Assembly: GCF_032854445.1 (NCBI RefSeq)
Contig: NC_088295.1
Coordinates: 67,003,249-67,067,248 of the forward strand
From: Liolophura sinensis
Taxonomy: Eukaryota; Mollusca; Polyplacophora; Chitonida; Chitonidae
Reading direction: 5' to 3'
Length of the DNA: 64,000 nt
Position 1 is the stretch's first letter; the number at the start of each line of letters is the position of its first letter. A program made the translations under genes and the position numbers. A model generated the notes under the pieces. It did no database searches, was not told the DNA's origin, and was given only the letters and a program-made list of their open reading frames with translations. This document shows, one piece after another, positions 1-64,000 of the stretch.

Positions 1-509
1 TGTAATTAATAATATTTCGTAGTTTAATTAATGTCCTCTCGAAAGTCTTCTGAAATATGTGATCCAGTCTTCTTTTCATTATATGAAGTATGACGTATAT
101 ATCTATGAGAACTCCAAAGACTGTTAGGAGCATGAATGACATTCTGACTACATTACCGGTCCTTGCGTATTTCGGTATTAATATTTATAGAGCACGCCCA
201 CACAAAGCGCAACTTTCTGAATGTGTCTACGATAATCGTCAAATCTCCATTCGTGTTATTGACCGTGCGTGTGTCAGACAACGGTGTTGTAACTAGACGG
301 CTTTCATTCATAAATCCTAAGCCAAGAAAAAAAGGATCCAGCTAACAAACATGTTTAGGGCTGTTATACACCTAGAATACTTAAAACTGAAATTAAAACT
401 CCAGGGAAAAGTTTGGGAAACATTTTGTCTGCCCTGTATAAAATAAATATAAATCTTAATTTTAAAAATTTAAAATCCTGTGGTGGTCGGGAATATATCA
501 AGCATACTT

Positions 510-740
510 AGTTTATTTAGTTGATTGGCGTTTTACGCCGTACCAAGTTATATTACAGCCGTCCTGTTTATGTGTGAAACAATCCGAGGCATCCAGTGTA
601 AATCACCGCACCTTGCCATGAATCTTTCAAGTCTCCTAACATAAGGCAACAGCCGAACCAACGAGAGATGGATTCGAACCTACAATCTCGATAAATGAAG
701 GGTTAGGTAGTCCCGATAGCTGGCCAAGCATTGGTTCCCA
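510..740 (-). mobile_element. Old tRNA-derived SINE copy
   Basis: The start reads as the SINE 3' end in reverse ('GATTGGCGTTTTACGCCGTA'), and a B-box-like TGGATTCGAACCTA lies near 672, where the tRNA-like head should be. The copy is divergent in the middle, so its boundaries are approximate. Confidence 0.6.
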
Positions 741-2340
741 CTGTATATTATAAACTACTTCCATTTACCATGTACTATTTCATCCAATTTTTTTTTTAAA
801 GAAATCTCGTGAGAAAATCTTTACACATTTCTGCTAGACCTTGAGCTCTAGTTTCTTTCGTACTCATCAAGGCGGCGCAGTATAGAGCTCCCATTGTGTT
901 TTGAATGTGGGAAGCTAATTTGGGTAAATCTGAAGAGGCGGTCCAACTGGTCTAATTTGGCAAAAGGGCGCAATTTTCCAGAGGCACAAGTCAACAGCTA
1001 AGCCCGAAATTACATTGCAGTGTTTTCCCGCTAAAATTCCTGGTCGGTCTCTTTGCGATTCTGTGATGAGCGGCAAGTCAGGAATGCCGGCAGTCTGAAT
1101 GGCGTGTTGTAGTGCCTGGCCACTGGACCCACCTGTAGCTCCGCGCACTGTTGCAATGTGTTAAACATTCGTGTGGTTTAGACCAAATATATAGAGTGGC
1201 CGTGATGGCGAGGAGCTGCTCTCTGTCTGCCTCCCAACAGGCCCATGTCAATAAGGCCAGGCTGTAAATAATAAATGTCAATAATTTGTATTTCGTGTAA
1301 AAGAATGCTTTGAGTTTAAAATCTTTGAGAGAACCATTCTCATATAGAGCTTCTTTTACAATGTGTCATCGCCATGCGAGCTATGCCTAACACAAAGAGC
1401 CAGTAGCGGCCAGCCCCGTCGTGTGTGATACAATGGTACGTGGCTCACGGCTTTGTTCTTTTGCGGTAAACCTCATTGTTACGGATTGTCTAGATTTCTG
1501 CCAGAAACCTTATTGCACACTTCAAAATATAAAGTACATGGATATAGGGGAACCTCGCTCAAGGGGCCTGTATCCCAAGAGAGGTTCTGATCCAAACCTT
1601 TAAATCTTGTGTCAATTACGGTAGCTGCTGGAAAAACTAAGGCAACTTCAAAGACTCCTAACAGTATTTGTAGCAGGCATGACAACCTGTGAAGTGCTGC
1701 GAGAAATATCATGCCGAATTGCTCTGTTTGCCAGACGGACAGCTTAGAGAAAAACGGCACGCTCTCTATAGATCCGGTTCGCCGCGATTCCTCCTTGTCT
1801 TAAACCGTTTGTACTTTCCGGAAGCGACACGGTTTGTTTGGCTGGTGTTTCTAGGCTGTCCATTCCTCAGAAGAAAAGATGGAAATCTGAATAGGCATAA
1901 TTGTGATCATGTTATATTATAGGACCGTGTGAGGCTAAAAATCGAAACTTATTTATCAAGAAGTTTTTTTTTTCTTTTTCATAATATTGAAAGCCTTTTT
2001 TTTTACTTGAGCCTGAAAGAAAGTGATTGCTGCCTGCATTACTTTGAACGTCTCCAGCCTGTCAGCACCCTGACTGAGTATAGTCAGTCTTCATACGCCA
2101 TCAATGACTTCAAAGTGGTTTGTTCGTTTGTAACTTCAAGAGAGTGCAAACGTGAGGTACGAGGGGAGTGTCCCTGTCCGCTTACTCCCCATTCTTCACC
2201 TGTCTCACCCGTGGCCCAGCCCCAGAATCCGCCTGGGAAGCGAACCCTGGGAAAATGATCCACCTTCAAGTCGGCATTACCATGGTTCCTCCTTACTAAT
2301 TCTTACTCTGTATAGCTATCGGGATGTGTATCTAAGCGAA
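741..2340. other. Upstream flank, no gene recognised
   Basis: All open frames here are short, overlap on both strands and lack recognisable domains or paired splice signals. I see no gene, RNA gene or clear repeat. Confidence 0.5.
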
Positions 2341-2349
2341 TGCGAGACT

Positions 2350-2943
2350 ATTTAACTCTCGCTTTAACACCCCCCTCCCCTGCCCATTTAAAAAGGCGGC
2401 CTGTGGGAGAGGGCGTCCCGTAAGCCTGTTTACACGGACCGCTGGTCCCTAGCGCGCTACCGCGGCGACTCCGTCAGGGAGCGCGTGTGCACATGTACAT
2501 ATCTGAGGGCGATGACTGACAGATGGCTGTACACGTGGGTAGGGACTGCGGCTCGCGGTATTGGTCCAGCACAAACCAGTAATCACCACAGTTTATAACC
2601 TACAAGCCCAAACATTGCTCCATGATAAAACGGGCCATCCATGCTGGCCGAAGGAGAGGGTTCAATCCACTGGATTACCTGGTCCGATAGCAAACTTTGT
2701 CACACATCACAGTCACGTACCACTAAGTGGACCACAGCTTTACTCTTGGAAGTGTGTATCGCAATGTTCGTAAATCTAGACTAATACCTCTGCTCTCTTC
2801 CTTATTTTAACTCATCAGCGTTTTGGAGGTTTTTTTTATGATTTCTTCAATTCTCACCTTGGTCGGACTGATCGAAGTTGCGCTGGGTTATACAGAGATT
2901 GTAATTAGTTTTGTGATTTCCTTTTTTTGTTGCGACTTTCCAG
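2350..2943 (+). promoter_or_regulatory. Notum: Presumptive Notum promoter and 5' noncoding exon region
   Basis: About 2370-2560 is markedly more GC/CpG-rich than its surroundings and contains a TATA-like TTTAAAAA at 2387-2394. The first coding exon is preceded by a strong acceptor (polypyrimidine tract, then TTTCCAG at 2937-2943) only three bases before the ATG, so at least one noncoding exon must lie upstream. Possible donors are GTAAGC near 2429 and GTAGGG near 2539; which is used cannot be decided from sequence. Promoter assignment is inference. Confidence 0.4.
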
Positions 2944-3214
2944 AACATGCTGATGTGTTATAGCTTGTGCTTCTTGTGGATTTTACTGCTGAAAACTGGA
3001 GGATGTAACAGCAGCACAACAAACAATGGAGGAGGCGCTGATATCATGCTAGACATCGCTAAGATGTCCCCACTTGGGGACCCCGAGGAAATCTTAGCAG
3101 CTCTCCGTCAGGTCGCCAAAGCAGTTCACAGATGTGGAATTAAAGAATATCCTAATTTGAAACGGGTCTTTTTAACCAACAAAACTGTTACCTGCAACGA
3201 CGGCACCTCAGCCG
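2944..3214 (+). CDS. Notum: Notum coding exon 1 (signal peptide)
   Basis: The acceptor ends at 2943 and the ATG is at 2947. The protein begins MLMCYSLCFLWILLL, a good signal peptide of about 20 residues, and reaches the conserved TVTCNDGTSAG. The donor is G|GTAAGA after 3214, leaving one base of a Gly codon. Intron 1 is 9.1 kb long. Confidence 0.9.
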
Positions 3215-6200
3215 GTAAGACCAGTTCCCCTTTTTCTGAATTTCTTTGTTTTGTTTTGTTTGTTTGTTTGTTTTTTTTTTTTCGTTTTTTTTTTTTTTGT
3301 TTTTTTTCACATGTTATTTTGTCTGATGGTGTTGTGTGTGCGATAATGCACACTGGTATGAGACGGTGATGACATTTGGGTTTCCCTCCATCATCTATTC
3401 ATGTCTGTTACTCTTATTCTATCTTTTTAAGCAAACAAGGAAAACTTGGCCCGCACAATTGCGGTTTTCTCTTTATAGATGGTTTATCACCTCTGCTGTG
3501 TAATTTAGAAACAATGCCCAGGTAAATACTTTTGATGTGGATACGAGCAAACGAAACATGCTGTTGAGAACGTAAGACAATTAGATAAAGAACAAACATC
3601 CCTAAGATAAATGACAACCCGTGTTATCTTTTCAAACTACATGTCGACAACTTAGCAGTAATCTATCCAGCAGCTAAGTAAACCCAACCAGTAGATCTCT
3701 TCTCATCTCGACACTCGTGAATTACCAGTTAGTATTTACGTCTGTGGCCAGGACACGCGCCAGGCATTCAACCACCCCTCCCCTCTCTCCTCACTTCAAA
3801 CTGATCGCCCGCGCCAAACCGACCCTTGCGCTCCATAGTGGCGAACTCTTCCGGGGAGGTTAAGGAATGATCGACTCGCATCTTCGTCCACTTAGGATTC
3901 AATCGCATCTTCGCATCGCTTTACTCAAGATATCTTAAGATATGCACTCGCATTTTTCGTTAAGTCGACCCAGCATTAGCGCATTAGCAGTTCTTTCACT
4001 TTTGTTGTCGCTGGTATAACACTATACGTCTGGGACAAACAGATGCGTATATTATCCGCGAGGCACATCAAACGAAAAGCTTTTGTTTCATGATCCCTTT
4101 AGTCTCTGGCATTACAAATGTCAACATGCAAGGTAAGAGGGTTTAAACGGCCGATCATTCCGCTAAACAGTTTTATATAGAGCCAATGACAGACGATTGG
4201 GAATTGGCGGGAAGTACTCTGGTGAAATATGACTGTGTCGCTCTATGTATTTAAACATATAGTTGCTCCTATGTGACGTTTTTTTCTCTTCAAAGAAACA
4301 ACACAAGCAGATTTATCTGTAAAGAAGGTAGTTATTCTTTAGTGTAGCGCTTACTGCCAAATACCGGCTAATATGGGTCAGAAGAGCTTAGCTAGGGATC
4401 ACAGAGAGCCGTTTGAAGTGATGCTGTACTAATGACATTAAACGTCTAGGATGCTTCACTACACGTTATATTCATGAAACAAACACTCAGCACTCGCGCT
4501 CAAGTCTGACAAAACCCATTTGGCCTGCCCCGGAACTTGAACGATATAGCTTTCAGCCGAGTCTCGACTCCGCGTTTCTCCTGTAGTCAGGAGCGCCGTT
4601 TGCTATTCAACCCGATCTGTCTACCCAGGAAGACTAGGCTGGGATGGAGCTATTCCCTGCATGCGCGGAACGCGGCGATTCCTGGCTCTCGAATAATATA
4701 CACCTGTAGACAATTCTGATGTGAAACCTGAACGGGGATTAAAAATGTCAGATTTCACGCCGATATTGTTAATGTGTAATTGAAAACGGAGAAACCGTCT
4801 TCAGAGTTATTTTGCACAATTTGGGCGGGACAGTTCTGCTGCTCGGCTTACTTCTCATCAGATGGCGGCCACACGGCACTCGCTGTTATTTGCTGCTATG
4901 CCTTGAAACAAGCAATTCACATGCACGCTTTTTATACACTGATACAGATGCCGAGTCGGTGTTCACGTTTGTACATCCCTGTAAACATTAGAAAAACTCA
5001 GCCTGCAAAACATGCGCATAATTGGGATGTTAATTTAAGTGTCTCCCCAAAACTTTGATGTCTGCCTTGAGAATAGTTGCAATAGCTTTGTTGACGGCGC
5101 GAAGGAAAGCCAGGTTTTGCCTCTCACCAGAGAAGCTGCCGGTTTCTTCCCTCCTTGATACAAATAGTTAACACTGGTATAAAACCACATCCTTCGCGCT
5201 CCACGTATTTACATTTCTCGCCGGAAAACTTGTTTCACTTTATTTATAATGTATATTTTGACAGCATACTTTCCTTGCAATACTTTTGCTATAGCATATG
5301 GCTTTACTTAAAACATAAATAAAAGTTTATAAAGTGAATGTATAAGGTGGTTTGGCTGAGGGCAAAAAGTCCTTTCGATTCATTAATGATCTCGTGTAAG
5401 TGTGTGTATGTACAAATGTGTTTTTGAGGGAAGTCATGGCTGTGCAGAAAGATTCAACTGGACATAATTTTGGACACACATTACACCTAAAAAGAACTCG
5501 TATATAACTGTCGATTTCATGGGACATCTTGTCAGTATTTTATGAACATGCTAACGTTATCAACCTAAATCAACGATATAAAGGTACACTCCAAACTCAC
5601 CATGATTCAGGAGGTACACGTGCAATATATACCCTAAACGCTCTCAATATAAAATTACATTCAGAATTATGAAAAGAGACACGAATGTATTACGAAGAAA
5701 AGGAGCCTAAACGGAAATTCCGAATCAGTTTATGACAAAAACTTTTAAGTTACTACTATGTGCAAGATGCGTTACCTAGGTTTGCGTGGCATGCTGGAGG
5801 ATAGCAAGTACAGAGTTGAATTTGGGCCGAGTGAATCCTGGAGACTACATACACTAGCTACCCGGTTCAGAAGACTGGCCAGTTTATGACCTCTATCCGT
5901 ATTCCAGCATTCTGTTAAACCCTGCGACGCTAGTGGATCTACATTGCATCGCTGTTCCCTGAAATCGGTTACACTCCGGCGGTAGTGACTGTATATGCAT
6001 CGCTGTTCCCATACACTCCAGCGCTTGTGGATGTAGTTGCATCGCTGTTCCTTAGAATCCGTTTCATTCCGACGGTTGTGGATGTATTTGCACCACTGTA
6101 CCCTAAATTACTCCCTTTTCGGCGATTTCGGATGTATATACACCACTGTACCCCGAGATCCGTTACACCCCGGTGGTTGTGGAAATATATGCCCCATTGT

Positions 6201-9200
6201 ACCCTTACATCCCTGAGATTGTGAAATTATATGCACCACTCTACCCTGAAATCCTTTACATCCTACTTGTTGTGAGTGTGTATGCATCGCTGTTCCCTGA
6301 AATCTGTTACACCCCGGCGCTTATGAAGGTATATGCACCACTGACCTCTGAAATCCGTTACACCTTGGCGGTTGTGAGTGTGTATGCATCGTTCTTCCCT
6401 GAAATCTGTTACACCTTGTCGGTTGTGGTTTTATATGCACCACCATTCCGGACATTCTGTTAAACCCTGGTCATTGTAGATGTATATATGCATCAATACC
6501 CACAGCATTCTGACAAACTCCTGCATTTTTGACTATAAATGAACCATTGTTCTCCACTTTCTGCTTAACTCCCGCGCTGTTAAATATCAGTAATTGTGGA
6601 AGTATATGACAATGTACAAGTTACTGTCTACTCTGACACAATCTACATTTTGAAAAAAAAAACACATCCACCCAGGTTCCTTGAACTTTATTGAGATCTA
6701 TATATTAGAGACCAGCATATAGGGTGAAACCAAAGCAGCTTCAACAGTGTGATAACTGACAAATGGTCACACGTAACCGGTGTTATTCGGCCTATCACCA
6801 ATTTACCTCAGGGTTTTATTCTAACAGTTCGAATAAGTGCCTTAATAGTAAACAACTTATATGGCATCTGTCACATTGCCTTCATGAACAAACAAACAGA
6901 CTTGAATGCATATATAACGGTATATGTAACAATGCCAGAGTGGTTCTTACGTCTCTACAGAAGGTTTTTAGGTTATACCAAGGGTGCCTCTTTGTATAGC
7001 AGGCGACCCAAATGCCAATATATTTGAAAGTGCTGCCTCACTGGACCGTCATCTAGAAGACACCAGATATGACGCCTCACTCAGTCACAATATACTGTAT
7101 CATCTGATCGTTTCTCATCTTCCTTTATACTGAGTTTCAGGAGAGGCAGTACCAAGATCGCCTGTTTAAAAGTTTTAGACTTGACCCCCACACGGATTTG
7201 AACCTGGATATCCCCTAAAGAGACGCCATATTAGCAATATCTCAGCTACATCGTGAAGAAAACATGCTAATATGTAGAGTAACTATGAGTTTCGATTTTG
7301 TAATCGACAACAAAGAGCAACTTTCAGTCTCTACAGCTTAAACGCCCGTATATAAGCAAATGTTTTGAATACAGCATTCGTCAATCAGTTTTATATATGC
7401 TGTTAATGAAAATCTTCCCAGAAAACATCTCAAAGTTTTCCAAATGAATACAACGTTTTGGAAATTTAAAATAGCTGTGTTAAATTTGTGTGCAAAGTGA
7501 TGAGTATACTGGGTATCAGGTGTAAAATATACACAGATATTGATGATTACCCAGGCTTATACTGATCTGTTTTATCTGGATGTAGGCGGAGCATATTACC
7601 GCATGGAACCAAATTACCGAGTTGTATATTCGAATAGTTGCAATCAGCAACTGAAATCATACATATTTTGATTATTGCCAACTTATAAACTGGCAATGAG
7701 GCCGATTAAGACAATGAACGTAAACGTCTTAATTCGTAAACGAATCGGTCTTAATTTCTCACTTTATATTCACTTTATTAGTTCTTTTATAGTGTGTATT
7801 GGACATTGTTTTGTAAAGCGATTACTCTCATACATTTATTAGTATCATTCGGAATGAATAATAGAAAGTTGGAAACATTTATGAAAGCACTTCCTCCTGT
7901 ACATTAAGCCATCTAAGAAATTGAACATTTTCAAAATATCATTCATTTGTTCATCCTGACTGCATTTTTTCTCTCTCAAGCATCACAAACACTCATGCAC
8001 AGTAACGTTGACGTCACTAAGCAATGATATAAAATCAACCGTTTACAGTTTATTAACCCCCCACCCCCACCCCCATCCTATGTGTTCTGTGCAAGATGCC
8101 GGCAAAACCGTTTACAGTAATGTGTTTGAAGGCTGTGTCCATTGCCTTGTTCTTATACATTCTCTCCCAGGGAAACAAAAGATAATCATTTTCCACAGCG
8201 TCGTGCAGAATAGCATGTGTTTCTTTTTCGCTCTTGTTAGCTTATCAAGGCGAACAATTTCGCTACGCTTTGAATGCCTTTTATCAAAAGCAAAGCCAGT
8301 CGTTTGTTCGGCAACCCCCGTCAACACCGGCATACTTGCGTTCGTAGCGCCTCCCTGTAACGTGGCGAGTATTTGTTCACATTTGTCTTCTTCAACCGTT
8401 AGCCGAGTTGTTGGGTCTATTACACCGGCTTCTTTGGGAGCCTGCCCGCCCCTCAAACAAACCGTTATGTTTGAAGAATAGATCAAATGTACGACAGAAG
8501 TGGAGTGAGTGGTGAACTGGGGACGATCCCAGACCTGCACGATTAACCCCGGAACTATAGGATCGTCTGGAGAAGAACAACTTCACTGTGATGTATGACG
8601 TGTAGTCTAGCTTAGCACAGTTTCCTAATCACCATGGTAACCGTATTATACATTGTCGCTCTGTAACGTTGTTCTCACTATCGTTACGCGCATCAAAACA
8701 ATCTGCAACCGCTCAGCTGAATAGCCATGAATACTTGTGGATGGTATATTATGAATTTTGCAGATACACATATGACCTTTGGCTATTTTTACAAATGAAC
8801 AACACATGGCTATAACGGGATGTTGAAGTACATAGCCGTAACGTGTAAGGCGTCTAAGCGTCACATATGACATTCGTATACCACGTGTATTCTGCAGAAG
8901 GGGGCGTTCGGAAAAGATTATCATGACATGAAAGACTTGCAGCATATAGAAAACACACATGTAAAACCAGAACAGCGGCGACAGGTGGCAAATGGTCATA
9001 CGTAAATGGTGAAATATGACCTCTTCACCTGTAATTCTGACATAATTACACAAATTCTCATGCGCAAAAATATACGTATAAAATAAGACTGGTAATTTTC
9101 AAAACAGAAGCAGTTAAAAGTTTTCCTGGTTGCGATGAAGAATCAGCAGAACGATTCCAAACAGAAACAAAACCAAGTTGAAGATGTTGAAATCTGGCGC

Positions 9201-12200
9201 AAATACACCCGTCAACGTAAACGCATCGATGCTGTACATGTATCACAAAGGATGCTCGTGAAAAGGGTAACCGCTGAAGCCTGCACCTGCTTAACCTTTG
9301 GAGCATATATACAGCTTCTTATACATCTATGCGTCGAAGCATACATTCGTATACCAGCGGTCAACCAATAAGGACGTTCTAGGTCAATAATCGCAAGGCC
9401 AATTCCCAAACCTATAAACCTCGAAAGCATATTTTCTTAAGCCTAGAATCATTTACACGCTCCTAACCCCGGACACATATATTTCTCAACAGCGAAAGCA
9501 TTTACTAACCCCCGGATGCATACATTCCTCAACCGTGTAAACATGCAGATACTCGCTACTAACCCCAGATGCATACATTCCTCAACCGCTTAACCATGCA
9601 TTTAAACGCTACTAAACCCGGGTGCATACATTTCTCAACCGCTTAAACACCCATATACACGCAACTAACCCCGGATTCATACATTCGTCAACCGTGTAAA
9701 CATCCACATACACGCAACTAACCCCGGATTCATACATTCGTCAACCGCGTAAACATCCATGTACACGCTACTAAGCCCGGATGCATACATTCCTTCAACG
9801 GCGTAAACATCCATATACACCCTATTAAACCCGGATGCATACATTCCTCAACCGCGTAAACATATGCACTCTTCTAATCGCGGATATAGATCAGTCACCT
9901 CTAACCTTGAAAATATACCTACACAGTCCTCAATCCAATCTTTTTTCATTTATCTATGGACATCAATTTCGGCAGCTGGGTCAGCGTGACATGCACACAG
10001 TGAGATATATAAACCAAATAATTAGAAAACAATGTGTTAGCTGATCGACTGGTAAGACATAAACAGTGAAGTATTAAGACGAGGCATTCCTCCCTTAAAA
10101 CATTTCGAATCATGAGTATCAGTTTTGGAGTGTTCGAAAGCAATGTCAGGCAACACCACGTAAATTGGCGTGAGTGATTACGTTCATGTTCCGCATATAT
10201 CGCAGATTCAGGGAACAAGCGCATCATTCAGGTATGCATTTGTATTCTTTTAGAATTTGATTGTAGTGGGAAACACTACACTCCTATATTGCATATACGC
10301 CTAAAAGAAACGAAAGTTATAAACGGTGTACAGCCGATTTTGCAGGCGTCTGTTGAAATGTGTGGGAAGATGCATGGCCCGTCTTAACAGTGGACAAATT
10401 CAAAATTTTAAACAAAATGAAGCTATTAAAGACCCACCGCAGAGTCTGTAATTTTGTGAAAAAGACCAGCCTTTCCAGTTATGACGTTAGTGAACAGAAG
10501 ATCTAAGGAAAAAGCCTGCGCGTGGGCTGCTTCTAAAACCTAACCAGTAAAAATACCGGAAAGATAAAAGATATCGGCAATTTTATACCGCTTAAAATAG
10601 AGTGGAATGTAATTATGTGAGTGTGGGCAAAGGGCGACCACACGCGACTGTAACAAGGGACATTTGTACGCCTCGCCAGAATTAACTGATGAGGGATTAA
10701 CTGGGGTAATCACCTGTAAATCGTTGAGGGCACTTACAGGTGTGGTGTACATAGCTTTTATTACCTCTGAATACATCTGATTATACTCGGTGTGTTTTGT
10801 AAGGGCTGCAAACAAAGCACACCTAGAAACATCAAAGCTCGTTCCCTTCGCCCGCCCATCGATCAAATGTTCCTGGAATTTACAAAATTGGGCGTCCAAG
10901 ATCACAGACTTCGGCACTAACGGCATCTGATGGAGCTTTGATTTTTTTAAATCAACAATCAAGTCTCGCTCACATATATCTGTTGTTTCGTTACAAAAGC
11001 ACGAGCCAAACCACAGACAGTAATCAAAGAAGTTTATGTCTCATTTGTTATCTGTAACTTGAAATGACAAAGTATGAAGTCACTAAATTAAACTCTAAAA
11101 AACGCTTTGTTGCACATATACATACATAGATACAAGATTTCATTGTATCGAAAGGGTATCGTTAAATGCTTGTCACTAGGAGAATCTAAATGACTCTTAA
11201 TCAAACCAGATTTTAACAAATTGACAATTCCCTGGCGATTTTATTAACTGCAGTGTACCCGCAACTTTTATTTCTGAGATACTTGTCCCTATCTTTTAGA
11301 AGCTCCAGTGGTTTGCGAAAATTACCGACAGCTGCCGAATGAGTCTCCGAGAGCTCACGAAGCAGCTGTAAACACCCGCATGAGGGGCTCTATAGCCTGG
11401 ATGTACATAGGGCTTGTCAGATCACGAATGTATAACTCTTTGAGATAAACGATATATCGAATGAAAGAATGCCATATGTTGAGATAAATGCTTCTGTAGC
11501 TATATAAAAGCCATCGAGGGCCCTTGAACTAGTGTAAATACTGACACCACAAAGCCGTACCTTTGACTGATGTTCCGATGAACACATGCGACTAAGGTAG
11601 AGAGGGCAAATCTACAGTGATATAAAGTTACTGGGGTCAATCTTTAAGGCAAACCTTGGGCTCAGAGGCCGCCAGAAGTTGTAACTTGTCACTAATATAC
11701 ACATCAAATACTCCAGTCTCCAAAACACTCTAAGGTTTCAAATGATCCATGCTGGCTGGCTAGCATCAAAGCGACCTCCCTAAAACTGCATAGCGTTCTT
11801 CTTACAGAGCTATGACCGGGCTTTTTCTTGACAAGTTGGGAGGAATCAAAGGCTCTCGGAACTAATTGCTCTTACTAGTCCTTCGCGGAGCTTGTTCATT
11901 TTTAGACACAAAGAGAGGACTGAAACGAAGTGAAAAAAAAAAACTCTGAGAGTCAACTTTTGGATAGACGTAAAAGAAAATGCAGAAATACACCTCCAAC
12001 TGTTTGAGATGAGAATATGACCTACTTTTTATACGTTGAACTCAATATTAAAACTGTGTAATAATGATTTACTTTAGGAATAAACCATCTAAATGTACTT
12101 TCACTTTTAAGCTCATTTTTAATTGTTGAGAGTGAATTAGTCAGCTGCATTTTTTGTGCCTTAATTGGCAGTAAGACGGGAAACAAAGTTGCCTAAACTT

Positions 12201-14421
12201 GTTTTAAAGCTAATGTTTTTACACACATCTATTTTGTGCCAAAATTTTCCTTGTGTTTAAAGGAAAACAATGACATTTGTTAAGTCTCCTGTTTTTTTTT
12301 ATTGTTTTAGATACTATATTCGTAAAGCTTTTGGGAGTTCAAAATGGATTATCTTTTTGGAAGGTAAGCATGATATTTTCTAAGTCATTTCATTTCTGTT
12401 CTATAGATGTTGAGCTCAAGTAACGAGGCCGCGTGTCTTCCAACAGACATCAACATTTCAAATTACATTTTTATTTTTTCAAGAAACGTTTGCTAGAAAT
12501 TAATAATGTGATAAAAATACGCTACCAGACTATCTAGTTCAAAAGTAAGTTTTCTTCTAGTTCCTTTAAATCAAAATTCGTCTCCAGATGTGAGCATTAA
12601 AGATGGACGAAGGAGATAATAGAAAGTTATCATTTTATTGACACGGATGTCAATGCCTTGTTCTTATTTCAATCATCAGGAGGCTGGTTCTGTTTTGACC
12701 AAACGAGCTGTCGAGAACGATGGTTGAACATGAAGTCCTATATGACGTCACGAATGTGGCCCGAAGTTAAGAAAGGTAAGAAGAACGGCTAAAAGAACAA
12801 TGTCACGTTAAACACATATATCAGTGTGCATAGTTACTGATGTTTCATTATCCATAATATGTGGCCAAGGTTGTCCTCCAGCTTTATGTGCGCCGACTGA
12901 TTGGGTCACCAGACGAACTGATTGGGTCACCAAAGCATCATTTCTTGGTCAAAGCCCTCTGTACATAGAATGTTGGATGAATGCAGCTTATGAACTAGCC
13001 GCTTTTGTAGTTCTCTTTGCGTCTTAGCTAAGACTTTACCACAATCCGCTTTCCTGTGGAATGTTTCAAAATAAGACACATCAGGTTCCACAGAACTGAT
13101 TTGTGTGTCATGACAGTACTTTAGTATTGATCTCTCAACACCGTTAGATCGAGCACATCGTCAACATATCGAGCGAACAGTTTCAGTCATGCTTAAGATC
13201 CCGAATTTAACCGTTCCCCCCAGCGGCGCTGACCCCTGGAATTCCTACCCACTTGAAGGGTTGGACTTATCAGATCAGGGTTAAGTATCTATGTCCAGTT
13301 CCAAGAGACCAAAGTCTTCAAAAGCGTGATAGCGAGATGCCAAAAAAACAGATCAACGGCCTACTAAGGGGCTGACTTGTTTTCATCCGCTTTTCTTCAA
13401 AGAGCCAGTGTTAAATATCAAACAGATCTGGACGTATGTATATTCGTTGGAGAGGATGTCATTTTCGATAAGATCACAAATACCCCTGTCTTTGTATTCA
13501 TTGATTTTCTTAATCCTGAAAGCTGGCGCGCTTGTGGAACTGGCTTAGAGATAGATGGCGCCACTAAGCCTCGGTCAATTACTCAAACAGCCGCCAGGGG
13601 GCAGCTTACGCCTTGAAGTGGCAGTGTATCACTTTGTAGCTCTTGATAGTGGAGCTGACGGCAAAGGGTAAAGCATTTAACGAACTAATTCACAGTAGAT
13701 TAAACAAACGAGATTTGATCGAAAAAGACAATGATAGCATTTCCCATATGACCCACTTCATAACGTTGAAAAGGTATTCATAAACGTTTGTAAAGACATC
13801 CTGTCTCTTTGCCAGCTCACGAAGTGGTTCAGTGTAAGACTGTTGTCCTCACCCAGATAATACCCTTTTCGTGGCAACTAACAGATACGTCTTCCAGCGG
13901 TGTTACATATAGCAACGTGTGTATGGCCTACATGTGTGTACGTTTGGAACATCTCTGATGAAAGAAACAGCTTGAAAAGCATTCCATTAATTCTTTGTTT
14001 TAACATCGACCTTAATGTCACTATTAAAGACATGCTGGGGATTTCTATAAATATTAATCTTGGGTTTCCCCCGGGCTCTGCCTGGTTTCCACCCATCATA
14101 ATGCTGTCCGCCGTCGTATAAGTGAAATATTCTTGAGTACGGCATAAAACACCAATCAAATAAATAAATAAATACAAATGTTAATCATTGGATTTACTGC
14201 TGTAATATATTGTTTTTTCTGAGACAGTTTTTGCTATTAACCTTTCGGACTTAATTATCGGCTTTCGCTGGCCAAGCGCTTTAACGTATTCATTTTTGAG
14301 ACCACCACGCCTTAATCAGTGCTCGAATCACATTCTCGCAGCCTTGGTTGTAGATATATGTTACAAAGTTTGTCAGGTTCTTGGTAGTTTTCGTGTCTCT
14401 TCCATTTATCTGGCCAATGTT

Positions 14422-14486
<65 letters not shown>

Positions 14487-17400
14487 ACAGTACGGTGTAA
14501 AATTTCAAATATATAAATACTGAGATGGATAAACATATTTAACTTCATTAAACATGCCCATTTGCGTGTACAAACTTTTTATATTCCATTGAAGGAAAGG
14601 GGATACTATCATGGGATCCAGAAGAAAATCCGTATTACTTTTACTCAAACATGGTGTAAGTATGATATCAGTGGGAAGTAGTATCTGCGTGCATATACCT
14701 ATAAACCCGTATATATTCATATGACAGTGTATCAGTATTATGCTAATATGATATACTATTTGATAATTTCACATTCAATGTATGGAATCAAGACATTCAA
14801 AAATGTATGACTTAATATAAAGATTTAAAAGAAGTATGGGGTAATATCATTTTAATGCCAGCACAAAACGGTTACGATGTCATTAGCTTATTTCAAGCCT
14901 TTGTCCATTTTCGTTCCAGCTATATCCCGTATTGTTCCAGTGACTCCTGGACTGGATCAATAAAGAACCCCAAAGGTAAGACACCCTAAGACTCATTCCA
15001 TTGGAGAGAATGGAAATGAAAGCTAATGAATTTACATTAAAATTAAAGTTAATTTAACATTACACATTATATGACATTGCTCCATTTCTTAATTGGGGTG
15101 CAACGTTAAGACATCGTCCAGTTTTAATGAACGGTTCCTTCACTCTTTAATCTGACAACCGTACAGCCAGCGAAATAATCTTGAGTATTGGGTTGAAAGC
15201 CAACCAAATTTTACAAATAAATAAAGTTAATAAAACGTCCTCTCTGATCCGTTGATGGTATGTTGATTGTTCACTCACATTTATGTGTAATGTAGAACAT
15301 TCATATTCTTGCGCTGGAATATAATATGTAAAGATATACATAAGTTTATTGTTTTCCTGATTTCAGATTCGTTTTCCTTTATGGGATCTCTTATCATTGA
15401 GGAGGTCATCAAGGATTTAATTCCTCAGGGTCTAGTCATAGCATCCAAGTTAATATTAGCCGGAAGTAGGTAAGAAACCTGGTTGGCATACTTTCACTTT
15501 CGTTTTCCCCAAAAGATGGACACCTTGGAGTTTAGACCTCCTTGTTGTACATTTTATATATAGACCACATTTTTTCCAATGCACAAGGTAGAAAACTTCA
15601 ATATCTGGGTTTATGTTATTTCGTTGCTTTGGAAATTGACATCGTATTTTCTTACCTAATATATCCCGTTCGCGCTTGACAATTTGTAAGCAACGACTGA
15701 TTGGAGGCAATAAAGATTTACTGCTTTCTTTCCCTACCAAGATGAATCATTATCATCGGATAGCTGAGTAATGGCGGCTGTTGTTGTTGTTTCAGCGCAG
15801 GCGGCACGGGCGTGCTGATGAATCTGGACCGTGTGTCCGACCTTATGGCAAGGTTAGCCCCCTCCGTCAAGGTTCGGGGGCTAGCAGATTCGGGGTGGTT
15901 CCTGGACAATGAGCAGTACGAACCCGTACCCTGTGTGAAGGCACATTCCTGTGCTCCTACTGAGGGAATCAGGCGGGGTATCGAGTAAGTAGAAGTTACA
16001 TTATCCAAGGCTTGTAGCAATCTTGCAGAAAGTATTAAGTTTAGATCACAGTTACTATTCACCTGGCATTTCAGCGCATAGTATGGTATTAGGTATGTCG
16101 TCATTGTAGCTAGAGAAAGTCTTTAGCAATGGAGACTATTTGTGAAAGTTGAAACAACTCTGCTTCCATGTAGATGTCTGTACTCACTTAACTGTGGTAC
16201 GTGATCTTGTTATTATAATTCAGCCCAGTTTTATAAGCCGTATGCATATACCGTTTTGTGTTCAAGTAGCTACAAAGACGGTGATGTGGATATTGCGTTG
16301 CACAGATGATGTCGTTGATATTACATTGTAAAAGTGGTGATGTAGGTGCAAATGTGGTATTGCAGGTGCGAAGATGGTGATGTAGATATTATGTAACAAA
16401 GATGGTGATGTAGGCATTACGTTGCAAACATGGTAATGTAGGTATTGCGTTGCAAACATGGTATTGTAGGTATTACGTTGCAAACATGGTATTGTAGGTA
16501 TTACGTTGCAAACATGGTATTGTAGGTATTACGTTGCAAACATGGTATTGTAGGTATTACGTTGCAAAGATGGTAATGTAGGAATGACGTTGCAGACAAG
16601 GCAGTGTAGTTATTACGTTGCACGCATGGTGTTATAAGTATTACTTTGCAAGAATGGTTCTGTGGGTATTAAGCTGCAAAGACAGTGTTGTAGGTTTTAC
16701 GCTGCAAAGATAGTGTTGTAGGTTTTGCGTTGCAAAGATGGTATTGTGGGTATTACGTTGAAAGATGGTGTCCGGCCGCCCGGGGGAAGGCCTTGCAGCA
16801 ACATGCGGATGGTCGTGGATTCCCCCGCGCTGTGCCCGGTTTCCTCCCACCATAATGCTGGCCACCGTCGTATAAGTGAAATATTCTTGAGTACGGCGTA
16901 AATCACCAATGAAGTAAATAAATAAAATAAATAAATATATGAAAGATGGTGTTGCACGTATTACCTTACAAAGATGGTGTTGTAGGTGTTACGTTACAAA
17001 GATAGGGTTGTGTGTAATTACGTTGTAAACATGGGGCGGTAGTTATTACGTTGCAAACATGTTGTTGTGAGTATTACGTTTGGTGTCGTATATATTACGT
17101 TGCAAAGGTTGTTGTACGTAGTACGTGACAGTGTTGTAGGTATTGCGTTAATAGCCAAGGTCATCACCTGCACATACCTTGTATAGCCAGTACGTATACA
17201 GTGGTCTCCAAAAGCCGAGAATTTGTACAGATTGTTAGATACATTATGTTCTTTTAATCTCTCACATATATGGTAGGTTTTAGCAATACAGGTAGAAGGA
17301 CATTCTCCGCGAGTTATTTTGTGTGCACAATTGCTCCTTATTGACTCATCCCCTTTATCCTTATACGGGGAAATGACGCTATATTACTGCGTAGATTGGA

Positions 17401-20400
17401 ATTAAATAAAGCAATATAACATACTCATATCATGCTGCATGGATCATCCAAGATCCCATCCTATATGCACGTCACCCTTTCTCGTGCACAGCCTGTGGCA
17501 GGGACAAGTGCCTGAAGATTGCAGACGCCAGTATAGGGACGAGCCCTGGCGATGTTACTTCGGGTATCGAATGTACCCGACGTTGAGAAGTAAGTATAGA
17601 TGTCCAGATAACGCAGTAAAAATTACAACGGGATGTTTATGTCCTATAGCTGTTTTTAGTCATGTTTACTTACGCAAAAGAATAAAGAGACAAGAATTCG
17701 AGCAAACTGTTCTCACAGGATGGGATTATGCATTTTTTGATGGAGTCAGATTTTTGTATAGCCTCTGATTTAGACCAGATCCAAGAAACGGCCGTTTCAA
17801 GATTGCGAATGCTCGTTTTCAGCAGAGGATGAACATGAAGACTGATTAATATTAGAAGTCAACATAAATCAGTATTGATTTAAAGTAGAATATTTTTTGA
17901 ATGCTTAACATATTTGGTGCGCGAGTTTCATTCGGGCATTCGAGTGTCTCGGTTCGTTCTTCTTCACTTCAGGCTCACTCACAGTATGAACATAACCGCT
18001 AACATTATTCCTTCTGATAATTGCTACAGCTCCAGTTTACATTGTCCAATACCTATTCGATGAAGCCCAGATTACTGCCAACAATGTTGGACCTCCTGTG
18101 AAGAAAGAACAGTGGCGCTTCATCCATGAAGTAGGCAATGAAATGAAGAAAACTTTGCAAAATGTCTCGTGAGTATTAAAAGTATTCAGTATATAATGCG
18201 CTTAGCGAATTGCCCAAAAAATTGCCAGCGTTGAACACTTACGTACACTGTTTCAGTTCGTTTTGTTCACATTTAAGCCCTAAAATCAAATTTCAAATTT
18301 GACCGGAGTCAAGGTGAGCTTTGTGTATTCTACACCTTAAACCTGCTAACGTAAGACTGATTAGAACACGGACCCCCTTGGTCAAAGGCCGGCTCGTCTC
18401 TCGTACTTTGATGAACTTCCGCTCATTTGAATTGCTCAAAACTATAAGAGTATATCTGTCCATACCTATCCAGTCCATTACTGGGGCTAATACATGAACA
18501 TAGGTTGGACTGAGTCTTAACCTTATATATGCATGGAGTTTTTTTGCGCTGTGATTTCTTTGTTTCTTTTTCACAGAGCAGTGTTTGCACCAGCCTGTCT
18601 CTCCCATATACTGTTAACGAAAAGGTAAGCTATAAAAATCTGTTTCTGTTCATCGATTGCTATTGAATTCTTTTGCTTTATACGACGCGTGATGTTAATC
18701 TTTTTACTGGAATGTTTTTAATTGGAGAATTATCACTTCCCAAAGCAGTTTTGAAAGGTTCCAAAACAACAGCAAGAAAAATACATAAGAAGAAGCGATT
18801 GTGCTGCTACCATTTATCTCTAACTGAGCTTTAGTTATGGCATTCGATGTTGATCGGTTTGTAATAATCATATATATTAAGGTATTCCAACTTCTCTACT
18901 AAATATTTGGCTTCGTGCTAAAAGTAATGAAATCAATATTGGAGGAACGACTCACACATTTGGCTCTCGGTGGTCATATGTATGGATCATTATTAAGGTA
19001 AAAACTGCTGCCCTATTGAATGAGCGGCAAATCTAAGTGAGGTGTAACCATCCTTTGGTATCCTCCTATTGAGTGATTGGCAGACCTAATTGAGGTGTAA
19101 CCATATTTTCATATCCTCCTATTGAGTGAGTAGCAAACTTAAGTGAGGTGTAACCATCTTTTGATATCCTATTGAGTTAGCGGCAAACTTAAGTGAGGTG
19201 TAACCATATTTTGATATCCTCCTATTGAGTTAGTGGCAAACTTAAGTGAGGTGTAACCATATTTTGATATCCTCCTAATGAGTGAGTGGCAAACTTTGGT
19301 GAGGTGTAGCCATATTTTGATATCTTCCTATTGAGTTAGCGGCAAACTTAAGTGAGGTGTAACCATCTTTTGATATCCTCCTATTGAGTTAGTGGCAAAC
19401 TTAAGTGAGGTGTAACCATATTTTGATATTCTCCTAATGAGTGAGTGGCAAACTTAAGTGAGCTGTAACCATCTTTTGATGTCCTCCTATTGAGTGAGTG
19501 GCAAACTTTCGTGAGACGTAACCATCTTTTGATATCCTCATATTGAGTGAGTGGCAAACTTAAGTGAGGTGTAACTATCTTTTGATATCCTCCTATTGAG
19601 TGAGTGGCAAACTTAAGTGAGGTGTAACCATATTTTGATTCACTACTATTGAGTGAGTGGCAAACTTAAGTGAGGTGTAGCCATATTTTGATATCCTCCT
19701 ATTGAGTTAGTGGCAAACTTAAGTGAGGTGTAACCATATTTTGATATCCTCCTATTGAGTGAGTGGCAGACTAAAGTGAGGCGTAACCATCTTTTGATAT
19801 CCTGCGGTTGAGTGAGTGGCAAAGTTAAGTGACACCAGTGTAAGGTGTCTCCTCCTGCAGACATCTAAGTGAGATGTAACCATGCATTTTGTGGTTTCCT
19901 AATGAATGAGTGATGCAACTAAATGAGGCGTAATAATATATTGGTGTTTTCTTGTTCAGTGAGTGGCAGTCGGCCAAACTACTCAGTGGTTTTGACGATT
20001 TTCTGTAAAGTGAGTTACACAACTAAGTGAATTGCAACCATATATTTAGGTTCTCTTGTTCAGTGAGATGCAATGATATTTTGATGACCTTCTATAGAGT
20101 GAGTGGTATAATTAATTGGGATGTAACTATATATAGATATTTTCCTGTTTAGTGAGTGGCAGAAGACTGCCGTGAATGGCGTCACTTTGGCGCAGTCAAT
20201 CTACTGCTGGGAGCGCGGCTCGGACGAGGAACTCCAGTGTCCGCTCGTCCGTCAACGTCTAAAGAAAATTTCTAAAGCTGTAAGGAAATCATCCGGGTGA
20301 GTGTCCATGTCAGCTTTATCTCATTCTAGCAGTAAATGAACTGAGCAGTAAATCAGATAAACAGTGTGCCAGTTTAGCAGTATTTAAATTGAGCCGTATA

Positions 20401-23400
20401 TCAACGAGCAGTATACCTGTTTAGTAGTAGTGCGTGAATCGAACAGTATATCACCAAAGCAATATTCCACCTTAGCAATACCCGTATGTGAATATATCAC
20501 CCGAGCAGTATTCATGTTCTTGCAGTATGTGAGTGGACTAGTATATCAGCTGAGCAGTGTGTCAGTTTATGTGAATGGACTAGTATGTCAGCTGAGCAGT
20601 GTGTCAGTTTATGTGAATGGACTAGTATGTCAGCTGAGCAGTGTGTCAGTTTATGTGAATGGACTAGTATATCAGCTGAGCAGTGTGTCAGTTTATGTGA
20701 ATGGACTAGTATGTCAGCTGAGCAGTGTGTCAGTTTATGTGAGTGGACTAGTATATCAGCTGAGCAGTGTGTCAGTTCATGTGAATGGACTAGTATGTCA
20801 GCTGAGCAGTGTGTCAGTTTATGTGAATGGACTAGTATGTCAGCTGAGCAGTGTGTCAGTTTATGTGAATGGACTAGTATGTCAGCTGAGTAGTGTGTCA
20901 GTTTATGTGTGAATGGACTAGTATGTCAGCTGAGCAGTGTGTCTGTTTATGTGAATGGACTAGTATGTCAGCTGAGTAGTGTGTCAGTTTATGTGAATGG
21001 ACTAGTATGTCAGCTGAGCAGTGTGTCAGTTTATGTGAATGGACTAGTATGTCAGCTGAGCAGTGTGTCAGTTTATGTGAATGGACTAGTATGTCAGCTG
21101 AGTAGTATGTCAGTTTATGTGTGAATGGACTAGTATGTCAGCTGAGCAGTGTGTCAGTTTATGTGAATGGACCAGTATGTCAGCTGAGCAGTGTGTCAGT
21201 TTATGTGAATGGACTAGTATGTCAGCTGAGCAGTGTGTCAGTTTATGTGAATTGACCAGTATATCAGCTGAGTAGTAGGCCCCTATGTCACTTTAGTAAT
21301 GTGAGAATTGACCAGTATATCATCCAAACAGTATTCCGGTTTATCATGATTGGACGTGTGACTGGATTAGCGTGTATCAGCTGAGCAGCATGTCAGTTTA
21401 GCAGTTCGTGAATTGAGCAGTATATCACCTGAGCAGTATGTCAGTTTAGCAGTACGTCAATTGAGCAGTTTATCAGCTGAATAGTATGTCAGTTTAGCAG
21501 TACGTGAATTGAACAATATATCAGCTGAGCAGTATGTCAGTTTAGCAGTACGTGAATTGAACAATATATCAGCTGAGCAGTATGTCAGTTTAGCAGTACG
21601 TGAATTGAGCAGTTTATCAGCTGAATAGTATGTCAGTTTAGCAGTACGTGAATTGAACAATATATCAGCTGAGCAGTATGTCAGTTTAGCAGTACGTGAA
21701 TTGAACAATATATCACCTGAGCAGTATGTCAGTTTAGCAGTACGTGAATTGAGCAGCTTATCAGCTGAATAGTATGTCAGTTTAGCAGTACGTGAATTGA
21801 GCAGTTTATCAGCTGAGCAGTATGTCAGTTTAGCAGTACGTGAATTGAGCAGCTTATCAGCTGAATAGTATGTCAGTTTAGCTGTACGTGAATTGAGCAG
21901 TTTACCAGCTGAGCAGTATGTCAGTTTAGCAGTACGTGAATTGAGCAGTTTATCACCTGAGCAGTATGTCAGTTTAGCTGTACATGAATTGAGCAGTTTA
22001 TCACCTGAGCAGTATGTCAGTTTAGCAGTACGTGAATTGAGCAGTTTATCAGCTGAGCAGTATGTCAGTTTAGCAGTACGTGAATTGAGCAGCTTATCAG
22101 CTGAATAGTATGTCAGTTTAGCTGTACGTGAATTGAGCAGTTTATCAGCTGAGCAGTATGTCAGTTTAGCAGTACGTGAATTGAGCAGTTTATCACCTGA
22201 GCAGTATGTCAGTTTAGCAGTACATGAATTGAGCAGTTTATCACCTGAGCAGTATGTCAGTTTAGCTGTACGTGAATTGAGCAGTTTATCAGCTGAGCAG
22301 TATGTCAGTTTAGCTGTACGTGAATTGAGCAGTTTATCAGCTGAGCAGTATGCCAGTTTAGCAGTATGTGAATGGGTCATTATATCACCTGAGCAATATG
22401 TCAGTTTAGCAGTACGTGAATTGAGCAGTATATCACCTAAGAAGTATATCAGTTTGGCAATACGTCAATTGAGCAGTATATCAGCTGAGCAGTATGTCAG
22501 TTTAGCAATACGTCAGTTGAGCAGTATATCACCTGAGCAGTATGTCAGTCTAGCAGTACGTGAATTGAGCAGTGTATGAGCTGAGCAGTATGTCAGTTTA
22601 GCAGTACGTGAATTGAGCAGTATATAAGCTGAGCAGTGTGTCAGTTTAGCAGTATTTGAATGGATCATTATATCAGCTGAGCAGTATGTCAGTTTGGCAA
22701 TACGTGAATTGAGCAGTATATGAGCTGAGCAGTGTGTCAGTTTAGCTGTACGTGAATTGAACAGTATATCAGCTGAGCAGTATGTCTGTTTAGCAGTATT
22801 TGAATTGACCAGTAGACCGATCACCTTATCAGTATGCTAGATTATCAGTATGTGAATAGACCAGGATATCAGCTGAGCCTTATGTCAGTTAAGCAGAGTA
22901 TAAATTGAGCAGTATATCAGCTAAGCCGCATGTCAGTTTAGCTGTATTTCAGTACTTAACTGTATGTGAGGTTTACATTGTGTCAGCTGTTTGTTGGCTG
23001 AGAGGTATATCAGCTCAGGGGTATTTCAGCTTTGTGGTATGTCAACTTTCCATTTAAATCAACTAAGTCGTATGTCAGATTAGCAGTAGCAGAACAATAT
23101 ATCATTTTAGCACCAAAATTGTATATGCAGTTTCCACCTTTAATCTTTATAATCTCAACAGTTAAGTGTGGCTGACTTCAGTTTAGTGTGGCACAAGAAG
23201 CGTCATAAGAACCCATATACTTTTATCATAAGATAATATTTACAGACCCGCGCTGCTTCCTAATTTCCCCCAAAAGTTCTGCGAAAAATGCATTTGCTTC
23301 TTCTTCTCACATATAAGGAATGTGGCAGGAAAAGTGGAAATGCCCCTGGGAGATGATCCAGTGGGAACAAAGGCAGCTAAACGTCTGAAGAATAAAAAAC

Positions 23401-24649
23401 GAAGACGGAGAAAGAAAAACAAAAGAAGACGGAGGCGCAAAAATAAAGGTGTGTAGGGAAAGTTTTGAATGGGTAAGGTAACACATTATTGCTGAACTCT
23501 TATTCGGCGGTCAGATTTAAGTTTGGAGAAAACCGCAGACCCAACAAAGCACAGCCTCTCGCCAGTTAACTGAACCAGCCAGCTCTGGATTCGAACTACG
23601 GCCGTGCAGTACTGGAAGCTGACTTTACCTCATGTGACTATTTTCAAAGGATTACATATGATAAGGAAAATTTGTAACAGTATTTCAACCAGTCTGAATT
23701 ACTGTATTTACTATAGAGCGTTGTGTAGCGTTATACTGAGTTTAGTTTGAAAATCAACAAAATTCATCCTAAACATTTGCAGTACGCTTCCACGTGGTCT
23801 GTAACTGGGTTCATGGCTGCTATATTGGTACACGTGTAAGATAGCCTACTTTTCCTTGCTTTGAAATAGCTGAAAGAAAAATTGGTTATCCTTCACAAAT
23901 AGACAGGTGAAAAAAAAAATTCCCAAAGTAAGCTGCGCGAGTTTTGATGTGCAAAACGTCCAGACTCCTGTGGACTGAGAAAAACAGGTAAGCGTAAGGG
24001 AGTACCTCATCTGGTTTGACGGTGATGGAAATTGCGTTAGTTGATGTGGTTAGAGGGGCGAGTGTGGTTATCTGGTTATGGTTTGCAGGAGTACTACCAC
24101 CTGCTGATTACCCCAACCATCTGGTCTACGGCCATCTGGTGCCAGGGAATCCAGCAGTAGCCTCCCTGGAGGGACAACACTGCTGGTTCAAACCGAAGAG
24201 CTTTCCTTCCCACTTTGCCTCCAGCCGGTGTTTATTTTCTTGGGCCGCTAAGGGACGCCCACACGAGTAACGATACACTCAGCAGCTATCTGAAATCAGG
24301 CCTCTCCATTGAAATCTCATCGCTGGTAATAACCTCCGTTGCCTTTGTGCTTTGGTAAAGGTTTCTTTTTGTCTACGTTACAGGGAAGAGAGGTAAACGT
24401 TCCCTTGGGAAGAACTCGAAACGTTTGTGCAAACATCATCTGATAGACAGCTGCGCATGGCCGCAGTGTAACTTCTCCTGTCCAAAGCTGAGGAACCCGT
24501 TCACCGATGAAGAGATGGACTTCATCGACTTGTTGATGCAGTTCGGCTTGGACGTCTCCAGCATTGCCAACGCTTTGGGTATGGATATGGAGACTCTGCA
24601 ATCAATGGACCACGACGTTCTGATGCAAATGCTGACTCAGCAAACATAG
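2947..24649 (+). CDS. Notum: Notum, Wnt palmitoleoyl-protein carboxylesterase (12 visible coding exons)
   Basis: Secreted alpha/beta-hydrolase that removes the palmitoleate from Wnt ligands outside the cell and so dampens Wnt signalling. The joined exons follow the known animal Notum protein closely: signal peptide in exon 1, TVTCNDGTSAG, FLEGGWFCF, IPYCSSDSW, the nucleophile motif GSSAGGTG, RGLADSGWFLDN, FGYRMYPTLR, LFDEAQ (catalytic Asp), FAPACLSH (catalytic His) and a Cys-rich end with DSCAWPQCN. Coding exons: 2947-3214, 12311-12363, 12680-12775, 14920-14975, 15367-15469, 15796-15984, 17492-17589, 18030-18168, 18577-18624, 20153-20296, 23318-23448, 24384-24649. About 530 codons are visible, somewhat more than the vertebrate protein because of a polybasic insertion. 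Two defects: one base too few at the exon 1/2 junction, and no exon for the conserved segment just before IPYC. Notum is a Wnt-induced feedback gene in other animals; here that is only inferred. Confidence 0.95.
5893..6510. repeat. Minisatellite, about 51-bp unit, about 12 copies
   Basis: Degenerate tandem copies of a unit of the form 'TGTTCCCTGAAATCCGTTAC...GTTGTGGATGTATATGCACC'. Spacing varies around 44-54 bp. Because 51 is a multiple of three, short open frames persist through the array; they are not genes. Confidence 0.8.
7029..7240 (-). mobile_element. SINE copy, second family, reverse orientation
   Basis: Contains CACGGATTTGAACCTGGA, the complement of a tRNA B-box, preceded by 'GCTGCCTCACTGGACCGTC', a segment shared in weaker form with 42.03-42.11 kb. 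Boundaries are approximate. Confidence 0.5.
9100..9430 (-). pseudogene. Decayed fragment of an unidentified membrane protein
   Basis: The minus strand near 9.32-9.42 kb reads GIGLAIIDLERPYWLTAGIR. The plus strand near 33.06-33.15 kb reads GIGLVIIALEHPYWLMAGIQ, and the DNA is about 80% identical over roughly 90 bp. Farther along, in another frame of the minus strand, is FNLVLFLFGIVLLILHR, a likely membrane helix. The shared stretch looks like an exon remnant or part of a repeat-borne gene. I cannot name the family; a chance reading of a noncoding repeat is possible. Confidence 0.35.
9450..9870. repeat. Minisatellite, 53-bp unit, about 8 copies
   Basis: The unit reads roughly 'CTAACCCCGGATGCATACAT' followed by TCCTCAACCGCGTAAACATCC. 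Copies are exactly 53 bp apart in the best-kept part (9667 to 9720). It lies in Notum intron 1. Confidence 0.85.
12311..12363 (+). CDS. Notum: Notum coding exon 2
   Basis: Encodes YYIRKAFGSSKWIIFLEG up to the oxyanion-hole region. It lies between TTTTAG and the donor G|GTAAGC. Only one base (A) stands between the acceptor AG and the TAC codon where two are needed to complete the Gly codon left by exon 1. Confidence 0.85.
12680..12775 (+). CDS. Notum: Notum coding exon 3
   Basis: Encodes GGWFCFDQTSCRERW and TSRMWPEVKKG, matching the Notum segment after the FLEGG motif. It starts after ATCATCAG and ends at G|GTAAGA. It leaves one base for the next exon, which is incompatible with direct joining to exon 4. 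Confidence 0.93.
13590..13606 (+). promoter_or_regulatory. CTCF-like motif in Notum intron 3
   Basis: GCCGCCAGGGGGCAGCT fits the CTCF core (CCASYAGRKGGCRS) at 13 of 14 positions. A weaker match, CTGCAGAAGGGGGCGTT, lies near 8890-8906. Only the motif is seen; occupancy is inference. Confidence 0.4.
14050..14176 (+). mobile_element. SINE copy, 5' truncated
   Basis: Carries GGGTTTCCCCCGGGCTCTGC, then CACCCATCATAATGCTG, then GTATAAGTGAAATATTCTTG and an AAATAAATAAAT tail. The tRNA-like head is absent. Confidence 0.85.
14425..14483. repeat. (TA)n microsatellite
   Basis: About 29 uninterrupted TA dinucleotides inside Notum intron 3. Such tracts are prone to assembly length errors. Confidence 0.95.
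14920..14975 (+). CDS. Notum: Notum coding exon (visible exon 4)
   Basis: Encodes YIPYCSSDSWTGSIKNPKG, a core strand of the hydrolase fold conserved in all Notum proteins. The acceptor is TCGTTCCAG and the donor G|GTAAGA. It needs two bases from a preceding exon. Confidence 0.92.
15367..15469 (+). CDS. Notum: Notum coding exon (visible exon 5)
   Basis: Encodes SFSFMGSLIIEEVIKDL and SKLILAGS, ending with AG, the first two bases of the second Ser codon of GSSAGG. The donor is AG|GTAAGA. Confidence 0.95.
15796..15984 (+). CDS. Notum: Notum coding exon (visible exon 6), nucleophile elbow
   Basis: Begins with the last base of the catalytic Ser codon and continues AGGTGVLMNLDRVSDL, then VRGLADSGWFLDNEQY and APTEGIRRG. 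The acceptor is GTTTCAG and the donor GA|GTAAGT. This is the most conserved exon of the gene. Confidence 0.97.
16265..17145. repeat. Minisatellite, 28-bp unit, interrupted by a SINE
   Basis: The unit is 'TTGCAAACATGGTATTGTAG' plus GTATTACG. It is best preserved at 16450-16570 (exact 28-bp steps) and degenerate at both sides. A SINE at 16768-16940 splits the array. It lies in the Notum intron between visible exons 6 and 7. Confidence 0.9.
16768..16940 (+). mobile_element. SINE copy inserted in a minisatellite
   Basis: Carries GCGGATGGTCGTGGATTCCC, CCTCCCACCATAATGCTGGC and GTATAAGTGAAATATTCTTG with an AAATAAATAAAATAAATAAA tail. 28-bp repeat units resume directly afterwards. Confidence 0.85.
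17492..17589 (+). CDS. Notum: Notum coding exon (visible exon 7)
   Basis: Encodes LWQGQVPEDCRRQYRDE and CYFGYRMYPTLR, as in known Notum proteins. The acceptor is CGTGCACAG and the donor A|GTAAGT. Confidence 0.95.
18030..18168 (+). CDS. Notum: Notum coding exon (visible exon 8), catalytic Asp
   Basis: Encodes PVYIVQYLFDEAQITANNV. The Asp of LFDEAQ corresponds to the catalytic acid known in human NOTUM. The acceptor is TTGCTACAG and the donor TC|GTGAGT. Confidence 0.95.
18577..18624 (+). CDS. Notum: Notum coding exon (visible exon 9), catalytic His
   Basis: A 48-nt exon encoding AVFAPACLSHILLTK. The His of ACLSH corresponds to the catalytic His. A long T-rich tract and TTTTTCACAG precede it; the donor is AG|GTAAGC. 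Confidence 0.94.
19010..20162. repeat. Minisatellite, 53-bp unit, about 20 copies, reaching into Notum exon 10
   Basis: The unit contains GTGAGGTGTAACCATATTTT, GATATCCTCCTATTGAG and TGAGTGGCAAACTTAA. Degeneracy grows after about 19830. The last recognisable unit, GTAACTATATATAGATATTT then TCCTGTTTAGTGAGTGGCAG, is the branch and acceptor region plus the first bases of exon 10. Confidence 0.9.
20153..20296 (+). CDS. Notum: Notum coding exon (visible exon 10)
   Basis: Encodes EWQKTAVNGVTLAQSIYCWE after a Ser codon shared with exon 9, aligning with the Notum segment that ends in CWDR. The start after CCTGTTTAG (20152) is fixed by phase: the later AG at 20162 would bring an early stop. The donor is GG|GTGAGT. 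Tandem arrays touch both ends of the exon. Confidence 0.88.
20300..21290. repeat. Minisatellite, 42-bp unit, about 18 good copies
   Basis: Unit 'ATGTCAGCTGAGCAGTGTGT' + CAGTTTATGTGAATGGACTAGT. Degenerate copies start within about 10 bases of the exon 10 donor; regular copies run 20527-21280. Two copies carry an extra TG, 212 bp apart, suggesting duplication of a five-unit block. The 14-codon period keeps frames open. Confidence 0.92.
21370..23060. repeat. Minisatellite, 48-bp unit, about 30 copies with 240-bp higher-order repeat
   Basis: Unit 'TCAGCTGAGCAGTATGTCAG' + TTTAGCAGTACGTGAATTGAGCAGTTTA, related to the 42-bp unit by a 6-bp difference. The five-unit blocks 21871-22110 and 22111-22350 are nearly identical. 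Copies decay after 22800. A 307-residue open frame on the minus strand is only the 16-codon periodic translation. Confidence 0.93.
23318..23448 (+). CDS. Notum: Notum coding exon (visible exon 11), polybasic insertion
   Basis: Starts after ACATATAAG and encodes NVAGKVEMPLGDDPVG, then a run dominated by Lys and Arg (for example KNKKRRRRKKNKRRRRRKNK). Donor G|GTGTGT. Vertebrate Notum has no comparable basic run here; an electrostatic role, such as binding heparan sulphate, is inference. Confidence 0.9.
23520..23645 (-). mobile_element. Probable SINE head remnant
   Basis: Contains CTCTGGATTCGAACTACGGC, the reverse complement of a tRNA B-box region. It lies in the last Notum intron. No tail is visible, so it is a fragment. 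Confidence 0.4.
24384..24649 (+). CDS. Notum: Notum last coding exon
   Basis: The acceptor is CTACGTTACAG. It encodes KRGKRSLGKNSKRLCKHH, then LIDSCAWPQCNFSCP, matching the Cys-rich C-terminal segment of Notum, then an acidic and Met-rich tail ending MLTQQT and TAG at 24647-24649. RGKR-S is a furin-type site. Confidence 0.96.
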
Positions 24650-24953
24650 TGACGGCGCTAGCAAAAGCACCGTTAGTTATAATTGCACAAGGGGTATATC
24701 AGGGTACGCGCTTCTTGGGATATAAGGGATAGGGCCGTTGTGAGACTACCGTACTTCATCTCTGTCTCCTTTGTTTCCCCTAAGACAAACTGTGGATCCA
24801 TACTGTGAGACACGAGATTTCAAAAGAATGACAGTTGGTGTTTTTGTTTAAATCTTTATGTAATACAGGTCGAATTTTCACTTTTCTCGGAATATGATTT
24901 CAAGACAAGCTGTAATAATAATAGAAGAAAAATAATATGGTTCCTTATTCTGA

Positions 24954-24959
24954 AATAAA
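24954..24959 (+). terminator. Notum: Candidate Notum polyadenylation signal
   Basis: AATAAA lies about 305 bp after the Notum stop. It is the first canonical hexamer downstream; later ones cannot be excluded. Confidence 0.45.
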
Positions 24960-24999
24960 GAAACAAAGAATATGCATGTGCATATTCCAGCAATTTGTC

Positions 25000-27590
25000 C
25001 CCCGCTTTACATGAGGACTTCACGAGCCAATCTCTAAGAGCTTGAAAAACAAAACTGCATCGGAACATTTGAGCATATTCTTGATGAACAACTTACCTAT
25101 AGATACAAACTTTCAAGAGAGCTTTTATCAGCAGGTAATCCCAATCGTACTTCTTAAGATTTGAGAAATTATTGATGATTATGTATGATCTTAAAATGTC
25201 ATGTGTGAAAACATCGCCTGGGATTTGATCGACTCTTGGTGGTAGACTGCGAAAATAAGTTCATATCATCCCTTATCGTGCATAAAGTTTTGAACTAGAA
25301 AAGTAAGGATTTCCTTTAAGTGGAAAAAAATCGGCCAGAACACTCAACCTTAAGCTTTTTACAGAGTATAACAGTGACACGAGTTCTTGAATTACTCACA
25401 GACCGGTTTGATACCACGGGTGCTATACGAATGCCAATCCAATAGAGGCAGCGAATGTCCTGAAGTGTAAGGGCATTCTGTACCACAGGGATACTTATGT
25501 TTTAAGACAGCATCACTTGCATGTGTGTCATATGTCACGTGATTGCTGACGATCCGCTACGTTAACCAGGGTAAAACAATGTAACTTCTTCATTGTCTTT
25601 ATGGTATTATGGTGTTGTTACTATGTTTGACAAAATGTGCTAAATATTTCTCCACGGAAACGGGTCAAATGTTTTTTATGTCTTTGATTGTTGTGCTACA
25701 TTGTTATATAAGTTATTAAATCGTTTAGTTTAGAATGTTGTAGAGTCGACATGGTTGTTCTTGTTTTGGGCATAATATGTTGACCTTTTGTGTGAATAGG
25801 ACTGATGCTGACGAATGACAAACTCTATTAGATGATATGAATATCATGTCATAACACAGGTCAAAGAACTGTTGGGGGTCAATTTGTATATAAGATTGTA
25901 TGAAGTCTTACTCTCAGCAGTCAGTCCATGGTGTCTGTTAACATTTGTGTAAGGAAAATCATGTCAGAAAAGGCTTGAAATCAATCTTGTTGGCAGAACA
26001 ATAAGCAACAGATCACTAGCAGTGGGAAAGAATTATTCTAAAACTGTTCAGGTAACATTTAAGTAGTGTTTTCATTCACTGTTGTACGGTCTCAGTTTAT
26101 AGTTTATTTTATTCACGAAAACTTGCTTGCGACTTTTTTTGGTTATCATATCGGATATGTACAATACGGATTATCCAGGGATTGCTTATTGCGAAGGACA
26201 AGCTTAAAATGTTAAGTGTGAAAAATGTGACTGGGTTTTCAGTTGAATATGGAACATTTGCGACTGGATGGATTGAATTGAGTCCTTGTCTTTTTAATCT
26301 TTATAAATCGCACTATTTACAGAAAACAAGATATACCTCAAACCCTTCAGCAAGTGGTTAAATAATAATTATATCATCATACAAAATGTCATCCTAGTTT
26401 TTGTACAGGTTGTTTGATACTCACGTGGCGCCTTTGAGGAGTTTACCTGTTTCGTATGTTTATACTGTTGTATAGCGGTATTAAAATCGTTTCACGACAG
26501 TTATTTACTACCTCTTTGGTGAGGTTTGTAGTGCGGCGATGATTGTACGTATGCCAGTCGGTAGACGGACACAGGGGTAATTTGGCAAAAACAGCCGCCT
26601 TGTTTTGGTACATCAAGGTAACGGATACGACGATGTACTGTTAAGAAAACAACCGATGCGGCATCAAACAAGCCTGGTCTTCAGAACCCGAGACGAGCGA
26701 TTCGGACCAGAACTTGTCTGTTTTCGTCCAAAGAGGCAAGGGTGAAAAGGATTCCATGGGTCTTAGCAAGGATATAAGATCACGCTTTACCCCTCAAAGT
26801 TGTTTCCTTTCCGATATACATTGTCAAGACCTTTAAGCTTTTGGGCTATGCCTTTCATTTAGCAAAGGGGAGCAGACGAGGAATCCTTTTCCCTAACACC
26901 GTGTTTCTTGTGCCAAGTGTTTATGTCTCCAGCTGGGGGAAATGGCTTGCTATAGTGGAAGACTGGCTAGTCACTTAGCAACATATGCCCTGGACGTCAG
27001 CTTTCTTAAGCATGCCATGTCATTTACTCACACTACAAAGAGTGAGAAAAATGCCAACAGAGTCTAAAATAAGCATAGACTTGTTTCATATTCCATATGT
27101 ACATATATTCTCTGGGTAAATATAATAGAGTACCAAACAAATGATGAAATCAAGGCCTTTGCGTTTGTTCTTTAATGCTGTTGTTGTTTATTGTACATGA
27201 ATGTAAACAGGTCGTCTGTGATCACTACGGCGTGCATTTGATCCATCTGCTAGCTCATTGTCAACGGTTCTTGCTATCTATAAGGCAAATCTGGTCGACT
27301 CTCTGTCATCTGGCAGCAGGCCGTCAATTCCAGGCGTACCTCGGGAAGACAGCTCACAATGTTTATCTAGTTATTTGAGCAGCGTCCTTTGTGAAAAAAT
27401 CAAATGGTAAATAAAACAAGTGATTATAAGTGGAGATGAATGCTGAAAAAAGAAAGAAACAATAGGAAAAGGAGTTACACAAAAGCATCGATACTGACTA
27501 TTAAAAGTGTGTTTGCGCAGAAAGCCATGTTCACACAAAGTGATACGTTGTATCAATTTGTCGAATGCGACTATAACGGAATGAAACAAA
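25000..27590. other. Intergenic DNA, no gene recognised
   Basis: No open frame with recognisable homology and no convincing exon pair. A somewhat richer CpG patch at 26.52-26.75 kb could be regulatory, but nothing specific is seen. Confidence 0.5.
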
Positions 27591-27602
27591 GGCGATGCTG
27601 TT

Positions 27603-27870
27603 AAATTTATTTATTTATCTGATTGGTGTTTTTACGCCATATAGAAGAATGTTTCACTTATACAACGACGGCCAGCATTATGGTGGGAGGAAACCGGGCG
27701 CCGCCCGGGGGAAACCCACGCCCATCCGCAGGTTGCCACCAGACCTTCTTACGACCGAAGAAGAGGCCAACTTGAGCTGGACTTGAACTCACAGCAACCG
27801 CATTGGTGAGAGGCTCCTTTGTCATTGCGCCGTGATGGCGTGCTAGTCCCCTCGGTTACGGAGGACCCCG
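27603..27870 (-). mobile_element. Near full-length tRNA-derived SINE
   Basis: In reverse orientation: TTTATTTATCTGATTGGTGT tail, TATGGTGGGAGGAAACCGGG, GAGCTGGACTTGAACTCACA (B-box side), and the head ending near CGGTTACGGAGGACCCC. Confidence 0.9.
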
Positions 27871-29403
27871 GAATAGTTGATTGGTTTGTGTCTCTCACTT
27901 AAGAAAGCCATATTCCACATCGAGTTGGTACAGGTGTGCATAGTATGTGATTTTGATGTATACATCATTGCTTGATGCTCCGTCTACAGGCGAATATGAC
28001 ATATGCTGGTGTCTTCAGCATGGCGTTCCAGTGACAGCTCGCTATAAAACATTCGAAAGAAATCCTAAATTAAACAAAGCAACAAATTTACACAGTGCAC
28101 AGTCATCACAGATTGCTGACACGAACCCGTTGATTGCAAAGGCTTGCCTTTGCTGAAGTCAAGTTGAGAAATGTATTGTTCTATATATATACTGCTGTCA
28201 TTCTGCCGGGGCTAACTTGCATCCATGTATAGTCAAGGTTACAAAAATTGGGAACAATAACTTCAGAAGTCACGCATGTCAAATCAGGGCTATATTAATT
28301 AGATCTGGGGTGTGCTCTTTACTAACCACACGGACAACCATTGATAGAATGATTTTTTTATAGTAACGTCAACGCGGAATTATCTTTTTCTTGTCCAGTT
28401 TAGGAGACAGTAAAATAGCTCATAAATCGCTAGGCTCTGCAACAGTTATATCCCCTGGGGCTTTAGGGGTTGTCTAAACATTGTGTAAAATCGCCCTAAT
28501 GGATAAGTGAAAAGTTGCAATTAAACATATTTTATTACATTTTAATGGTATAGTATACACTACTTGAATACTGGTAACATTTATGCGCCAAGAACATCTG
28601 GCAGATGAAACTCTGCCCTGGCTAATACTTATATGCTGAAACTCCATGAATGGCTCTACCTACAGGTCTTAATAAAGCTTGTTTAACGTAGAAAGGTAAG
28701 ACCTCAAGTAGGGTCCTATACAGAATTGCCTTGAAAGGCAAAACAGAGATTTCAGACTCCCACTGATGTTTGTACAATCGCGATGGCTTTCTCACAAATA
28801 ATTCAGTTGAATGGGATCGGGGCTATAATCTCAGCAACCCACCTATAACTGCACACAGGTGTAATATATATACACTGTTTGAGTAACAAATATGGAAAGG
28901 CTTGACCCCAAACGCCTTTTAAACAAACTTCATGATTCTGATAATCCTCGCTGTATTTGAGAATGTCGTCAGGATGCAGAAGAAAAAAAGTTATCGCATT
29001 TATACTAATTCATTTATCAGTTAAGACGCCTTAGGTGGAGCCGAACACGTGTTCTATAATTCTTCAGGTAAGGTATTGAAACTCTGTCTTCTTAAACTCT
29101 GGATTCTGTGATTTTTTGTAGTTAAGGTGTGAGTAATCTATTTTGAGCTGGGATTCCAACAACTTTACCTACGTCTATTTACGTCTCACTTGTGTGCTAA
29201 TTCCTCAAGCCTTAAAATAGCTTGCATCTGGAAAACGTCTTACTATATATGTGTGAAATACGACTTGAAAATCTGAAGAAAGATTATATGGTTGGTTTGT
29301 GATGGCTAGGCTTCAGGTCGTCAACTGACAGCATTTCGCACGGATATCAACTAATGAAACAAGTGGGGAATTAACCAATATGGAGATGGTGCGCCTTGAT
29401 ATG

Positions 29404-29443
<40 letters not shown>

Positions 29444-31010
29444 TGTCTGTCTGTCTGTCTGTCTGTCCCAAACTTCTGTCTTTTCAACTTTGTACGTGAT
29501 GGATATGGAAATGTGGCCAAAAATTGCAGTTAATGAAGCCTGGGCAGGTGTAAGGAAAAGAAAAGAGAAAAGAAAAAATTGCCAAGACAAAGTTTACACA
29601 AAATGGAAAGCATAGGCGTATTACCAATGAACATGCCATCTGAATAATATAAGCCTTCGAGCTGATGTGTACCATGTATTCAACAGTAGTGTAGCAATTC
29701 ATGAATTGTAAGAGATTTATCGCCGAATTAACCCAGATAAATTGAGTAGACTGATATAATAAAGACACAAATCGAGTTTATTCCATGACATACCAATGAT
29801 TGAAGTTTCTGCGTTCAACCAAAAGAGCAGAGATTTTTGGGGAAAATTCCACATTCGCTAATGAAATCACGTTTGTTTTATTTATATTCCAAGAATAGCC
29901 CAAATCATTGCGCTTTAGTAAATATTGCACTCGTATATCTGTGTTATTAATTTGTTGAAATGATATTAAAGTTTGAAATAAGTTACAATGCGACCTGTTT
30001 TATAACGGTAACACGTACCCAGACGAGGGTGATATTTTGTGAAAGGTAATTTTTGGGCTGTTCTGAAATAATAGCAAATATTCGATTGGATTTGCGCTCA
30101 TCGATTTTTATCTCAAAAATCTTCGTTAGCAGACAACATTGAATTTGAAATTTCAATGAATTCTACAAAACTATTTCGTACTCATTTACATAAGACTCGA
30201 TTTCTGTAGTCTTAGTGTTAAATGGTCCACTGTATACTTAGGAGATGTCTTAGATGAAACTTCAATATCGCCTAACTCTTATCAAAGTGCGGTCGCCAGA
30301 ACGGCATTTCCCGGCATTTCTTAGTCCACTTTTGCAAACAGTCCGTACATCGGGCCAAATTTTTGGGTGACTAATAGACATGAAATTACTGTCACACATT
30401 TATTTACGTAACATCAAAATGTGAACACATTTGAAACAGTGCGGAGAGATTCTCATCAGGCCTTACTTCCTGAATATGAAAACAGTGCTAAGCGTTGTTT
30501 GATTCCACGAGACAGTTAATGAAAGTTACATGAGGTGGACGTCGTGACAGTTCTGCTGGAATAGTTGTACAGACTCTGTGGTTACACGATTGCATTTTCA
30601 GGTAAATTAGGTAGTATGCACAGTTGTTGTGACAAGTTGCGGTTTGTTCTTTTGGCTGCCAAGTGCCATGGTATTTTATAACAAAATGGCGCCCAGACGA
30701 GCACATGCTGTTTACAAAAAAGTCTAATGCTTTCACTCAAGAGGCCTAAATTAGAAAAGTAGCTCGCCTATGATTTTTTAATAGCTAACTGTTGAGAGGG
30801 TGGTTGTGTGGTGGATGGCGATTCTATATCTACATGGTAAGTAATCGCAATGATACTTTTTCGGCCCAGTGTTGATATATTTTATATTCATAGTGGATGA
30901 GGCAGCGAGAGGTATAGGTAAGTGTGATCTGGTTCCTTTTATTTTTCTGTTTCAGACCCCTCTCGAAAGGGGAGGGCTGGACGATTGATGCACTTTACCA
31001 TATCCGTAAG
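27871..31010. other. Intergenic DNA, no gene recognised
   Basis: AT-rich sequence with only short, unrelated open frames. It includes the (GT)n/(CTGT)n microsatellite at 29.41-29.47 kb. Confidence 0.5.
29411..29467. repeat. (GT)n followed by (CTGT)n microsatellite
   Basis: About 16 GT units followed by about six CTGT units, uninterrupted. Open frames across it are composition artefacts. Confidence 0.95.
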
Positions 31011-31029
31011 TCTTGAGGTATTTGCACTT

Positions 31030-31140
31030 TTGATGATTTATTGATTGATTGACCAATTGATTGATTTACTTCAATTGGTTTTAACACCGTAGGCCTACTC
31101 GAGAATATCTCACTTATATATGACAGCGATAAATATATGT
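31030..31140 (-). mobile_element. Very divergent SINE 3' segment
   Basis: TGATTGATTTACTTCAATTG, then TTTTAACACCGTAGGCCTAC and TCGAGAATATCTCACTTATA resemble the reverse SINE 3' end with many changes. Confidence 0.4.
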
Positions 31141-31366
31141 GAGGAGTTGAAAACACCGGAGTGCCTGAGGCGAACCTTAGTTATAAATAAGTGCAACGAA
31201 CTTCGAAACAGAGGCAAATTATTCGCCGAGTGAGATCAAATTCAATACCATATGGTGAAAGGCAAGAGATTTCTAACGATTTAATGCTAGATGCCTGCTA
31301 ATTACCTTCAAGGCACCAGTAGCACAGTATATTCGCGGCAATTTGGAGCGTCTTCGGTGCAATGTT

Positions 31367-31555
31367 AATTTATTTATGACATTGGTGTTTAACGCCCTAC
31401 TCAGCCATTTTTCATACGTATATACAAACGATTGTGGTTAGTTTTATGGGTGGAGGAAACCGGAGTTCCGGTGGAAAACCACCAACCAATAACGTGTGAT
31501 ATTTTGGTCTTATCGGTGGAAGGCGAGGGATCTCCAGCGACCGTCATGTAAGCCC
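31367..31555 (-). mobile_element. Divergent SINE copy
   Basis: TTTATTTATGACATTGGTGT, TTAACGCCCTACTCAGCC and TGGGTGGAGGAAACCGGAG show a degraded reverse SINE. Confidence 0.6.
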
Positions 31556-31644
31556 ACATAGAAGAGCACATAGGTTATATACATGTTTAACTAACAAAGG
31601 TTGATACCGACTTACTGGCTCCAGTATCGCACAACTCACTAATT

Positions 31645-31800
31645 TATTTTGTTTGTTTGATTGGTGCTTTACATCGGAATCAAGAATATTTCGCTTTTAA
31701 ACGACGGCAGCCAGCATCATGGTGGGAGGAAACAGGACAGAGCCTGGGGGAAACCCACGATCATCCACAAGTTGCTGGAGGAACCATGATGTGGGCTTAA
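31645..31800 (-). mobile_element. SINE copy
   Basis: TTTGTTTGATTGGTGCTTTA, then CAAGAATATTTCGCTTTTAA and CAGCATCATGGTGGGAGGAA, CCTGGGGGAAACCCACGATC. Reverse orientation, head missing. Confidence 0.85.
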
Positions 31801-33039
31801 ACTGTCTTAGACTTAAGTTAGACTTAGTTCCAGGTGCAAAACAGTTTACTGCATTAAAATTGTGACTTACCTCATATGAAATATTATTTTAATAGGAGGA
31901 GTTGCCTTGTATTTTCATAACAAAATTGAAATAAAAGCGTTTAAGATCAGAAATAATATCTCACGTTAAGACTAAATGTGACCAACGGAAGCTTCGTGAT
32001 CTTGGGGTCATGAACAACACCCAGCGATAGCCGGATCCGGATTCAGGGAAATATATGTAGGCTTATACACGACGACAATTGCTTGCCGTTCTCTAGAACT
32101 CGTTATATCTCCCGTCCAGCGAGTGTCGAATCCAAAAATGACTCAAGAATGTCTACTGTACTATCGACAATTGCTATAAACGACAGAAGTCTTTGACGAT
32201 GCCTTGCACTACAGAGGAATGGACAGATATGTTAAGCCTCAAACGACTTGCGCCTTGCCGTACTTTTGTCATGTAGGCGAGCCGCGATATGACAATAAGC
32301 ATGTCTGGGATAGCAACATCAAGAGCCTGGCTTCTGCTCAACTGTAAAATATGGAATGTTATAGAAGTCTGCTTGGGTCTGAGTGATACCACATCCTCTA
32401 CTATACACACAACTGGACCGCTACCATCAACAAAAAACTTGCTAACTAAAGCCATAGGGCGCTGATTGCTAGTTATTGCCACCTGCACGCCTTTGATCTC
32501 GCCGCGCCTGCATGGTTATTATTGAGAACAATGAAAAAGCTGCAATTTATACCATCCTCTTCTAAAGTAAAACCAACTTAGTGTTCTGCGAGGTCTGCAC
32601 TAGGCGAACCTCCAGTTTATTACAACGAATATTAGTAAAGGACTTATGTTTTCCATACAACGGTCCATCTTGAAGATGAAAGCAATCCAACCAGACATAA
32701 ATATAACTCATGTTGAACTATTTGTACTCGAGCGCCAAATTATACACAGTATATGGAAACCAGACAGCTGTGAGACAGCCAACATTATGATTAACATTAT
32801 AAACCTGTTTATTGTTTTAGCGTCTATTGTTTAGCAATATAACGTACATAAATGACAATAAGACATATGGTACAAGAGAAAAGTCGTGAGAGCAGGTAAC
32901 TGTATCTCGGAAGATTTAAACTCTTGTGACCGCACAGGATACAAATTTAAAATTTTCACAAACACATTTCCTAACACATTCTGGCATCTCTTAAGGTATT
33001 TCTTTAAGATTCTGTCCTATTTTCGTATACTTTCAGACA

Positions 33040-33155
33040 CTTTCTTGGTTCTTTTGTCGTTTTGGGAATTGGTCTTGTGATTATTGCCCTGGAACATCCT
33101 TATTGGTTGATGGCTGGTATACAGACGTCTGTTTCGACGCATAGATTTACACATC
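33040..33155 (+). pseudogene. Second copy of the membrane-like fragment
   Basis: The plus strand reads FLGSFVVLGIGLVIIALEHP then YWLMAGIQTSVSTHRF. It is homologous to the minus-strand sequence at 9.32-9.42 kb. An acceptor-like TACTTTCAG lies just upstream. The protein family is not identified. Confidence 0.35.
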
Positions 33156-33680
33156 TACATTACATATGAGATATTTACGACATATGAGATGATACATTGC
33201 CCTGTATATTGTATGATGACTCGGATTAGTGATTTTATAACGGTGACAACTTGTACATATAAGAGATCGGAAACGATGTTAAGTCACACTTAACCGCACA
33301 ATGTATATTTGGTGCTCCAGGAGAAGACGGCGTGTAGTCAGCCCACGTGAAATTTGCCTATATTTGGACACTAAAATGAAATATTCTTGTTATAAATATT
33401 AACGTATTGGACGATATATTGTATAAAGCGAACTTTTGACATGTCTGTGGAGTAAAAAAAGTGGTTACGTAAATAAATTTGTCTGTACTATATTATACTC
33501 CGCTATGTACTTGTTACTTACTGTAAACGCTTCACTTGACCTATATATGTGATATCACTACGCGGTTAGACGTTGGCGCAGTTTCCGAAAAGTTTAAATC
33601 GTAAAGATTTTTTCCGCTATTTTTACATAAGGCATTTATGGGATAAATATGATATGAAATTCGTGATAGGATAGGATATG

Positions 33681-33751
33681 AAACTCGAGTAGTAGTTTTC
33701 ATTTCTTCCTCACCAGACGCTCGGAACAAATGAAAACTACTACTCTCGTTT
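33681..33751. repeat. Short hairpin, 24-bp arms
   Basis: AAACTCGAGTAGTAGTTTTC+ATTT at 33681-33704 is the inverse of 33728-33751 with two mismatches, separated by a 23-bp loop. Confidence 0.8.
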
Positions 33752-34461
33752 AATAAATTTGATATCTTCGGGTCACTCATTACATATCCTCTGTTTTGTA
33801 TATTAACAAAACTCACTCTTTACGCTTGTATATTTAACATTACTCACTGTTTACGTTTGTATCTTTTGCTGTTAATATTATTTTGTTTACGCCTGTAAAA
33901 CAATTTGTAACCAGACATGTATAAAAAAAATGTGTATATATTTAGAAGGGCGTGTAAGCTGCAAGGACTTGTCTATCCCTACTGACGACTATCAGTTAAT
34001 ATAAGCGTAAAACAAACAAAACAAAAGTTTCAAGAAAGATGTCTAATAGTCATCAAACTCTTCTGTTTTGCACATTTAGAATAATCGTGTGCTTATGAAT
34101 CTTGTGTTCTTTTCTGGCTCACCGGACGTACATTTGCTCGGTTTTTTTTTTAATATATTATTTAATCACCGCTTACGGATCCGGGTCCAAATCTCATCAT
34201 GCGCTTGGCTTTGTCTAAACTTAACGAGGAAACAATGACGGTGGGCAAGAGGCAAAATCCAACTATGGCAAGTCATAATTAAACCAAACGCCATTTTTTT
34301 TAGTAACAAAGTAAGTAAAAGAAAATGTGGTTTTATTATCGGAACATGGATGTGGGAGGAATGTGAACATGCTGAAAGCATCAGTCGATTTCGGGGAAAA
34401 TGGCATATAAATGAAGCGACCTATATGCTAATATTGATTCCATATTTATTAGTCGTGGATT

Positions 34462-34530
34462 TTCCTATACGTGAAAGATTCTTGAGTACTGCGAAAACAC
34501 CAATCAAACAAATAATGATATATCACTTAA
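34462..34530 (+). mobile_element. SINE tail fragment
   Basis: TACGTGAAAGATTCTTGAGT, then ACTGCGAAAACACCAATC and an AAACAAATAATGA tail. Confidence 0.6.
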
Positions 34531-35629
34531 TATTTATCATTTTATTTAAAGTTCTTGTTAATTCATCGTCAGACACAGGCCTATAAATTCTCTAAAATAA
34601 CCCGGAAACGATTCTGGTTGGGTACAGTCCGAAGATGTTTACTTAATAGACTCAAGTCGTTAAGACGCCATCTCCCATCATTGGCCACTTTGCGCTACAG
34701 AGAATTTGGTTTTAATTTGTGTTTGCTCCGTTGCGTAATAAATCAAGTCGTAATAAATTGAATTAAACCGGAGACCTGAAAAATTACGCTATTTCGAGAC
34801 TGCCTTTTTGAGATGTGAAGATGCCAGGAATGCCGCAGAGAGTTTTGTGGTTATCGCACAAGATGTAATCGGCAAGGCGCTCTGTGGTCGCTCGGGTCGT
34901 TTAGATTAAATCATCTGTCTAACAAGACGAGGATGAAACTCTAGTGGCGATGAGCGCAGAGGGCTTTGATAGTTCGATTCACTTCTCTTTGATATAAACA
35001 GGTTCAAACGGATGACCCTACTGTCAAGACAAATAAGCTTGGAGGACTTCGCTAATTGATGGATTGTTTAGACGGATAAATAATGTTATTTTAAAGACGC
35101 TCGCGCCGGGTTAGCGCTGAGGGGATGGGTCGCCAGGGTATCGCGTTCCCGTCTCTACACACACGCCCCTAGTAAACCCAGGGGTTGACGGCAGGTTGAA
35201 ATTCTTGTTTAAGCTTTTGGGAACCCTATCAACTACTCCTCCACCCACGCTCTATTGCCTTTAGTTTGCGTTTGAGTGCCCTTTCATGTTGTAAATACCG
35301 CGCCGTTAGCTTGATGCTAAATCCAGTTAGACCGAGAACATCACGGTTTTTGGCTGTCATGGATACCGTTGTGGGCTGGACGCTAATTTATCTTATGGGC
35401 TAAGTAATTCATGAAAAGATCGAAATTTTCTATCAAGGGTATACGCTATTCCCATATTGCTATATCTGTTAAATTGCATTTGCTGTGAATTTTTCGGCCC
35501 GATATCATTTAAGTCAAAGTGCAGTGTATAAGTTTCGCTGATTAAAGGGCGCCTATGTATATGGCATTTTACATTGCTCTGTCAATCTTACTTTTAAGAA
35601 GAACTCTCCTTAGCAAAATTAGCTTAGAC

Positions 35630-35766
35630 ATTCTCGCCTGACCGATTTGGGGCCTGACCACTGAGGCCCCAGGATCGAATCCAGCTCACAACTGCACCAT
35701 GAAGTGAGGAGGTTTGTCAGGTTCCTGGCAGAATGCGAATAAATAAATAAATAAATAAATAAATTT
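35630..35766 (+). mobile_element. SINE-like element with (AAAT)n tail
   Basis: AGGATCGAATCCAGCTCACA contains a B-box-like core, followed by GAGGTTTGTCAGGTTCCTGG and an (AAAT) tail of about seven units (35738-35766). The TTTGTCAGGTTC word also occurs near 14.37 kb and, in reverse, near 43.49 kb. Confidence 0.5.
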
Positions 35767-36169
35767 AAGTTGTTAATCTGTACTATGGAAATTTTTTCCA
35801 TCTCTCTTCAGACTCGTGGCGTGTTTTTGCGATATATGCATATACACTACCCATCTTTTCCACTTCACGTTGCACGTACTCTCTCGTAGATTCCTTTTCC
35901 AGACTGCACCTGTATAAGGTCCGGGTCCACTAACCACCCTTTGACTCATACGTACATAGAACTCTTATGCATGCAAGCTTTTATCTGCTTTACCGAGTCA
36001 TGGTCTCCCCTCTCCGCTGTGCGAACTTTCATATTTGTTTTCCTTATTTTCCGTGTCATCTTAACTCCGGCTTTTTAATCCCTTTTATCGCCTATCTTCC
36101 ATTTTCGCTTCAATGAAGCTGAACCTCGTACCTCATCCTCCTTTTCTATAGCTTGATTGTACTTTATGA

Positions 36170-36560
36170 TCATTTTCCACTTCACTAAGTCTATGGTACC
36201 TCATACTCCTTTTCCTCTTCACGGTATACCTTATGTACCCCTTTTTCAGCTTCACGGTACTGTAAACTCCTTTCACGCTTCACGGTACCTCACGCTCCTT
36301 TTCCAGCTTTATGGTACCGGTACATGTACCTTATGTTCATTATTCGCTTCACCCTACCTAAGGCTCCTCCCCCTCTTCGCGCTACCTCATGATGCTTTTC
36401 CGTTCAGTATACCTGGTACCTTAGTGTCTTATTTCGCATCCAGTATATGTTAAGCTCCTTTGGCGCTTCACGGTTCACCTCATGCTCCTTTTCAACATCA
36501 CGGCACATCTTAGGTTACCTTTGTTATCTGACGGTGCGTCTAGGGTTATCTTTCACCTCA
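36170..36560. repeat. Degenerate tandem repeat, about 30-36 bp
   Basis: Repeated CTTCACGGTACCTCATGCTC followed by a CTTTT tract. The unit length varies and the array is old. Confidence 0.6.
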
Positions 36561-36719
36561 CAATATCCTGTTGTCTTTTTAATCTATGAAAGTAAAAAGT
36601 TTTCAGTTTAGTGTTACCCAGTGAATAGGTAAATTGAGAACAACTGCATAAGGTGCATAATACCTATAGGCCTATATATTGAGTATACTTATAATTAGCC
36701 TGTATATACACACATTTCA

Positions 36720-36780
36720 TGCTTCAGTGTCGTCGTAAGACTGAAAAAATATTAAGCACGACGTAAAACCCCAACTAGAC
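36720..36780 (+). mobile_element. 3' end of the second SINE family
   Basis: GTGTCGTCGTAAGACTGAAA, then ATATTAAGCACGACGTAAAA and CCCCAAC. It matches the end of the element at 59.5-59.8 kb. Confidence 0.6.
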
Positions 36781-37647
36781 ATACATACATACATGGATAC
36801 ATATAATTTGAAAGCAGATGTATAGAGGACTTTGACACATGGTGGAATCTGGACCCCCAATAGGGTACTAGGCACATGATTATGCATGCGGGGATAAATA
36901 TTTATGTACGACAGATCTAATTTCCTTGCCTTCGTTTTTCTAATACGTTCAAACATTTCCGTTATTGTTGGTTTCTTTCTACTCTTGTTAACTAAGTATG
37001 CCTTTAAAAAAAGAATAGCATGATTGTAACATTGATGCCTTGGCTGTTTTAAATACCCACATGCCACATGCCGGATTTGAGGGAATGGTTAACATCAGTT
37101 ATTTGGCTCAGAGACAAGCCACAAAAAAAACTTGCACGTGGATCACTTTTTGATAGAAATAATTAGCTCTCACAGTTTGATATCTCAGATCTTGAGCCGA
37201 TGTGTGAACATATGTACCTCTCATATTAAACCCAGCGGTATCCCTGTCTAAACTGATTTTATCCTTTGAGACGAGTGTGTATTATCCAAGTCTTGAGGAA
37301 ATGCCTGTCATTCAAGGGACGTAACTCTATAGTTGATTACACAATCAGCTGATATCAGATACTCAGGATGAATGCCTTTCGATGAGAGTTGTGTCACTCA
37401 AAGAGTTAGATATAAGGGCTATATTGTCAGAGAGGAATGTATATGATATCCTGCCGTTTCTCATTTTCTGTGGACATATATCACTGTTAATTGTTGTACA
37501 TGTAAGACATTCCATTATCGTCTGAAGTAGGCCTAGGCCTAAAGATAAGGCCCTACTCAGTATATAACATTTGTTTGAGGTACAGGTACATTGAATTGTT
37601 ATTGATTACTTTATTAAACTTTGATTTTATTTCATTGCTGTTTTTGC

Positions 37648-37775
37648 TTCTTTTATTTATTTATTTGATTGGTGTTTTACGCCGTACTCAAGAATATTTC
37701 ACTTATACGACGGCCAACGTTATGGTGAGAGGAAACCGGACAGACCTCTGGTAAAATCCACGACCATATTTCTTA
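37648..37775 (-). mobile_element. SINE copy
   Basis: TTTATTTATTTGATTGGTGT, TTTACGCCGTACTCAAGAAT, ATTTCACTTATACGACGGCC, GAGAGGAAACCGGACAGACC. Well-preserved 3' half in reverse. Confidence 0.9.
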
Positions 37776-38609
37776 TAGACAACGATGGCCGGTTTTGTAG
37801 ATGCCAAAAAGGAACAGAGCCATGGAGAACCCACCAGACTTCGCCAGTTTTTTTTACACACTTCCTAACGTAAACCTAAACGTGAAGAGTTTTGTGTCTT
37901 CGGGACGTCTTATACCCCTGAACCATCCAGAACATACAATTACTTTCAGCAATATACTTATCATTTGTGACCCATTGTACATATATGCCTATAAACAATG
38001 CATGTACTTGTATACGTGACAGCATATGTTTTTCTTTTATATTTGCAATTGAGTTATGTTATAGGCCTACACTAAGCGCACATTTTCATATCTGTTTATT
38101 CTAGAACGCAATTTACTATGCATTCATCGCTTAGGGGTGCATGTTGATTTCTGACAGAATTTAAAATCTTTCCTAAACCCTCAATTTTTGGTACTGAAAG
38201 TTGAAATTTGGATACATTTGGCTAAAGATAATACTTATGAGGTAGACAAAATTTCAAACTTAAAAAAAAAGCTTCAATATCGTATTTCAAATTTTGACTT
38301 AAGTCAGAAATGTCTTTATGGAATCAGTGCTATGCAGGGAGCTTCCTATGATGCTTTCCGCCGTGACACGCTTTATAAACGTAAACGAAGTTACAAAATT
38401 TTCGAGCCCCATTTATCATGTAAACTACGAGAAGTTTTCACTTTTTAGTATTTAAAGGTACCGAATCACGGTCCCTCGGACTAGTGCAATTTATGAAGCC
38501 CACTTGGGTGTTTTCTTGCCGACTCAAGACATTACCAAAAGCGGGATATTGGTGATCTGGCGTTTCGCCGAATTTTGACACTAAGCCTTAACGGAGTATG
38601 GAAACCGAT

Positions 38610-38800
38610 AGAGGACATCTCGCTACTTCGCTACCTCGGCCTTTCTTAAAGAGGGCGAGGTAGCGAGGCAACGAGGTAACGAATCGAGGTATCGAGGTAA
38701 CGAGATGGCGAGGTGGCAAGCCAACGAAGCCAGGTAGCGAAGTGAAACAGTGAGGTAACCAAGGGAAGTGGCGAAGTGAGGTAGCGAGATGTGGTAACAC
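38610..38800. repeat. Short-period repeat, GAGGTAGC/GAGGTAAC words
   Basis: Imperfect 8-16 bp repetition of CGAGGTAGCGAGG and CGAGGTAACGA-type words. Three overlapping minus-strand open frames come from this composition. Confidence 0.7.
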
Positions 38801-39779
38801 TGTGCCAAAAGTGAACGGAATTGAACATCAATGTTTTTAAGTTATAGTGCCGGCTTGTAAATGTTGCGTGCTGTCTGTGGAATTACAGGATATTTTAGTT
38901 CTGAGATATGCCGACGTAATTGAATATTTTACCGGTGGTCTACAATGGGCTGACTGACCAGCCGTGCCATATGGTACTGAAAGCAACATATATTCAGGTG
39001 GAGCGAAACTGAAGGCATCATATTCAGGAGGACTGGTACAAAGACTGCCAATATATGCTATATGTTCCTGTAGGCAGTGCAATTTTATTTCAGTTATTTC
39101 ATTTTTTAATTACATTGTTTACATGGAAGCATCTGATTTGGTTTGATCAATTGTTCAAAATTCACCCGACTTAGCCATTGATTTAATGAAAAAACAAATC
39201 AGCATCTGAGAATCGTTTATATATTTATTTAATGCTTATTACGGCGTCGCACGTAATAAGGAGTATATACATGTACGCACGTGTGTTTCTGCGTATGTAC
39301 CACATACCTGTAATCTGGCTGTAAATTTATGTGTGTATATGTGTCAAAATGCAGACGTGTGTGCGTATGTACGTATGTATAGCATGGTACAGACACGCTT
39401 CAAAAACTCGCTCAGCAATATCGTAAAACACATGTTAACTACGAGCATTCCACGCCAGCTTCAAATCTCTGCGCTTTTCTTTGTGCATTGCAGTCTGTCT
39501 TTTCCAATCAGTATTTTAATACATCTCGCTATAGGTGGCCACATTTACAGAAGCGTAAAGAGGGCCTGTCCGAACTTCAAAGGTTCTGTCATATAGGCAG
39601 GCCCCAGCACTCAAAACTCTCCAAATATCTCTTGGAATGTCGACCCTCCGTAAACCATTAGTTAAAGGTTGTCGATGTTTTTGTATGATTCTGCGATGCA
39701 TGGGTACTATCAATCGGCGGCTGCTGTGTTTTACGGCGTAGAGGGTTTAAATGCGCATCACTAGTCCATACAGCCATTG

Positions 39780-40090
39780 TCAACATAATGGTCAAAACTG
39801 ATCAGTTTTATATTCTCCACAGAAATTATCAACATTTTGATCCACAATGATGATCTGCATTAGCGTCATAAAAATGTATATTAACATTGTACTCCACGCT
39901 ACTCTACATGTACTTGATCAACACTGTATATACTCCCAACAAAACATCATATTGTAATCCACAAAGAAGTTGATCAACATTATTGTAATCCACAAAGAGT
40001 TGGTCAGCATTATAATAATCAACAAATAATGTATCAACATTATAATGCACACAATGTTGATCAACATCATAATGGACGATTAATGGTCTA
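39780..40090. repeat. Degenerate tandem repeat with GATCAACATT words
   Basis: Repeated TTGATCAACATTATTGTAAT, CCACAAAGA-type segments about 30-45 bp apart. Confidence 0.6.
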
Positions 40091-40539
40091 ATTTATGTTC
40101 CTCTTGGAATAATGTTTCACGTGATTTCTTCTTGATGATTTTTGATGAAATTTTTGCAGTATTTCTCCTGCATTAATCTTAAAAGTCAAAATTTACTCCC
40201 TCATGAAAATTCAGTTGCTGTGGGCCAAGGAGTCCAATGTTCTACAAAGTGGTAGATAGGCAAACATTTTTGTCGACTAATACATAAAAATCCTGGAAAA
40301 TCCTGGAGTTCTGGAAAAGTGATCAAAACTATTACGATGACCAAAGTGATCAAACTCTGTTTTCGAAAAGTGATTAGCATTGTTGAAAAGTATGTGTGAA
40401 GATGCAGTTAAAAATGACCAATATCGATATAAGGTGTATATGAACATTACGAAACCGAGTAACTATGGAAAAAAGAGGGGCGATTAATTTGGGGATCCGA
40501 GTGAAATTGTTAGAGCAACACATTCATTTGTAAATATGT

Positions 40540-40660
40540 GATCTATATATTGGTGTTTTATTCAGTACTCAAGAACATTTCACTTATATTTATTTATCTG
40601 ATTGGTGTTTAATGCCGTACTCAAGAATATTTCACTTTTAGGATGGCGGTGCAGATATAT
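40540..40660 (-). mobile_element. Two adjacent SINE tail fragments
   Basis: ATTGGTGTTTTATTCAGTAC...AACATTTCACTTATA is followed at once by TTTATTTATCTGATTGGTGT, TTAATGCCGTACTCAAGAAT, so one copy sits in or beside the other. Confidence 0.75.
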
Positions 40661-42025
40661 GCATTGATCTGTAAAATACGTGTATATAAATCACTATCTT
40701 TGAATAAATAAGTATATACATAAGGTTTATATTTATTTCCAGGACAGTCTTTAGTTTCGAGTCGCCGTTCGATCTCCGAGAATCTTGACATACCGCCAGT
40801 TGTCATCCACGATTACTGATTTATTCGCTGTCACTTAGAGTCTATAACAGTTTACTGAGCGCCTGTTTAACCAGGCAAAGGTGTGTATGAAAACAACTTT
40901 GCCATCGTAAAACGGGATCTGTGTGTGCTGTGTGCTTTTAGTTAGAATTAATGAAGGCAGAATGAGCTCTGGGTGGGAGGAGTATGGGGGGGGGGGGGCG
41001 GAGAGAAGGGGATAAACAGATCGGAGCTTCCATCACTCATGGCCTGGTTATTTCAGCAGCTCAGCGTTTGAAGGCTGCCCAGACCCAGTGTCATTCAGGT
41101 GGCCAGCGCTTTGAACTTCTCGGCTCGCTGTAGTGCATCACATCGCTCAAAACTAAATCATCCTCAGTACACTACAGCCATCAACCGGGGGGGATAAGCG
41201 ACACGTGTCACGGTCAATTAAGATAGAATTACCACATGAAAGGGGCTTATTTACCATGAATGACAAATCTGTTATTCTATAGTATTGCTACGAAAACTTC
41301 AAATTCTCTTTGACGTATAGCGATGCCGGTCTATAAGGATGGATAGAAAACACATTGCGGTTTTTCAGTTTCCAGGCCTTGTGATTTTTTCCCCGAACAC
41401 TAATTGGTTCCCGTAGTGAAACAACAACATCGCTTGTATTATCATTTCATTCCTTCTTCTCTGTCCTGGCTGATTATTTGGACCTCTAAGTAATCAAACA
41501 GCACCTTGATTCCCAGGAAAGCGCCCCAGAAAGTTCGCATTACACTTCAAAGGAATTTCGAGTGCTGAGACTGGTGCAAATCCATCAGCCTTTATAATGG
41601 GTTCCGTTTACAGCGCTGATCGAGTCAGCAAATCCGTTATTTGTGCATCCTCCCAAACCATCTATATATCGAGGTGGCGAGGTCCCAGACACAGTTCAAA
41701 ACAAGTGTATAACGAAAACACCCGGTTTAATCCCAAGTCAAGTCTTGTCTAAAACTTCAAAACAGGTAATCTTGGCCCTACCTGACGAGGTCAAGACAAG
41801 CATATGTCAAGTGTATACGGCCTACATGTGCTTGGCAGGCATGGAGTCCATGTCTTTGTACACTCTTGAGTGCATTTCTGTGCCGTATTTTCACATCAAG
41901 TTGTCAGGCAATGTTAATGTTGTTTGACTGTAATTTAACGTCGTTTTCTACAGTTTTTCAAGGTTATGTTATAGGAGGGTGTTTTTTTTTCCCCAATCAG
42001 GCCGAACATATACAGGTCTATTTAT

Positions 42026-42125
42026 AGTGCTGCCTAACTGAAACGCCAAGCAAAGGACACTGGACACGACGCCTAACCCAGTCATATCATTCTGACACCA
42101 TGCAATACGACCAGTAGACTCACTT
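42026..42125 (-). mobile_element. Fragment of second SINE family
   Basis: AGTGCTGCCTAACTGAAACG, CTGGACACGACGCCTAACCC and AGTCATATCATTCTGACACC correspond in order to the region at 7.03-7.11 kb. Confidence 0.55.
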
Positions 42126-42156
42126 TGCATAGCTTATGTTATGACACAAGCAAGTG

Positions 42157-42286
42157 GCGGGTTTCATGAAGCGCACTTAATTACGTAAGCACTTAACTAC
42201 TATGACAACTTATGTCGTAGAGGTATAAAGTGCATGTACACTTAGCTAAGGGCTACTTAACACTAAATACGGTTCATGAAACCGAC
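42157..42286. mobile_element. Small MITE with GGTTTCATGAA inverted ends
   Basis: The left end GCGGGTTTCATGAAGCGCAC and the right end GGTTCATGAAACCGACTC are inverted repeats, and inner parts also pair imperfectly. Length about 130 bp, no coding capacity. Confidence 0.65.
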
Positions 42287-42591
42287 TCCAGGTAACAATA
42301 ATACCAACGTTACAGATTTTTAAGTCTCAGTTTTAAATGGACTCGGGAATGAGCCCCGCATCTACTGAATTTCGCTCTGTACACAATGCTTCTGTACACT
42401 AAACCGTTATACCGTGGCATTGAGACTGTTCTCGGTTAAGCAGACCTCGTGGTATAATCGATACAATGTAGAAAGCGATTGCCAACACGGAAGTAAGCAG
42501 ATAACCAAACAAACTAATATCTATAGCCTATTATTAGTGAGCAACAAATTTATGGCCGTAGAGAAACAAACAGTATAACTATATACAGCTG

Positions 42592-42690
42592 CATTATTTA
42601 TTTATTTATTTCATCGGTATTTTACGCCGTACTCAAGAATATTTCATACGACGGCGGTCAGCATTATGGTGGGAGTAAACCTTCAACAAG
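42592..42690 (-). mobile_element. SINE copy
   Basis: ATTTATTTATTTATTTCATC, GGTATTTTACGCCGTACTCA, AGCATTATGGTGGGAGTAAA, in reverse orientation. Confidence 0.85.
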
Positions 42691-44366
42691 GTGCAATGGA
42701 AAATCTTTGAAAATATACTTTATTCACAGTAAAAACTTACAAAATGTACACTACGAGCTTACATTATCAAGCGACCATGCAATAGCTGAAATAAACGTGA
42801 AATATTCGTCTCTATTTAATTGACTACGGGGTTTAATTCCATACTTGAGATTTTGTTCACTCACATAGCGACGATCCAATAGTAGTGGAATCAGTGTCGA
42901 GTCTGTGGCCTTACTGATTAGTAGGCGGTCTGCTACAGGCGAGAGTAACACTTACGCGAATGAGCCATCCAACCCTTTTTCCAAGCCCTGACCATAAAGA
43001 GAGCGCAATGTATTTACACATATAACCAGATTATTTCAACTGCAAAACAGATTATAATATATTTCATTATAAGCATTACCGGTAATGAAATGATCAGAAA
43101 AGTAAGCGTTTCATTCATGCTCCCAAAAGTTTGGCACCTAGCCCATGATTGATGAATATCTTTAAATGGCGTCAACCTCTGCCGCTAAAAACTTGGAAAA
43201 AATCTTCCCAAGAAATGTACTGGTAATGAAAAAACATCCAAACGCAGAGTTATAGAGGACAGAACAAATATGGCTTGGGTTGATTAACTCAGTTAAAAAA
43301 CAATGTGAACTTTCCATAAATACAACAAAAATGGAAAAAAGCACATCCTAGATTTCATCTTGTGGCCATTCCTAAATTTAATTGATCGGCTTTTTGTGCG
43401 TATCGTTCATATATATCATTTGACTGGTTTCGTTTAGGAGTGGACAGCTGACACAGTATAGTAGAAACCACAGCACGTCGTCCGGTATGCCTGACAAACC
43501 TCCTGATGTAAGCCCGCTACCGAGCCAGCCGATGACGGAATAAAACAAGAGTACCTAAGGGATATCTAGGTCTCTTGACAGTTTCCAACAGTCTGTCTAT
43601 AGACTTCGTGGACAGCCACAAAACTTTTATCTTTAACCACGTGATCATGAGGCTATACAGTTTTTAACTACCATCATATCATAGTAATAAGGGGGAAATC
43701 AGAGACCATTAAACAAAAAGCAATCATGACACTTAAAATTTTTGTAAAAACGTATTTTTATATTGATTGTGTCATATGTCATGCTGAGACCATGGTGAGA
43801 TTTTGATGACTGCATGTGGTCAACACACAAAAGTTATTTAAGAAGGAAACGACCTCCTATAAATGCATACCCTCGTGCCAACAATTTATAAAAAAGGTAA
43901 AAAAAGGTTTATTTTATTTGTAATTTCACATCAATAGGTAATTGAAAACTTAACATCCTAGCAACCAAAACAATCTTGCACTACATACAGCCATCAATTT
44001 ATTTTCAGATATTATAATTTTGAGTACTACTTCATCCACTTCATTAATTAATACCCCAAACAACAATATTTGATTTTAAGCATGATTACTAAGACCATGT
44101 TAACCAGTTCCCAGTTAAATTACAAAAATATAACAAAACAAAATTTAACAAATACAAATAACAAAAATATATTTCTAACACCATTATGGTTAATACAGTA
44201 TTATTATCAGTACAGCATGAACAACAACATTTTTCTAAACAAAGTGGAATATATATGTGTTAGTCGTAACATAAAGTTGTCACTTTGATTGTCTTACCAC
44301 TTCACAGTACATGTTTAACTGTCAAAACATTCTCAGTCTAAATCTGTAAGAAGGGTGGGAAGTTGG

Positions 44367-44378
44367 GGTCACGTGACC
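44367..44378. promoter_or_regulatory. Perfect palindrome GGTCACGTGACC (E-box)
   Basis: Contains GTCACGTGAC, the motif known for TFEB/MITF/USF-type bHLH factors. Related CACGTG words occur in both arms of the adjacent inverted repeat. Confidence 0.35.
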
Positions 44379-44422
44379 ATCCTATTGCATCTAAAAAAAA
44401 AAATGGCCGCCCAATGCCAAAG

Positions 44423-44836
44423 CATTCTGTAAGACGGATCCAAAGTTAGAGACCACGTGATCTCCTTAGTGACAAACGGCGTGGGTGAAGAAAACGGTTC
44501 TTCCAACGTTATTGCATAGGAAAATGCCTATTTTTGAACCGCTGTCAGCAACCTTGAATCCGTTGGATTTGTATAATTTTCAGCTTTAACACTTTGCCAG
44601 CGACCAGTAAGGCCTAGGTGTACGTCAAAATAACGTCACGAAAGCTCTACAGAAATACCGGTACTCAGACTAGCTGGAAAGTTATATAAATCCAACGGAT
44701 ACATGATCGCTGACAGCGATTCAAAAGTAAGCATTTGCCAATGCAATAACGTTGGGACGACCGTTTTCTTCACTCACGCCGTTTGTTACTAAGGAGGTCA
44801 CGTGGTCTCTAGCTTCCGATCCATCTTACAGGAATA
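44423..44836. mobile_element. Large fold-back element, arms about 163 bp
   Basis: 44423-44585 and 44672-44836 are inverted copies, about 85% identical, around an 86-bp spacer. Shared words include ACAAACGGCGTG, GAAGAAAACGGT, CAACGTTATTGCAT, CGCTGTCAGC and ATCCGTTGGATTT. No protein is encoded. A MITE or other fold-back transposon is most likely. Confidence 0.8.
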
Positions 44837-46164
44837 TGCAATATGGACACAGAGCCCCATTACAACTACCGTTTTCCGAATAAAGCCTTTTTTTGCTTGC
44901 CAGCCTGCCGTTTTTGGTCAACAGGTTTATGCTTAGTATCAAAATGATGGAAATTGTTTAAGCTTTGGGCACGTATGGGATTTAATGATGAAAGTTTGTA
45001 ATTCTGGGCGAAAGGACACAAGGAGACAGGTGGTAAGGAGACAGGTGGTGATGAGGCTGCGAGTGACGTCCGCTTGGCTTTGCTAGGTACCTCTCCCTGC
45101 TTGCCGGCATAGAAATGTCCAGATTTTGACAGTCAACCTACGTCAAGATTTTTATGGCTTCTTTTTCATAGGCTGGGCCAGGTATGCACCAAAGCTTATT
45201 AGCCAAGGAATCTTTGAGGCTGAACTACAGCGTTTAAACGTTAACACTGTCGCTTATGGAAAGTTAAAGAGGGTATGTGGCCATCTGTGACTCTGGCACA
45301 GAAGAGGGGAGGGCTACTTTTGTATCACAGGGGAAATAAACCTAACAGCATCAACCAGAACGCCTGTTTACACACTGACCCCCCCCCCCCCCGCGATGTA
45401 TTTTATCTTTGAAGAATGTTTACAAACTATAGCATGTGTCTATAAAACTTTTAATTTGCATCTCTCTTCTTACCTAATCTGCAGCAATCACCATAATATA
45501 TTTCTGCCAAGATCAATCGCATAATTTTAATTTTAAAAAAATGAAATATAAAAAACACTTTCAAAAAAAAGACAAATTTTACGTTACGACACATGAATAA
45601 TCACAAAATTCTAAATAACAAAACTATTTATCTGAATGAAACAATTCATAGGTTTCTCATAAAAAGCCACAAAAAACGTCACTGTGACAAGCAGTATAGA
45701 GATCTATTCACTCAGACAACAACAACTGAAAACGTCTAGTTATTCTGCATTAGCCTTAGGTTAAATCATAGCGATATCGTACAAGATATCTTGTATTTAC
45801 AAGAAATCGTTCTACTATTCACAATAACAGATCACTTGTGTAGAAAATTTAAGCAGCAAGTGTACAATTCCATTACAAGTAAGAGTTGACAAACATACTT
45901 CAAAAGATTATGAAAGAGGAAATAATTCAGATTTCATGTAAATACTCCGGGTCAAATTTTTAGGGGTATGTCAATGGTTCAAGGTAATTTCTTGATCCCA
46001 CATATTGTAAATAATATCTTGACTATGAAAGACATAATGCCTCGTAGCTTCAATTACCATAAAAACCCCCTAAAATCTCCCCAATTCTGAGAGAAAGTAG
46101 TACTCCTAAAATGAAAATGACTGGATGATCTTGTCAGTGTCATGATGCCATGTCATATCTGGTG

Positions 46165-56414
<10,250 letters not shown>

Positions 56415-57199
56415 TTTGAAGTTTGGAAGCTGTACAATCAAACTCTGAAAGTTTCAAAAATGTCTGTGTTTATATGGCGTACCTGCAGTAGTTTACTGTA
56501 TTCAAAGTTTCATTTGTCTTTTTCAGTATAAAGTTTTACACAATATACAGGAAAAAAATGTTAAAATTTTAAGTCATACGTGACAAAAAAGGGTCAAGTT
56601 ACATAATGAATGAACTTGTGATCATTATACTGACATGACTGATACTTGTGGAAACACTATCTACTTACTAGCTGGAATGTCCCACACGTGCAGACCAAAA
56701 TATATACTTTTATCTCTGGAGGAATGCCTAGTTATTACCATACAACGTCATTGAGACGGCCTATTAACCCGGATTCGTGATGTCCAGTCATATACGTGTG
56801 TCGTCTGTTCGACTATTTGTGGTCAAAATCTCTGCCACACACGAAAACGTGAAAGCTGTCACGTCCTACATATCTCTCTCGGGTAGGCCTACACTACAGA
56901 CCGAAACTTTGTAACTTTCAGTATAAAGTAAGGTATATAATGTCCAAATTTAAGAGAAAATGAGGCACACTGTAACACAGATATTTAAACATATTTAAAG
57001 CGAAAAACAAGAATAAATACGTCTGAAGACTACATCTCATTCTTTTCCGCAGCAAGAGTTGCTACTAACCGGACTCGAGGCGTGAAGTTTGGTCTCAATT
57101 ACATGCTTCATGCCGTTCGCTTAGTGAGTACCAATCGTACTGTTTTCGTCGATCACCATCAACACAATGAATCTGAGATAATCAGACATTAACAATATC

Positions 57200-57484
57200 A
57201 CCATTAGAGCGTTACGAAGCAAACACTTACGTTAAACTCGCTCACTATCGGCGCTGTTGAAATCTACAACCGCAGCCTGACATGCCGGCTGAACGACCTT
57301 GATGTCCCCGGTGACCCCAAGGTCAAGGTCACGATTACGGGCTTATGGGATTATATCCGGGCTCTTGCCTCGGCCAGTAGTACTATTTTTTGCAGCCAGT
57401 GGCTAAGGGAGGTTGACTTGACGGTGGAAATATGGATAAATTACGCGCGATGGTTGTTAATGGTTGTAGGAGATAACAGTGAAA
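57200..57484. promoter_or_regulatory. Shared CPOX / tomosyn promoter region
   Basis: The two start codons are 1.07 kb apart and divergent. On the minus strand TTTAAC|GTAAGT (donor at 57225-57230) is a strong 5' splice site suited to a noncoding CPOX first exon upstream of 57231, so both transcription starts probably lie within roughly 57.23-57.48 kb. AGGTCAAGGTCA at 57320-57331 is a direct repeat of nuclear-receptor half-sites without spacing and contains TCAAGGTCA, the ERR/SF-1 type extended half-site; TGACCC at 57312 is an opposing half-site. Binding is inference. Confidence 0.55.
57432..57476 (+). other. Possible upstream open reading frame in tomosyn 5' leader
   Basis: ATG at 57432 opens a 14-codon frame ending TAA at 57474-57476, eight bases before the main ATG and in a different frame. 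It matters only if transcription starts upstream of 57432. Confidence 0.4.
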
Positions 57485-57598
57485 ATGAAGAAATTTAGGA
57501 CAGTGCTGGACGGTTTACGATCGTCCGTCGCAGCACCGACGAAATCGGAGATGGAGATCGAGGAAACGTTGCGGACGGAGCATTTCCAAGTGTGTAAG
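57485..57598 (+). CDS. STXBP5: Tomosyn exon 1 (coding part)
   Basis: 38 codons from ATG to EHFQVCK, with donor AAG|GTAAGA. The start is chosen because MKKF...VLDGL matches the known tomosyn N-terminus. Confidence 0.93.
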
Positions 57599-60500
57599 GT
57601 AAGATGTCAAATGACGGCTTGTTGCGAAGCTGGCGCTTAGGCTTGCGAATTATCGTTTAGCTCGTTGCTATCCTCATTCGTTTAATCGTGCATAACTGCA
57701 TAAGAATTGTTTTTGGTTTGCAGACTGTTCGACATGGGTTTCCATATCAACCAACGTCTGTTGCCTTCGATCCAGTTCAACGCATTCTAGCTATTGGTAC
57801 CAAATCGGGCTCACTGCGGATGTATCCTTTCGTTCTCGCGCATACTACCACTGCTGATCTGCATAATTTTTGATATGCCTGACAGATACAGCTTACTGTA
57901 CTTCATTGTTTATTATTTGTCATTCTCAGAAGTAAAAAAAATTAAGTGTGATACGTTCCAGATTTTATGATTGATTTATATATGTATTTGTAAAGATTGC
58001 ACGCAACACATAAACCCACATGTTTATTTATTAATTGTTTTTTTCCCTCATGATTGAAAAAAAGAAACATATCATGTCAGTGTCACTCAAAAATACAGGC
58101 ATCACATGGATTGCAGCTCAATCTTACCTGTGAAATGCTTTTAAATTTTGATGTGATTAGCTAGAAATAATTGCAGTTATAGGTGTTTCAGACTTTAGCT
58201 TCAATATAAAAACAAGAGCTTGTTGAAAAGTTTTATGTGATATTTATATGCATAATTTTAACACACTCCATTTTGATGTGACTGATTTGTGAGCTGCAGT
58301 AGTTGACAACATGCACACTACTTAGAAATGGAAATGAATGACAGCACTATAGTGAACCAAAATGTATTGTGGATACTGAGCCTAGTCTGTACTTCAGGTC
58401 ACATGACTAGCGGAGCCCTGTCACAAGCAGAGTACTATTTGGCCTCATTTGACAGATGACTTCCTCTTCATCTCCATTAGCCTGTCCAGTGTCCATGCAT
58501 GTTAATAAGGTTTATGGTGGACATAAATGCAAAGGGTATTATGGACATATTTGCATAAACATGTACTTACAGTTACCTTTGTTTATTTTCTCTGTATCTT
58601 GATATCTTTTCCACCTCCCTACGTGTTCATTTTCATTACTGTTATATACTGACATATTCCAGTCTCTCAATGGTGTCAGCCTAGATCAAAAATTGGGGTT
58701 AAAAAATTGGCATAATCACTTTAGGAGCAAAAGGATTTTTTCCCCTATGATTTGTAAGCTTTCAGAACTGAGTGGCCTCAAATGTATTTCAAACTCAAAT
58801 ACACCAAGTAAGGAGAGAAGTCATAGAAAATTGTTTTGTCCCCCAGGATTTGCACAAATATTTCTACCCTTGCTGCTACAGTAACATAAGGAGACATGCT
58901 TCTATGTGAGTGTGAAAAATTCTGGCAGTTTTCACAGATATACACTGTAACACTTGTTCATGTACATTATGCACATGAATTAGGTCTGGATTCATGTAGC
59001 CTCATTCCTGACAGGCTAGTGGCCAAGTATACATTTATATGACATAACCATGTGAGGATACCCAGCAGCATATGCCTTTTCTTAATTATAGCCATTCACT
59101 GAATGAATTCCCAGTGCCCATTCTCGACTACCAATCAGAATTTTGTTAACAGTCATAATTACCTCATATACTCTGGGGCTGCTTGGTCACTTGCCAAATG
59201 AATGCTCAGGAGAGGTGATAAAGTGCAAGAACATTGGAATCAACCAGAATTATATAGGAAAATAAATTGCTGGAAGGTAATCACATGGCTGATGTTAGAG
59301 CTAGGGAATTAAGCATGTGTATGTAGGCAGGTGGCATCCTGAGGCTTGAATACCTCTGTTTATATCTGTACTTCTACATTTCGATATTTAACTTTACACG
59401 TAAGGGTGTGTTGAAAGGATGACACCAGTACTGCTCTTTTCATCATTAGTTCGTGGTTCCAGAGGGTGTAGGTATATGAACTTATGCATTACATTCGCTT
59501 CGGGAGCGGTACATCCAGGTCAATCCTGGGTCGGGTCACACATAAGACTTTAAAAGAGGAAGTTATAGCTTCCTCGCGTGGCAATCAGCATTAAGGGGAT
59601 AGTGCAAGGACTGATTGACCCATATCAGTGTAATGGCGGGGCGACTTACTTGCCTTCAGTAAGTTGTCTCAGTGAAGCAGCACTAGATGAAGGAGCGGAA
59701 ATCTGTCCTCTGACAAGGAGGCACATTACCCGTACATGCACTCTAAGGACTCATTCGTCGTCATATGACTGAAAAATTATTAAGTACGACGTTGAACTCC
59801 AAGCACTCACTCACTTTGCATTATATAATATCAGTAGTGATCAGAAAAATTAGGTTAAGTTGATTCTGACTACCTTGAAGACACATGTTAACAACATGTG
59901 TTGCCATAGTAGTCACAGTCAACTATGATCTCTTTGTGCAAGTGGCCCCTGACGCATGCGAGAAATGTATTTCATAATTAACATCACAGTAAGTGATTTC
60001 CGTGGCACGTGAATTATCATACCTTTTGAATTCTTGGATCTGCGTTTAATAATGTTTATCTGGTGTACATGAAGAGTTTGTATGTGGCATGATAAGCGTG
60101 GTAGAGCAATAGGTTATCTGCCATGTTGGTGATCTACATGTGTTAACTTGGGATTGGAACATTACTCCAGCATGGCTGATAAAAGTAGGTCAGACAAACC
60201 CTGGGACATTTGCTGGGTAGAGTTGTTGTTGACATTGCTGTCAACACTGTCTGTGTGAGAAGGGACGGCTCAGTTAGTCTCTAGCCATAAGGGACACGAA
60301 ATGCCAATTCAGTCTGATTCTTAAACAACGAATTTGTAAATTCAGGTGCTGTCATTGTTTGTCAAGGCCTTGGTGACATTAAGTGGTCAATGGCACTCAC
60401 TGTTCCTTTTTGAAAACTTGCGTTCGGTGAACACCACTTTTTTCACCAATACGTCTTTCATGTAGCCAAGTTTATCAGCCACTTTCCAGAGGTCGATGGA

Positions 60501-63500
60501 TTACCCTGAAAACTGCAGTTTCCTCCCTGTTAAAGTGATCAACATCATATGAGTGTATAATTCGTCGTCGTGACGTTAACAACAATGACTCTTTCTGATT
60601 ACTATGGGCTTACACATAGATGCACGTCTGTACTTGTACATGTATGTGGGAAAGTTTGTCAGTAACTTCCCAAAGGCAGGTTGGCTTGGATGACATTAAA
60701 ACAATGATCAAATAAACTAAATTAGACAACGATCAAATCAAATCAACACTGCCAGCGTAATAACATGTCAGCACTGACAAGTTTTCTCAGTAGTTTATGA
60801 ATTAAACTACATGTACATGTAACATGTTAATTTGAACTGTTCAATGTGATATTAAATTTAGTAGAGTGGAACCATGTTCCCATCGACACACTGAATATTA
60901 AAGCGCACAAAATAGAATCAAATGGAATTTTTGAAACCACATATATACACATTTGGATTTCAGTTTGTGGATTCTGTTTGGTGTGTCGACGGTATAATAT
61001 TTATAAAAGGTGTACTATTTTCGCACCATCTTGAAAACTACATGTATTATGCTGCTTTCATGACACAAGACTGCTACACTTCTTTTGATATTATTATGAG
61101 ATGAAGAACAGATAATTATGTCAATTATACCTTCAAAGTGTCCCTCAAAATGTGTTCACTGCTCATGTTGAATGATGGACATGTGTAAAGCTGTCTTGAT
61201 AGACGGTCAGTACATGAATTTTGGCCTGATATGAACTACTGTACTTCAGGTTGTTTACCCTGTGTATGGCAATATATTATCAGATATGACGGGATGCAAA
61301 CCGCATTCTGATGGGCGAGCAGTGTCTCTAACTAATGATGCATGTACACAGCAGAGCAGAATCACTGGCTTATTTGTTAAATTACTCAAGTCACATGTAT
61401 GTGTGTGTGTTTTGTGATGACACAGATGGACACTTTGATACCATTGTCTGACATGGACACGCCCACTTTGCTTGTCCCTTAGGATGTATATCTGCATCTG
61501 ATAGTCCCCATGTCTGGACCCCTAGTCTGCCTGCCACTGTGCTTCCAGCAACTTGCTTACTGTACATGTGTGTACTTGTAAGTGTCCTGACCAGCTTATA
61601 GCAGCCTAATTAGCTCTCCCCAGGGCTTAATTGTCCAGTTGAAGGGTTAATTGATATGGAAAAATGCTGTTCTGGTTGTCATTAATGTTTGGTCATGTCC
61701 TTTAACTGTTGTATGGACATAGAGAAGTATGCACAATACTGGCTACATAAACTGAAAATTTGTTTCCATTTGATCACGGTGGAATATTTTGGCGTGTCAT
61801 TAGGCCGTCTTTTGTGGATATGTTGGAAAACTTACTTGACATTTAAGACATTTCAGTAATAAGTGTCACTGGGTGTTATCTGTCTGCATGTACATGTACA
61901 TATTATATGTATGTGTAGTTTGTAATTTTTGCATAAGCATGTTCTCTGTTGACACACACTCTGTTATCCACCAAAATAAGTGGGTCACATACTTCAATTA
62001 AATGTGATTTATGTGCTCTTTGTTTTGTGGAAATGAGGCGTGACTTTATTTGACATGTACCTGTACATCTCTGAATCTGTCCAGGATTTGTGTGATACAT
62101 GTATTTAATATGTATTGTTATTAGAGAACATTAATATATTATATATACATATACTTCTACATCTGAGGTTTTAAAACATATCTACACTTACCTGTTGTGC
62201 ATATACATGTACATGTAATTCTACATATACAGTAACTAGATAATATTTAAGTCTACATGCACCTTAAGACGTTGGTGGATGATACATATGCTTGTATGCA
62301 AGTATATGTATCTACCTGTAGGTACCAGTATGCTAGTATATATAGTCGAATCATTTTGCTCCGACCTGCTGTCACATACATGCATATAGATTTGCCAGAA
62401 TACTGATTTTCTGTGCAACATCTTGAAAGGAGATCATGAATCCAATAATAATCCACTCAGTCTGTAGGTATATAGCTATCGAGCTTCTCTGTCAGTAGGA
62501 GGGGATTTTAGGATACATGCTGGTGTCTTCATTGATGATTGGGTCTGTCAGATGTGCAATGTCTACAGCACGTAGCCCCAAGATTTCATTATTATTTTTT
62601 TTTTTAAGGGGGCCATGTTCTCACGAGGAAACTTGACAGTAGTTGCAATATTGGTTTTGATCAGATATCATATCTCGTAGTGCATTTTGTGTATATAGCA
62701 TATGCTGATTAATGGCACGTTTTAATCTGTGTGTAACAGATGTAAGTGTAGATATGTTTGATAAGTCATGCCCTTAACAGTGGAGTTGAATAGAGTCCAC
62801 CTTGCTTAAACACTGAGGCTGCCCATCTTGCTCATATGATACTAAAGATGTTTTAGAAACACTGAAACGCCCGCTTTGCAGTTTGGTGTGAGAAATATAC
62901 ACTTTTTATATTTTGGTAGGTATAACATGTAGATTGTTTTAGTCTCTGATATTGCGGTACAGCCTGAGCATCTTCATAGTGTACATGTGTCATAATATAA
63001 AGGATGTACTTGTATGAAATCAGAATTCATATCTGCGGCCATAAATGAATGTGAAAGAGTTGGAATTGAAAGTCAGCAGCTCATCCATCATCACTTTACG
63101 AATAAATAGGACTTGATCTGCTGGAGATTATAATTTTTTCATAGAGACCGGCTTCTAATATGTATGTGGCTAACACTTGAATTTGCGACCAATGTGTTTT
63201 TATCTTGGGCAGATTGTCAAGTGTTGCCTTCATTAGGCTTTATTGCCACCTGGTCCTATCTCTGACAGGGAAACTCAGGGGGGCAGTCTGCAGTCAGACC
63301 CATGTGTAAGCAATCAGGGTGTTGATGTAGGTGTTGTGGTGCTTTGCCCACTGAGCATGTCAATATTGGGTTGTTATGCAGACTTAGCTGGACAAACACT
63401 GCCCCTCTGTTCATATTGATTAGGCAGAGGTGTGTATGGCGGGTCCGGGCTTCAACGGTTTAACAAACCTATTAAGACGGCTGGTGTTTTGAATGACTTT

Positions 63501-64000
63501 TTTCCTAGCTTGACTTCATTAATTCCCTGTTTGGATTAGCGTGTTACATAATCGAAGGCAAACTAGGTGTATAGGGTGCTGGGCTGAAGGTAATGACAGA
63601 AAGAAATGGGATGGATTGACATTTTCTGCTAGTGTGATGGATATCAACAAAATGCATATACAATGTATGTACAAATCCAGAAATATACATATAGTACATG
63701 TACATGCTTACATACATGTAAATGTATTTTTACTCATCTGGAACCAAATATGCACATGTGTACTTGTTTAATAGTTGTGTATTTATTTTATCCTATCTAA
63801 ATGTAGAACATGCACATATGTTATCAACATGTATATGATGACTCCTAATGAATAAAACAAAAGTGACATTAATTTGGTGGTGCATTCAGGTGGGCTTATT
63901 TGTTACCATGTACTGGTTGACACTGTTGATTGCATACATGTACACATACCAGGATGGATTAGCTTAGTTTATACATGGTATGAGCTGCACTTATTGTGCT
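57485..64000 (+). CDS. STXBP5: Tomosyn (syntaxin-binding protein 5), first two coding exons; gene continues beyond window
   Basis: Tomosyn is a cytosolic protein with two WD40 beta-propellers and a C-terminal R-SNARE-like motif. It binds syntaxin/SNAP-25 and restrains vesicle fusion and neurotransmitter release. Exons 57485-57598 and 57724-57821 encode MKKFRTVLDGLRSSV..., EETLRTEHFQVCK, TVRHGFPYQPTSVAFDPVQR and ILAIGTKSGSLR. This matches the conserved N-terminus (EHFQ-CKTVRHGFPYQP-AFDP-Q-ILA-GT) of tomosyns and opens the first WD40 blade. The N-terminal linker is shorter than in mammals. The rest lies beyond the window, after an intron of at least 6.2 kb. Whether it is orthologous to STXBP5 or to a single ancestor of STXBP5/STXBP5L cannot be told from two exons. 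Confidence 0.93.
57724..57821 (+). CDS. STXBP5: Tomosyn exon 2
   Basis: Acceptor TTTGCAG ending at 57723. It encodes TVRHGFPYQPTSVAFDPVQR, ILAIGTKSGSLR and two bases (AT) of the next codon. The donor AT|GTATCC is weak but the only one that keeps the family match. Confidence 0.88.
57822..64000 (+). other. STXBP5: Tomosyn intron 2 (5' part)
   Basis: No further tomosyn exon was recognised. The sequence is AT-rich with many ACATGTACATGTA-type words (notably 61.88-62.35 and 63.65-63.72 kb) and one SINE near 59.5-59.8 kb. Confidence 0.7.
59480..59815 (+). mobile_element. SINE of the second family
   Basis: GGTCAATCCTGGGTCGGGTC (B-box-like), CACACATAAGACTTTAAAAG, CAGCATTAAGGGGATAGTGC, then CGTCGTCATATGACTGAAAA, ATTATTAAGTACGACGTTGA and AAGCACTCACTCAC. 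The 5' limit is uncertain. Confidence 0.75.

Follow-up and report, generated by a model that had tools for sequence, protein, structure and literature searches.

The Notum gene of the chiton Liolophura sinensis has an intron filled largely by a 53-bp minisatellite that runs up to the following coding exon. Does the array take in the working splice acceptor and, if so, which of the two gave rise to the other, and how might the copies bear on splicing? We addressed these questions in a 64-kb stretch of genomic DNA, referred to throughout as the window, on which an earlier note had already proposed that the acceptor is itself a member of the array. The features are collected in Table 1.

The Notum exon start at the end of the array

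PF03283 has a single match in the whole genome, and it lies inside the window. The peptide joined from the Notum exons matched human NOTUM (PDB) with an E value of 1.5e-65; the Drosophila NOTUM chain is probably among the joined-peptide matches, of which only the human alignment was inspected. The possibility of another Notum gene was rejected, since the genome-wide joined-peptide search matched the exons of this gene only. Across the junction that follows the array, the peptide aligns gap-free to human NOTUM in an open frame, with S-x-W common to both (..LSHEIIIRSHW.. in human NOTUM, ..LSHILLTKSEW.. here), which places the exon start at 20153 and bears out the reading S-E-W-Q given in the earlier note. 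By itself the exon (20153-20296, 144 bases) had no PDB match at E 1 and no Pfam match at E 0.1, and with human NOTUM as the query it did not appear as a separate match at E 1; since it is too weak when taken singly, the homology case rests on the joined-peptide alignment. Ten exon matches to the human query precede it, making it about the eleventh coding exon, and the number 10 previously assigned to it was left unconfirmed.

One Notum border, near 23246, is uncertain. The intron that follows the exon consists almost entirely of related 42- and 48-bp arrays. That the exon's donor at 20297 might belong to them was considered and dropped, as the likeness across 20270-20330 was not significant (130 and 154 of 1000 shuffles reached the scores). 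Elsewhere in the window, a SINE-like stretch at 16760-16940 interrupts a 28-bp array; we take it to resemble a molluscan SINE type.

Table 1. Features of the Notum locus, in positions of the window.
Feature	Position	Strand	Details
Notum coding exon 5' of the array	18577..18624	+	Ends ..ACG AAA AG, donor GTAAGC; human NOTUM homology, GT-AG borders
Notum intron	18625..20152	+	1528 bases
Initial part copy, then the 15 core copies (c01-c15) of the 53-bp unit	19012..19821	+	GAG at the acceptor position in 15/15
Five worn copies (c16-c20)	19822..20108	+	With indels
Last copy (c21), the acceptor copy	20109..20161	+	Real acceptor and first 9 exon bases, TGAGTGGCA
Notum coding exon	20153..20296	+	S-E-W-Q-K-T-A-V-N-G..., donor GTGAGT at 20297
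Next Notum intron	20312..23112	+	42- and 48-bp arrays, edges worn

The array is homologous to the splice acceptor

In the 64-kb window, TRF delimited the 53-bp array to 19012-19832 (15.5 copies); by repeat finding and wrap-around alignment it could be traced on, more worn, as far as 20161. We numbered the copies c01 to c21, with their ends placed by hand on the alignment. Twenty of them precede the acceptor copy, matching the figure of about 20 in the earlier note, and a leading part copy (19012-19029) is extra. Altogether the array makes up 1141 of the 1528 intron bases (75%). Mean identity among the 15 core copies is 89%; the acceptor copy shares 68-77% identity with any one of them.

Several comparisons place the acceptor within the array. 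Against a profile built from the 14 full-length core copies, with the acceptor copy excluded, the acceptor copy scored 41.1 bits; the highest score among 126,706 background placements, which covered the plus strand outside 18960-20165 and the entire minus strand of the window, was -5.3 bits. Aligned to the consensus it scored 60, and the highest score reached by 5000 dinucleotide shuffles was 33; the unit-to-acceptor alignment in the earlier note was a fair one. Its 44 intronic bases alone still scored 42, with a shuffle maximum of 37 (0/5000). One could imagine that a pyrimidine-rich acceptor region and an AT-rich repeat resemble each other by chance, because T-rich stretches followed by AG occur in both. 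Chance resemblance is refuted by the shuffles, including those of the intronic part alone, by 35 other acceptors that failed to match the Notum intron (best score 10, compared with 22 for its own) and by the 53-bp register, which the copies hold up to the exon apart from a few indels; we give chance practically no credence. The array is homologous to the acceptor, as had been claimed.

The unit matches the first nine bases of the exon exactly, and the exon bases in the array number 9, or 10 where copies have G next. Beyond the first 10, homology between exon and unit falls to the shuffle level (reached by 468/1000 shuffles); none was detected at 20163-20224 (300/1000) or, 5' of the array, at 18950-19011 (888/1000). 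Since homology ends sharply at 20161, the array takes in nine exon bases. A search of the 609-Mb genome for the 53-bp unit, which may miss matches because very common words are skipped, returned one candidate locus, whose 7 matches all lie in the Notum array. The unit was therefore rejected as a dispersed element, the Notum array being the sole locus found within the reach of that search.

Splice signals within the copies

G at position -3 is the base that acceptors use least. All but one of the 21 copies (c16) have an AG at the acceptor place, and the base before it is G in every core copy (15/15 read GAG) and in 16/21 copies overall. The real acceptor is a TAG (20150-20152), and CAG or TAG is otherwise offered only by worn copies near the exon. 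Copies c17 and c19 read CAG|TGAG at the acceptor place, in c20 a TAG precedes the GAG by two bases, and c16, where the AG is missing, carries an inserted extra stretch of 40 bases with a CAG at 19858-19860. In c17 the first 10 bases of the exon are repeated exactly behind TTTTCTTGTTCAG. A branch-point-like GTAAC is kept in 13/15 core copies, in c16 and in the acceptor copy; it is absent from c06, c13 and c17-c20. A recursive splice site was rejected: the junction reads AG|TGAGT, and the donor-like GTGAGT begins a single base ahead of the acceptor cut.

We ranked the 101 AGs of the intron by a rough score, using acceptor and donor weights taken from general knowledge. The real acceptor came 5th. 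All four AGs that outrank it (19861, 19960, 20064 and 20098) belong to the worn part; splicing to any one would bring a stop after 15-57 bases of joined frame. The earlier note had seen possible splicing decoys in the upstream copies. For the worn part this holds to the extent that its four AGs outscore the real site; the core does not fit it, as its copies carry a GAG that would make a poor acceptor, and likely decoys are accordingly expected to be few and not to multiply with the core.

These signals bear on whether the array could be regulatory, with worn copies acting as acceptor decoys and copy number tuning the output of full-length Notum through premature stops. The four high-scoring AGs with their early stops, and the exact exon start within c17, are what such a role would call for. 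However, their scores depend on rough general weights, and with G at -3 in all 15 core copies a change in core copy number should barely alter the number of good decoys. Excerpts of work on the comparable lancelet arrays known as mirages also report that regular splicing is undisturbed by them (PMC3087553, PMC3902484). We consider a regulatory array unlikely, and the earlier note's idea that copy number could affect inclusion of the exon is so far unsupported.

Origin and history of the array

Our preferred reading, which we hold with high confidence, is that the array derives from the intron-exon border, that its core has been homogenised and the copy at the exon edge kept under selection, that splicing is probably normal and that the process is not specific to Notum. 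On this account, 53 bp of the 3' border of the intron, with the branch-point-like GTAAC, the pyrimidine tract, the AG and nine exon bases, would have been duplicated in tandem. The copies would then have multiplied and become homogenised in the middle of the array, presumably by slippage or unequal exchange, with selection keeping the copy at the exon edge functional as its neighbours decayed. The founder of the amplified core would have had G at -3, making the core copies weak decoys. By exon definition the spliceosome would most likely pick the innermost acceptor, which adjoins the short 144-base exon; splicing of the intron is thus probably normal.

The core copies are clearly more alike than those on the exon side, which is the pattern expected of homogenisation in mid-array with the edge left alone. 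In a copy tree, which is weak because it rests on about 53 bases, the acceptor copy groups with the worn copies c17-c19 (support 0.93), and the worn copies c16 and c20 fall away from it.

An origin at the intron-exon border had been proposed in the form of a single amplified 53-bp segment, and one part of that proposal has fared better than the other. Because the S and W codons at the exon start are common to human NOTUM, they are probably older than the array, and amplification would have run from the border into the intron; this direction and a local origin are supported by the sequence. One clean duplication of 53 bp is not enough. At its 5' end the array begins in phase CCTATTG, and its 3' end falls 18 bases farther along the repeat; trimming afterwards, or a short direct repeat that was already there, is needed in addition.

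The opposite course, in which a spreading intronic repeat replaced an old splice site and exon start so that the array supplied the acceptor, would account for the exact match of nine exon bases to the unit. The exon start retains S-x-W and the exact length relative to human NOTUM, the alignment from which this is judged; that is not what replacement would be expected to leave, and we regard capture of the acceptor from the array as very improbable.

Arrays at other exon edges in the genome

We surveyed 21 further pieces of the L. sinensis genome (L003-L023; 206,621 bases) around matches to PF00063 (myosin head) or PF00118 (chaperonin). The sample was picked for exon density, not at random, and takes in 97 of 131 listed exon matches. 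Its 44 merged arrays (period at least 15; 2.5 copies or more) account for 15.6% of the sequence. The published repeat table, by comparison, gives 0.08% for 'Other (simple repeat, microsatellite, RNA)' and 14.04% for unclassified repeats.

Exon matches were overlapped by 8/44 arrays, one of them (in L006) probably through an over-run match. There was no excess of arrays at exons when at most 120 coding bases were covered (7 observed and 5.85 +/- 2.23 expected, a number reached in 187/500 random placements), nor under five other placement settings, the nearest of which gave 3 against 1.44 expected (reached by 90/500). A preference of arrays for exon edges was dropped, as overlaps with exons were no more frequent than under random placement. 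Borders were fitted for 31 introns of the sample, with scores that use general weights; arrays contained 3/31 donors and 0/31 acceptors, and in Notum 0/5 donors and 1/5 acceptors. We conclude that arrays are frequent and that some lie across exon edges; this small sample gave no sign that they favour splice sites.

A separate test looked for copies of coding edges in their own flanks. It requires about 30 coding bases, so that a case like Notum would escape it. Of 193 edges, 10 exceeded the threshold; in the pooled null 131/35,200 values did so, and single weak hits therefore mean little. Four edges were dropped: two in L012, where a myosin exon pair looks like alternative exons with one copy each, and both sides of the L006 match at 919-1332. 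On its 3' side the profile match seems, by eye, to extend into a neighbouring intronic array, and on its 5' side the array reaches the acceptor and hardly enters the exon. This left 6/193 edges, at 5/21 loci, with tandem copies of the exon edge together with its splice signal. The six clear cases (one each in L003, L015, L019 and L020, two in L006) all beat the best foreign block in their own flank and were checked in the sequence or copy lists.

In L003 (reverse complement), the end of a chaperonin exon with its GTGAGT donor at 6564 stands seven times including the real one, the other six downstream at a spacing of 88-111 bp; a stricter ungapped count gives two extra copies. The copies are near-identical over 40 exon bases, and some read GTGAAT. 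The start of a myosin-head exon (NPLLEAFGNAKT) occurs in L020 at 1814, 1909 and 2004 with an intact TTTTCAG, the two copies upstream of the real one carrying some 50 exon bases. At a chaperonin donor in L006, the real GTGTGT is kept in 10/11 copies. A myosin intron in L015 (reverse complement; donor 3185) has 17 donor copies spaced about 31 bp apart, and +3 is C or T in 16/17 of them, where the real donor has G. Mostly, then, copies at the sampled exon edges retain the GT or AG. Exon-edge arrays are not specific to Notum, and they are not rare in the sampled part of the genome.

Two further observations were made along the way. In L006 (reverse complement), a 41-bp array at 380-935 extends as far as a chaperonin exon whose acceptor, resembling TTTATGTACAG, recurs in it, by eye with few or no exon bases. 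Contig C99 has at least 7 COX1 matches, all on a single strand and at intervals of about 15.5 kb, and is probably a concatenated mitochondrial assembly. Mitochondrial genes stand in the order taken as ancestral for molluscs; COX1 and the large rRNA were identified by search, and the remaining genes were assigned by eye from their reading frames.

Relation to known systems and wider meaning

Similar structures are known from lancelets under the name 'mirage', which is reportedly owed to Canestro 2002. In the excerpted text of two papers, mirages are minisatellite-like duplications of exon-intron borders with units of 10-160 bp, in which many copies contain AG or GT signals, the edges stay outside homogenisation and length differs between haplotypes (PMC3087553, PMC3902484). 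RT-PCR and Adh3 data are said there to suggest regular splicing (PMC3087553). Amphioxus examples given in such excerpts are Adh3, the globins BflGb6 and BflGb9 and troponin C, with PGBD5 repeats likened to them. The Notum array shows the four sequence features that we tested for mirages, namely a unit spanning the border, a real junction, AG-bearing copies and a homogenised core. As far as the amphioxus cases are described in these sources, they share with it tandem repeats over an exon-intron border, AG in many copies and edge copies left un-homogenised; it differs from them in its mollusc host, its 21 copies of 53 bp, the inclusion of only 9 exon bases and the poor -3 base of its core. It is an instance of a structure already described in lancelets, now in a second phylum. 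Among the open-access matches listed, a scope that most subscription papers fall outside, there was no report of such structures in molluscs. An intron of an abalone TSSK1-like gene contains a 27-bp array (PMC6905558), likewise an intronic tandem array in a mollusc gene; unlike in Notum, the excerpt of that paper does not speak of the array reaching a splice site.

Intron gain by tandem genomic duplication has also been proposed (PMC4974935; Rogers model, cited in PMC3087553). As excerpted, that model concerns new introns, and its likeness to the Notum array is confined to a duplication that takes in splice signals.

A broader picture can be sketched, tentatively and with real doubt that it will hold. 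Across chitons, several per cent of exon edges might carry copies of their own splice signals in a process that continues; the innermost signal would be the one used, and long arrays would persist only where the founder copy was disarmed. The G at -3 in 15/15 Notum core copies and the C or T at +3 in 16/17 donor copies of the L015 myosin intron fit a disarmed founder. The chaperonin donor in L006, with its real signal intact in 10/11 copies, runs counter to that last part.

Several such cases in a mollusc would show that the mirage process is not confined to lancelets. Intact and damaged copies of a splice site, standing side by side, make a natural set for asking how the spliceosome chooses among near-identical sites. 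Mirages have been proposed, in the excerpts available, as a source of new introns in lancelets, and the mollusc arrays would let one ask whether new introns arise from such arrays.
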